Shown piece by piece: positions 1-41,594 of a stretch of 41,594 nucleotides of DNA; the stretch's first letter is position 1, and each line of letters starts with the position of its first letter. This DNA is from a virus. A program made the position numbers and the translations under genes. Location of the stretch: the IMG/VR virus record IMGVR_UViG_3300022696_000039, positions 1 to 41,594 of that record. The stretch is one strand, 5' to 3'. The notes under the pieces were generated by a model. That model was not told the origin of the DNA. It was given only the letters and a program-made list of their open reading frames with translations, and made no database searches.

Positions 1-99
1 CTTCAACCACAGAGGCATCTGCGCTGGCCATCCATCTCGCAATCCCTCGGCCCTCCACAAGTTTGGGCAACCCTGGCAGGAACTTGGGGTGTTCATCCC
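1..99. repeat. Terminal direct repeat, left copy
   Basis: The first 99 bases are identical to 41496-41594. A protein-coding frame reads continuously through the joined ends, so this is the overlap of a closed assembly rather than two real copies. An overlap of exactly 99 is also a typical assembler k-mer length, so it says nothing about the physical ends of the virion DNA. Confidence 0.97.
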
Positions 100-373
100 C
101 TTGTTCTGGGAATACTTCTCCGGCTCGGAATCCATAAGCGTCATCTCCTCTCCAGTTTTTACACATAGGCCAGATATGGTCGTCATGCCGTCGGTTCCAC
201 ATTTTAGATGGAAGCGCACAGTTGCGTTGCTTTTCTTCGAGAGTCCAATCAATAAGCTCGAACTTGTCTTGTGGAATATCCAGCCTATCCTCTTTTTTCG
301 GACATTCAAAAAATCCATAGTCCCTCCGCAGATGGGCCTTTATCTCGTCAAGAGTCATATTAGTTGCGTCCAT
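1..373 (-). CDS. Unknown phage protein, 5' part (continues at 41495-41143)
   Basis: This is the N-terminal part of a 241-residue protein whose remainder lies at the other end of the window (41495 down to 41143). The ATG at 373 overlaps the stop of the preceding gene as TAATG, which fixes the start and implies coupled translation. Translating across the junction gives one uninterrupted frame of 726 nt. The protein is rich in Trp, Arg and acidic residues, with no signal peptide or membrane segment, and I recognise no domain. It sits between a lysis-like region and a holin-like gene, but nothing in it resembles a lysozyme, amidase or transglycosylase. Confidence 0.85.
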   Translation of the reverse strand, partial: MDATNMTLDEIKAHLRRDYGFFECPKKEDRLDIPQDKFELIDWTLEEKQRNCALPSKMWNRRHDDHIWPMCKNWRGDDAYGFRAGEVFPEQGDEHPKFLPGLPKLVEGRGIARWMASADASVVE

Positions 374-915
374 TAAAACCTCCGTCGCCTTTCTTTTCTC
401 CACTTACCATCCGACCCTCGCCACATCTTCCCAAACCGCTTAGCCGTCCCATTCTTGAGTGGGTTGAGTTTTTTGTTGTTACGGCAGACATCGGTAATAC
501 GATTGGCAATATACTCGTCAATGGCGTTAGGATTAACAAGTTGTGGGCGTTCAAACATGAAGTCAATGATTTCGAACCATTGTATCTGCACCATGTCCAA
601 TCCCTGCCAACATCGGTCAATGGACTCTTGGACGTATTTTGTGTGGAGATTTTTGAAAGACCCGTCTGTACGGCATGAGTAGCAACGAGGACGGGCAGAT
701 TTGCGTATTCGTCCAATGAGCTTGACGGGATTGGGCTTGTGGTAATAAGTGCAGAAGCGGTCAAAAAAATTCTTATTTGCGTGAATAAAACTTTTATCGA
801 GAATGTGTAACCCATGAATGATCGAGTCAATCGTTGACATACAAATCTGGTCAACGGTTTTACTTATCCTCCTTGTCTGTTCCAACCATTCCATAAAACT
901 TGTGTTCTGTGCCAT
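373..915 (-). CDS. Hypothetical protein (180 aa), lysis-region neighbour
   Basis: The start at 915 (MAQNTS) is preferred to the longer frame opening at 978 because it lies 8 nt after the stop of the upstream gene and follows a GGGATAGG stretch. The protein has a central basic segment with a CYSCRTDG pair of cysteines near residue 77, followed by a W/F-rich region, and ends in a run of arginines. It is soluble with no recognised domain. The basic tail suggests nucleic-acid or membrane-surface binding, but this is only inference. Its stop overlaps the start of the junction-spanning gene. Confidence 0.75.
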   Translation of the reverse strand: MAQNTSFMEWLEQTRRISKTVDQICMSTIDSIIHGLHILDKSFIHANKNFFDRFCTYYHKPNPVKLIGRIRKSARPRCYSCRTDGSFKNLHTKYVQESIDRCWQGLDMVQIQWFEIIDFMFERPQLVNPNAIDEYIANRITDVCRNNKKLNPLKNGTAKRFGKMWRGSDGKWRKERRRRF

Positions 916-923
916 CCATAATC

Positions 924-1340
924 CTATCCCGGCAAATTTCTCAACACCTGAACAATTAAACCAACAAGGCCACCGCATACGCCGATGAACGCCACCCAGT
1001 AGGCTCCCTGCTTTAACCTGCCGACTTCTCGCTGATTCGATTCAATCTTTTCATCTCGCAGAGCGTTCGCACCGGCCATCTCGATCATCATTTTTTTTAT
1101 TTCGCCAACGTCTTTATGCGTGTTCCAGGCTGTCTTTGATACGCCTTCGTTGATTCTCTCGGTGAGAGTATCAAGTTTTTGCGACATAAGATCCTGTTTA
1201 TGAGAAAGATTTAAGTCCGTTCTCATAAGACTCTCAACATCTTTTCGGATACTATCTATGTCTTTTTTCTGGTCAAGATATAGATTTATCTGATGATCTT
1301 TTTGTTCTTTCATTAATGATTTTGATGTAGACTTTTTCAT
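924..1340 (-). CDS. Putative holin-like coiled-coil/membrane protein (XhlA type)
   Basis: About 138 residues. The first ~110 are highly charged and predicted to form a coiled coil (repeated spacing of I, L and M among K, E and D). They are followed by one hydrophobic segment (AYWVAFIGVCGGLVGLIVQV) and a short basic tail. This is the arrangement of XhlA/hemolysin-type holin partners. It follows the DUF5675 gene and overlaps its 3' end, which supports a lysis role. The start is uncertain: GTG at 1346, ATG at 1340, 1313 or 1226 are possible, and none has a good ribosome binding site. The 1226 start would avoid the overlap. Confidence 0.7.
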   Translation of the reverse strand: MKKSTSKSLMKEQKDHQINLYLDQKKDIDSIRKDVESLMRTDLNLSHKQDLMSQKLDTLTERINEGVSKTAWNTHKDVGEIKKMMIEMAGANALRDEKIESNQREVGRLKQGAYWVAFIGVCGGLVGLIVQVLRNLPG

Positions 1341-1860
1341 GTGCACACATTATTTTAAGAAGCTCTAGCAGGTCAGCGTATGCTTTTCGCCCATACGTTA
1401 CATGCCAGGGACTGGCCTCCAGGTTCTTATCGAGACCGGTGATGAGGCATCCAGCCGTGTGGGTGTGGTCGACGCCATTATGAATTCTGATTCCACTGTA
1501 ATGGGGTACGTTTAGGAGCAGGGGCATGTTCCTCTGAAATTTGCCGGAGAATGAAATGATGACCTCGTATGTCCCTTCCGGAATGGCGGTCTCCCCTGGG
1601 ATCTTCTCCTCTGGTTGCATGATCCCATCGTTGTTCGGGTCACGGACGGTGTCTTCCAGGATGTAGGCGTTTGGGTGTCCGTCGATATACAGCCGACCGA
1701 TTGTGGTCTTTGCGGAGAACCATTTTCGTTTCAGGACGAGTTGTGGGTTATCCCGCCCAGGCTTAGTGGTCTTCTCGACCTCCCATCCTGGGCGATCTGT
1801 CAGCCTACGCTTCCACATATAAACGAGGGCCATGACCTTTGACCATATTGTTTTCAGCAT
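1273..1860 (-). CDS. DUF5675 family protein, candidate cell-wall enzyme
   Basis: The 195-residue protein carries the DUF5675 signature: TTIGRLYIDG near residue 52, LEDTVRD near 68, KIPGETAIPEGTYEV near 86, and IRIHNG (124-129) followed by TAGCLITG (135-142). The last two blocks recall the His...Gly-Cys arrangement of L,D-transpeptidase (YkuD) active sites, here H127 and C138. Catalysis on peptidoglycan is my inference, since the family function is not established. The N-terminus has a mildly hydrophobic stretch (VMALVYMW) that could be a weak membrane anchor. It lies in front of a holin-like gene, and no classical endolysin was found in the genome. Confidence 0.8.
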   Translation of the reverse strand: MLKTIWSKVMALVYMWKRRLTDRPGWEVEKTTKPGRDNPQLVLKRKWFSAKTTIGRLYIDGHPNAYILEDTVRDPNNDGIMQPEEKIPGETAIPEGTYEVIISFSGKFQRNMPLLLNVPHYSGIRIHNGVDHTHTAGCLITGLDKNLEASPWHVTYGRKAYADLLELLKIMCAHEKVYIKIINERTKRSSDKSIS

Positions 1861-2303
1861 TAGGAATCATGGGAATCATCTTCCTCGACCTCAACATGAC
1901 CATTGGTCGGAAGGTGAATGTCTTTGTTCAGATTTTGCTCTATTAAAACTTTTTGGTTGCTTGAAATTTTCATCATCGCCCTGGCAAGGTTTTGGATTCC
2001 AACACTGACGTTGCCGAAGGCGGTCTTAAGCTCGTTGGCTTGGTTTGCGACCTTATCCATCGAAGCCCCTGTCTGTCTTGTCATCTGGGCGTTCTCAATT
2101 GCGGTTACTGGTCCCCAGGGTATCGAACAGTCGCCCATGTCAAAGCTCTGATCTGATTGCGGATCTTTGCCAGCCAGATGTCTCCACCATCGGCACTTCA
2201 ATTTCTGTTTGGTGATGGGATGTTTAGGGGCAGAATCGTTGACCCCGTTTGAGCAGATTTTATTGTTCAAGGGGCATGTCATGTATTCCCGTTCTTTGTC
2301 CAT
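1860..2303 (-). CDS. Conserved phage protein, CRWW...DCSIPW type
   Basis: 147 residues. The N-terminal half has four or more cysteines: CPLNNKIC near 9-16, CRWW near 37 and GDCSIPWGP near 57. A helical stretch starting ENAQMTRQTGAS follows, and the tail is acidic. I recall this combination (CxWWxH..GKDPQ...DC..PW...IENAQ..RQTGA) as a recurrent uncharacterised phage protein located near tail fibre genes. The cysteines suggest a bound metal. The start at 2303 lies 2 nt downstream of the stop of the last collar gene, and the gene abuts the DUF5675 gene. Confidence 0.8.
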   Translation of the reverse strand: MDKEREYMTCPLNNKICSNGVNDSAPKHPITKQKLKCRWWRHLAGKDPQSDQSFDMGDCSIPWGPVTAIENAQMTRQTGASMDKVANQANELKTAFGNVSVGIQNLARAMMKISSNQKVLIEQNLNKDIHLPTNGHVEVEEDDSHDS

Positions 2304-2305
2304 CG

Positions 2306-2842
2306 TTATCCTTTTGTGCAGTAGATCGCATCGTAATATTTGAAAATTGTATCAGATAGTTGTTCATCGGTGTCAGGTGATGCGTTGCCGATTGACGGCG
2401 TTGCTCCAACCGTTCGGCTGTAAATCTGGGCAAGATTATTACCGCCAGCTCCCGCCGAGAAAAGTCTATCGTTCTGCGTTCCGTCTGTGATCACAATGTT
2501 TGTTCCTATGCCAGCCGTTCCGGTTTCATAATCCATGTCGTGAGTATGCGTTAATCCCGTGTGGCTGTGGGCCGATGTGGTATGGGTATGAGCTACGGTC
2601 AAGCCCGTTGACACCGCATCCGTCCCGCCGGAGCCGACCCAGGAATCCACGACCCGAAGGAAGGCATCGTTTACATCCTCGTTCCGAATCCATCCAATCG
2701 GGGCCGAGCTTTGTGGGAACACCATTTTCGTTCCGCTTGCCAAATGATCGAAAGCGTCATTGTCAGCCAGGAGATTTAAATACTGATAAGGCAGGAGAGC
2801 CTTATAAGAAAAATATCCTGATGTCATATCGGTATAAGCCAT
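2306..2842 (-). CDS. Tail collar/short fibre protein, paralogue 3 (His-rich)
   Basis: 178 residues and the last of three tandem paralogues. It opens MAYTDMTS, has a collar-like block (ASGTKMVFPQSSAPIGW, near 35-51) resembling the phage tail collar motif GT..mF....aP.GW, and then three HxH pairs at residues 85/87, 92/94 and 99/101. The C-terminal third (TVGATPSIGNASPDTDEQLS and following) differs from its sisters. Trimeric fibre tips such as T4 gp37 coordinate metal through HxH motifs, so a metal-stapled trimeric tip is plausible. It probably binds the host surface, alone or with its sisters. Confidence 0.8.
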   Translation of the reverse strand: MAYTDMTSGYFSYKALLPYQYLNLLADNDAFDHLASGTKMVFPQSSAPIGWIRNEDVNDAFLRVVDSWVGSGGTDAVSTGLTVAHTHTTSAHSHTGLTHTHDMDYETGTAGIGTNIVITDGTQNDRLFSAGAGGNNLAQIYSRTVGATPSIGNASPDTDEQLSDTIFKYYDAIYCTKG

Positions 2843-3388
2843 TTATGCGTCCTTACTCGCCAAGATCACATCGGCATAGGCGAATTGAATATTTGTTAAA
2901 GCGGAAGCCGTTGTTCCGCCTGTACTGGCTCCGGTGACAGTTGCTGTGTTGTCATCCATGTTTCTGGTTGCGTAATTAATAAACGCCGAACCGCCAATCG
3001 TTCCTGTCTTTGTGAAAAGAAAGTTTGATGAAACAAAGCCATAATCAATAATGGCTTTGCTCGATGCGTTTGTTGAATTTAAAGAGTGACCATGAGCCCC
3101 TTCCGAGTGGTCATGGCTGTCGATGGTATGGGTATGAGCCAAGCTGACCGTCCCAGAAAGATTGGCTGAACCGCCCGTCGAACCGCCCGATGAGCTGACT
3201 ATGCGGATGGCGTGATCGTCTGACCCTGTGATCTTGGTGTATCCCGTTGGGGCTGATGCCTGATAAAAGATGTGAACCGTTCCCGATCTAAAAACATCGT
3301 AGGCATCGTTCTCGGCCAACTGTGCCAGCTTCGTCCAGGGAAGCAGGTCTTTGTAATCGAAGGTTCCTGTCAGATCAAGATAAGCCAT
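2843..3388 (-). CDS. Tail collar/short fibre protein, paralogue 2 (His-rich)
   Basis: 181 residues with the same plan as its neighbours: MAYLDLTGTF start, RSGTVHIFYQASAPTGY collar-like block near 35-50, a Gly/Ser stretch, and HxH pairs at 85/87, 92/94 and 99/101. The C-terminal part diverges (TKTGTIGGSAFINYATRN and following), then closes with a shared element of the form I.FAY.D.I...K. The start overlaps the stop of paralogue 1 by one base (TAATG), and the stop abuts the next start, so the three should be made together. Confidence 0.82.
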   Translation of the reverse strand: MAYLDLTGTFDYKDLLPWTKLAQLAENDAYDVFRSGTVHIFYQASAPTGYTKITGSDDHAIRIVSSSGGSTGGSANLSGTVSLAHTHTIDSHDHSEGAHGHSLNSTNASSKAIIDYGFVSSNFLFTKTGTIGGSAFINYATRNMDDNTATVTGASTGGTTASALTNIQFAYADVILASKDA

Positions 3389-3942
3389 TAGTCCTTCACC
3401 GCTATTATCGAATCGAGATATTTAAAAGTGATGTCCGAGATCGCATTGGAGATAGTTCCGGCATTGTCCGAGCTGTGATTCCCCGACCCTGCCTGGGTGT
3501 AATCGAAAAGCCGTCTGACAGTTGTTGAGCCGGAGGTTTCTTCATAGACAAGTTGGTTGTCGGAATCCGTTGTCACCGAATAAGCTCCTGTCGGTGGCGT
3601 TAATGGGGTTCCCGATTGTTCGGTTGTCATGTCGTGAATGTGGGAGCTTAAGGCGTGGGCGTGGGTCGTGGAATATGTATGGGTATGGCCCAAAGAGATC
3701 GTACCGCCTGGAACAGCCGAACCGCCACCCGTAGCTCCACCGCTTCCATCCACAACTCTCAAGGCCTGATTCGAGAAGCCCGTCTGCTTCGTCCATCCCG
3801 TCGGGGCTGTGGCTTGAGTGAAAAGCATGACCGTTCCAGAGTCCAGATGTTTGTATGCGTCATTATCGGCCAGCGTTTTAAAGTCCTGCCAGATGAAAAG
3901 CCTTCCCGATTCGAAGGTTGTTGTCATGTCTGTATAAGCCAT
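3388..3942 (-). CDS. Tail collar/short fibre protein, paralogue 1 (His-rich)
   Basis: 184 residues. It has the clearest collar-type block of the three (DSGTVMLFTQATAPTGW, residues 35-50), followed by a Gly-rich linker and HxH pairs at 86/88, 94/96 and 101/103. The end matches its sisters (ISDITFKYLDSIIAVKD). The block is characteristic of phage tail collar domains that sit at fibre or baseplate tips. It is coupled to the upstream tail protein gene by a one-base stop/start overlap at 3942. Confidence 0.83.
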   Translation of the reverse strand: MAYTDMTTTFESGRLFIWQDFKTLADNDAYKHLDSGTVMLFTQATAPTGWTKQTGFSNQALRVVDGSGGATGGGSAVPGGTISLGHTHTYSTTHAHALSSHIHDMTTEQSGTPLTPPTGAYSVTTDSDNQLVYEETSGSTTVRRLFDYTQAGSGNHSSDNAGTISNAISDITFKYLDSIIAVKD

Positions 3943-5624
3943 TAGAACATCCTATACGCTGGGCCACCGCCACCCGTCTGCGAGAGATAGATAAACCGTT
4001 TATCGTCATCCGTTGCGGAATCCCAGTTCGATGCCTGTGGGCTTTCACCATCGCCCTCATCGGCATTGGAGCCAAGGAATCCCCAGAGAATATTTGTGTC
4101 GTTGTCCTGCCTCAACCGCAAGCCGATTGTCTTTGGCTCCGCATCAAAGTTCCGGCTGACCTGAACGACCTCTCCTGTAAGAGAGGATAAATTATATTTT
4201 GTATCTGTGACATCAATGTAATCGCCAACATCAACCAGCATACCATCAAGCCCCGTCTGAAAAGATACGTTCAATGGAGGGTCAGCGTAGCGGTCAACCA
4301 ACCTTGACCCAACCGCTTTGATGTGAAGTCCGTTTGCGACATACCAGTCCGTCGAGATTTCAAAGTTTAACTCTCCATATTTGCCGATAGATGTCGAGTC
4401 AGAAAAGGTCGCAACTCCGTCGAGGGTTTGCGATGTGCCGGAGAATGACCAGTTGTCTGTGTTCTTATACCGAACAACAGAGGAATTGATAACCTCGTCA
4501 ATCGTCTTTGAATATCCCAGGCTTGATATTTTAGACGAGTCCGAAAAAGAATAGACCGAGGTCGTGCCTCCAAAGGTCGGGGCGAAGGTCTGAATCTTAA
4601 TCCGTCCGTCGGCTCCTGTATAAAGGGAACCCAAAAACAAAAGGATGATTCCCTCAATGAACTCCTGGGCCGACTGGTCGTAAGGGCAGAAGCCTTTGAG
4701 CTGATAGACCTCTTCGTAATAATCAATGGCGGTGATCGCCGTGACAAAGGAGTCGTAGTCAATGTCGGTGTTGGCCGAGGACTTTGTGTTATCAAAGGAT
4801 AACATCTGATCGGCAAAATCCTCTTGGGTGTTTGTGTCGTAGTCATAGCCCGTTAAGACAGACCAGATAATTTTAACCGCATTGACCCCATCCCATTCTG
4901 GAGCTTGGATTGTTGAGAAGGTAAAGCTGTCGCCCAAGTCCCAGTTGATCGAACCGCCGGAGATCGTAAACTTAATCCCGTATGTCGTCGAAGAAAACTC
5001 CGTCCCAGATGTCGCTGTCCCAATATTGCCGGAGACAGAACCCACAACAGAGAACTCTCCCGTCCCGTCGCCTCCTGCCGTTGTGCAGGTCAGCGTCCAG
5101 TCCTCCGAAACCGTGGCAAAAGGCAGGGTCTCAACGGATGACATGAGGCCGTTCCCCGTGTTTGAACCCGACACAGGAACCTCCGACGACGGCCGAAGCC
5201 TTAAGGTGGCATCGAGAATTATCCGCATGATATCTCTGCATCGGAATGTGGCCGTGGCCTCATTGGGGTCGGTTGTGATCTGGTCAATATAGCCGACGGC
5301 CTGGGTTTCGTATTCCGTTGAACCGTCAGGAAGGATAAAGCCAAGCGAGATGCGAATCCTGGCAAGGATATAATCTTCGTTATAAAGCAGGCTCGATGTA
5401 TCGAACTCGGAGAACTTGTTGTCGGTGTTGAGAACCACGACATCAAAGTTCCCTGCCTGCAATACGTCAGGGGCACGTTCCTTGGAGAACTCGAAATTGG
5501 CTCCGCTTAAATAATAAGCAGAGATATCGGTGACGTTGGAATCCTTGTCAATGAACTCCAACTTGATAAGCGGTCTTGAGTCCCGCTTTCGATTCATCTC
5601 TGTTATAAAGTTTGCGGATGCCAA
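3942..5624 (-). CDS. Tail tip/baseplate-hub-like protein (560 aa)
   Basis: The N-terminus (MASANFITEMNRKRDSRPLIKL) resembles the start of a class of phage tail proteins that define an attachment frame. It continues with a segment on angles and base planes (KERAPDVLQAGNFDVVVLNTDNKFSEFD) as seen in phage hub or tip proteins of siphoviruses. The middle carries a Gly/Thr-rich beta insertion (GGDGTGEFSVVGSVSGNIG near 180-200). The C-terminus has a VGDYIDVTD...LTGEVVQVSRNFDAE stretch, typical of tail-associated hub domains. Location after the fibres' upstream genes suits a tip protein; the exact role is inferred. Start ATG with stop/start coupling to the collar genes. Confidence 0.72.
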   Translation of the reverse strand: MASANFITEMNRKRDSRPLIKLEFIDKDSNVTDISAYYLSGANFEFSKERAPDVLQAGNFDVVVLNTDNKFSEFDTSSLLYNEDYILARIRISLGFILPDGSTEYETQAVGYIDQITTDPNEATATFRCRDIMRIILDATLRLRPSSEVPVSGSNTGNGLMSSVETLPFATVSEDWTLTCTTAGGDGTGEFSVVGSVSGNIGTATSGTEFSSTTYGIKFTISGGSINWDLGDSFTFSTIQAPEWDGVNAVKIIWSVLTGYDYDTNTQEDFADQMLSFDNTKSSANTDIDYDSFVTAITAIDYYEEVYQLKGFCPYDQSAQEFIEGIILLFLGSLYTGADGRIKIQTFAPTFGGTTSVYSFSDSSKISSLGYSKTIDEVINSSVVRYKNTDNWSFSGTSQTLDGVATFSDSTSIGKYGELNFEISTDWYVANGLHIKAVGSRLVDRYADPPLNVSFQTGLDGMLVDVGDYIDVTDTKYNLSSLTGEVVQVSRNFDAEPKTIGLRLRQDNDTNILWGFLGSNADEGDGESPQASNWDSATDDDKRFIYLSQTGGGGPAYRMF

Positions 5625-5633
5625 TTTTAATCC

Positions 5634-6488
5634 CTATTTTGCAAGTAACGAATCTTCCCATGAAAAAAGGTTGATATCAAATCCAGGCGTTGATGTATTA
5701 ACCGACACTTGCAACCCTTGTCTCAATGGGGCTTGTAATGTTTGCACGACTTCTGTGCCATCTATAACGTCCAGAGTCCAGTAATACCTCGTTCCGCTTG
5801 CATCATACACCCTTGTCGGTTCATTAGAAGCCGACCGAACAAAAAGAAATTCGCCAATATAAAAATGCGTCGGAACCTGTGCCGAATCATAACTCCATGT
5901 TCGACTACTGGCTACACCAGAGCCAACTGCCGTCAACCTCATTCCCGTCCCAACGTTTGTTCCAAGGGCGGCATAATCCATTGTATTTGCAAAAATGAAC
6001 TTATTGCGAGATTGGTAAAAGTTAAGAATATCACCTGCAACGGATGACCCGTCGCCATTCCGAATCATTCCAAGATAAACCCACCCATTGGTTCCAAAGT
6101 ACCCGTTCAATGTTGAAATGCTTGTTGGGTTAACTGGTTGGGTAACGGTTCCAACCAAAACAAACTTTGTCACATCGTCTGTTGTCTTTACGGCGTAGAT
6201 CGCATACCAAGTATTATTCGCTTCCGATTCACCCGATCGCATCCCTGAATCATGGGTTGCCGTCAATGATGCGGTTGCCGTGATGTCAAACCGTCTATAC
6301 TGCGTGGTCACATCGCCATCTTCTTCAACTGACCGAACGTCGCCATCAGGGAATATAACCTTTGACTTATTGTTCGTGTCTGTGTTTTGGCTGATTTGCA
6401 CCTGTGTTGCACCTACATATTGCAAATAAGACCGTTGGTAATTGAAAAGATCGCTGTCAATGAGTTTGTATGGAATTGATGTTGTCAT
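5634..6488 (-). CDS. Tail fibre-like protein with duplicated module (284 aa)
   Basis: Residues ~40-170 hold a module shared with the C-terminal part of the next upstream gene: IFPDGDVRSV.ED, ASLTATHDSG.RSGESEANN, TWYA.YAVKTTDD, and TLNGYFGTNGWVYLG.IRNGD. The C-terminal third (YDASGTRYYWTLDVIDGTEV) is unique. A good ribosome binding site (TAAGGAG) precedes the ATG at 6488. It is likely a virion fibre or receptor-facing accessory protein. No enzymatic motif is visible. Confidence 0.75.
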   Translation of the reverse strand: MTTSIPYKLIDSDLFNYQRSYLQYVGATQVQISQNTDTNNKSKVIFPDGDVRSVEEDGDVTTQYRRFDITATASLTATHDSGMRSGESEANNTWYAIYAVKTTDDVTKFVLVGTVTQPVNPTSISTLNGYFGTNGWVYLGMIRNGDGSSVAGDILNFYQSRNKFIFANTMDYAALGTNVGTGMRLTAVGSGVASSRTWSYDSAQVPTHFYIGEFLFVRSASNEPTRVYDASGTRYYWTLDVIDGTEVVQTLQAPLRQGLQVSVNTSTPGFDINLFSWEDSLLAK

Positions 6489-6500
6489 TTTGTTTTCTCC

Positions 6501-9002
6501 TTATAGGGCATCGTCCCAAAAACCAATTAAGTTTATGTAATGATTGTCGCCTGAATTTGATGAAACTTGTTGCCTTCCAATAGTTCCGTCAAATGTAACC
6601 TTAAAAGAAAAGGCGATGTTATTTGCCGTTTGTTCCTCAATTAGATTCGTTCCTGTCGAATCCGATATTTGAAGAAATCCCCCCGTCCTAGCTGATACGT
6701 TATGGTCGGTTGTAATTATGGTTACATTATTTGGCAGTTGTAAATCACCAGTTCCAGCCCCATATGTCCATGTGATTGTCGTCCCTGCCCCAGTTGATGC
6801 AAGATTAATTCCTCCATAAGCTGGCGTTGCAACAGCGTTCCCGTTGTGTACGTTCGTGAATGTTGTATGCGATTTATGTTGTTTGAAAGCCAAAATAACA
6901 TCATTCGATGAAACACTATCCCCATTCCTTATCAACCCCAAATACACCCAACCGTTTGTTCCGAAATATCCGTTCAGCGTCGAAAAGTTGGCCTGCGTTG
7001 GAAGTGTCGTCGTCCCAACGATCACGAACTTCGATGTGTCGTCTGTCGTTTTGACCGCATAAAGGGCATACCATGTGTTGTTGGCTTCTGATTCGCCAGA
7101 CCTCAAACCGGAATCATGCGTGGCTGTTAAGGATGCCGTTGACGATATTCTGAATTGGCGGTATTGATCGGTTGAGGTCACATCCTCGGTAACACTTCTA
7201 ACATCCCCGTCTGGGAATATTATCTTCGTTTGGTTGGCAGTCCCTGTGTTGTTTTCGACATTCACATTTGCTGTGTCAACAAAGACAAGGACGGGCTTTT
7301 TGTAATTCGCATAATCAGGAACCACCGTCGCAGGGAATTCGGAATTGGAATCCAAGGCCAAAAGCGTATTCGCCGTTGGCGTGGAGCTGGCATCAATCCC
7401 GTCCACCGTGTCGGCATCGGTTGAAACCGTATTCACCGACCAGTAGAAAGAAACAAGATTCCCAGTTCCCAAGGCATAGCTGAATGTCACCGTATTGGCA
7501 TCGGTCTCCGTGTAATCAACCCCAGGGGTCAGCGTCACCCCTTCGTAGATCACCCGAAGGTTCTTGCCGTTGGCTGTGTAGCTTCCAACCAAATCAAAGA
7601 CCGTGGTCGAGCCGGAATAATTCCCCGTGGCTGTCCCGACGGTGTAGTTCTCTCGGTACTCAAGAGCAGACGAAGAACCGCCTCCGAGGTTAATAAATGC
7701 CCGAACATCTTTAATGTCGGCATCATTGATGACCACCGTCCCTGTCTCATCGACGGTCACTTCGGCTAAGACCTGCTTCCCGCTTGGATAAGAGGGAGCC
7801 GTCGGTGAGGCATCTTCTGTTCCTGTTGTGATCTCCAAGGTTCCGCTATCGTTAATCGTCAGAAGGTCGATGCGGGAATTGGCAGACACCGCCGAGAATG
7901 TCGGCGAGTTCCCGCCTGCATAAGTCACCGTTCCAGAGCTGTCCGATTTAACGTAATGCCCCGCACCGACCAAAACCGTATTGTCCGGCGTTCCCTGTTC
8001 GGTGGGCTTCAGCATATTGACATCGGTGTTCAGCGTTGAGATATCGGTATCGTTGCCGGATATCTGCGTCTGGATGGATGAGGTGGCCCCAGAGAGATAG
8101 CCGAGTTCGGTCGCTGTAACAGAAGAAACCTCGATCACCCCGCCCGAACTCGACTGCAAGGCCCGATCTGCGGTCAGAGAGGCCAGCTTTGAAAGCGTGA
8201 TTCCGGCAGACGAATTGACATCGGCATCAACAATAACATCCGACGAGATAGCCGTTGCCCCCAAATTGTCTATCGAAATATCTCCCGACATAGCCACAGC
8301 CGTCGGGACATTCCCCGCCGAGCCGACAATGATATTGGCCGAGGTGAGAGATTCCAATTTGCTCAAAGCGATTCCGGCTGACGAGTTGATGTCGGCGTTT
8401 AAGATTGAATCTGCCAAGTCGAGCTTTGAATAATCAATCCCCGCCGACGAGTTGATATCCGCATTGACGATGGAGTCGGCCAGATTCAAATACGAATAAG
8501 GGATTGTCCCAGAGGGCGTTGTTCTCCAGTCGGTTGTATTGCCGAGTGTCTTAAGGCGGTTGGCGATCATGTCCATCCTGTCCTCGATGGAGGTGGCCGT
8601 GGTGGTCGGGGATACGGTGTCGTCCAAATCGGCGGTGATAACATTCCGAAGGTCGTCCGATATCGCTTTGATTTCTTCGTTCTGCCGAATGCGGTTCCCA
8701 ACGTTGACACGATATTCCAACTCGGCTCCGTCGGAGTGGGCTGTGTTGTTTGAGTTATCAGCCCCCCTCGTCACCCCTGTCAAAGAGTTCAAAGTCTTGC
8801 CCGTGTAGTAAATGATCTCGTTGGTTCCGTCTGTGAAAGTGAGATACCCTTCGCCAGCCAGGGATGAGGTGTCGCCCGTCGGAATTGTCGTTACCGAATC
8901 GTTGATGTCGGCTGTGATCTCAACCTTTGTATTGTTCTTCGGGTCGAGAAGGCTTCCAGAGCCGGATAGAGTTGTTTCATTTGTTGGATATTGAGCAGTC
9001 AT
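6501..9002 (-). CDS. Large tail fibre protein (833 aa)
   Basis: The N-terminus (GSGSLLDPKNNTKVEITADINDS...YYTGKTLNSLTGVTRGAD) is a beta-rich module common at the attachment end of phage fibres. Residues ~165-285 contain tandem repeats of the type NADINSSAGI.LSKL, three or four times, a pattern widely seen in phage tail fibres. The middle has a GVTLTPGVDYTETDANTVTFS block as in fibre stalks. The last ~230 residues contain the module shared with the downstream 284-aa protein, then a unique tip. It is the longest gene of the window. Host recognition is the expected role. Confidence 0.8.
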   Translation of the reverse strand: MTAQYPTNETTLSGSGSLLDPKNNTKVEITADINDSVTTIPTGDTSSLAGEGYLTFTDGTNEIIYYTGKTLNSLTGVTRGADNSNNTAHSDGAELEYRVNVGNRIRQNEEIKAISDDLRNVITADLDDTVSPTTTATSIEDRMDMIANRLKTLGNTTDWRTTPSGTIPYSYLNLADSIVNADINSSAGIDYSKLDLADSILNADINSSAGIALSKLESLTSANIIVGSAGNVPTAVAMSGDISIDNLGATAISSDVIVDADVNSSAGITLSKLASLTADRALQSSSGGVIEVSSVTATELGYLSGATSSIQTQISGNDTDISTLNTDVNMLKPTEQGTPDNTVLVGAGHYVKSDSSGTVTYAGGNSPTFSAVSANSRIDLLTINDSGTLEITTGTEDASPTAPSYPSGKQVLAEVTVDETGTVVINDADIKDVRAFINLGGGSSSALEYRENYTVGTATGNYSGSTTVFDLVGSYTANGKNLRVIYEGVTLTPGVDYTETDANTVTFSYALGTGNLVSFYWSVNTVSTDADTVDGIDASSTPTANTLLALDSNSEFPATVVPDYANYKKPVLVFVDTANVNVENNTGTANQTKIIFPDGDVRSVTEDVTSTDQYRQFRISSTASLTATHDSGLRSGESEANNTWYALYAVKTTDDTSKFVIVGTTTLPTQANFSTLNGYFGTNGWVYLGLIRNGDSVSSNDVILAFKQHKSHTTFTNVHNGNAVATPAYGGINLASTGAGTTITWTYGAGTGDLQLPNNVTIITTDHNVSARTGGFLQISDSTGTNLIEEQTANNIAFSFKVTFDGTIGRQQVSSNSGDNHYINLIGFWDDAL

Positions 9003-9003
9003 T

Positions 9004-9759
9004 TTAGACCTCCTGTAAATTAAGCGTTCCCGTCAGCAAGTCCGGCCTTCCGGCTGTGAACATGGACATCAATGGGTCGTCTATAAATTGCACCTTCCAG
9101 ATATGTGGCATCGGTTTGTGCCAAGCCCCGTTGATGTAATTGCAGAGATAAAAAGTCTTTACCTCGACATGATACCGCCTAAATTCACTTAGCTGTTCGT
9201 GGCTTAAATATTGATTCCCCTGTAAGAGGAGCTTGATTGTTGACTTGGTGGTCAGGTATTCAGAGAGCAATTCTCCAAGCCTGTTGCGAGTCCTGCCTCT
9301 GTAAATGTTCCCAGGGATGACCGAATAAAGCGGGAACATATCGAAGTTGTACCTGTCCGTCGTTTCATTGGCATCAACAAGCGACCATTGTTCGTAGTCG
9401 AGTTCGATCTGATCTGTGGCCGATGTGTCCAGCCAGTAATGCCCGACTTCCGACCACGGGCTTGTATAGATGGAGCCGTTATATTCCCTGACTCGCCAGT
9501 ATCTTTTAGCGTCATCAACCTGGTTATCCGTGAAAGTGTAATTGGATACGCTGACCGTCGTGTCCACAAAGGTTGTCCGAAAATCCTCATAGAGAGAAAC
9601 CTGCAACTGATGGCTGACAGACGACGAATCGCCAGACCAGTCAAGCGTAATGGATGTGGTGTTGTAAAGAACAAAAATTTCTGGGGCCGGGTGATCGGTT
9701 ACAGCGACACCGTTCCAGGCTGTTGCGTTGTAGGCTGAACCATTAAAAGCGTATGTCAT
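9004..9759 (-). CDS. Putative distal tail protein with Fn3-like domain (251 aa)
   Basis: It follows the tape measure gene with a 4-base ATGA overlap, the position of distal tail proteins in siphoviruses. The N-terminal 110 residues look like a fibronectin type III fold: ITLDWSGDSSSVSHQLQVS, YTFTDNQVDDAKRYWRVREY and SPWSEVGHYW with typical W/Y spacing. The C-terminal half includes LLQGNQYLSHEQLSEFRRYHV and a KVQFIDDPL segment. The Fn3 reading rests on strand and aromatic pattern only. Confidence 0.7.
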   Translation of the reverse strand: MTYAFNGSAYNATAWNGVAVTDHPAPEIFVLYNTTSITLDWSGDSSSVSHQLQVSLYEDFRTTFVDTTVSVSNYTFTDNQVDDAKRYWRVREYNGSIYTSPWSEVGHYWLDTSATDQIELDYEQWSLVDANETTDRYNFDMFPLYSVIPGNIYRGRTRNRLGELLSEYLTTKSTIKLLLQGNQYLSHEQLSEFRRYHVEVKTFYLCNYINGAWHKPMPHIWKVQFIDDPLMSMFTAGRPDLLTGTLNLQEV

Positions 9760-11519
9760 GTTAAGGAACCTCTCTTTCTTTCAAATGGGCCGTTGGGATT
9801 TGATTGTGTCCACCGCCGGAGTTCCGGCACGATGCGACCTTTGATGAGCTGTTGCCATTTGCTTTGATCGCCCTCGATAAATTGGCCTGATATATTAACG
9901 GTGACATTCATTGAACCGCCGTCGGATTCCCCTCTGGCTTGCTCAACCAATGGCCCTGTGTTCATGGCATAGTTGCGGTTGCCTTTTGAGAAATGCTTAA
10001 CGGGAACAATGGCCTCCTCTCCGGCCTCCCCTGCAACATGGGTGATGCCAGACCGAAGCCCTGTGATCAAAGACGGCTCGGCTATGATACCGCCCGTCGC
10101 AAACCCGCCAAAGAATCTGTTGGCCGCACTAAATCCACCGCCAGCTCCTCCCGTCAATACCTGAAAAGCAATCCATTTGGCGATCATCTTGGCGATCTCC
10201 GCAATCACCGCCCTGGCGATATCCTTCCAGATGTTCTGGATGACATCGGCAAACTTCCGGCTCTCCATGATCATGTCGGCTACACCTTGGCCAAACTGGG
10301 CGAACATCTGATTGGCCGTGTCCATAGCAAAAGCCGTGTAATCGTATTGGGTTTCTTTTAAATATTCGGCCTTCTCTCTCTCGGCCTCCATCTGCTCGGC
10401 GTTTAATTTTTGCCATCGCTTCATTCGAACATCGGCAATTCGGGCCTGCTCCTGGTCGGCCTTATTGTCAGACTCGATCTTTTTCTTTGTGGTCTTGTCG
10501 ATCTCCTGACGCTTCTTTTCTTCTGTCTTTTTGGCGACTGTTCCGGATTCTTGGGATTTGTTTATAGTAGCCTGCCAACTATCAATCTGCCTGTTAAGAG
10601 AAGCCTTCACATCGTCAATATCGATCTTTAAAAGTTTGAAGATGGGGCCGAAGGCCAGCATACTGTTCGACATATCAAGGAGCCTTTCGGCAATACTTCT
10701 AACCGCCTCAAGCCCGACCCGTTTTAATGTTTCACCGAACCCGCCCCACATTTTCGTTTGATCCCTGATTAACTTGAGTGAGGTATCTAACTTTTCAATC
10801 CATGATGTGAGAACGGTGACAAGAGAGGTTCCCTCTCCAGCTATAAAACTTCCGATGGTTTCTTGAAGATCACCAAAGGCATTACCAAGAGCTTGCACTT
10901 GCCCAAGGGTTGTTTGCCTGACTGTTTCTGCCTGTCCTCCGAATAACTTGTTTATATTTTCAACAGCGCTAGACGCTCTCTCCGTTGATCCAGCAACTCC
11001 ATTAACCTCGATCCCATATCTGGTTAAAGCATTCGTTGTTGAACCAACCGATTTTGAAACAAGGTCGGCGGCGGCGTTAAGATCCATTCCCTTGGCTGTT
11101 GCTAAATCTAAAGTGGCCTTGGTTAAATCTTTAAGAGCCTGCCCTTCAAAACCAAAGGAAGCGATCAGGGATTGGGCGCCGATGATTGTTTCGTCTCCAA
11201 ACGTTGTTACCTTCTGGAGGGAAGACGCATAATCTTGAAGGTCTTTAGATGCCTCCTCACTAAAATTCCCTTGGTTCTTTAAGGATTGATTGAGCTTGGC
11301 GATAGCTTCTTCTTGGACACCGTAGGCGTGGATGACCTTGGCGACACCAGCCCCGACTCCGGCCATCGCTCCGGCAATAAGAGTTTTATTGTTGGAGATG
11401 AAGCTCTTGGTTCTTGAGCCAAATTTCTTTAAGCGATTTTCAGCACCTTTGAGATTGGTTTTAAATTTGTCGATCTTCGCCTGGACTTCAACAAATACTG
11501 TTCCCGCATCAGTTGCCAT
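9756..11519 (-). CDS. Tail tape measure protein (587 aa)
   Basis: The N-terminus (VFVEVQAKIDKFKTNLKGAENRLKKFG) is typical of tape measure proteins. It is followed by a Gly/Ala-rich hydrophobic segment near 46-62 and a long helical, Ala/Gln-rich body with the block AIAKLNQSLKNQGNFSEEA and later LIASFGFEG. A Lys/Glu/Gln-rich coiled coil lies around 330-390. A second hydrophobic patch (IARAVIAEIAKMIAKWIAF) is near 440-460. By the usual ~1.5 angstrom per residue rule the tail would be roughly 85-90 nm. It is preceded by the frameshifted tail chaperone genes and followed by distal tail genes. Confidence 0.93.
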   Translation of the reverse strand: MATDAGTVFVEVQAKIDKFKTNLKGAENRLKKFGSRTKSFISNNKTLIAGAMAGVGAGVAKVIHAYGVQEEAIAKLNQSLKNQGNFSEEASKDLQDYASSLQKVTTFGDETIIGAQSLIASFGFEGQALKDLTKATLDLATAKGMDLNAAADLVSKSVGSTTNALTRYGIEVNGVAGSTERASSAVENINKLFGGQAETVRQTTLGQVQALGNAFGDLQETIGSFIAGEGTSLVTVLTSWIEKLDTSLKLIRDQTKMWGGFGETLKRVGLEAVRSIAERLLDMSNSMLAFGPIFKLLKIDIDDVKASLNRQIDSWQATINKSQESGTVAKKTEEKKRQEIDKTTKKKIESDNKADQEQARIADVRMKRWQKLNAEQMEAEREKAEYLKETQYDYTAFAMDTANQMFAQFGQGVADMIMESRKFADVIQNIWKDIARAVIAEIAKMIAKWIAFQVLTGGAGGGFSAANRFFGGFATGGIIAEPSLITGLRSGITHVAGEAGEEAIVPVKHFSKGNRNYAMNTGPLVEQARGESDGGSMNVTVNISGQFIEGDQSKWQQLIKGRIVPELRRWTQSNPNGPFERKRGSLT

Positions 11520-11780
11520 TTACTTTCTCCTTTTGACCTTGCCACGCTTGACCCTCACTCCGGCAGTCCCAAGCTGTTGCGACAGAGGCTTGGAATCGGA
11601 TGGCTTCAAAATCCCTTTCAGTATCAACGACACAGGAGGAAGCTCTTTTATTTGTGCGATCAGTCCCGATATCAAGGGCCAGGTCAGCGAGTCGATCTCC
11701 GAAGTTGTCCATCCGTAACTAATGCCGAGCAAGTGATAAATAAAATATTCACTTAAGAAACCTGCGTCGGCTCCTCCTGT
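11520..11780 (-). CDS. Tail assembly chaperone, frameshifted extension (gpT-like)
   Basis: This frame has no well-placed start: only a TTG at 11732 without a ribosome binding site. It is open without stops back to the A7 run at 11780-11786 inside the upstream chaperone gene. A -1 slip there would append 86 residues (TGGADAGFLSEYF...) to give a ~224-residue fusion, as in lambda G-GT. It includes LGISYGWTTSEIDSLTWPL, a conserved-looking W-rich segment common in gpT-type extensions, and ends in a basic KRGKVKRRK tail. The tape measure ATG follows immediately. Confidence 0.8.
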   Translation of the reverse strand, partial: TGGADAGFLSEYFIYHLLGISYGWTTSEIDSLTWPLISGLIAQIKELPPVSLILKGILKPSDSKPLSQQLGTAGVRVKRGKVKRRK

Positions 11781-12193
11781 TTTTTTGCTTGGGCCGGATT
11801 TGTTTTTGTCAGCTCCTGGCCCTTCTGTCCTAAAAAATCTTGTAGCCCATTAATGACAATCATCTTCTCGACGATCTCCCTCATGTCCACGATTGACATA
11901 TTATCATCAACCCATTCCGGCGTAAGGAACGGATGTTCTTTTTTGCTGAACATTAACGGCATTATCTTGGGCAGATTTTCTTCAAAGATAATCGGGAACT
12001 GGAGAAAAATGCTTTGGTTGTCCATGTGAGAGAATTGGTCGATGGCGGTGAATACCACCTTCAGCAATTCCTTTAATCGTCCATAGGGGATTGGTTTAAG
12101 TTTAAGGGTCTCCCCCCCGATCTCCTTTTCAATGGACATACCTGGCTTTAGTTTTTGCTCTGTTGGCTTTGTGAGTTCTGGTGACTCAATCAT
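11753..12193 (-). CDS. Tail assembly chaperone (gpG-like)
   Basis: 146 residues, located between the tail tube region and the tape measure, where gpG-type chaperones sit. The fold is mostly helical, with segments KPIPYGRLKELLKVVFTAIDQF and DMREIVEKMIVINGLQDFLG. The C-terminal 20 residues are Gln/Lys/Glu-rich. A run of seven adenines in the phase A AAA AAA near the end would permit -1 slippage into the next frame. The start overlaps the methyltransferase stop (ATGA at 12193). Confidence 0.82.
   Translation of the reverse strand: MIESPELTKPTEQKLKPGMSIEKEIGGETLKLKPIPYGRLKELLKVVFTAIDQFSHMDNQSIFLQFPIIFEENLPKIMPLMFSKKEHPFLTPEWVDDNMSIVDMREIVEKMIVINGLQDFLGQKGQELTKTNPAQAKKQEEPTQVS
11780..11786 (-). 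promoter_or_regulatory. Programmed -1 frameshift site (A AAA AAA)
   Basis: On the minus strand the 0-frame reads GCA AAA AAA CAG, so seven adenines lie in the X XXY YYZ phase. After a -1 slip the frame continues ACA GGA GGA GCC with no stop until 11520. An AGGAGG immediately follows the slip site. The location nine codons before the chaperone stop and just ahead of the tape measure matches the conserved G/GT arrangement of long-tailed phages. Confidence 0.8.
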
Positions 12194-12726
12194 TTTTTGT
12201 CCCTCCGTTTTAGTATTCCAAGGCCGTTCCAGCCTTCGATTATTTGAAAATCCAATTTCTCCCTGACAGCGTAATAGCGACAGGCATCTCCCGCCCCTCT
12301 GTAAGTTGTGACATCATGAACAACAATCTGACCGTCCGAATTGAGCTTGGGCAAGTAGGTTCCGATCTCAAGGCTCACCTGCTCGTAGCTGTGAAGCGTG
12401 TCCAAAAAGATCAAATCAAACTGAAATGGATATCCCGCCTCCAATACCTTTGTCTCAATATCCTCAACATCGGTTGAATAAGCGTTTATAAAAGTCCAAT
12501 TGGGATGCCCAGAATAATGACGGCCACAGGCCTGGTTCTTATCCACAGAAAAGAGATGGCCGTCCGACCCCTCCACCCCAAGCAGGAGAGCCGTTGTGCT
12601 GTATCCGTCCCGCACTCCCAGCTCCAAGACCGAGCCGTAAGCATTCTTCATGAGATAGTCCATGTGGCCTTTGATATCAGACTCATGCTTGGACTTCTCT
12701 CTGTAATCCTTGCCGACATCAAACAT
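12190..12726 (-). CDS. SAM-dependent methyltransferase (Methyltransf_24/CmcI-like)
   Basis: 178 residues. Motif I is VLELGVRDGYSTTALLLG (33-50), an E.G...G glycine loop for S-adenosylmethionine. FDLIFLDTLHSYEQV (103-117) and GQIVVHDV (132-139) match the fDlifiDg.HsYe...G.iv.hD pattern of the CmcI/TylF/Methyltransf_24 sugar and small-molecule methyltransferases. No DNA or rRNA methyltransferase motif is seen. It is the last gene of a four-gene sugar cassette, coupled by TGATG to the GT2 gene and by ATGA to the tail chaperone. Methylation of an attached virion sugar is the natural inference. Confidence 0.85.
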   Translation of the reverse strand: MFDVGKDYREKSKHESDIKGHMDYLMKNAYGSVLELGVRDGYSTTALLLGVEGSDGHLFSVDKNQACGRHYSGHPNWTFINAYSTDVEDIETKVLEAGYPFQFDLIFLDTLHSYEQVSLEIGTYLPKLNSDGQIVVHDVTTYRGAGDACRYYAVREKLDFQIIEGWNGLGILKRRDKK

Positions 12727-13496
12727 CAGACCGCCACCTTCTTGTCAGTTTTAAGCTCTGGGAACTTATTAAAAAACCTTTGTCGATTCACGATAACCTG
12801 CTTATCTGCTAACATATCTTTTCGTCTTGTCGCCTTCCAAAAGTGATGGACATACACCGACCCCGTGATCAAGCTCCTCCATCCCGCCTTGTTCGCCCGA
12901 TAGCAGAAGTCCCTGTCCTCATAGCACCCGCCAGCATAGTCCTGATCGAATCCGTCCAACTGCTCAAAGACTTTTCTTTTGAACATCATGCAGAACCCGC
13001 TTACATAGTCGGCCACATACAGGTCTCGGTTCTTGGGCTTCTCCTGGGCTGGGATAGCGATGTTGGTGACAGGCCCAAGGATGCCCCACTTGTCGTTTGA
13101 GTTGATGATCTTGACCAGAGTCGAGAGCCAGCCAGGTTCGACAACCGTGTCAGAGTTCAGGATGAGGCCGTATTTGATATTGGGATTGCTCATCAGATAC
13201 CGCAGGCCGAGGTTCACTTCAGCCGAGAAGTTAAAGTCCTCCTGGTAATGGAGAACATTGATGGGGTGGTTCTTCTGGATTGACCGGAGATATGTTCTGG
13301 TGGACATGGAACTCATGTTATCCACAACGGTCAGCATATACGGATAATCGGTGAAAGACAGGACGGAGTGGAACGCTAACTTAAAGAATTTCAAGTTATC
13401 TCTCATTGGTATTACAATACCAACACTATTCGCCGGAGGGCTGTCCTTAGAGGGACTGATAGATGTCGGCCAATCGCCGTGCTGTGTTTCGGTCAC
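12726..13496 (-). CDS. Glycosyltransferase family 2
   Basis: 256 residues. The GT-A fold is evident: VGIVIPMRDN..FF..AFHSVL (25-46), VVDNMSS near 57, LNSDTVVEPGWL with the DxD-like NSDT (114-117), and the acidic catalytic block GGCYEDRDFCYRANKAGW (189-206) followed by VYVHHF. It resembles rhamnosyltransferase-like GT2 enzymes, which transfer sugars from nucleotide donors. The start is GTG at 13496, supported by AGGAGG six bases upstream. It overlaps the upstream GT gene by 50 bases. It belongs to the sugar cassette in the tail operon. Confidence 0.9.
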   Translation of the reverse strand: MTETQHGDWPTSISPSKDSPPANSVGIVIPMRDNLKFFKLAFHSVLSFTDYPYMLTVVDNMSSMSTRTYLRSIQKNHPINVLHYQEDFNFSAEVNLGLRYLMSNPNIKYGLILNSDTVVEPGWLSTLVKIINSNDKWGILGPVTNIAIPAQEKPKNRDLYVADYVSGFCMMFKRKVFEQLDGFDQDYAGGCYEDRDFCYRANKAGWRSLITGSVYVHHFWKATRRKDMLADKQVIVNRQRFFNKFPELKTDKKVAV

Positions 13497-14529
13497 TCCA
13501 GACCTCCTCTAAAAATTTGCGACCCTGCATCCCGATCTCTTTGGCATATTCGGGGTTGGCTACCAAGTCCATCAATGTGTCTTTCAACTCTGGAAGCGTC
13601 CTGGCGATCTGCCAGGGATGCGAGTCACCGATTCCCCAGAAGCGGTCAATGATGGCGAGGTTCTGATCATCCAATCCACAGATGACGGGCTTGCCAAGGG
13701 CGAACCCTTCCAAGCTCCCCAGGCCATAGTACCCTTGCATATGGTCAAAGATAACGTGGGCATGGCGTTTAATCCTCATGACCTTCTGAAAAGTCATGTC
13801 TTGAAGCGGGAAGTAATTGACAGGCTGGCTCCTGGCCACATAGCGAACCGCCTCCTCGATCTGGGCCACGTTCTTAAGGCTTGGGACGGATACGGTATGC
13901 GCCACGATGTATCTGGTCAGTCCTTTGGAATCGGTCAGCATCTTGTTTGTTCTACGTGGAACATAAAGAAGATCGTCCTGCGGTACGCAGTTCGGGAAGT
14001 ATTCAACCGAACAATGGGGCTTATAGAGAACCTCCAAGTCCGGCGTTGAGCAGAGAATCTTCCCGCCCCGCCCTTCCAAGTTCTTGCCGTTCTCAACAGG
14101 ATTGGCTCTCTCGTAAGGATGGCCGTGGATGTGATAAACGCATTTCTTTTTGTTTTTGGTATTTAAAAAATCTTTGATCTTCCAGGCTCGTCGCCTCGAT
14201 GATGTTAGCGGTAATTGAATTTCAAAATCTTCGGTGATCTTGTGAAAGTGGAGGATGTCGGCATCGAGTAGTAATTGCTCCAGCTCGTCATAGTAATCGT
14301 AAACCGTCCCGATGTCCTCTGGGTGTCCGAATACGTTTGGCTGGGAAGTGAAAATTCTGGCCTTCCAGTCTGTATGACGTTGTAATGCCTGACAGAGATT
14401 GTAGCCCGCCCCTGCTGGGTCTGTCGTCGTGATGTGGAGGGCCGTCGCCGTCTTTTTCGGAACGGTATCAAATCTGTCCACCTTCGGAACCTCCAGCTCC
14501 ACCCGATCTTTTTCAATAACGGCTTCCAT
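13447..14529 (-). CDS. Glycosyltransferase, GT4/GT-B-like
   Basis: About 360 residues. The C-terminal half has the GT-B signature region GLGSLEGFALGKPVICG (an E-containing sugar-nucleotide loop), then PELKDTLMDLVANPEYAKEIGMQGRKFLEE, the usual ending of family 4 enzymes. The N-terminal domain has LHITTTDPAGAGYNLCQALQ and KCVYHIHGHPYE. Proteins like this transfer sugar to acceptors such as peptides or glycans. The start at 14529 is chosen because GGGAGGA precedes it and because it reduces the overlap with the upstream gene; ATG at 14562 is possible. Confidence 0.88.
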   Translation of the reverse strand: MEAVIEKDRVELEVPKVDRFDTVPKKTATALHITTTDPAGAGYNLCQALQRHTDWKARIFTSQPNVFGHPEDIGTVYDYYDELEQLLLDADILHFHKITEDFEIQLPLTSSRRRAWKIKDFLNTKNKKKCVYHIHGHPYERANPVENGKNLEGRGGKILCSTPDLEVLYKPHCSVEYFPNCVPQDDLLYVPRRTNKMLTDSKGLTRYIVAHTVSVPSLKNVAQIEEAVRYVARSQPVNYFPLQDMTFQKVMRIKRHAHVIFDHMQGYYGLGSLEGFALGKPVICGLDDQNLAIIDRFWGIGDSHPWQIARTLPELKDTLMDLVANPEYAKEIGMQGRKFLEEVWSDRNTARRLADIYQSL

Positions 14530-15595
14530 TTTTTGAATCTTCCTCCCATTGTTTTCTCCCATCCTTGACGATTTTGCTCAAGTGAAAAAGAGTCGTCCGG
14601 CCATAGCTCAAGACGTTCGTGCAGAACTCGTTGATCGCCTGGGCGACCGTCATGCTCCTGAAATATTCTTTCAATAAGCCGTGAGCCGAGCAGTCAATTA
14701 TCTTGATTCGGAGTCCGTCGGTCAGGCCCGCCAGCCCCTCCTGATAGTTGTCCAGCTCTGGGTCAAGGCGGTAAACCGTCTGGCCGATCTTCTTGTCAAA
14801 TGACCGCTTTACTCTGTCGTCGTTGTCGTATAAGGTTTTATTCTCTTTCTTCCACCAGCCCCAGACATCCCTGTCGTCCTTCCCGTAGATGTAATCCTGG
14901 CATCTATACTTCCAGCCGTCGCCCCGCTTCTGGTAGCACAAGTCCATGCCAGCCGTCATGATCGGATTGCATCCCATCTTGTAGGCCAGCATTATTCCCA
15001 TGTTCCCGACGGTTCCGATAGAGGGAATGTCTCCGAGATGGGGATAGATGTAATGCAAAAGACGTTCGCTGAATACGTCCTTGGTATGCCATTGATTGAA
15101 AAACATCAGAGGCCCAGGCCAGGTCTTAATCGTGTCAGGATGGGTACAGGAGTTGGCAATCATCGGAATCTCCCTGGCTTCGGGAGGGAGATGACTCCAA
15201 AGGGTCTGCTGATCTTTCTGGCAGTCAAAGGAGATCACGATGTCAGGCTTGATTCCCTTGGCAAGAAGGGGCCGGAGAGAAGCGTCTGTGGCAATAATGA
15301 TTGCTCGGCCAAACGCCTCCCGCAGGGTCAAAATATTGTCATCAAGGCTGGGGCCAATCCCCACAACAAACGCTGGGATGTTTGCTCCGGCTCCCTCTAA
15401 AAAGCGAACCCCATCCGATCTTGAAATGACCGGATAGTTCTGCGCCGAATGTTTGGCCCAACGTAGAAGCCATGTGTCTTGGGCCTTCTCTGACATCGAA
15501 GCCGACTTGTCGCTTTTGATTGTTCGGATTCCCTTCTTGATCTGGACTCCGGCTTTCTCAAGCTCTTTAACCTGCAATTCCAATGGAGTTGGCAT
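14513..15595 (-). CDS. DUF115/MptE-like protein (Maf flagellin glycosyltransferase-like)
   Basis: 360 residues. Motif GIGPSLDDNI (79-88) is the nucleotide-sugar glycine loop of the DUF115 / MAF_flag10 family. DIVISFDCQ near 119-126 and GNMGIMLAYKMGCNPIMTAGMDL (~197-219) match its conserved C-terminal part. This family includes flagellin-glycosylating Maf proteins and the archaeal MptE enzyme, so a transferase acting on virion protein is plausible. It opens the sugar cassette, directly downstream of the tail tube gene. A 17-base overlap (or 50, depending on start) couples it with the GT4-like gene. Confidence 0.85.
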   Translation of the reverse strand: MPTPLELQVKELEKAGVQIKKGIRTIKSDKSASMSEKAQDTWLLRWAKHSAQNYPVISRSDGVRFLEGAGANIPAFVVGIGPSLDDNILTLREAFGRAIIIATDASLRPLLAKGIKPDIVISFDCQKDQQTLWSHLPPEAREIPMIANSCTHPDTIKTWPGPLMFFNQWHTKDVFSERLLHYIYPHLGDIPSIGTVGNMGIMLAYKMGCNPIMTAGMDLCYQKRGDGWKYRCQDYIYGKDDRDVWGWWKKENKTLYDNDDRVKRSFDKKIGQTVYRLDPELDNYQEGLAGLTDGLRIKIIDCSAHGLLKEYFRSMTVAQAINEFCTNVLSYGRTTLFHLSKIVKDGRKQWEEDSKNGSRY

Positions 15596-15636
15596 AATAG
15601 CTCTGCTCCCTTTTTATATTTTTTGGCTTCTCTTGT

Positions 15637-16410
15637 TTAGGAAGCCCCGTCCTCTTGGATAATCTCAAAGAGATTCTGCCCTTCCGGTTTGGTCGTATCA
15701 ACCAAGGCTTTGAAGCTGACGTTGTGCATGGTGTAATCGCCGGACTCCCGTTCATTGAAGGCCATAGCGAAGTCGGTGTTGGTCATGGCCTTGTAAAGCG
15801 TGATCTGCCAAGTCTTGCCAGCCGAATCCAAATGCGTATAGTCGAGCCGGAATGTGTTTGGGGTTTTGGTCTCTCCACCCGTCACAACCGCTTTGGCTCC
15901 CGCATCGGAGAAGTCGTATTCGACAGCCACATAGTCGCCGTCGCCGATAGACCCCGCACCTTCACGGCCAATGGCGAAAGGCGTTCCGCTTACACGGTAG
16001 TCTGTCCCAGAGGTGTAAGAAGTCTCCCTGTCCATCGAGGTTACTTTCAGCGTCCCGTAGGTCATCGACTCGGTTAAGGACGTTGCGTCGGTTCCGGTGA
16101 GCTTAACGATCTCCCGTTTGCGGATGGCTTTGGCTTCTGACTTGATGGCTTCATCAATGCCGAAGGCCCGTCTTAATTGTTCCACTTTGAGATCACAGAC
16201 TTCCGCAGTAAGAATGACCTCCTCGGAAGTGACCTCCCCTTTAATATCAGCCGTGTTGTTGCCTGGCCGTTGGTAGGCATAGTTCCTGGTGTATGCGAAA
16301 TTGACTGCGCCTTTGAGGTTGCCCACAAAAACATCGTCAATATACAAGTCGCCAATTCCCAGCAACAGTCGGCTTGGCTTTGCGTATGCGTTTTGGTTAT
16401 ATCCTGACAT
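15637..16410 (-). CDS. Major tail (tube) protein
   Basis: 257 residues in the tail-tube position between the tail terminator and the tail chaperone. The start MSGYNQNAYAKPSRLLLGIG is followed by DLYIDDVFVGNLKGAVNF and GEVTSEEVILTAEVCDLKVEQLRRAFG, then long beta strands with Gly/Thr/Ser turns: FRLDYTHLDSAGKTWQITLYKA near the end. It ends with EIIQEDGAS. The pattern fits tube subunits of long non-contractile tails; no sheath gene is present. Confidence 0.85.
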   Translation of the reverse strand: MSGYNQNAYAKPSRLLLGIGDLYIDDVFVGNLKGAVNFAYTRNYAYQRPGNNTADIKGEVTSEEVILTAEVCDLKVEQLRRAFGIDEAIKSEAKAIRKREIVKLTGTDATSLTESMTYGTLKVTSMDRETSYTSGTDYRVSGTPFAIGREGAGSIGDGDYVAVEYDFSDAGAKAVVTGGETKTPNTFRLDYTHLDSAGKTWQITLYKAMTNTDFAMAFNERESGDYTMHNVSFKALVDTTKPEGQNLFEIIQEDGAS

Positions 16411-16427
16411 GGTTTATATCCTCCTCT

Positions 16428-16853
16428 CTAAATAGGGGCTTGAGCCTTCGGAATGACAAAGAAGCGAAAGCGAATATCTTTTCTCGACACCTCTCTCACC
16501 TCGTCATATTCATCCGGCCCTTCCCAATCGAACACAGAACGGACGGCCCCTAACTCCGTTAATCCTGTGGTCGAAAAATTGTATCCGTCAAAAAGTCTTT
16601 TCATCCGGCTCATGATGTCCACATACTGGTTCGACCAGATGCCGAACTCGTAAGTGTATTCCCAAGTCTGCGCCCAGTCGCCCGTCACCGTCCCAGGGAT
16701 TCCGACCATCTGGTAATAGCGGAGCTGTGGGCTGTTGTTGTCAGCCTGGAGCTGGAAGCCGTAGCCGATGCGGGCTGTCTCGCTGTTGAAATAGTTTAAG
16801 AGAGTTGCATCACCGATCAGCCGTTGGTATATCAGTTCGTCGCACTCTTTCAT
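16428..16853 (-). CDS. Tail terminator-like protein (141 aa)
   Basis: The sequence has a mixed alpha/beta pattern with an N-terminal helix (DELIYQRLIGDATLLNYF) followed by QMVGIPGTVTGDWAQTWEYTYEFGIWS and RMKRLFDGYNF, then DIRFRFFVIP. This corresponds to the DUF3168/tail terminator type: a helical start, antiparallel strands, and a long helix between strands. Position is immediately before the tail tube gene and after the gp10-like gene. It caps the tail tube and joins it to the head in related phages. Confidence 0.72.
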   Translation of the reverse strand: MKECDELIYQRLIGDATLLNYFNSETARIGYGFQLQADNNSPQLRYYQMVGIPGTVTGDWAQTWEYTYEFGIWSNQYVDIMSRMKRLFDGYNFSTTGLTELGAVRSVFDWEGPDEYDEVREVSRKDIRFRFFVIPKAQAPI

Positions 16854-17188
16854 CGCAAGGCCTTCTTAACGAGTTTGTGAAAATAGGATTCATTCGCTTT
16901 CAAGGCTGGCCCCAAGTAAGCGAACCGACCATTCCACCGCCTCTCCACATATTCGGCGTATTCTGTGTTGGCTGTGACCAGACCCGTGATATCGTTTGTG
17001 TTCACTTCGAGCTTCCCAGAGCTTATACTTTTGGTTAAGTTCTGCGACTTGTCATCGTAGGGATGCGTTTTCTTCGCATACCGAGCCACGACATCCATCG
17101 TCATCCGAACAGCCTTGGCAACTCTGTCGATGCGAGTCCGATCAAACTTTTTTAAATTGATGACAACCGCTTCAACATTTTTCGCCAT
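16850..17188 (-). CDS. HK97 gp10-like head-tail/tail-completion protein
   Basis: 112 residues. The features of the HK97 gp10-like family are visible: a basic helical start (VVINLKKFDRTRIDRVAKAVRMTMDVVARYAKK), an H-P-Y-D-D turn, TANTEYAEYVE (residues ~71-82), and PALKANESYFHKLVKKAL at the end. In related phages this protein sits at the neck where tail and head meet. It overlaps the terminator gene by 4 bases. Confidence 0.85.
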   Translation of the reverse strand: MAKNVEAVVINLKKFDRTRIDRVAKAVRMTMDVVARYAKKTHPYDDKSQNLTKSISSGKLEVNTNDITGLVTANTEYAEYVERRWNGRFAYLGPALKANESYFHKLVKKALR

Positions 17189-17189
17189 A

Positions 17190-17555
17190 TTAGCCCCGCT
17201 TCCCTTGCTTAAGCTCGGAGAATTGATGCGACTCTTTTAGGTGGCTTCGGATAACGTCATATTCCAAAGTCTCACCGCTTGGAAGAACCCGATCTTTGGC
17301 TTGCATCCGATACCCTGACCAATACTGAAAGCAGAGGTGGGTGGTCTCGGCATCCAGGTCGGCATCCTTCACATCCGAGAAACCGCCGACAGGCTGTATC
17401 CACATGGTCTCTGTATCCTGCTCGACAAAGCTCCCAGACAATCTCCCACCCGTCACCACAGAAGAAACGTAACGTCTTATCGAGGTGTTTTTACCCCATT
17501 CTTGAATGAGCAGTTTGACTTCCTCTTTCATCCCTGGGAGAAATGGGCTGGCCAT
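17190..17555 (-). CDS. Putative head closure/stopper protein (121 aa)
   Basis: A small beta-rich protein: TSIRRYVSSVVTGGRLSGSF, TETMWIQPVGGF and LPSGETLEYDVIRS. It lies between the candidate adaptor and the gp10-like gene, where stopper (head closure) proteins occur. Assignment is by position and strand pattern; no sharp motif is present. The start overlaps the upstream stop by one base. Confidence 0.6.
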   Translation of the reverse strand: MASPFLPGMKEEVKLLIQEWGKNTSIRRYVSSVVTGGRLSGSFVEQDTETMWIQPVGGFSDVKDADLDAETTHLCFQYWSGYRMQAKDRVLPSGETLEYDVIRSHLKESHQFSELKQGKRG

Positions 17556-17821
17556 TAGTAGGGTTCCTCGTTGTGGTATTCTGTGGCATCCCGCCCGAAC
17601 ATATCAATCCGGTCATTGGTCGTGTTGATAACTTCGGCTGGTATGCCCTTGAGCTGTTCGATGAGTCTGTCCTGTTGCTCAAAAAGCATTTTCAGATAAG
17701 CCCCGTGGCTCATCCGAACCTGCCCGACCTGCCAGTCTGGTCGTGGATTGGTCAAGGCCGAAGTGATAGCTGATTGAACTGATGTCAGTTGTGTTTCAAG
17801 TGTTGTGGAATCGTATGCCAT
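17555..17821 (-). CDS. Putative head-tail connector (gpW-like), 88 aa
   Basis: The sequence begins with a helix (TTLETQLTSVQSAITSALTN), then a short turn and a second helix (SHGAYLKMLFEQQDRLIEQL), the plan of the gpW family of small head-completion proteins. It is the first of the neck cluster between capsid-associated genes and the tail terminator. The C-terminal tail is acidic and unmatched. gpW is a family resemblance only. Confidence 0.55.
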   Translation of the reverse strand: MAYDSTTLETQLTSVQSAITSALTNPRPDWQVGQVRMSHGAYLKMLFEQQDRLIEQLKGIPAEVINTTNDRIDMFGRDATEYHNEEPY

Positions 17822-18040
17822 TTAATCCTCCTTAACAATCTGAGGCCAGAATAGATGGCCCATTAAACATCCAAAGGCGAACGGTATTGATGGATTGCTG
17901 AAAGAAAAACTCAAAATAATTTCAGAGATGGTGTCCCCTTCGGTCGGGTTCCCTGCCATGAATATGTCCCAGATGACAAGTGCGATTGTCACCGTTATTA
18001 ATATCCCGCTTGTTATTTTCTTCGTTCCTATTATCTTCAC
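17822..18040 (-). CDS. Small two-helix membrane protein (72 aa)
   Basis: Two hydrophobic segments, SGILITVTIALVIWDIFMA (11-29) and IPFAFGCLMGHLFWP (52-66), flank a polar loop with an acidic cluster. A conserved-looking ending P.IPF..G...GHLFWP is frequent in phage-encoded small membrane proteins. The start is GTG at 18040, overlapping the upstream stop as GTGA. The hairpin membrane topology suggests a holin-like or channel-like role, but its position among capsid genes is unusual for a holin. Confidence 0.75.
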   Translation of the reverse strand: MKIIGTKKITSGILITVTIALVIWDIFMAGNPTEGDTISEIILSFSFSNPSIPFAFGCLMGHLFWPQIVKED

Positions 18041-18438
18041 GCTTCACCTTTATGGAAGAAATAATTTATAGAAATATCGACGTCATTGGATGTCCCGACG
18101 CTGTGGTAAATTACACGCATATAGCAACCATTCGGAACATTACCAGCATAAGGCGACTCCAAAGAAAACCGCGTTGTCGATGGGTCGAGATACCACTTCG
18201 CTAAGTATTGCGTCAGCACGGTGTTGGCCCCCATCCCAAGGACATTGTCGATGTCGATTACTTGGCATTCGACGTAATCACCAAAGACAGCATTTGCCTG
18301 TATAAACTCGGCACCGTTGACATAAATAAAATCTTGATCCACTTTAAAATCAATGTTCGTCGTTGTGTTCTTCGTTGCCGTGGATGATACCCCGTCGCCT
18401 TTGAAAACGTAGTCCTTGTCGTTAAAATTCACGTACAT
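18037..18438 (-). CDS. Virion-associated beta-rich protein (133 aa)
   Basis: The start at 18438 (MYVNFNDKDY) is used; an earlier in-frame start would bring in a Gly run that overlaps the upstream gene. TAATG overlap couples it to the preceding gene. It is beta-rich, with DFIYVNGAEFIQANAVFGDYVECQV and RFSLESPYAGNVPNGCYM, and no catalytic motif. It belongs to a group of small genes between the capsid protein and the neck genes that look like decoration or head-fibre proteins. Confidence 0.65.
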   Translation of the reverse strand: MYVNFNDKDYVFKGDGVSSTATKNTTTNIDFKVDQDFIYVNGAEFIQANAVFGDYVECQVIDIDNVLGMGANTVLTQYLAKWYLDPSTTRFSLESPYAGNVPNGCYMRVIYHSVGTSNDVDISINYFFHKGEA

Positions 18439-19127
18439 TAAACCGCCTCCTCCGCCCAAACAATATTCGTGCAAATCAATCGTCCGTTCCCGTCGGCGTC
18501 TCCAGTTACGAGAATGGAATAGCCTGGGTCAAGGATGAACTTTGAATGGAAGTTGTACATATAGGTTCCGCCACTCGCCGGGCCTCCCGTAGCGTAAAAC
18601 GTATACATCCTTGTCCCGTTTGAGGATATATTCGGTTCGTCATAAGAGCTTGCCACCGAAGTCGGAAGCGACGCCCCGACGCGTATAGGAATTGCCGTGT
18701 TGGTCGTTCCGTTAGATGTTATCGTTGGCGATTTATAAATCCTTAATGTCGATTCACCGTTCCCGACATCAACGCAGGAGAACTGGAGATCTTGGAAGAG
18801 AAGTTTATATCCGCTCCCGACCGGATTGGTTATTAGCGCGAGAGGTTCTTCCGATGAACCGAGAGTGATTTCTGAGTTGTAAACAAAAAGACGGTCGTTT
18901 GCCCCCGCCGCTTCCGCTCTTGTTTGAACGTCAAGGATAGATTGGTTGCTTGCGATAACAACTGGGACCGAAGAGGCCATAACTTTCTGGCCCTTCAGAA
19001 CAGCCCCGGCGTCATCTCTCAATAACAAATACGCCGACCCGTACTGATCGACGTGCATCTCATAGTCGTTGTTGTCCGGATCAACGACGGTGAATTCGCC
19101 CTTATCCTTGTTTGGTAGATCGGCCAT
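18438..19127 (-). CDS. Virion structural protein, decoration-like (229 aa)
   Basis: A Gly/Ser/Thr-rich beta protein starting MADLPNKDKGEFTV. Blocks include SAYLLLRDDAGAVLKGQKV, VVIASNQSILDVQTRAEAAGA and LQFSCVDVGNGESTLRIY, typical of virion surface proteins that recur in phages with head fibres. No membrane or catalytic element. It overlaps the preceding small gene by 26 bases and its own downstream neighbour by one. Confidence 0.65.
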   Translation of the reverse strand: MADLPNKDKGEFTVVDPDNNDYEMHVDQYGSAYLLLRDDAGAVLKGQKVMASSVPVVIASNQSILDVQTRAEAAGANDRLFVYNSEITLGSSEEPLALITNPVGSGYKLLFQDLQFSCVDVGNGESTLRIYKSPTITSNGTTNTAIPIRVGASLPTSVASSYDEPNISSNGTRMYTFYATGGPASGGTYMYNFHSKFILDPGYSILVTGDADGNGRLICTNIVWAEEAV

Positions 19128-19383
19128 CTTTTACCTCTGGATTCAGATGTAAATAAATCGTATTCGCCAGGAATGAAAGATTCTTGTTCATGGTTGCCAA
19201 TATCTTAATGATTGCCACCATCTCATTCCCAGATTGAGAAGGAATCAGCTTGAACATATCCGATGTGTCCTTAAGCTCCTCCTGAACTTTTTTCTCTTTA
19301 ACTGATTTGGTCTTACCCTCTTTGGAGTCGTTCTCCTTAACGGGGTTTGCTGGGGCTGTGCCCTCTTTGTTTAAGTCAGCCAT
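19102..19383 (-). CDS. Small charged protein (93 aa)
   Basis: Start at 19383 (MADLNKEG) is set by AAAGGAGATATCA just upstream; the longer frame to 19434 is not supported. The first half is Lys/Glu-rich and probably disordered, followed by a helical amphipathic segment (MVAIIKILATMNKNLSFLANTIYLHLN). No motif recognised. It may be a minor capsid or assembly helper within the small structural group. Confidence 0.6.
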   Translation of the reverse strand: MADLNKEGTAPANPVKENDSKEGKTKSVKEKKVQEELKDTSDMFKLIPSQSGNEMVAIIKILATMNKNLSFLANTIYLHLNPEVKDGRSTKQG

Positions 19384-19447
19384 TGATATCTCCTTTTTTA
19401 AGTAAGGGAGGGATGAGGCCCGAGTGAACCCCACCCCTCCCTAAGAA

Positions 19448-20677
19448 TTAAGCTACATCGTTACCGACAATAGTGCTGTATACGTCTTGGCTTGCGCCCT
19501 GCCTATTCGTCCGAATGACTCGGACGGTTCCAGTCGATGTGGCCGGAACCTCAATGGGCGGGTCAAAGAACAACTGACCAAACCCACCTTCTTTGGGCAG
19601 GAAGCCCACGGCGTCGGTCGCCAAAGAGGCCACCGGGCCGGTCTGGATCTCCACCTTCATTCCACCGGAGCTCGCGAAGATCACCGATTTCAGCAGGAAG
19701 GTCGTTCCTGTGACCGTGTAGTCGTGGTTATCGGCGGTATCAGAAGCCAGGGATGCCTGGGTATCATAGTCGTGAACCTCGGTTCCAGAGACACCAGAAG
19801 AAACAACCTGGACATACAAGGGGCTGGCTTCGGAGTTGGCCTCGAGAACGGTGTCATGCGTCCATGTCGCACCAGTCGAGTCAACTCGAATAACCGTCCA
19901 GTCTCCGTCGGCAGGTGTCAGAGTTGTCAACGCATCATCACGTTGAACTCCGGCTCCAACAACTGTGTCCGTTGCTCCGACGGCTGTGTCAATCGCTTTG
20001 CCGAGATTGGTCGCACCAACCCCAGGAATAACACTGATCACATCGACATCGCCGATATCAACCCCAGAGTTAGATGCAAGGATGGCTTGGGCGTTACCGC
20101 TTGCATCAATTCCAAGTCGGTTTGCGTCAGTCGTTGCATCTGTAAGAACTATTAACTGCTTACGATCAAGAGTCATCCGAGCCAAACCGACATCACCTTC
20201 ATCCACGGAATCCGGCGTTGTCTCGTCGGCCAAATAGCCCGATGGAGAAACAGCGTCTGTTCCAATCGTGAAAGCAGAATCGTCTGTCTTGGATGGGAAC
20301 GATGAACCGGAGAGAGCAACATATAATGCCCCTTCAGCGTTTACCTGAAGTGGAGCATAGTCGCCGTCTGCCGATACAAGGCTCGCCAAGGTGTCGTTTC
20401 GCACCGCCAGCATTTCAACACCGACATCTCCAGAAGCATGAACAGCGTCCTCTGCTTTACCGAGATTGGTGGCCCCGGTTCCAGGGACGACGCTCGTTAC
20501 GTCAACGTCGCCGATATCGACGCCGTCGTTCGCGACGCCCTTAATGAGTAGGGCGTTTGTACCCGCGTCAACCGATACGGTGGTTGTTCCGTCTGTTATT
20601 TGTATGTATATGGGATTACTGGACGCGTTGGCGTCTCTGGTAGCCGATACGAGGGTTGGGAAGTGTCCGTCAGCCAT
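19448..20677 (-). CDS. Repetitive virion structural protein (409 aa)
   Basis: A Val/Ala/Thr/Asp-rich protein with an internal duplication: near residues 49-120 and again near 202-272 there are related blocks GVDIGDVDVTSVVPGTGATN and GVDIGDVDVISVIPGVGATN, followed by LGKA.D, a RNDTL/RDDAL motif, and ADGD. The C-terminal ~130 residues are unique, with a TGTVRVIRTNR stretch. It looks like a head fibre or decoration protein made of repeated beta units. Ribosome binding site TTAGGAGG upstream. Confidence 0.7.
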   Translation of the reverse strand: MADGHFPTLVSATRDANASSNPIYIQITDGTTTVSVDAGTNALLIKGVANDGVDIGDVDVTSVVPGTGATNLGKAEDAVHASGDVGVEMLAVRNDTLASLVSADGDYAPLQVNAEGALYVALSGSSFPSKTDDSAFTIGTDAVSPSGYLADETTPDSVDEGDVGLARMTLDRKQLIVLTDATTDANRLGIDASGNAQAILASNSGVDIGDVDVISVIPGVGATNLGKAIDTAVGATDTVVGAGVQRDDALTTLTPADGDWTVIRVDSTGATWTHDTVLEANSEASPLYVQVVSSGVSGTEVHDYDTQASLASDTADNHDYTVTGTTFLLKSVIFASSGGMKVEIQTGPVASLATDAVGFLPKEGGFGQLFFDPPIEVPATSTGTVRVIRTNRQGASQDVYSTIVGNDVA

Positions 20678-20697
20678 TTTTGAGTCCTCCTAAGTTC

Positions 20698-20934
20698 TCA
20701 AGCGTTGATCGCCCGAGATTTAATTAAGTCTGCCTCCAGTTTTTTGACTTCAAGCTCATGCAGTTTGATTTGAGCTTCCAAGTCCAGTATGCGTCCTTTT
20801 TTTAAATCTTCAATATCCTGTCTTTTTCTTGAGATCATGGATTTCTTTTCTTGTATCTGAACGTTGAGCCACATCTCGTTTATCTCTTTTGTGGGCTGTG
20901 CGATAAAGTTTCTTGGAATTGGAAGGTCAGCCAT
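20698..20934 (-). CDS. Small coiled-coil protein (78 aa)
   Basis: After a short N-terminus (MADLPIPRNFIAQ), residues ~25-74 form a continuous helix with a heptad-like pattern rich in K, E, L and I. The start shares MADLP with the decoration-like protein at 18438-19127. It has no cysteine and no membrane segment. Possibly an accessory of the capsid; function unknown. Confidence 0.65.
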   Translation of the reverse strand: MADLPIPRNFIAQPTKEINEMWLNVQIQEKKSMISRKRQDIEDLKKGRILDLEAQIKLHELEVKKLEADLIKSRAINA

Positions 20935-20964
20935 TATAGTCCCCCCATTCAGGCATTGTTCCCA

Positions 20965-21372
20965 TTATTCATACCCCATGATGGTTCCTTCAAAGTCAGG
21001 CGTTTGTCCAGAGACAAAATGTTCAACCTTTAAATCGATCACAGAACCAGAATTAATTTTAAGCGGATTAACAAACGTCCAAACCACATCTCTGTCAGAC
21101 CCGCCACGCCGGACAGCTTGGTCAACCGAATCAACCACAACAAACCATTTGCCGTATTCCATACCAGAGCCGATCAGCTCCGTGATATAGGTGTCAGCAG
21201 AGGCCGTATAAGTTACAACGGTTGTCTTAACATTTGAGGCAACGCTTGAGGCAACAGCCTTAGCCAAGATGGAGGCCGGAGTCGCCACGGTGCTACCACT
21301 TGATGAGACAGTTCCAATGAGCTGGAGCCGTCCGGTAAAAGGATTTAATATTGGTGAAAAGTTGCATCCCAT
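20965..21372 (-). CDS. Hypothetical virion protein (135 aa)
   Basis: Begins MGCNFSPILNPFTGRLQ, followed by a Ser/Ala/Thr-rich strand region (VATPASILAKAVASSVAS) and TYTASADTYITELIGSG, GKWFVVVDSVDQA, VWTFVNPL. A good ribosome binding site (AAGGAG) precedes the ATG at 21372. The beta pattern fits a small structural protein. No family recognised. Confidence 0.6.
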   Translation of the reverse strand: MGCNFSPILNPFTGRLQLIGTVSSSGSTVATPASILAKAVASSVASNVKTTVVTYTASADTYITELIGSGMEYGKWFVVVDSVDQAVRRGGSDRDVVWTFVNPLKINSGSVIDLKVEHFVSGQTPDFEGTIMGYE

Positions 21373-21381
21373 TAAATCTCC

Positions 21382-21636
21382 TTAAGCGGGGAATAGTGTT
21401 CCCCTGTCATCCCAGATTTTTTGCGTCGAGAACTTTACGAATCGAGTCATACATCCGTCGCCGTTATAGTAGAGCTTCCCCATATACCAGTGTGCCCCTG
21501 AAGTCGGGGCATCAATCGAAGGGCAGACTCCAATGTATTGCAATTTGGTGTCTGTCCCGACGGTGGTATAGGCCATCCTCACATCAGAACCCGTCGCCGA
21601 GAACTGTTGTAAGGCCCAAATCTCTACATCGGTCAT
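21382..21636 (-). CDS. Hypothetical protein (84 aa)
   Basis: A short beta-rich protein: DVRMAYTTVGTDTKLQYIGV and SGAHWYMGKLYYNGDG. No domain recognised. It overlaps the upstream gene by 4 bases (ATGA at 21636) and lies in the small structural group, so a minor virion role is likely. Confidence 0.55.
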   Translation of the reverse strand: MTDVEIWALQQFSATGSDVRMAYTTVGTDTKLQYIGVCPSIDAPTSGAHWYMGKLYYNGDGCMTRFVKFSTQKIWDDRGTLFPA

Positions 21637-22007
21637 GCTGGGATTCCCTCAACGCAAACTAAGATCGAATATCCACGGTTCCCTGCGCTTGCCAAATCCA
21701 GGGTCGTAAGTTTCAGGTCGCCCGTTCCGGCTCCCGTTCCCACATCCTCAATCGGATCAACCAACTTGCCAGATCCAGTCAGGACACAAGCATTGGCATC
21801 AACCGCCCGATCAAAAGCCAACAAAGCGTTCAATCCTTCCGTTGACCATTTGATCCAGCAAATTTTAATTCGTGTTGGGGTTCCTGGGAGTCCAGATATA
21901 TCAATCTTCGTGACTCCGGTTTCTGCCGTATCAATCGAGCCGGTCAGCATATAGACAGATCTCGGTTGGGCCTTAACAATTTCTTTGTTTACAAGTGTAT
22001 TCGCCAT
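21633..22007 (-). CDS. Hypothetical virion protein (124 aa)
   Basis: MANTLVNKEIVKAQPRSVYM is followed by TGSIDTAETGVTKIDISGLPG, WIKWSTEGLNALLAFD and SGKLVDPIEDVGTG, then strands ending in CVEGIPA. It is beta-rich and soluble, consistent with a decoration or minor capsid protein, but no family is recognised. It is coupled to the next gene by a four-base overlap. Confidence 0.55.
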   Translation of the reverse strand: MANTLVNKEIVKAQPRSVYMLTGSIDTAETGVTKIDISGLPGTPTRIKICWIKWSTEGLNALLAFDRAVDANACVLTGSGKLVDPIEDVGTGAGTGDLKLTTLDLASAGNRGYSILVCVEGIPA

Positions 22008-22087
22008 TTAAGTCTCCTCTGGATATTCCCCAGCCTGCAAGCCCAAAGCATAAAGCCTCGGAACTCACAGGCCAGGGATAATCCGAA

Positions 22088-22450
22088 TTATTGTCCTCCG
22101 ACCTTAATCCATTGAGTCGGGTTGTCAGTCCCAGAAGCCACATAAAGATCGTAGCTTCCATCGAGGGCTAACTGTCCCAACGCTGTTGGAGTTGTCGTCG
22201 TTAAGCTATACGTTGACGATAGAATGAGATACGGCTGGGTCGAATACGACGTAAACGTCCCAACTGCACCGCTAACATTCGCCAGGGTGGTTTCTCCACC
22301 AACAGTGATGTCGCCCGTAATAGAGGCATCATCACCAACCAACAAGTCACCAGTCGTTTTCAGATCGGTGAATGTGGTGTAAGCTCCGAAGGCAAGGCCG
22401 AAGAATGCAATCACACCGAAAATTCCGGCTAAGATATTTGCTTTCTTCAT
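22088..22450 (-). CDS. Membrane-anchored/exported protein (120 aa)
   Basis: Residues 7-26 (LAGIFGVIAFFGLAFGAYTT) form one hydrophobic segment directly after a MKKA start, giving the appearance of a signal anchor. The rest (GDLLVGDDASITGDITVGGETTLANV) is a beta-repeat pattern seen in virion surface proteins, ending with a small folded tail. The repeat DASITGDITVGGET resembles fibre stalks. It directly follows the capsid gene. A signal anchor on a structural-looking protein is unexpected. Confidence 0.65.
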   Translation of the reverse strand: MKKANILAGIFGVIAFFGLAFGAYTTFTDLKTTGDLLVGDDASITGDITVGGETTLANVSGAVGTFTSYSTQPYLILSSTYSLTTTTPTALGQLALDGSYDLYVASGTDNPTQWIKVGGQ

Positions 22451-22462
22451 TGTATTACCTCC

Positions 22463-23527
22463 TTAAGCCTGACACTCGTAAACGTACCGAGTATCCACAG
22501 CACCACAGCCTCCGTAGAAGCTGACTTTGAACTGTTGGATGATGTCTCGGTTGAATCCTTCCTCGGTATCCTGTCCGACACGGCTGAAGGTTTCGAGGGG
22601 CCAGATTTCTTCCCATCGGAACTGCCGTTTGAACCCACCGTACCACCAGGTCGTTGAACCGGAAGCGAGGTAAGGGTTGATCACGATGTCGAACATATTT
22701 CGAGCAAGGTTGATGTCGAGGTTCGCCGTTCCCAGGCTCCCGTACTCGTTGCGCATCAGCTTTTCAGCCGTCGGCCACAAGTTAGCAGGAATCAAAAGAA
22801 CAGGTCGGTCTCCCATCACCCAGATCGGTTTGTCCTCCTCGTCTTTCTTTTCGAGAAGGGCGACATGGACGTTCTCCCACCCAGTCGTTCCAAGCGAGTT
22901 GGAAGTCTTAAGGTTGGAGTTGCCGGACGCATACAGCTCGCCAAGGTCATAGGATGTCGAAGCGGAATCGACCACGGTGTTCATGATCAATTCTTCCCGA
23001 TACCTTGCACCTTCCTCGCCGAGCATCCTGGCTCTGTCCATCAGCTCTCCGGTCTGGTCAAAGAAAATGCTTTCTTTGGTCAGGTCGAGCATACCGCCGT
23101 ACTTTTTATTTTGGATACGAACATACTTTTCGTCAGGCGGGGTGACTTGGGAATAGGGTTCCCGTTCATAGACCCGCTTGATTTCACCGATAGCCTTCCA
23201 GCCAGCGACTTTGGATTCCTTCACTCTGGAAGGGACAGTTCGAACCAAGTTATCTCCGGCTTTCGGGAACGCCTTATAAGCGTCAATGATAACCTGCGAG
23301 ATGATTTCTCCAGCGATGGTTGGGAACGCAGACGAGGTAAGATTTTCTTCCAAGTCCCGTTTTTCAACCAACTGCTCCCACAATCCCTTAAAGGAGATGC
23401 GGTTTATGTTTAACTTTTGAGACTCCACAAGGCCTTTGACCTTTTTGGCAATCTCGGCATGAGCAACTTTCGGGTTGCTGTGTTTTTTCTCGTATGCCTC
23501 GACGAGGTTTACTAATTCTCTGGACAT
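22463..23527 (-). CDS. Major capsid protein (HK97-fold)
   Basis: 354 residues. After a helical N-arm (~1-50) the protein has the HK97-like features: EENLTSSAFPTIAGEIISQVIIDAY, GDNLVRTVPSRVKESKVAGW (the E-loop side), and the P-domain region REELIMNTVVDSASTSY. The A-domain follows (VLLIPANLWPTAEKLMRNEYG, FDIVINPYLASG) with TWWYGGFKRQFRWEEIWPLE near the end. It sits after the protease/scaffold and decoration genes as expected. A strong ribosome binding site (AAGGAGG) precedes the ATG. Confidence 0.9.
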   Translation of the reverse strand: MSRELVNLVEAYEKKHSNPKVAHAEIAKKVKGLVESQKLNINRISFKGLWEQLVEKRDLEENLTSSAFPTIAGEIISQVIIDAYKAFPKAGDNLVRTVPSRVKESKVAGWKAIGEIKRVYEREPYSQVTPPDEKYVRIQNKKYGGMLDLTKESIFFDQTGELMDRARMLGEEGARYREELIMNTVVDSASTSYDLGELYASGNSNLKTSNSLGTTGWENVHVALLEKKDEEDKPIWVMGDRPVLLIPANLWPTAEKLMRNEYGSLGTANLDINLARNMFDIVINPYLASGSTTWWYGGFKRQFRWEEIWPLETFSRVGQDTEEGFNRDIIQQFKVSFYGGCGAVDTRYVYECQA

Positions 23528-23552
23528 TTTTTAATCCTCCTTAGAGATAATG

Positions 23553-23969
23553 TTAGCTTGCATCCCCGACCATTCCCGCAGGTAGTTTTAATACGCAACG
23601 GATGGAAGTGGCTTGCAGTTTGGATTCAATAGCTTTAGCGATGGGGTCTGTGTCGGATGCGGTCAGCGATTGCTTGTCATTAAAAGCCAAGTTCGCATCA
23701 ACAGCAACATCCGTCGCTGAATCCAGATCGTACTCGTAAATGGTGTTCGCATTTGCGAGAGCAATCGTAATCTCACCGGAGCCAGCAGTTGATTCATGCC
23801 GTTCGACAGCCTTGCCGATGAATGTAAGATTATCGGAAGCCGCAGTCATTGGTGTGACTTTGCCTCCGGATAATTTGAGAAGGTCTCCAACCTCAATGAG
23901 AACGCCGGAGCCAACAGGGTAGGCCCGATTTAACTCATAGCCTGCACGTTTAACGAATTTGTCTGCCAT
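23553..23969 (-). CDS. Capsid decoration-like protein (138 aa)
   Basis: Begins MADKFVKRAGYELNRAYPVGSGVLIEVGDLLKLSGGKV, an arrangement typical of small capsid decoration proteins of the DUF2190 type, with GKAVERHESTAG and a beta ending (SIRCVLKLPAGMVGD). It lies between the protease/scaffold gene and the capsid gene, the usual position of head decoration proteins. Function inferred from position and pattern. Confidence 0.7.
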   Translation of the reverse strand: MADKFVKRAGYELNRAYPVGSGVLIEVGDLLKLSGGKVTPMTAASDNLTFIGKAVERHESTAGSGEITIALANANTIYEYDLDSATDVAVDANLAFNDKQSLTASDTDPIAKAIESKLQATSIRCVLKLPAGMVGDAS

Positions 23970-23986
23970 TTTCTTAATCCTCCTTT

Positions 23987-24397
23987 TTAGGCGTTCATGA
24001 TCGACTCAATGATTTCTTCATCGGTCGGTTCATGTTCTTCATCCAGATTTTGTTCTTTCACCCCTCCAGCGTTTTTGACTTTCGGGTCAACAGGTGCAGG
24101 TTTCAAAGACTCAATCAATTCAGCTTGGGTCTTGATGATTCCTTCAGCCTGTTCGAAAGACACCGAGTCAGCCATGATCAACTTCTTCACCGCTTCCTCG
24201 ACGTTCTTCTCAAACTTGGCAGAAACCAGCAAAGCGGTTTTCTTGGCTTCAAGAATCACCTTGTCTGCGGTCTCTCCCTTCTTTATTTTTTCTTCGTATT
24301 CCTTCAAAACGTTCGCCCTTTCTTCAGCCCGAATGGACTCAAGCAACGAGGGATTCCCGTCTTGGAGGTCTTGTAATTTCAGTTCTTCAACTTTCAT
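23987..24397 (-). CDS. Putative internal-start scaffold protein (136 aa)
   Basis: An in-frame ATG at 24397 (MKVEELKLQ) has AGGAGG on the minus strand at 24412-24407, ten bases upstream. The product would be the acidic helical scaffold part alone, without the protease domain. This matches the lambda C/Nu3 arrangement, where the scaffold is translated from an internal start in the protease gene. The site is seen in the sequence; that it is used is an inference. Confidence 0.6.
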   Translation of the reverse strand: MKVEELKLQDLQDGNPSLLESIRAEERANVLKEYEEKIKKGETADKVILEAKKTALLVSAKFEKNVEEAVKKLIMADSVSFEQAEGIIKTQAELIESLKPAPVDPKVKNAGGVKEQNLDEEHEPTDEEIIESIMNA

Positions 24398-24931
24398 TTC
24401 ATCGTCTCCTCCTTTTTCTGATTCGTACAATGTCTCATTCACGGATGCCTCTGTGACGAGATCAATCGAGAATGGCCCTTTAGGGGCAAAGCCCTCAACC
24501 AGGAATACACCGTTCTCATCCCTACCCTTACCACGATCTCTGATCGACAGGCCAACCCCAGTGGGTTTGGACTCCGCAATCGGGATGACCAGGTTTCGGA
24601 CATCGGGGTTCGGCAACAAATGAAGGTCGGCCTTTAGAAACTTCCCTTCCTCGATACGGACGTTTTTGTAAACACCGCCCAGGTCTCGGACGCTTCTATT
24701 GCTCCCCTCATTTGGTTTGGGGTGGTCGATGTACATTTTGGCTCCCTCATAGCGGGACACGGCCTCGTTGAGAGCTTTCTTTGTATAGAATGTTTTGTTC
24801 CGAGAGACTTTCTCTCCCGTCAACAAAACCACCCCTCCAACAACTCCACTATCCTCTTGGATTGTGGCTGGCCCGACTGATTCTTCTAAGCCGGACTCAA
24901 ATTCGAACTTGCGATATGAATTCCTTTTCAC
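23987..24931 (-). CDS. Prohead protease fused to scaffold (314 aa)
   Basis: The N-terminal half resembles a Ser/His prohead protease: residues 1-150 include GVVLLTGEKVSRNKTFYT, KMYIDHPK with likely catalytic His70, ADLHLLP, GVGLSIRDRG with likely catalytic Ser129, and PFSIDLVTEASVNE near 153-166. The C-terminal part (from ~175) is a Glu/Lys-rich helical coiled coil like scaffolding proteins. A strong AGGAGG and ATG at residue 179 would allow separate translation of the scaffold. The product would act inside the prohead and be removed on maturation. TAA/ATG-type tight spacing joins it with the MuF-like gene. Confidence 0.85.
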   Translation of the reverse strand: MKRNSYRKFEFESGLEESVGPATIQEDSGVVGGVVLLTGEKVSRNKTFYTKKALNEAVSRYEGAKMYIDHPKPNEGSNRSVRDLGGVYKNVRIEEGKFLKADLHLLPNPDVRNLVIPIAESKPTGVGLSIRDRGKGRDENGVFLVEGFAPKGPFSIDLVTEASVNETLYESEKGGDDEMKVEELKLQDLQDGNPSLLESIRAEERANVLKEYEEKIKKGETADKVILEAKKTALLVSAKFEKNVEEAVKKLIMADSVSFEQAEGIIKTQAELIESLKPAPVDPKVKNAGGVKEQNLDEEHEPTDEEIIESIMNA

Positions 24932-26164
24932 TTAAGCAACCTCCTCTTTATCCAGATATTCGTCGTCAATGATCTCCGTCTCATAGCACATACATTGAGG
25001 ATGGAACGGGAACGCCCCAGAATCCACCAACTCCTCAAACTCTTGGACGGTATAAGTCGTCCCGTTCATGGCGATACAGTAATCACAATGGTCAGTCGCC
25101 CCAGCCGATACGTTTATCTGAATCCCTGTCACCCAAGGCTTCGTCTTGGCGAACTCGGCAGAGGCCTTTGAGTAAGCTCGGTTGGCTTCTGTTCTGGCAA
25201 TCCTAACGGCGTTTTTAAAAGGTGTTTTATAAACCCCTTGGCCCATTCCTGCATCGAATTGAGTTTTAATTTTTGCTGGGCTGGTGTATTTCTTGATCTG
25301 CTTGGCGAGGCGTTGGGCCGATGTTCCCTTCATGATTCCAGAAGCAACTTCTCGCCTCATGATCTGCTCCATCCCTTGAGCCAAATCCCAAATGCGCCTT
25401 GTTGGTGTTTGGCCTGTGATGTTCTTTTTAAGGACATTCTTTAAAACTCTCTTTTGCGCCCTCTGCCATTTTAAAGAGCTGACCTTTGGAGCCACCCGCC
25501 TGGTCGCCAATCTTTTCTTGACGATCAGCTTAAACCCAGGCTTGAACTTATCCAAAAGCTCCTTGCCCTTGGTCGCTATGGTGACAGCCGTCCCGCCCAC
25601 AGAGATCGCCGTTCCGGTTTCTTCGACGGCTTCCTTCAATCCTTTCTTCATGATGGGCTTAACCGCATCCCCTTTGATCTTCAAGGCCAGCTTGGGCGTT
25701 CTTCTGATTGTGCCATTCACAATCTTTGATAACTCCCGTCTAAATTCTTTCATCTCATCGGATATCTTGTTTGTCACTCTGGGAATAGCGTTCGGATTAT
25801 CGCCATGCTTCTCGATGTAATCACCGATGCGAATTCCAAGGGCGGTGAAAAGGTCTTTGATATTCTTCTCGCCCTCTTTAATCATGTTAAACCACCGGAG
25901 GCGTTCGACACGATTGCGTCTGGCCAGGTCTGACCGGAACTTCTTTTGTGGCGTGTCCTCTGTGGCCTTTGCGACCAGCATGGCCTTCTCGATCTCGCCC
26001 TTCTGGGCCAAGTCAGATACAGCAGAAAAGAATTTGCTTTTCGTGACTGTCGGATACCTTGCAATAACACGACCCAAGGCGGGAGTCCATTTGTAATCGA
26101 GGTCTCTCGCCCTGTTAAGGTTCGTCGGCTTAAATGTTTGTGTTGCTTCAGATATCAGATTCAC
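24932..26164 (-). CDS. Phage head morphogenesis protein (SPP1 gp7/MuF-like)
   Basis: 410 residues. The C-terminal third contains the minor head protein signature: NAVRIARTEANRAYSKASAEF (~320-340), ATDHCDYCIAMNGTTYTVQEFEEL, and FPFHPQCMCYETEI. The HPxCxC ending with the CxxC before it probably binds metal. The N-terminal part is basic and helical. In SPP1 and Mu this protein associates with portal and DNA in the head. Start is GTG at 26164, overlapping the upstream small gene by 17 bases; no better start exists without losing most of the N-terminus. Confidence 0.9.
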   Translation of the reverse strand: MNLISEATQTFKPTNLNRARDLDYKWTPALGRVIARYPTVTKSKFFSAVSDLAQKGEIEKAMLVAKATEDTPQKKFRSDLARRNRVERLRWFNMIKEGEKNIKDLFTALGIRIGDYIEKHGDNPNAIPRVTNKISDEMKEFRRELSKIVNGTIRRTPKLALKIKGDAVKPIMKKGLKEAVEETGTAISVGGTAVTIATKGKELLDKFKPGFKLIVKKRLATRRVAPKVSSLKWQRAQKRVLKNVLKKNITGQTPTRRIWDLAQGMEQIMRREVASGIMKGTSAQRLAKQIKKYTSPAKIKTQFDAGMGQGVYKTPFKNAVRIARTEANRAYSKASAEFAKTKPWVTGIQINVSAGATDHCDYCIAMNGTTYTVQEFEELVDSGAFPFHPQCMCYETEIIDDEYLDKEEVA

Positions 26165-26345
26165 GAGCCATGAGTTCCGCTTTGATTTCGTCGATCATCC
26201 CTGGAAGTCTGGCGATCAATGCCTGCTTTATCTCCAGATTGGTCATCGCTAAAATCTCACTTAGCCTAATGTCTAAGTCGAAATGCTTTTGCCGAACATC
26301 ATTGAGTTCGTTGTGGCTGGCTTGCCCCAGTTTGGTTATCGCCAT
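26148..26345 (-). CDS. Small helical protein between portal and MuF-like (65 aa)
   Basis: Start ATG at 26345 (MAITKLGQ) follows GGAGG by eight bases, so an upstream in-frame ATG at 26360 is not preferred. The protein is almost entirely helical: NELNDVRQKHFDLDIRLSEILAMTNLEIKQALIA. It overlaps the portal's end by 47 bases and the MuF-like start by 17. Likely a small portal or assembly helper; no family recognised. Confidence 0.65.
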   Translation of the reverse strand: MAITKLGQASHNELNDVRQKHFDLDIRLSEILAMTNLEIKQALIARLPGMIDEIKAELMARESDI

Positions 26346-28080
26346 TTTGCTGTCCTCCATTATTCTGCCCTGACTTGGCCGTCATCATATCCACGATCTC
26401 TTGAGGGTTTGTCTTGGCGAGAAGTTCTTTTCTTTCATCGTCGGTAAGGTTGCTGATGACATCGTTGATCTCATTATCCATGCGGTCATCGGTGTCGCCG
26501 TCTTTCTCCTCGTCAGACTTAATTCCAAGAAGCGGATTACCAACCTTCTTGGCTTCGTCCTCGATTGTCTTTTGCTTCCTGACTTCCTCTGAAAAGTCCC
26601 ATCCGAGAGCAGAGCTTGCTGTCTGATCTGATACCCAGCCGGAAGTCCTCGCCAACTGCAACGCTTCGGTGAACGCCTTGGTGTCACGGTGGACGATCTC
26701 CGGCCATTGAATATCACATCCGAAAAATATCTCGGATGGGGTCTCCATCTTGCCATCTGGCATTAAGGATTTTAGTTCCTTCTCTTTTGGAGACAAATCG
26801 TCATCCGAGTCCTCCTGCTCTTGGAGATCGTTGATTCGTTTGAGCCGTCGCATAAACTCTTTATCGTCGGGAGCTTCAAGAATATTCCCGTTGACGGCGA
26901 ATTCGATAACCTTCTTGTAAATCTGTTTATACCAGTATTCCAATGTAATCTGCCAATACTCGATGGACTTAACAAATGGAGCTTCGGCTACCAGGGTTGA
27001 AGCATAGTTGGCATTGGAGGCATCACCAAAAACATATTCTGGCAGGTTCAGGCCTCCGGCGATGTTGAGCTTCATCTCACGGCCATCGTCCTTAACGTCC
27101 GAGGCGTTGATGTTGGGCGACTGCATCTGATAGTCAACCCCAGGATTGGCGACAACAACAGACCCGCCTCTGATCTGTTCTTTCTTGGTATCTCCGGCTC
27201 TAACGTTAGACGCATTGGCGACGGTATTCGCCATCGAAGAAACCTGGCTCGGTGTTCCTGTGACCTTCTTGATCATCACAATCGCCGTTCTCATCTTGTT
27301 CAGGAGGATGCGGTTTTCAAGCCAAAGATTGTATTGCTTGAGCATTTTCATCACAGGCTGAATAAAGGTCTCGCCCCGCTTCTGATCGGAGTCGGCAAAG
27401 ATTTTTAAGTGGAGCATTTCTTCGGCAGGGACAGAATAAAATTCGTTTGAATCGGAATTGCTCATCACCCAGTATCGGATGACCTTTTCGACATCGTTGG
27501 AGTCATGCTCGATGCCGGACTTGGTTGTCTTGCCGTTGAATCCAGAAGGAGCCTGCCTCCCATCTCCAGCCGGATTGCGAACCAGGAGAGGGTCGATCAG
27601 CCTGATTGTCGTTTTGCCTGTGGCCTTGCCCTCATCGTCTTTGTCATAAAAGCGGATAAAAACTTCACCGTCACGGAACAATCGCATCACGATCTCGAAT
27701 TGCTTAAGCTCCATCTTGTTTCTCTCACAAGACCAGAACTCCCGCCAAACCCACCATGCCATCGGGTCGTCTGACTTGGGGCTGATGGCGATGCCTTTGC
27801 CCATGATGTAGTTGACCATCGTTTGAATCGAAGCCCGTCCCATTGAGTCCCAGCGATAGGCGTTTCTCGCAGATCGGAGCATTTCAAGTTGATTGCCTTG
27901 GAGGTGGCCTTTCTCCCGATCTGTGACTTGATCCATTCTTGTCCAACCGCCATCTGTCGGCCTTTCGCTGACGATGTCGGCGGTCTCTTTGATCATTTTG
28001 GAGATGGAATCTGATTCTTGGATCTGCGTTTCAAAGACTTTTTGTTTGGCCTCAAAATATTTCTTGATTGTCTGAATCAT
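26299..28080 (-). CDS. Portal protein (593 aa)
   Basis: The start ATG at 28080 overlaps the large terminase stop as ATGA, so the longer frame to 28167 is not used. Characteristic portal features: YRWDSMGRASIQTMVNYIMGKG, EVFIRFYDKDDEGK...TIRLIDPLLVRNP, EEMLHLKIFADSDQKRGET, LNIAGGLNLPEYVFGDASNANYAS and VKSIEYWQITLEYWYKQIYKKV. The C-terminus is Gln/Asn-rich and probably disordered. It forms the dodecameric gate for DNA entry at one capsid vertex. Order TerS-TerL-portal is standard. Confidence 0.95.
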   Translation of the reverse strand: MIQTIKKYFEAKQKVFETQIQESDSISKMIKETADIVSERPTDGGWTRMDQVTDREKGHLQGNQLEMLRSARNAYRWDSMGRASIQTMVNYIMGKGIAISPKSDDPMAWWVWREFWSCERNKMELKQFEIVMRLFRDGEVFIRFYDKDDEGKATGKTTIRLIDPLLVRNPAGDGRQAPSGFNGKTTKSGIEHDSNDVEKVIRYWVMSNSDSNEFYSVPAEEMLHLKIFADSDQKRGETFIQPVMKMLKQYNLWLENRILLNKMRTAIVMIKKVTGTPSQVSSMANTVANASNVRAGDTKKEQIRGGSVVVANPGVDYQMQSPNINASDVKDDGREMKLNIAGGLNLPEYVFGDASNANYASTLVAEAPFVKSIEYWQITLEYWYKQIYKKVIEFAVNGNILEAPDDKEFMRRLKRINDLQEQEDSDDDLSPKEKELKSLMPDGKMETPSEIFFGCDIQWPEIVHRDTKAFTEALQLARTSGWVSDQTASSALGWDFSEEVRKQKTIEDEAKKVGNPLLGIKSDEEKDGDTDDRMDNEINDVISNLTDDERKELLAKTNPQEIVDMMTAKSGQNNGGQQNGDNQTGASQPQRTQ

Positions 28081-29609
28081 TCGAATCCTCCGGCGGTTTG
28101 AAATTCGTCTGTGGTAATCCAATCGACAGAGGAATTGTCCATTGGTTGATTGAGTCCTTGGAGCCAAGAGAGGGCTTGGGTCATGGCATCCACTTGGTCA
28201 TTGGTTTCGCCTGTGGCCCCTTTGAAAGAAGCGCACTCCTCGACAAAATCATAGACCCAGTTTGAGAACATGGGATCTGGAAGGTGGACGTTGCCAGCTT
28301 CGACGAACGGGGCGACGGCCTGCGCCCTTGAGATTTTGGCTCCCTGCGGTTTGATGGGGATAAGGCCAGGGATTCTATTTTCAAGCTGTGAAATGATCGC
28401 TGGTCCGTTGGCTTTATCTTCTACCAGGACAGCAGTTGTTTCTGGATATTTGCCGGAGAGTCCAAGCATGGCAGGGATACATTCGGCGAAGTCAGCCCTC
28501 TGCCTCCATTGGTCGATGAGATAAAAGTTTGTTCCTCTTTTCTTCCAAACCTGTCCGACGACAAAAGAGCCGGACTTGGTTTCTTTGAAGGACATATCCC
28601 AAGACTGGATTGTGATGTCATAGCCAGGTTGCTCGGTTCTCCAATATCGCCACCAATTTCTCTTGAGGATATTGCCTGCCTCTGATGTCGGGTTTTGCTG
28701 ACATTGGGCGACAAAGGTTCTTGTACCCATGCTGACCTTCATATCCTCGACTTCTTTTTTACCGATCCTGACCGCATTGAGGAGATCACCTGGCTGTCTC
28801 TCAAATTCCCTTTTGCTGATCGGGAATATGACTTTTGTTTTCTCCTCTGCAATCATCGGCAGGTTGAGATGAGTCCAACCCTGTTCGTGCTTAAGGACAT
28901 GGCCGGAGAGGTCTTTGTAATGGGTTCTTTGTTCCACAACGACTCTGGCTCCGGTCTTTGGATTGTCCAAGCGAGAGGAGAGAACGTTTTTGTGCATCCC
29001 GATGGTATGCGATCTGGACGCTTCGGACTCTGCCTCTTGAGGATTCATCATGTCATCCTCTACCACCACATCCCCACCCTTCCCTGTGATCGTACCGCCA
29101 ACTGATGTGGTGATCATGTGGCCACGGGCGGTGTTCTGGTACTCGTTCTTTTGGTTTTGGTCATCAGCCAGACGAACCACACTTCCCCAATTCTTTTTGA
29201 ACCAATCGGACTCGATGATGTTTCTGCGGTCAACCGAATGCTTCACAGAAAGCGAGGCCGAGTAGGAGCAAAAGATAAATCTCTGATGTGGCTTTTGAGT
29301 CCAAGACCAGACAGGCCAAAGGACAGTGACGATGTTGGACTTGCCGGATCTGGGAGGAATGTTGATCAGGAGCTTTTTGGTTTCGCCCTCGGTGACTTTC
29401 TGGAGATGTTCACAGATGAGATCGACGTACCAGGCCTCGATGAGAGGGTTGGCTGGCTCGATGATGTCCCAAGCCTGCCTTAAGAAAGTCGGGAAGTCTA
29501 CCTGCGGTGTTTGAAGCATATTGGCAACTTGGGAGAAAATGCCGGAGGAGATGACGTTTGGATTAAAAGAGTTTCTGACTCGGTGAAGGTTAAGTGTTGT
29601 TGACCTCAC
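28077..29609 (-). CDS. terL: Terminase large subunit
   Basis: 510 residues. Walker A is IPPRSGKSN (84-92), Walker B DVVVEDD (180-186). The nuclease domain has SWDMSF (336-341, with Asp338), VLVEDK (395-399) and NDQVDAM (470-476), which give the acidic residues expected for RNase H-like terminase nucleases. It packages DNA into the prohead using ATP and cuts concatemers. The start is GTG at 29609, overlapping the small terminase stop as GTGA. The family type does not by itself reveal headful or cos packaging. Confidence 0.95.
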   Translation of the reverse strand: MRSTTLNLHRVRNSFNPNVISSGIFSQVANMLQTPQVDFPTFLRQAWDIIEPANPLIEAWYVDLICEHLQKVTEGETKKLLINIPPRSGKSNIVTVLWPVWSWTQKPHQRFIFCSYSASLSVKHSVDRRNIIESDWFKKNWGSVVRLADDQNQKNEYQNTARGHMITTSVGGTITGKGGDVVVEDDMMNPQEAESEASRSHTIGMHKNVLSSRLDNPKTGARVVVEQRTHYKDLSGHVLKHEQGWTHLNLPMIAEEKTKVIFPISKREFERQPGDLLNAVRIGKKEVEDMKVSMGTRTFVAQCQQNPTSEAGNILKRNWWRYWRTEQPGYDITIQSWDMSFKETKSGSFVVGQVWKKRGTNFYLIDQWRQRADFAECIPAMLGLSGKYPETTAVLVEDKANGPAIISQLENRIPGLIPIKPQGAKISRAQAVAPFVEAGNVHLPDPMFSNWVYDFVEECASFKGATGETNDQVDAMTQALSWLQGLNQPMDNSSVDWITTDEFQTAGGFE

Positions 29610-30100
29610 GTTTTAGCCAATGTCGCTGATAGGCTTTCAAGCTCTTTGGCGATCTTAATCGGGAGGTTAAGGTGATGCTTACAATGGGGACAATAATCTG
29701 GGGCGTGTTTCTTGATGGCGTTGATGAATTGCGTAACAAGTGTTTCGACGAGCTTGGGGTCGAGTTCATGTTGGAAGCGGTCTTTGTATTTTTCTGGATG
29801 TCTGGCTTTCAGGAGAAAGATAAGAAGCGTTCCGGAATCTTTCGAGTCGCCTTCCAAGGCTCTGCGGAGGGCGGTTCTCTCCAGGGTTTCTGTGATGTTC
29901 AGATCGCAGGCGATAAACTTCTGGGCAAATTCCGGATCTTCGTGTCGCCATCTTTGGACTGACTTTCTGTCAATTCGGACTCTTTCACAGGCCAGCCCAA
30001 TCGTTCCATGTTTCTTGTATTCGACGAGGAACGGCTCTTTGTAAGCCTCTTTTCTGTGTACTATTTTTTTACGAGTAGACTTATCAGCGTTATTGGGCAT
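29606..30100 (-). CDS. terS: Terminase small subunit
   Basis: 164 residues. The N-terminal part has a helix-turn-helix: EYKKHGTIGLACERVRIDRKSVQRWRHEDPEFAQKF (~28-63), then a helical oligomerisation region (TLERTALRRALEGD...LLIFLLKARHPEKYKDR), as in many small terminases. The C-terminus has CPHCKHHL, a possible metal-binding pair, which is less usual. It recognises phage DNA for packaging and hands it to TerL. Confidence 0.9.
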   Translation of the reverse strand: MPNNADKSTRKKIVHRKEAYKEPFLVEYKKHGTIGLACERVRIDRKSVQRWRHEDPEFAQKFIACDLNITETLERTALRRALEGDSKDSGTLLIFLLKARHPEKYKDRFQHELDPKLVETLVTQFINAIKKHAPDYCPHCKHHLNLPIKIAKELESLSATLAKT

Positions 30101-30167
30101 AGATATATAATAATTCGCTGGTTAAAGAAAAACAAGATAATTCTTGATTTTTATTTTTTTGTTTATC
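30101..30167 (-). promoter_or_regulatory. AT-rich gap upstream of terS, candidate late promoter region
   Basis: A strongly AT-rich spacer separates the early genes from the packaging genes. On the minus strand GAATTATTATATATCT lies just before the ATG at 30100, offering several TATAAT-like hexamers but no convincing -35. The gap also holds the hairpin annotated at 30124-30147. A new transcript starting here for the late operon is plausible but not demonstrated. Confidence 0.35.
30124..30147. terminator. Weak, possibly bidirectional terminator
   Basis: A CAAGA-TAAT-TCTTG hairpin (30133-30146) is followed by a T-rich tract in both directions: GTTTTTCTTT on the minus strand and ATTTTTATTTTTTT on the plus strand. 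The stem is only five to six pairs and AT-rich, so efficiency may be low. It separates the early gene run from the packaging genes. Confidence 0.45.
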
Positions 30168-30452
30168 TTAGTTTTGGATATTTTCTAAGGGAGGGTTAAG
30201 GCGGGAGCAGGAGTCATTTTGGATATTGGGGTCTGCGGATTCGGTGAGGTCACGGAACTCTGGTTTATCTTCTTGGTGATCGTCTGGGTTATACTTATCG
30301 GCTTTGATGATTTCTGTATAGACTTCTTGAGACGGGAATGTGATGGCAGTCCCTTGGCCGTCTTTGGCCCTGTTGTGGGCAGATTCTTCTGTGTCGGCTT
30401 CAATCAGAACGACCTGCCTAATAGTTTTGCTGACCTTGATCTGATAGAACAT
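30168..30452 (-). CDS. Hypothetical early protein (94 aa)
   Basis: The N-terminal half reads MFYQIKVSKTIRQVVLIEADTEESAHNRAK, a beta-strand and helix pattern common in small phage proteins of unknown function. The C-terminal half is rich in D, N, E and P and probably disordered. It overlaps the upstream gene by 35 bases. No domain recognised. Confidence 0.6.
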   Translation of the reverse strand: MFYQIKVSKTIRQVVLIEADTEESAHNRAKDGQGTAITFPSQEVYTEIIKADKYNPDDHQEDKPEFRDLTESADPNIQNDSCSRLNPPLENIQN

Positions 30453-30768
30453 TTGACGGTTCTTTTTCTGTGTCTTGATTAGAGTCTAACAAAGAAAACT
30501 CTGGGTCAGAAAGGTAATTCTTCCAGGGGTTCTGCATTTCTTTGATCGTCCCGATCATGGAGCCATGAATCACAATCAGGATTTCTCTCCACTTCTGCGG
30601 GTCGTTCTCGTTTAAGGCTTTCTCGGCCTGGCGCATCCAGAACGTGACCCACTCCCGAAACGAATCCCGCAGGTCGTTGTAGTGAGTGACTAGATGATCG
30701 ACTTCCTGTTCGGTGTCCTTGTCGATGATGTGCTTGATCTGGTTGATGGCTTTTCGGCTGATGGGCAT
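30418..30768 (-). CDS. Hypothetical helical protein (116 aa)
   Basis: Residues 1-85 are helical, with SFREWVTFWMRQAEKALN and KWREILIVIHGSM as amphipathic segments. It has an AAGGAG ribosome binding site seven bases ahead of the ATG at 30768, a much better start signal than the overlapping frame. It shares its first ~263 bases with the 3' part of the longer gene 30506-31372. No family recognised. Confidence 0.7.
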   Translation of the reverse strand: MPISRKAINQIKHIIDKDTEQEVDHLVTHYNDLRDSFREWVTFWMRQAEKALNENDPQKWREILIVIHGSMIGTIKEMQNPWKNYLSDPEFSLLDSNQDTEKEPSNVLSDQGQQNY

Positions 30769-31372
30769 TCGACTCTCCTTGTTTTTGAATCTTTGGTTTC
30801 TTAGATTTCTTGGGCGGTTCCTCGTAAGGGTTTAATATATATTTATCCGTAAACGATATCCCGACCTTACCAGCGATATAGTGCTGGCGTTCGTTGATGC
30901 AACGGCGGTTCAAATCTTTAAACCAATCGGACATTTCTGTTACCGTCAGCTCCCAACTGTTTGACCTTAATACCTTTTCAAAGTTTATCTCGAGCAATTC
31001 TACCAGTAGAACATGATCAAAGCCAGAGAGCCGTCGGCCCCTGGGTGGATATAAGACCATGAACATTGAGCCGTTGGGGATGGCTGTCAGCAGATACCAC
31101 TTGAGCATATAGGCGTAGGTTCTGCGTGGGAAGGATGGGTCAGGTCCACCCAGCACCGAGCCACCTTGCCAGGGGTCGGCCTTGTATTCACATTCGAATT
31201 CAAAAGACAGAAAGCGTTTATTGACGTTATCGTATTGGATGCGGTCAAGATCGTTGCAGACGTTCGGGTCGTTTGGGAGAAGGTCGTTTATGAATTCGAC
31301 CTTTTCTGTGTCAGCCTTTACGAGCTGTCGATGTTTTAGTCCAGGTTCTCGGTTTAAGGTTCGGGGCTTCAT
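30506..31372 (-). CDS. Hypothetical early protein with long overlapping tail (288 aa)
   Basis: Residues 1-200 look like a folded protein: DLLPNDPNVCNDLDRIQYDNVNKRF, FEFECEYKADPW, YAYMLKWYLLTAIPNGSMFMVLYPPRG, LLVELLEINFEKVLRS. The aromatic and acidic pattern (FEFECEYKADP) might suit a nuclease-like or binding fold, but I do not recognise it. Residues ~202-288 are low-complexity (His/Arg/Ser/Gln-rich) and read through the next gene in another frame. That tail may be an artefact of a lost stop or frameshift; the true protein may end near residue 200. Confidence 0.6.
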   Translation of the reverse strand: MKPRTLNREPGLKHRQLVKADTEKVEFINDLLPNDPNVCNDLDRIQYDNVNKRFLSFEFECEYKADPWQGGSVLGGPDPSFPRRTYAYMLKWYLLTAIPNGSMFMVLYPPRGRRLSGFDHVLLVELLEINFEKVLRSNSWELTVTEMSDWFKDLNRRCINERQHYIAGKVGISFTDKYILNPYEEPPKKSKKPKIQKQGESNAHQPKSHQPDQAHHRQGHRTGSRSSSHSLQRPAGFVSGVGHVLDAPGRESLKRERPAEVERNPDCDSWLHDRDDQRNAEPLEELPF

Positions 31373-31378
31373 GGATTT

Positions 31379-31621
31379 TTATTTCTTTTTTTTTATTCCG
31401 ATTCTATCGACCCATATATTGCTTAATTCATTCTCAAGAGCCATCAGTTCATTTATTGCTTCGCTTACTCTTTGCATATATTCTCGAAGATAATCATTCC
31501 CCATAGACGCAACATAGGGGCGATCTTTTATTTTTTTCATCTTCTGCCAAGCTCTTTTTTGATAATAGATCGGATAATAACTTTGTGAACCGCTAACTGT
31601 TTTTTTTCGTTTTATTATCAT
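31379..31621 (-). CDS. Small basic/helical protein (80 aa)
   Basis: N-terminus is Lys/Tyr-rich (MIIKRKKTVSGSQSYYPIYYQKRAW), followed by a helical segment (NDYLREYMQRVSEAINELMALENELSN) and a basic tail. Start overlaps the upstream stop (ATGA at 31621). No recognised domain; the gene is AT-rich compared with its neighbours. Confidence 0.55.
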   Translation of the reverse strand: MIIKRKKTVSGSQSYYPIYYQKRAWQKMKKIKDRPYVASMGNDYLREYMQRVSEAINELMALENELSNIWVDRIGIKKKK

Positions 31622-31803
31622 TTTTCTTCTTTCTTCTGTGTTTTTTGAATTTGTTTTTTGAGTTCGGCTTCGGCTGATCTAACGACCTTGGTGTATTCTT
31701 CGAGGCCCAGGCGGGTGACGGCCTTGGGCGATGTGGGCATGGCGAGATTCCAGACTGGGGTCTCGTCGATCATGACGGATACGGCGATTTTGACAATGGG
31801 CAT
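31618..31803 (-). CDS. Small hypothetical protein (61 aa)
   Basis: A beta-strand start (MPIVKIAVSVMIDETPVWN) is followed by LGLEEYTKVVRSAEAELKKQIQK and a Lys/Glu tail. It resembles other short accessory proteins of phage early regions. Coupled to the upstream gene by adjacent stop and start at 31804/31803. Confidence 0.55.
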   Translation of the reverse strand: MPIVKIAVSVMIDETPVWNLAMPTSPKAVTRLGLEEYTKVVRSAEAELKKQIQKTQKKEEK

Positions 31804-32106
31804 TTAATCAATCCTCTCTTTATTTAAATTCTCCAAATATTCTATTTGTTCCAACACATGGTTGACATACATATCGTTCTGATTTTTCGTTGCAAAAACT
31901 CTTTTTCGTTTATGCTCTGGTGTTTTTCTTTTTTTAAAAAAATTGGTCTTTTTATTTTCAATGGAATTATGTTTCAAGTTGCATTCACTTGAGCAGAATC
32001 GTTTTTTCTTTGGGCCGACAAAAAGCTCATGACGTTGCCGGACAAAAACCTTTTTGCAGATGGGGCAGTTGAGTTCGTATCTTTTTGTTCCAGGGATTCT
32101 TTTCAT
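31804..32106 (-). CDS. Zinc-finger-like basic protein (100 aa)
   Basis: Start at 32106 (MKRIPGTKRYELNCPIC) overlaps the upstream stop as ATGA. Two cysteine pairs, CPICKKVF near 14-21 and FCSSECNLKH near 37-46, form a plausible zinc ribbon. The rest is Lys/Arg/Asn-rich, ending in a helical MYVNHVLEQIEYLENLNKERID. Nucleic acid binding is likely. It is one of several small Cys-rich proteins in this module. Confidence 0.65.
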   Translation of the reverse strand: MKRIPGTKRYELNCPICKKVFVRQRHELFVGPKKKRFCSSECNLKHNSIENKKTNFFKKRKTPEHKRKRVFATKNQNDMYVNHVLEQIEYLENLNKERID

Positions 32107-32285
32107 TTTTTTGATTCTTTGAATTCGGCATACATAGGAATCCATCTTGAAAAGAATTCTTCCGAATTCATTTTTCGGGGATCACTGTCACCGAAATATT
32201 TAATTTCTAATTGCCTCTGAAATTTAATGCAATCATTCCATCCTTGCCTATAAATAAAATCTTTTTCATCTTTTACCTGAGACAT
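32103..32285 (-). CDS. Small hypothetical protein (60 aa)
   Basis: Start at 32285 (MSQVKDEKDF) lies just after the stop of the upstream gene. The sequence FIYRQGWNDCIKFQRQLEIK and EEFFSRWIPMYAEFKES is helical and aromatic-rich, a pattern common in small phage early proteins, but no family is recognised. Confidence 0.55.
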   Translation of the reverse strand: MSQVKDEKDFIYRQGWNDCIKFQRQLEIKYFGDSDPRKMNSEEFFSRWIPMYAEFKESKK

Positions 32286-32286
32286 A

Positions 32287-32475
32287 TTATTCTTTTCTTT
32301 TTTTGTTGTTGTAATGAATTTTAACTCTTTCGGTGACGGAGAAGGCGACGGGTTTATCAGATCGGTTAATGATGCAGACAAGGACGGAATTGGACTTGTC
32401 TGGCATATAGGTTGTTTCTTTTGGCGGTGCTTTGCCAGCGATTATAGTGACGGTTCGGTAGCGGGGTTTAGTCAT
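32287..32475 (-). CDS. Small hypothetical protein (62 aa)
   Basis: Beta-rich sequence: YRTVTIIAGKAPPKETTYMP, SVLVCIINRSDKPVAFSVTERVKIHY. Start ATG at 32475 overlaps the upstream stop by eight bases. No recognised domain. Confidence 0.5.
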   Translation of the reverse strand: MTKPRYRTVTIIAGKAPPKETTYMPDKSNSVLVCIINRSDKPVAFSVTERVKIHYNNKKRKE

Positions 32476-32614
32476 TTGTTTGCCTCGTAGAAAGCCTTAA
32501 AGACAGGATTTTTTCAATCAGGATGGCGACTCCCATTATGGCCAATACTGGTATCATGCAGAGAATATAGAGTCCAGTCATAGCCCAATCGAATATTGTT
32601 TCAAGGAATTTCAT
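32468..32614 (-). CDS. Short single-pass membrane protein (48 aa)
   Basis: MKFLETIFDWAMTGLYILCM and IPVLAIMGVAILIE form one to two hydrophobic segments, ending SLRLSTRQTND. The ATG at 32614 overlaps the TGA of a nine-codon remnant ORF (ATGA), so it is probably translated by coupling. A possible inner membrane role; nothing more can be said. Confidence 0.55.
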   Translation of the reverse strand: MKFLETIFDWAMTGLYILCMIPVLAIMGVAILIEKILSLRLSTRQTND

Positions 32615-32640
32615 TTCTTTCTCGCCTCTTTTTCGTTCAT
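32611..32640 (-). pseudogene. Nine-codon remnant of the MNEKEA gene family
   Basis: Reading MNEKEARKK then TGA, this tiny frame starts exactly like the four family members upstream and lies just downstream of the last one. Its ATG overlaps the previous stop and its TGA overlaps the next ATG. It looks like a fifth copy deleted down to its leader, kept perhaps because it maintains translational coupling. Confidence 0.6.
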
Positions 32641-32873
32641 TTCTCTTTCTCCCATTTGGCGAGCATCTCTTTCGTGTATTCAGCGATATAACTCTTCGGG
32701 TCAAAACTGTTTGATAAATTTATCATCGCTTCTTCCAACACCTTCGCCTTCTCTATGGCTTCGAGATACCACGATGCTCCGTCACATTCATCGCACCCAC
32801 AATGGTCAAACCCATCTCCTTTTGCCTCTTTAAGATGGCTGGACACTATCTCTCTGGCTTCCTTCTCGTTCAT
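32637..32873 (-). CDS. MNEKEA-family small protein, copy 4 (78 aa)
   Basis: Start at 32873 (MNEKEAREIV) overlaps the upstream stop as ATGA. It has a CGCDECDG cluster near residues 25-32 and the family block WYLEAIEKAKVLEEAMINL near 36-54, ending KWEKEK. It shares the plan of copies at 33079-33315 and 33312-33515: an MNxKEA start, a Cys or polar segment, YLEAI.KA.VLEEAI, and a final (K/E)WEK/E.K. Function unknown; the Cys cluster suggests a bound metal. Confidence 0.65.
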   Translation of the reverse strand: MNEKEAREIVSSHLKEAKGDGFDHCGCDECDGASWYLEAIEKAKVLEEAMINLSNSFDPKSYIAEYTKEMLAKWEKEK

Positions 32874-33082
32874 CCCTTCCTCGCCTCCAGCATCGCATCG
32901 GCCCACTCGTAAGCCTTTTTTGATATCGTTCGCTTCATCTCGTCTGCCCCTGGGAATCCAGCTAATCGAAACAATGCCATCCCCGCAAAAAAATCTCGCA
33001 GAATACCCTCGTCAATATAATGCTTGTGTCTCAAGAATGAACAATCATCAGATACTCGAACTGTGCCCTCTTTTTCGTTCAT
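32870..33082 (-). CDS. MNEKE-family small protein, copy 3 (diverged, 70 aa)
   Basis: It opens MNEKEGTVRVSDDC, sharing the leader with its neighbours, but the body is different: DEGILRDFFAGMALFRLAGF and MKRTISKKAYEWADAMLEAR. The shared leader and unrelated body suggest either recombination at the leader or strong divergence. Starts and stops overlap by ATGA at both ends. Confidence 0.6.
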   Translation of the reverse strand: MNEKEGTVRVSDDCSFLRHKHYIDEGILRDFFAGMALFRLAGFPGADEMKRTISKKAYEWADAMLEARKG

Positions 33083-33315
33083 TTCACCTCCTCCCATTTC
33101 TTAAGGGATTCCTTCAAAACCCTGAAAAATTCTTTGCCCGGCATTGTTTTGCTCCAGTCGGTTTGATGCTTTATGTGCAGAGTGTTTTTTATAGCTTCCT
33201 CCAACACCCTTGCCTTCTTAATGGCCTCGAGGTATTTTCTTGCTCCGCAAACAACTTCACATGAATACTTATTCTTACAATCTTCTCGTATCTCTATCGC
33301 CTCTTTTTCATTCAT
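33079..33315 (-). CDS. MNEKEA-family small protein, copy 2 (78 aa)
   Basis: Start at 33315 (MNEKEAIEIREDC) overlaps the upstream stop. The body contains CKNKYSCEVVCGARKYLEAIKKARVLEEAIKN, with three or four cysteines before the family block YLEAI.KA.VLEEAI, and ends LKKWEEVK. It is the same length and plan as copy 4. No known domain. Confidence 0.65.
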   Translation of the reverse strand: MNEKEAIEIREDCKNKYSCEVVCGARKYLEAIKKARVLEEAIKNTLHIKHQTDWSKTMPGKEFFRVLKESLKKWEEVK

Positions 33316-33515
33316 TTCAACTTCTCCCATTCTTCCAAATGTCTTATCGCATCTTCCTCAAACTCACCGCCTATCAACGAACCCCAATCTGTTATAAAAC
33401 GAACAAGGATTCTCGCCTTATCTATCCCCTCAAGATACCCTGTCGCCTCGGCTATGGTTGTTGTCGGGTATTTGTGCGGATAGTTTGATATCTCCAGGGC
33501 TTCTTTTTTATTCAT
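33312..33515 (-). CDS. MNKKEA-family small protein, copy 1 (67 aa)
   Basis: MNKKEALEISNYPHK leads to ATGYLEGIDKARILVRFI and a C-terminal AIRHLEEWEKLK. It lacks the cysteines of copies 2 and 4 but keeps the YLE.I.KA.IL block and W-E-K ending. The start at 33515 is one base after the upstream stop. Function unknown. Confidence 0.6.
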   Translation of the reverse strand: MNKKEALEISNYPHKYPTTTIAEATGYLEGIDKARILVRFITDWGSLIGGEFEEDAIRHLEEWEKLK

Positions 33516-33516
33516 T

Positions 33517-33714
33517 TCAGTAACTCGTATTGATCTCGATATCTCGGAGCAGGCCGATGATCTGTCGCTTCTCGCTGGCTGTCCAGGCTCCATCTCTTTC
33601 TCCGAAGGCCGAAGCGTTGCTTATTAACAGGGGGGAGGTGAGAACGCCAAGAAGGTAAAGCAAGACGGCAAGGATGATCAGTTCTTTTTTTGATGTTTTT
33701 TTAAGTGATTCCAT
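33517..33714 (-). CDS. Short exported or membrane protein (65 aa)
   Basis: A basic start (MESLKKTSKKEL) is followed by one strong hydrophobic segment (IILAVLLYLLGVLTSPLLIS) and a small polar region with NASAFGERDGAW. It looks like a signal peptide or anchor for a periplasmic protein. It overlaps the upstream gene by 37 bases in another frame. Spanin-like function is conceivable but unsupported. Confidence 0.6.
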   Translation of the reverse strand: MESLKKTSKKELIILAVLLYLLGVLTSPLLISNASAFGERDGAWTASEKRQIIGLLRDIEINTSY

Positions 33715-33872
33715 TGTCTTAACCTCGCTTTAAGTATTTTGACCAGGCAGTTTTTCTTGTGACTCCCGTATAGGCCACAGGACTTGCAGGCCCCGAATTG
33801 AAGGCCGTGGCTTATAGAGGGTTCGGCCAATGCAAGATAAGCCGTTGCGGTTCTCAACAGTAAGGCGGTCAT
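33678..33872 (-). CDS. Small Cys-rich protein (64 aa)
   Basis: The frame MTALLLRTATAYLALAE is followed by HGLQFGACKSCGLYGSHKKNCLVKIL, a CxxC...H...C pattern typical of small zinc-binding phage proteins (LLRRA..YL...C..CG...H...C...L). It overlaps the 3' end of the upstream gene by 143 bases and the downstream gene by 37. The start lacks a clear ribosome binding site, so expression is less sure than the pattern. Confidence 0.5.
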   Translation of the reverse strand: MTALLLRTATAYLALAEPSISHGLQFGACKSCGLYGSHKKNCLVKILKARLRQWNHLKKHQKKN

Positions 33873-34050
33873 AGGGTCTTTTGGGGCCGATGTATTTTTC
33901 TTTTTCACAATTAGAACAGATGAGGAGCTTGCCGGAGAAGAACTCGATGATGTTCCTGTCGCCCTTTTGATAGGCGAGGAGATGGGCGTTACCATCAGCG
34001 ACGGGCTTCCAGGCATGGCTAAGAAATAAGCACCGTAAACGTTTTAGCAT
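33730..34050 (-). CDS. Small Cys-containing protein (106 aa)
   Basis: Start at 34050 (MLKRLRCLFLSHAWKP) is set by AGGAG nine bases upstream, in preference to 34071. The first ~65 residues look folded, with CSNCEKEKYIGPKRP, and resemble small phage proteins with a CLFLSHxWK start. The final ~40 residues run through the overlapping small gene and are less protein-like. No function known. Confidence 0.6.
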   Translation of the reverse strand: MLKRLRCLFLSHAWKPVADGNAHLLAYQKGDRNIIEFFSGKLLICSNCEKEKYIGPKRPYDRLTVENRNGLSCIGRTLYKPRPSIRGLQVLWPIRESQEKLPGQNT

Positions 34051-34132
34051 TTTTTTGTTCTCCTGTGTCATTCAATTTCTGAATCAAAGAGAGGCCGTCG
34101 AGTCCGAGAGTTCGACGACCCCTCTCCCGCAG

Positions 34133-34435
34133 TCAAGCGGATTTCTTAATGTCGATGGGCTGGGCCTTGAAGATATTGGAATCCGGCATGGCCTTCTCGA
34201 CCTGGGCCAAGAGCATCTGCGCCCGTTTGGAATCCGGCTTTGTGAAGTCATGGCTTCCGCAGTTGGGGCAGGTGTCCTGCTTGGCGGTGGCCCTGTAAAC
34301 GGAATAGATCAGGCCAGGGACGATGAGCAGGAGCCAGAGAACCAGCTCCACGGCGAATGAGCCAGGTGATACGAGCTTGGGTTGAACGACTTCGTAACAG
34401 CCACAGCAGAACATCTTGGGGTGATTGAATAACAT
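34133..34435 (-). CDS. Zinc-ribbon membrane protein (100 aa)
   Basis: FCCGCYEVVQPKLVSPGS is followed by a hydrophobic segment (VELVLWLLLIVPGLIYSVYR) and TCPNCGSHDF. Two CxxC pairs around a membrane-dipping hydrophobic helix resemble the LITAF-like / CxxC...LWL..PGLIY...CP.CGS family found in many bacteria and phages. Start at 34435 is preceded by an AACCTGGAGG element acting as ribosome binding site. Membrane-associated, function unknown. Confidence 0.75.
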   Translation of the reverse strand: MLFNHPKMFCCGCYEVVQPKLVSPGSFAVELVLWLLLIVPGLIYSVYRATAKQDTCPNCGSHDFTKPDSKRAQMLLAQVEKAMPDSNIFKAQPIDIKKSA

Positions 34436-34437
34436 GG

Positions 34438-34623
34438 TTAGGCCTCCAGGTTTTGATTTTTTTCATCTTCGCATTTAATGCAAAACGTATTGAACTCGCC
34501 CTCCTCGACATGGAAGGCGTGGCACTCCTCGCAGTCGTGATCGGGGAACATGAGGCAACGGGGCTGGCCGTGTTCGGCGCAGTCGATATCCCGTTGATTC
34601 TCCCATCGTGTTTGGGCATCCAT
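34438..34623 (-). CDS. Cys-rich protein (61 aa)
   Basis: Start at 34623 (MDAQTRWENQ) overlaps the upstream stop as TAATG. Cysteines: CAEHGQPRC, CEECHAFH and FCIKCEDE, suggesting one or two zinc sites. It ends NQNLEA, whose codons form the AACCTGGAGG element preceding the next gene. Confidence 0.6.
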   Translation of the reverse strand: MDAQTRWENQRDIDCAEHGQPRCLMFPDHDCEECHAFHVEEGEFNTFCIKCEDEKNQNLEA

Positions 34624-34814
34624 TAGTCTGTCTCCTCTGGGTCGTTTTGTCTGACTTGGCATTGATCGCAGTAGGAGCCGAAAGGAGAGAGGCGGTTGCA
34701 GGCGGGGCATCGTGGGCTGAAGTCCATCATCTCCTCCTCGTATCTGTCGCACCAGCGATCAAACTTAGTGGGTCTATACATCAAGGCTTCGATTATCTTT
34801 TTTAGACTGGCCAT
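34623..34814 (-). CDS. Cys-rich protein (63 aa)
   Basis: MASLKKIIEALMYRPTKFDRWCDRYEEE is helical, followed by RCPACNRLSPFGSYCDQC, a classic zinc ribbon. Start ATG at 34814 has an AACCTGGAGG element as ribosome binding site inside the XRE gene's end. Likely DNA or protein binding. Confidence 0.65.
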   Translation of the reverse strand: MASLKKIIEALMYRPTKFDRWCDRYEEEMMDFSPRCPACNRLSPFGSYCDQCQVRQNDPEETD

Positions 34815-35046
34815 TTTCGGCCTCCAGGTTTTTATTTAAGAACTCCTCAATGGCTTTGCGTGTAAGCGGTAGGGGATTACTGTTCCTGTCGTTGAACCAG
34901 CGATTGACCGTCCCAAGACGAACCCCGATCTGGCTGGCGATGTCCTCCTGGGCGATCTTGTTGCTTTTGGCATAGGCTTTAAGAGCTTTGATCAAGAACT
35001 TGGCCTCCGTTTTATCTACCCACCCGTCTAGTTTTTTATTTCTCAT
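34774..35046 (-). CDS. XRE-type transcriptional regulator (90 aa)
   Basis: The sequence FLIKALKAYAKSNKIAQEDIASQIGVRLGTVNRWFNDRNSNPLP is a helix-turn-helix of the XRE/Cro-CI type (residues ~17-62), followed by TRKAIEEFLNKNLEAE. Short length and lack of an oligomerisation domain point to a Cro-like regulator. It overlaps the upstream SprT-like gene and the following Cys-rich gene. No cognate repressor or integrase is found, so lysogeny is not implied. Confidence 0.85.
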   Translation of the reverse strand: MRNKKLDGWVDKTEAKFLIKALKAYAKSNKIAQEDIASQIGVRLGTVNRWFNDRNSNPLPLTRKAIEEFLNKNLEAENGQSKKDNRSLDV

Positions 35047-35357
35047 GACCGCACCTCTCTTGGTTTTTTGTAGAAGCTCTTGAGAATATTCGGGACTTCA
35101 TCAAGCGTCCCGCCAAGCTCAAGGACTTTCTTTCTCCATGTATCATCGTGGCCGTGTCCGGTGATGGCGTGGGCCAGCTCATGAATCAACAGCTCCGAGC
35201 AGTCGAGCCACTTGGCCGACATGAAGCAAGCGTGGCCGTTTTCGTGGATATGAGCCTTAGCCCTGAACCGACGGATGCGACCAGGTGTTCTCTGATCGCA
35301 ACCGCCGACATGGACACCGTTGATGGCTGGGTGGTTTATAAATTCATCGAAGGTCAT
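35043..35357 (-). CDS. SprT-like zinc metalloprotein (104 aa)
   Basis: HELAHAITGHGHDDTWRK (59-76) is the HExxH zinc site, with a third ligand likely among H68/H70 and D71 close by, as in SprT-like proteins. The N-terminus (DEFINHPAINGVHVGGC) and RRFRAKAHIHENGHACF are in line. SprT/Spartan enzymes process DNA-bound proteins; in phages their substrate is unknown. It lies downstream of the methyltransferase and next to the regulator. Confidence 0.8.
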   Translation of the reverse strand: MTFDEFINHPAINGVHVGGCDQRTPGRIRRFRAKAHIHENGHACFMSAKWLDCSELLIHELAHAITGHGHDDTWRKKVLELGGTLDEVPNILKSFYKKPREVRS

Positions 35358-35671
35358 TTCTGCACCTCAACCGGATTCAGATAAGCGACATCTGAATATT
35401 GTTCGCCGATGACTCGGACGGAATAGAGCTTGCCGTCGATGAGGACTTTCTGGCCGTCCTCGATTAAGGGAGCATTGAGGTAAGCGTTGCGAGCTTCGGA
35501 CAATTCTTTATCCCGCCCATCATAATCGCCGACCAGGGCCGTGGAATGTCGGAGGATAAAGGATTGGTCGTTTTCGTAGATGAACACTTCGAGCTTGTTG
35601 GTATGCTTGAAGCCCTTGATGCGGACTTGCTGGTGGTTGGAGAGCTTGGTTATTTCTTCCAGGTTTTTCAT
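35354..35671 (-). CDS. Hypothetical early protein (105 aa)
   Basis: MKNLEEITKLSNHQQVRIKG starts with the same MxxNLE element as two other genes of this module. The body is beta-rich: NKLEVFIYENDQSFILRHS, DGQKVLIDGKLYSVRVIGEQ, VAYLNPVEVQK. A single copy of AGGAGG precedes the start in the gap 35672-35778. No domain recognised. Confidence 0.6.
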   Translation of the reverse strand: MKNLEEITKLSNHQQVRIKGFKHTNKLEVFIYENDQSFILRHSTALVGDYDGRDKELSEARNAYLNAPLIEDGQKVLIDGKLYSVRVIGEQYSDVAYLNPVEVQK

Positions 35672-35778
35672 GATTAAATCCTCCTATGATTTATCGTCCT
35701 TCACTATATAGCTTACCAGATGATTAACCATGTTTCAAGGGATATCTACTACAAAAACGATGCGATTTATAGAGGGTT
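35672..35778 (-). promoter_or_regulatory. Intergenic gap with candidate promoter
   Basis: This 107-base gap follows the methyltransferase stop. On the minus strand it holds TTGAAA and, 22 bases later, TATATAG, then AGGAGG before the ATG at 35671. The spacing is too long for a standard sigma70 promoter, so the call is only tentative. No clear terminator hairpin is seen. Confidence 0.25.
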
Positions 35779-37023
35779 TTATTGAATTCGGGCCTTCTGT
35801 CCCGTCAATTTCTCCCATCTTTCTATGATGACATCGACGTAATGGGGGTCGAGTTCCATCATATAGCAGGCCCGATTGGTTTTTTCACAGGCGATCAGGG
35901 TTGAGCCGGAGCCACCGAATCCATCGTAAACGACAGAATTTTCACGGCTTCCATCGGTTATCAATTTCGCCAAAAGTTCTATTGGTTTCATTGTTGGATG
36001 GAGTTCTGATTTGAGGGGTCTGTTAAATTCTAAAATCGTCGTTCCGCTTGGCCCATAAAATTTGTGGTGATTCTTCCAGCCATACATAACAAACTCATGT
36101 TTTGAATTATAATCCTTTCTCCCCAACACATGATTGTTTTTTACCCACACCAAATAATCAGACCAAAAAAATCCAGAATCTTCAAAGGCAATCCTTAAGC
36201 TATGCAGTTCTTTACTAGACATAAAAATATATGCGGTGTTGTAATCGGCCATCGGGATAATCGATAAAAAGGAACAAAAGAATTTTCGATAATCTTTTAT
36301 ATTGTCGTTTTTAATTTTTTCTTGGATTCCATTCCCTTTATCAAATTTATTCAGCATTTCATTTTTGTTCGAATAATCCACCCCATATGGAGGGTCGATA
36401 CAAACCATGTCAATCTCTTTGCCGTTCACCAATTTTTTTACATCTCCATCGCTTGTGGCATCTCCGCAGAGCAAACGATGATTCCCCAGGACATAGAGAT
36501 CGCCAATCTTTGACTTGGCTTCCGGTCTTACTGGGGGAGCCTCATTGTCGGCATCGGTAATATCCGGCATCCCTTCTTTGAACGCATCCCGCAGAGATTG
36601 GATGGCTTCCTCATCGTAGCCTGTCAGGTCTAAGTCGGTTCCGGCTTTGTCCAGCTCTTTGATCAGAGCATCGACATCTTCAAACCTAACCTCGGCCAGC
36701 TCCGCAATCCGGTTGTCGGCCAGCATATCGGCAAGCTCGGCCTGGTCGGACGGATAATCTTGTTTATCAATCGGGACTTCTTTGACTTTGAGGAGCTTGG
36801 CAGAGGCAAGTCTGGCGTGGCCCTTTGTTATAAAGCCTGACCTTTTGGATACGACGATTGGGTTTCTCCAGCCCTGCTCTTTGATAATCTTCGAGAGGAG
36901 CTTGATCTGGCTTTCGCTGTGCGTGTTTGGATTCCTTGGATTTTCTTTGAGGCTGGCTGTGGAGACGATCTCATCAAAGGAGCAGTAAACCGAAACCCCA
37001 TCAGCCTTTTTAGTTACTACCAT
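35779..37023 (-). CDS. ParB-like domain fused to DNA methyltransferase (414 aa)
   Basis: The N-terminal ~90 residues have a ParB/Sulfiredoxin-like pattern: LKENPRNPNTHSESQIKLLS, GWRNPIVVSKRSGFITKGHAR, KEVPI. The C-terminal part is an N6-adenine or N4-cytosine methyltransferase: DPPYG (210-214, motif IV) precedes VVYDGFGGSGSTLIACE (364-380, motif I), the beta order. No matching restriction enzyme is present, so it probably protects the phage DNA or marks it. The fusion is common in phage genomes. Confidence 0.92.
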   Translation of the reverse strand: MVVTKKADGVSVYCSFDEIVSTASLKENPRNPNTHSESQIKLLSKIIKEQGWRNPIVVSKRSGFITKGHARLASAKLLKVKEVPIDKQDYPSDQAELADMLADNRIAELAEVRFEDVDALIKELDKAGTDLDLTGYDEEAIQSLRDAFKEGMPDITDADNEAPPVRPEAKSKIGDLYVLGNHRLLCGDATSDGDVKKLVNGKEIDMVCIDPPYGVDYSNKNEMLNKFDKGNGIQEKIKNDNIKDYRKFFCSFLSIIPMADYNTAYIFMSSKELHSLRIAFEDSGFFWSDYLVWVKNNHVLGRKDYNSKHEFVMYGWKNHHKFYGPSGTTILEFNRPLKSELHPTMKPIELLAKLITDGSRENSVVYDGFGGSGSTLIACEKTNRACYMMELDPHYVDVIIERWEKLTGQKARIQ

Positions 37024-37406
37024 TCCGAGCCATCCGCTTCCACGGCTTCGGCTTGAGCTTCGGCCTGTGCTGTCTTTTCTTCTGTGTTGCCTGTGTTACC
37101 GACCAGGGCTTCCTCGATCAGCTTGGCTGGCATCCCCATCGCTTGAGCAATCTCTCTGGCGTTTTTAACGACGAACGCAAAATCCTGAACGGTTAATCCT
37201 TTGGCTTTACCAGGCCGTCTTGTTCCGTCCTCGGTCATCCACCACTCCCGCCGTTCGAGCTGTGGGGCTTTCTCCGACCCGTTTACAATCCAGGCGATGA
37301 CCCGAAGTTCGGAACCGCCACCACGGTCAAACTCTACGGACTGATCATCGAAAACCTTGATTACTTTTGTTTGGATATCTGCTGGCTGGCCTCGTCTTGG
37401 ACTCAT
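37017..37406 (-). CDS. PC4-like/ssDNA-binding candidate (129 aa)
   Basis: Core segment VIKVFDDQSVEFDRGG, LRVIAWIVNGSEK, LERREWWMTEDGTRRPGKAKGLT and DFAFVVKNAREIAQAMG resembles the PC4/p15 fold: strands followed by a D.R.W...G..KGLT element and a helix. The C-terminal ~35 residues are Glu/Ala/Gln-rich. A single-stranded DNA binding role would suit its place in a recombination module. Assignment rests on pattern only. Confidence 0.65.
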   Translation of the reverse strand: MSPRRGQPADIQTKVIKVFDDQSVEFDRGGGSELRVIAWIVNGSEKAPQLERREWWMTEDGTRRPGKAKGLTVQDFAFVVKNAREIAQAMGMPAKLIEEALVGNTGNTEEKTAQAEAQAEAVEADGSEW

Positions 37407-37408
37407 GT

Positions 37409-38035
37409 TTATCTCCCCTCTAATTTTGGATTTGGTTTTACATTGACAACTTTCTGATGCGACACTTTTACACCAGGCCAGTTCAAGCCTGATTTAAAAC
37501 TTTTTGCCATGTTGTTTATTAACGGCATATTGGGGATGACGGCTTCTTCTGGGACACGGCCTTCGACGATGGCTTTGATCAAGGCTTTCTTGTCGGTGAT
37601 GTCTGCGACATAATGATCACGGTAGGTGATGCCATCAACTCTTTTTTGTTCGGGGAGGATGACATCAAAGCCGACCTGATCTTTCATCTCCTGTTCTTTT
37701 TTCTTTCTCTCCTCGGTTTGTTTCATATCCCAACGGGAGAGGGCGGGTTTGAGGATATCTTCTTCGGCTTTGCGGAGGGGTTCGTCTATCTCTCGGCGTT
37801 TGGCGACGGCTTGGTTGTGGGCTTCCTTGGCTGATTTGACAAGCGGGTCGATAAAGTCCCGCCAACGATTGCGCCTTTCTTTAATGCGGAGCAGGGCTTC
37901 TCCGGCAAGCTCGTAGGAATGCTGGTCTTTGATTTCTTTGGCGATGGTATAGGCGAGCTGGGCAAGGTTTGTATGTTCTTTGTGTTGGGCTTGGAACGCT
38001 TTTTCGATGGGTCTTTCTTCCAGGTTTTTAATCAT
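37409..38035 (-). CDS. Coiled-coil protein of recombination module (208 aa)
   Basis: Helical over residues ~20-125, rich in K, E, R and A, including RRNRWRDFIDPLVKSAKEAHNQAVAKRREID and KKKEQEMKDQ. The C-terminal part has DKKALIKAIVEGRVPEEAVIPN and GLNWPGVKVSHQKVVNVKPN. Such coiled-coil proteins are often found next to phage recombinases; they may stabilise or regulate them. No enzymatic motif. Starts MIKNLEER with the AACCTGGA element. Confidence 0.65.
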   Translation of the reverse strand: MIKNLEERPIEKAFQAQHKEHTNLAQLAYTIAKEIKDQHSYELAGEALLRIKERRNRWRDFIDPLVKSAKEAHNQAVAKRREIDEPLRKAEEDILKPALSRWDMKQTEERKKKEQEMKDQVGFDVILPEQKRVDGITYRDHYVADITDKKALIKAIVEGRVPEEAVIPNMPLINNMAKSFKSGLNWPGVKVSHQKVVNVKPNPKLEGR

Positions 38036-38664
38036 TTGAATCTCCTATTCTTTTTAATCCAGTTAAAGACAGACAAGGCATTTAACCAAACTGTCAGGTC
38101 TTTTTCATCAGTAAATTCCACCAGGCTGGGCCGTCCTTCCTTGTCGAGCTTGAGGCCGAATCGACGGAAGTCCTGCGTGTAGCCTGCGATGGTCGAGAGG
38201 CCGTGGGCGTAAGATGCGGTCTGGATGGCGGTGGCAGGGTCGATGCTTCCTGATTTGCAATCCACGATTCCAATGGAGCCGTCGGAGAACTCGCCAACGA
38301 TGTCCGGCGTGAATCCGTATTCCCACAGCTCGCAATATTGGGGGGTTTCAACCAGCTCTGGATAAGGCCGGAAGTTAGTGGCCCGTTCGAATTTGCGATA
38401 CGCTTCGAGCCTGGGCCTTAGTTGATTGTCGAGGTCGTCCTCATCCAGCGTCCCTTTGATATAGAGTTCGATGGCCTTGTGGGATGCGGAGCCGACCCAA
38501 AGATCATATTCGGTGGCGAACCCTGATTCTTTGTATATGCCGACGGCTTTGAGGATTTGGGTGGTTGAAGCCAGCTTTGTCTTGCCGAGATAATAGCTGT
38601 GAGTCTCCGGCTCAAAAATAAAGTCGCTTCGTTGTTCGGTGATGGCCTCCAGGTTTTCTCTCAT
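38032..38664 (-). CDS. PD-(D/E)XK exonuclease-like protein (210 aa)
   Basis: The nuclease core is visible: YLGKTKLASTTQILKA near 25-41, GSASHKAIELYIKG near 59-71, GFTPDIVGEFSDGSIGIVDCKSG near 117-139 (D...D.K, the PD-(D/E)XK motif), and AIQTASYAHGL with the helical QxxxY near 147-153. This is the RecB/Cas4-like exonuclease family often paired with a phage annealing protein. It would resect DNA ends for recombination. It starts MRENLEAI with the AACCTGGAGG element. Confidence 0.85.
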   Translation of the reverse strand: MRENLEAITEQRSDFIFEPETHSYYLGKTKLASTTQILKAVGIYKESGFATEYDLWVGSASHKAIELYIKGTLDEDDLDNQLRPRLEAYRKFERATNFRPYPELVETPQYCELWEYGFTPDIVGEFSDGSIGIVDCKSGSIDPATAIQTASYAHGLSTIAGYTQDFRRFGLKLDKEGRPSLVEFTDEKDLTVWLNALSVFNWIKKNRRFK

Positions 38665-38666
38665 GG

Positions 38667-39470
38667 TTATTTCTCCTTGGGCATCGCCACGGGTTTCTTC
38701 TTGCGGATGTCGTCTATGGATACGGCCCCTTCCTTGACGGCATTGTATAAACCACGGAGGTTGGCGAGATAGGAAGCGTCATCCTCGATGGAGCCGAAGA
38801 ACTCCAGCAGATATTCTTCGAGGACTTCCGGCTTGATGTTGAACTCGGCGATCAAGGCTTGCTTGCCTTTCAGGATTCGGTTCTGGATGGATTCGACTGG
38901 CTTAACCCGACCCTTGGGATTAACGACCAGCTCCTTGGCTTTCTGGAAGTAGCCGTCTTTGACCCATTCGGGAAGCGTCATCAAGACAGCATTCCGTCTG
39001 GCCTTGCTGATTCCAGAAAGAACTTGGTTCCGCATCATGTCGGCGTTCCAAGGAACTACCCCTTGCGACCCTTTGGGTTTGTAGAATTTCGATACCCTGA
39101 CCTCCGTCGAGTTTTGGATGTTCGTCTCCAAATCGATACAGAATCCTTTGACGTAATAATTGGATTTATCTTCACCAATAATTCTTCCGTCTGTTGCAAT
39201 ATTGCCCCACCATCGAGCCAATGCCATTGCGGATCTGATAGACAATCCCTCGACCATGCGACGCGAACCCCCTTCTTTGTAGGGGATTGAATAATAAGCA
39301 CGTTCAGCAAGGTCGGGAACCATTTCGAGTTCTTCGTTCGCATTCGTGAGGCATTGTTGGATGTTGCGTGGGTAGCGACGGGCTTGTTCGATGAGGACTT
39401 CAAGTGCGTTGGATGACACTGGGTCCGTGGGTTTGAGTTGGCTTTGCGACGGTGACGTGACTTCATTCAT
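38667..39470 (-). CDS. Putative recombination/annealing protein (267 aa)
   Basis: Conserved-looking parts: AYYSIPYKEGGSRRMVEGLSIRSAMALARWWGN (~58-90), KGFCIDLETNIQNSTEVRVSKF, and MMRNQVLSGISKARRNAVLMTLPEWVKDGYF (~145-175). I know this pattern from phage proteins placed beside exonucleases; it resembles single-strand annealing proteins of the RecT/Rad52 type, but I cannot confirm the family. It is the first gene after the origin and its ribosome binding site is the AACCTGGAGG element. Confidence 0.7.
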   Translation of the reverse strand: MNEVTSPSQSQLKPTDPVSSNALEVLIEQARRYPRNIQQCLTNANEELEMVPDLAERAYYSIPYKEGGSRRMVEGLSIRSAMALARWWGNIATDGRIIGEDKSNYYVKGFCIDLETNIQNSTEVRVSKFYKPKGSQGVVPWNADMMRNQVLSGISKARRNAVLMTLPEWVKDGYFQKAKELVVNPKGRVKPVESIQNRILKGKQALIAEFNIKPEVLEEYLLEFFGSIEDDASYLANLRGLYNAVKEGAVSIDDIRKKKPVAMPKEK

Positions 39471-39474
39471 ATAA

Positions 39475-39486
39475 CCTCCAGGTTTT
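39475..39486 (-). repeat. AAAACCTGGAGG element acting as ribosome binding site
   Basis: One of six exact or near copies on the minus strand: 39475-39486, 38646-38657, 38017-38028, 35656-35667, 34821-34832 and 34443-34454. Copies at 39475, 34821 and 34443 sit just before a start codon and supply GGAGG. Those at 38646, 38017 and 35656 lie right after a start codon and encode NLE(A/E). All are at gene boundaries of the early module. Confidence 0.7.
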
Positions 39487-39629
39487 AATTTATTTAACGG
39501 GACTATGCCTCAATCTCTTTGGGGAATTTGTCTCCGTTTACTACAAGACGGATATTTTAAAACATTATCATCCAGATCAAAACAAAAATAAGCGTCAAGA
39601 ATAGAAGCTCTTTAATGGTCATGGCTTAG

Positions 39630-39635
39630 ATTATA
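39630..39635 (-). promoter_or_regulatory. Candidate early promoter -10 (TATAAT)
   Basis: A perfect TATAAT on the minus strand lies directly beside DnaA box 1, about 160 bases ahead of the first early gene. The expected -35 falls on the DnaA box region (TATCCA at 17-base spacing) and is poor. If used, DnaA binding would directly affect early transcription. Confidence 0.35.
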
Positions 39636-39638
39636 GCT

Positions 39639-39693
39639 TGTGGATAACTCTGTGGATAACCTGTGGATAACCTGTGGATAAGTCTGTGGATAA
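39639..39693 (-). other. Five tandem DnaA boxes (candidate replication origin)
   Basis: TTATCCACA (minus strand; TGTGGATAA on plus) occurs at 39639-39647, 39651-39659, 39662-39670, 39673-39681 and 39685-39693. All five are exact, in the same orientation, with starts 12, 11, 11 and 12 bases apart, i.e. about one helical turn. An AT-rich stretch lies toward 39500-39630, which could serve as an unwinding region. This is the structure expected for DnaA filament assembly at an origin. Confidence 0.85.
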
Positions 39694-40003
39694 CTTTTTT
39701 TCGTAAACGCCACCCTTCAGGCATCTCCTAAGCCTTTAAGCCTTTTATTCTTTTAAAGCCTTTAGGCCTTCCAAGGCCGTGGGCAAAAATATGATGACAA
39801 GGCCGTCATCCCTTCATCCTCTAAAATGTCAGTCGGGAAGCGGATTCCCTGGGATGAGATGGCCTGATTTATATTCCGGTTTTATCATTCCGGCGAGAGG
39901 CGAGTCGGCTGGGGTGAATATGCCTTTCAGGGTGGTAGAGTAGCCATCCTCTCTCATCGGCTCTTTAGCGGTTTTTTTGAAAAACACAAAGAACGGTTGA
40001 ACG

Positions 40004-40070
40004 AAAAAAAAAGAACCTCCGGCTAAAGAATGTCTATATTTTGGGGATACAGAGGTTGCCGAAGGTTCTT
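40004..40070 (-). terminator. Intrinsic terminator with long loop
   Basis: On the minus strand AAGAACCTTCGGC (40070-40058) pairs with GCCGGAGGTTCTT (40023-40011), 12 of 13 positions. This is followed by a run of nine thymines. The loop is 34 bases. It lies downstream of the last gene of the late operon (nuclease, ending 40454) and before the origin, as expected for the end of the transcript. Confidence 0.7.
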
Positions 40071-40306
40071 AAAATCTGAACATTCTTCCCTCATCCCCAA
40101 AGCTGTTGTGATTTTTCAAAAGTCTGAAGCGGATGGCAAGCAAAATATTTTTGGGTTTTATCCTAGCCTGGGTAAAATGCCGTAAAACGGCCAGAAATGG
40201 GGCTAGATTTGATTTTGGGGTGCTATGGTATTCCGGAGGCCTTTCGAGGGCTTAGAATTGAATCTATGGGCCGTAGCTTGCAATCTGTGGGTGTTTTAAG
40301 AAAAAA

Positions 40307-40333
40307 GGGAGGAGCCGGAGAACCTGGAAGCCC
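40307..40333. repeat. 27-base direct repeat, copy 1
   Basis: An identical 27-base unit starting GGGAGGAGCCGGAGAACCTG on the plus strand occurs here and at 40411-40437, 104 bases apart. On the minus strand each copy is followed by a T-rich tract, so these may be repeated terminators. Between them lies a smaller repeat, TGTATTCCCGTTCGG (40336-40350 and 40385-40399). Confidence 0.8.
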
Positions 40334-40356
40334 TCTGTATTCCCGTTCGGGAAGAT

Positions 40357-40385
40357 ATGTCGAAAAAAACGAAAAAAATCGACAT
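40357..40385. repeat. Inverted repeat between the direct repeats
   Basis: ATGTCGA (40357-40363) and TCGACAT (40379-40385) form a 7-base stem around an A-rich loop (two A7 runs separated by CG). On the minus strand the loop is T-rich. It lies within the duplicated area and could be a cruciform or binding site. Confidence 0.5.
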
Positions 40386-40410
40386 GTATTCCCGTTCGGT
40401 AAAAAAAAGA

Positions 40411-40437
40411 GGGAGGAGCCGGAGAACCTGGAAGCCC
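40411..40437. repeat. 27-base direct repeat, copy 2
   Basis: Identical to 40307-40333 and located 17 bases beyond the stop of the nuclease gene. In minus orientation the sequence GGGGAGGGG just upstream can pair with its CCTCCC, followed by eight thymines, giving a possible terminator for the nuclease gene. Confidence 0.75.
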
Positions 40438-40453
40438 GAACCGACCCCTCCCC

Positions 40454-40840
40454 TTAAAAGAGGGCTTGCTTTAGCATCTCGAAGGCCGAGCCGTCCCGAA
40501 GCTCCCTGTCGGAGAATCTGAATAGGCGATATCCGAGCATGGCCATATGGTTGTATTTTTCGATGTCTCGAAGGATGTTGATGGGGTGGCTGTGCGCTCC
40601 CGCCCATTGGCCGAACTGGTTTTTTCTCCAGATGCCACCTTCGATCTCAACGATGATCATTTTGTCAGGCCATGCAAAGTCCGACTTCCATTTGCGTCCG
40701 ATGCCTTTAGCGAATTGGAATTGTTGTGTCGGCCTGGGAAGGTTGTTGGCCCGAAGGTAGAACAAAAAGTAATCCTCCCATTTACGGTTGTCTGCTGATC
40801 TGGAGACCTTGTAAAAGGGAGTCCCAGGTTTTATTTTCAT
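40454..40840 (-). CDS. DUF559-like PD-(D/E)XK endonuclease (128 aa)
   Basis: The nuclease core FAKGIGRKWKSDFAWPDKMIIVEIEGGIW (~42-71) contains the D...E.E motif of VSR/DUF559-like enzymes. SHPINILRDIEKYNHMAMLGYRLFRFSD (~82-110) is the conserved helix-strand ending. It resembles common phage nucleases that may resolve junctions or nick DNA. It lies after the holin-like gene as the last gene of the late operon. Confidence 0.85.
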   Translation of the reverse strand: MKIKPGTPFYKVSRSADNRKWEDYFLFYLRANNLPRPTQQFQFAKGIGRKWKSDFAWPDKMIIVEIEGGIWRKNQFGQWAGAHSHPINILRDIEKYNHMAMLGYRLFRFSDRELRDGSAFEMLKQALF

Positions 40841-40851
40841 TGGGGCCGATA

Positions 40852-41130
40852 TTACTTCTTTATGAACCGATGCTCAACATAATTAAAAATCGCACCGAAA
40901 AGACCAGTCAAAACGACAATTAACGCCCCTTCAAGATTGGTCGGTGTAAAGAGGTCTTTGAGCTGTGGGATGTTTTCAATTATCGGTGACACATGGCTCA
41001 CAAACCACGGCCCTGACATCGCTCCCAGGATTAGACCAGACAGGGCACCCGAGGCATGTTTCACCCATTTGCCCAGGACTTTCTTCACGATCACTTTGCC
41101 GATCAACCAGTTCTTTATTTTTGATATCAT
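40852..41130 (-). CDS. Holin-like membrane protein (92 aa)
   Basis: A basic N-terminus (MISKIKNWLIGKVIVKKVLGKWVKH) is followed by ASGALSGLILGAMSGPWFV and a second hydrophobic segment LIVVLTGLFGAIFNYVEH, with a short basic tail. Two-helix topology, small size and basic start are typical of holins. TAAGGAG precedes the ATG at 41130. A second holin-like candidate is the coiled-coil protein at 924-1340; either or both may act in lysis. Confidence 0.65.
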   Translation of the reverse strand: MISKIKNWLIGKVIVKKVLGKWVKHASGALSGLILGAMSGPWFVSHVSPIIENIPQLKDLFTPTNLEGALIVVLTGLFGAIFNYVEHRFIKK

Positions 41131-41142
41131 GATTAGCTCTCC

Positions 41143-41594
41143 TTAGTTCCATCTTAGGCCTACATAAAAAGCGTTCTTCACAAAATAGCGGTCAAGGCTG
41201 TCCCAGCGCCAACCTTTTCTAAAAAAAGCCACGGTGTCCGGCTCGTAGTCGCCGTGGTATTTCTCCCGCTTCTTGATCATCAGATGCCTCGATATATGAT
41301 ACGGCTCTCTCAACAAATATGACCGCTTTGAGAATTTCTGCAAGGACGACGGGGCGTAAGTTCTCAAGAAGTTTTTTTTGGCCCACCTTTGGAGTTCCCC
41401 GAACTTCGGGTGTCCTCCCTTCCGTTCGTAAAACTCAATAACTTGAGGCAGGTTGTCTGGTGTCCAAAGAGTCCGATAATCTGCGAGTTTAGGCACTTCA
41501 ACCACAGAGGCATCTGCGCTGGCCATCCATCTCGCAATCCCTCGGCCCTCCACAAGTTTGGGCAACCCTGGCAGGAACTTGGGGTGTTCATCCC
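41143..41594 (-). CDS. Unknown phage protein, 3' part (continues at 1-373)
   Basis: C-terminal part of the junction-spanning 241-residue protein that starts at 373 (bases 41496-41594 repeat 1-99). The visible segment contains GGHPKFGELQRWAKKNFLRTYAPSSLQKFSKRS, a basic aromatic region, and FRKGWRWDSLDRYFVKNAFYVGLRWN. It is basic and may bind DNA or be structural. No enzymatic motif found. The next gene, holin-like, starts 13 bases after its stop. Confidence 0.85.
   Translation of the reverse strand, partial: DEHPKFLPGLPKLVEGRGIARWMASADASVVEVPKLADYRTLWTPDNLPQVIEFYERKGGHPKFGELQRWAKKNFLRTYAPSSLQKFSKRSYLLREPYHISRHLMIKKREKYHGDYEPDTVAFFRKGWRWDSLDRYFVKNAFYVGLRWN
41496..41594. repeat. Terminal direct repeat, right copy
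   Basis: Identical to bases 1-99. See the left copy: the unique circle length is therefore 41,495 bp and the junction-spanning gene proves continuity. Confidence 0.97.

Follow-up and report, generated by a model that had tools for sequence, protein, structure and literature searches.

The window, by which we mean the whole 41,594-base virus record analyzed here, carries a tail operon read on the minus strand. In the coding direction, the order is tail terminator-like gene, tail tube, DUF115, GT4-like, GT2, methyltransferase, chaperone-like gene, and tape measure (Table 1). A sequence-only reading of this DNA had reported a cassette of four genes (DUF115/MptE-like, GT4-like, GT2, and SAM methyltransferase) between the tail tube and tail chaperone genes, coupled by overlaps to each other and to the chaperone gene. 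We found all four open reading frames intact at the positions in Table 1, with the GT4-like protein divergent and the methyltransferase belonging to Methyltransf_24. Tail tube and DUF115 are spaced by +41 nt, and the DUF115 ATG is preceded by GGGAG. The reported coupling was also borne out: the DUF115/GT4 and GT4/GT2 junctions are each −50 nt if the first possible start codons are assumed, the GT2/methyltransferase junction is −1 nt, and the methyltransferase/chaperone junction is −4 nt. Between the window and its relative L005, the four cassette genes gave pN values of 0.19 to 0.30 and pS values of 0.77 to 0.84, the latter near saturation; the four genes are under purifying selection. Because of this constraint, and because many phages share this gene order and location, the cassette is not a chance run of open reading frames.

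Table 1. Features of the tail operon and of DUF115 regions in distant phages
Feature	Positions	Strand	Evidence or remark
Tail terminator-like gene	16428-16853	−	
Tail tube (major tail protein), proposed acceptor	15637-16410	−	PHROG 807, 4e-8; DUF115 directly downstream in 14 lineages
DUF115/MptE-like, Maf/PseD-like; proposed initiating O-glycosyltransferase	14513-15595	−	PF01973, 2.5e-35
Divergent GT-B, GT4-like glycosyltransferase; optional among relatives	13447-14562	−	Profile versus PimB', 3e-4
GT2 glycosyltransferase	12726-13496	−	PF00535, 1.3e-13; NSD and ED motifs intact
SAM methyltransferase (Methyltransf_24), proposed capping enzyme; optional among relatives	12190-12726	−	PF13578, 7.8e-14
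Tail chaperone-like gene closing the cassette	11753-12193	−	Position before tape measure; kept in relatives
Tape measure	9756-11519	−	PHROG 27166, 2e-12
PseF-like plus DUF115 regions	L024:335-4585; L046:1068-3522; L049:5663-7826		Near terminase genes

The chaperone-like gene had no family match in Pfam and PHROG scans and is so named because of its position and size. Between it and the tape measure gene, positions 11520-11732 hold a TTG-opening frame, and similar small open reading frames lie there in two relatives (L017 and L036); the frame is possibly a second chaperone product made via a frameshift. Elsewhere in the window, three consecutive open reading frames at 2306-3942 look alike by eye (an AYxDxT... 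start and a His-rich middle) and are probably paralogous tail fibre-like proteins, and a DNA methyltransferase with a ParB-like N-terminus lies at 35779-37023 (PHROG 498, 3e-125). An open reading frame at 373-978 has a weak Sulfotransfer_2 match under the cut-off (PF03567, E=0.002), which could be a chance match or mark a sugar- or protein-sulfating enzyme.

To place the DUF115 protein, we compared a profile of 12 family members with solved structures. The profile matched 5mu5 across the whole domain (1.9e-14) and archaeal MptE (8sd5) at 5.9e-6. The structure file labels 5mu5 uncharacterized; we take it to be Maf from Magnetospirillum. One Maf of that genus, with a pfam01973 domain, has been solved (PMC11339370). 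The best NCBIfam model for the window protein was the PseD domain (1.7e-10), which scored 40 bits where the cut-off is 670 and matched 190 residues in a protein of about 360. These profiles place the DUF115 protein closer to the cytoplasmic O-glycosyltransferases of flagellin, Maf/PseD, than to archaeal MptE, in agreement with the link to flagellin-glycosylating enzymes drawn in the earlier reading. Like them, it matches the PF01973 domain along its length; unlike Maf, it is too small to hold complete N- and C-terminal domains of the kind described for that protein (PMC11339370). Because it is too short for a full Maf and falls below the PseD cut-off, we file it as Maf-like rather than as Maf. 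A PHROG search gave no match for the window protein, and AlphaFold models from three-sequence alignments (mean pLDDT, 40.7 for DUF115 and 36.8 for the GT4-like protein) were too poor for use.

Among the four family assignments, the GT4-like label is the weakest. A Pfam scan of the window protein gave no match, its relative in L015 matched PF00534 weakly and under the curated cut-off (E=0.015), and a five-member profile matched the GT4 enzyme PimB' (3oka/3okc) over its C-terminal part only. The GT2 protein scored 51.6 bits against PF00535 (cut-off, 23.3) and has NSD and YED motifs, corresponding to the DXD-like and ED motifs. The methyltransferase also matched the rhamnosyl O-methyltransferase family PF04989 weakly (3.7e-4), and its profile had a weak match (1.9e-4) to 6g7d, presumably a mycobacterial sugar methyltransferase. 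No membrane-spanning stretch was found in any of the four proteins, which fits the expectation for cytoplasmic protein glycosylation.

Next, we examined how the cassette is distributed among relatives, which are uncultured contigs throughout and are named here by L-numbers. With the tail tube alone as the query, 10 IMG/VR contigs representing seven distinct phages were recovered, and DUF115 lay directly downstream in all of them. Once lineages found with DUF115 queries were added and duplicates were counted once (L012/L013, identical over 17 kb; L010/L011 and L025/L026, the same or nearly so), the order tail tube and then DUF115 was present in 14 lineages, the window and 13 others. The check proposed in the sequence-only reading, a search of related phages for the same genes beside the tail tube, was thus positive. 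Pairwise DUF115 identity is mostly 32 to 58%, with the closest pair at 72%. DUF115 distances correlate with tail tube distances, and common descent would give the same correlation; it would also explain the fixed gene order within the clade. The cassette is a fixed trait of this phage lineage, and we rejected the idea of a recent moron because it is fixed in the clade and has diverged together with the tail tube.

The cassette is not the indivisible four-gene unit first described. DUF115 and GT2 were present in all 11 phages with a contig spanning tail tube to chaperone, the GT4-like gene in six (the window, L005, L017, L015, L025, and L032), and a methyltransferase in six, the L015 copy being of a different class (Methyltransf_23). 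The core is therefore DUF115 plus a GT2-fold protein, and the GT4-like and methyltransferase genes are optional. The GT2 motifs (NSD/NAD and ED) were retained in each of the six phages that have the GT4-like gene, and the ED motif was lost in five of the six without it (L011, L014, L021, L028, and L031); three of these five have also lost the first-motif Asp. In the sixth, L012, which has the methyltransferase, the motif state was intermediate. This pattern is expected for one joint pathway, although the five ED-less phages possibly share one ancestor, so that the loss may be a single event. It suggests that the chemistry of GT2 is tied to the GT4 step, and that there is a further reason for retaining the GT2-fold protein. 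Three phages have a small open reading frame of about 90 to 107 amino acids between DUF115 and the next cassette gene (L012:11807-12130, L015:9786-10058, and L028:5844-6116).

More distant phages carry DUF115 genes in other settings. In L036, DUF115 (29% identity to the window protein) lies on the opposite flank of the tail tube gene, between it and the tail terminator gene, and in L052 (22%), it stands alone between the tail tube and a chaperone-like gene. These arrangements argue for a link to the tail tube itself and not merely an inherited gene order. As with Maf/PseD, DUF115 relatives are also linked to genes for acid-sugar donors. In three unrelated lineages (L024, L046, and L049/L050), the gene immediately upstream of DUF115 encodes a PseF-like CMP-sugar cytidylyltransferase; the best NCBIfam model for these upstream genes is TIGR03584 (3e-22 to 2e-29, all under the equivalog cut-off), and PF02348 is above its cut-off. 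In L039 (7422-11597), the DUF115 protein is Maf-sized at 595 amino acids, and a NeuB/PseI-like gene follows about 1.7 kb downstream (PF03102, 5e-17). The DUF115 proteins of L039 and L043, at about 600 residues, are closer to Maf in size.

Taken together, these results incline us, by a narrow preference, to read the cassette as a module of phage genes for cytoplasmic O-glycosylation of the virion, the likeliest target being the tail tube. The earlier proposal of virion protein glycosylation, with the tail tube as first candidate, is supported to that extent. Gene content, order, conservation, fixed neighborhood, and Maf-like family placement are established here; activity, donor, target, and step order are inferred. 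Judging from gene order, the late tail operon would make the tail tube and the cassette together, as the sequence-only reading had also held. The Maf/PseD-like DUF115 protein would then transfer a first sugar directly onto Ser/Thr of unassembled tail tube protein, probably from a host CMP-activated acid sugar of the nonulosonate or Kdo type. Where present, the GT4-like and GT2 proteins would extend the sugar and the methyltransferase would cap it, after which the modified subunits would polymerize. The gene order of DUF115, glycosyltransferases, and methyltransferase parallels these proposed steps, a parallel that is suggestive only.

No donor gene was recognized among the window proteins scanned, so the donor would come from the host. 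The PseF- and NeuB-like neighbors of other phage DUF115 genes offer indirect support for a CMP-activated nonulosonate. We also inspected the aligned tail tube proteins for an acceptor site, and none could be named because Maf has no known sequon (PMC11339370). A more specific version, which we regard as a tentative possibility, is that the Maf-like enzyme adds an acid sugar before polymerization and that tube assembly or stability depends on this sugar, in the way that Aeromonas filaments require Maf for their assembly.

The proposed module would resemble Maf/PseD in being presumably cytoplasmic and in having as its substrate the subunit of a self-assembling tube. Unlike Maf/PseD, its neighbor is a tail tube gene rather than a flagellin gene, and donor genes are missing from the window proteins scanned. 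Mycobacteriophages (Che8, Corndog, and Myrna) glycosylate their capsid and tail tube with their own glycosyltransferases, and cluster O mycobacteriophages have an O-methyltransferase gene followed downstream by three tandem glycosyltransferase genes (PMC12619734, PMC11600133, PMC12363180). The window is similar in having phage-encoded glycosyltransferases and a methyltransferase, with the glycosyltransferase genes linked to structural genes. In contrast, those accounts make no mention of a DUF115/Maf-like protein, and the glycosyltransferase genes of the F1 phage Maravista lie near the genome 3' end (PMC11256854), whereas the window cassette lies between tail tube and chaperone. A tblastn search of 50,697 phage records found nothing that matched either the DUF115 or the methyltransferase protein, and tblastn against phage records gave no mycobacteriophage match for DUF115, GT4-like, GT2, or methyltransferase. 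Scans of genome contigs with short near-exact peptide patterns of DUF115 and GT2, whose reach is close relatives only, found no relatives, and plasmid records gave one partial DUF115 match (Paenibacillus) and ordinary GT2s. Our search of the open-access literature turned up no publication that deals with DUF115 in phage tails. The concept behind the earlier suggestion of a possibly undescribed modification pathway is not new, because enzymatic tail tube glycosylation has already been described in mycobacteriophages.

The closest rival is that the target is another virion protein (tape measure, distal tail, fibre-like, or head) or several, because DUF115 also lies near other structural genes: it adjoins terminase, portal, and capsid genes in L024, and in L041 and L042 it has a methyltransferase gene before it and other structural-type genes after it. 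No relative of the tail tube was detected in the latter two, whose target may therefore be a different one. Mycobacteriophage enzymes likewise modify the capsid besides the tail tube (PMC12363180). However, DUF115 is always an immediate neighbor of the tail tube gene, on one side or the other, throughout the window clade and in the distant phages L036 and L052, and we consider a different or wider target a minority prospect. The cassette might instead alter host surface glycans late in infection, blocking superinfection or aiding release, with its place in the tail operon a matter of timing only. Serotype-changing phage glycosyltransferases are known (PMC12619734), and surface-sugar synthesis commonly uses the GT2 and methyltransferase families. 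This idea is less likely because the enzymes are soluble, lacking membrane segments, and are fixed in tight, conserved linkage beside the tail tube; moreover, no flippase or lipid-carrier gene was recognized in the window, and, among known functions, the one closest to the core protein is the direct glycosylation of proteins. Nor was the cassette seen linked to host surface genes in two genome contig scans, whose short near-exact peptide patterns have little reach. We judge host surface modification to be distinctly unlikely.

The retention of a GT2 gene in the five phages that have lost the ED motif would suit DUF115 and GT2-fold proteins that now act mainly as tail-tube-binding assembly factors, their sugar chemistry secondary or lost, and Maf binds flagellin even without a donor (PMC4065374). 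However, the GxGxSL(D/N) motif and other conserved residues are retained in all DUF115 members, and the window has four intact genes with the GT2 motifs present, which makes an assembly role of this kind improbable. DUF115 could also be a true MptE, a 6-hydroxymethyl-7,8-dihydropterin pyrophosphokinase carried as a metabolic gene; the two share PF01973 and its Pfam name, the MptE structure is matched by the profile, and the tail tube and major capsid (22463-23527) profiles weakly match the archaeal Methanoculleus virus L4768/Blf4 (7e-11 and 1.5e-11, respectively), a distant relationship. Against this, the Maf match is far better, and the neighbors are glycosyltransferase and methyltransferase genes rather than pterin synthesis genes. 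We rejected MptE as a first choice, Maf being nearer by profile similarity, and regard it as highly improbable.

Modification of a virion protein, the tail tube being the leading candidate, would supply a likely function for phage DUF115 genes, and the series from two to four genes would be a compact test set for the growth and decay of a pathway. If this reading is true, virion glycosylation extends beyond mycobacteriophages to a separate environmental phage lineage that uses a different enzyme class. It would also tie phage tails to bacterial flagella, as two self-assembling tubes modified by related enzymes.
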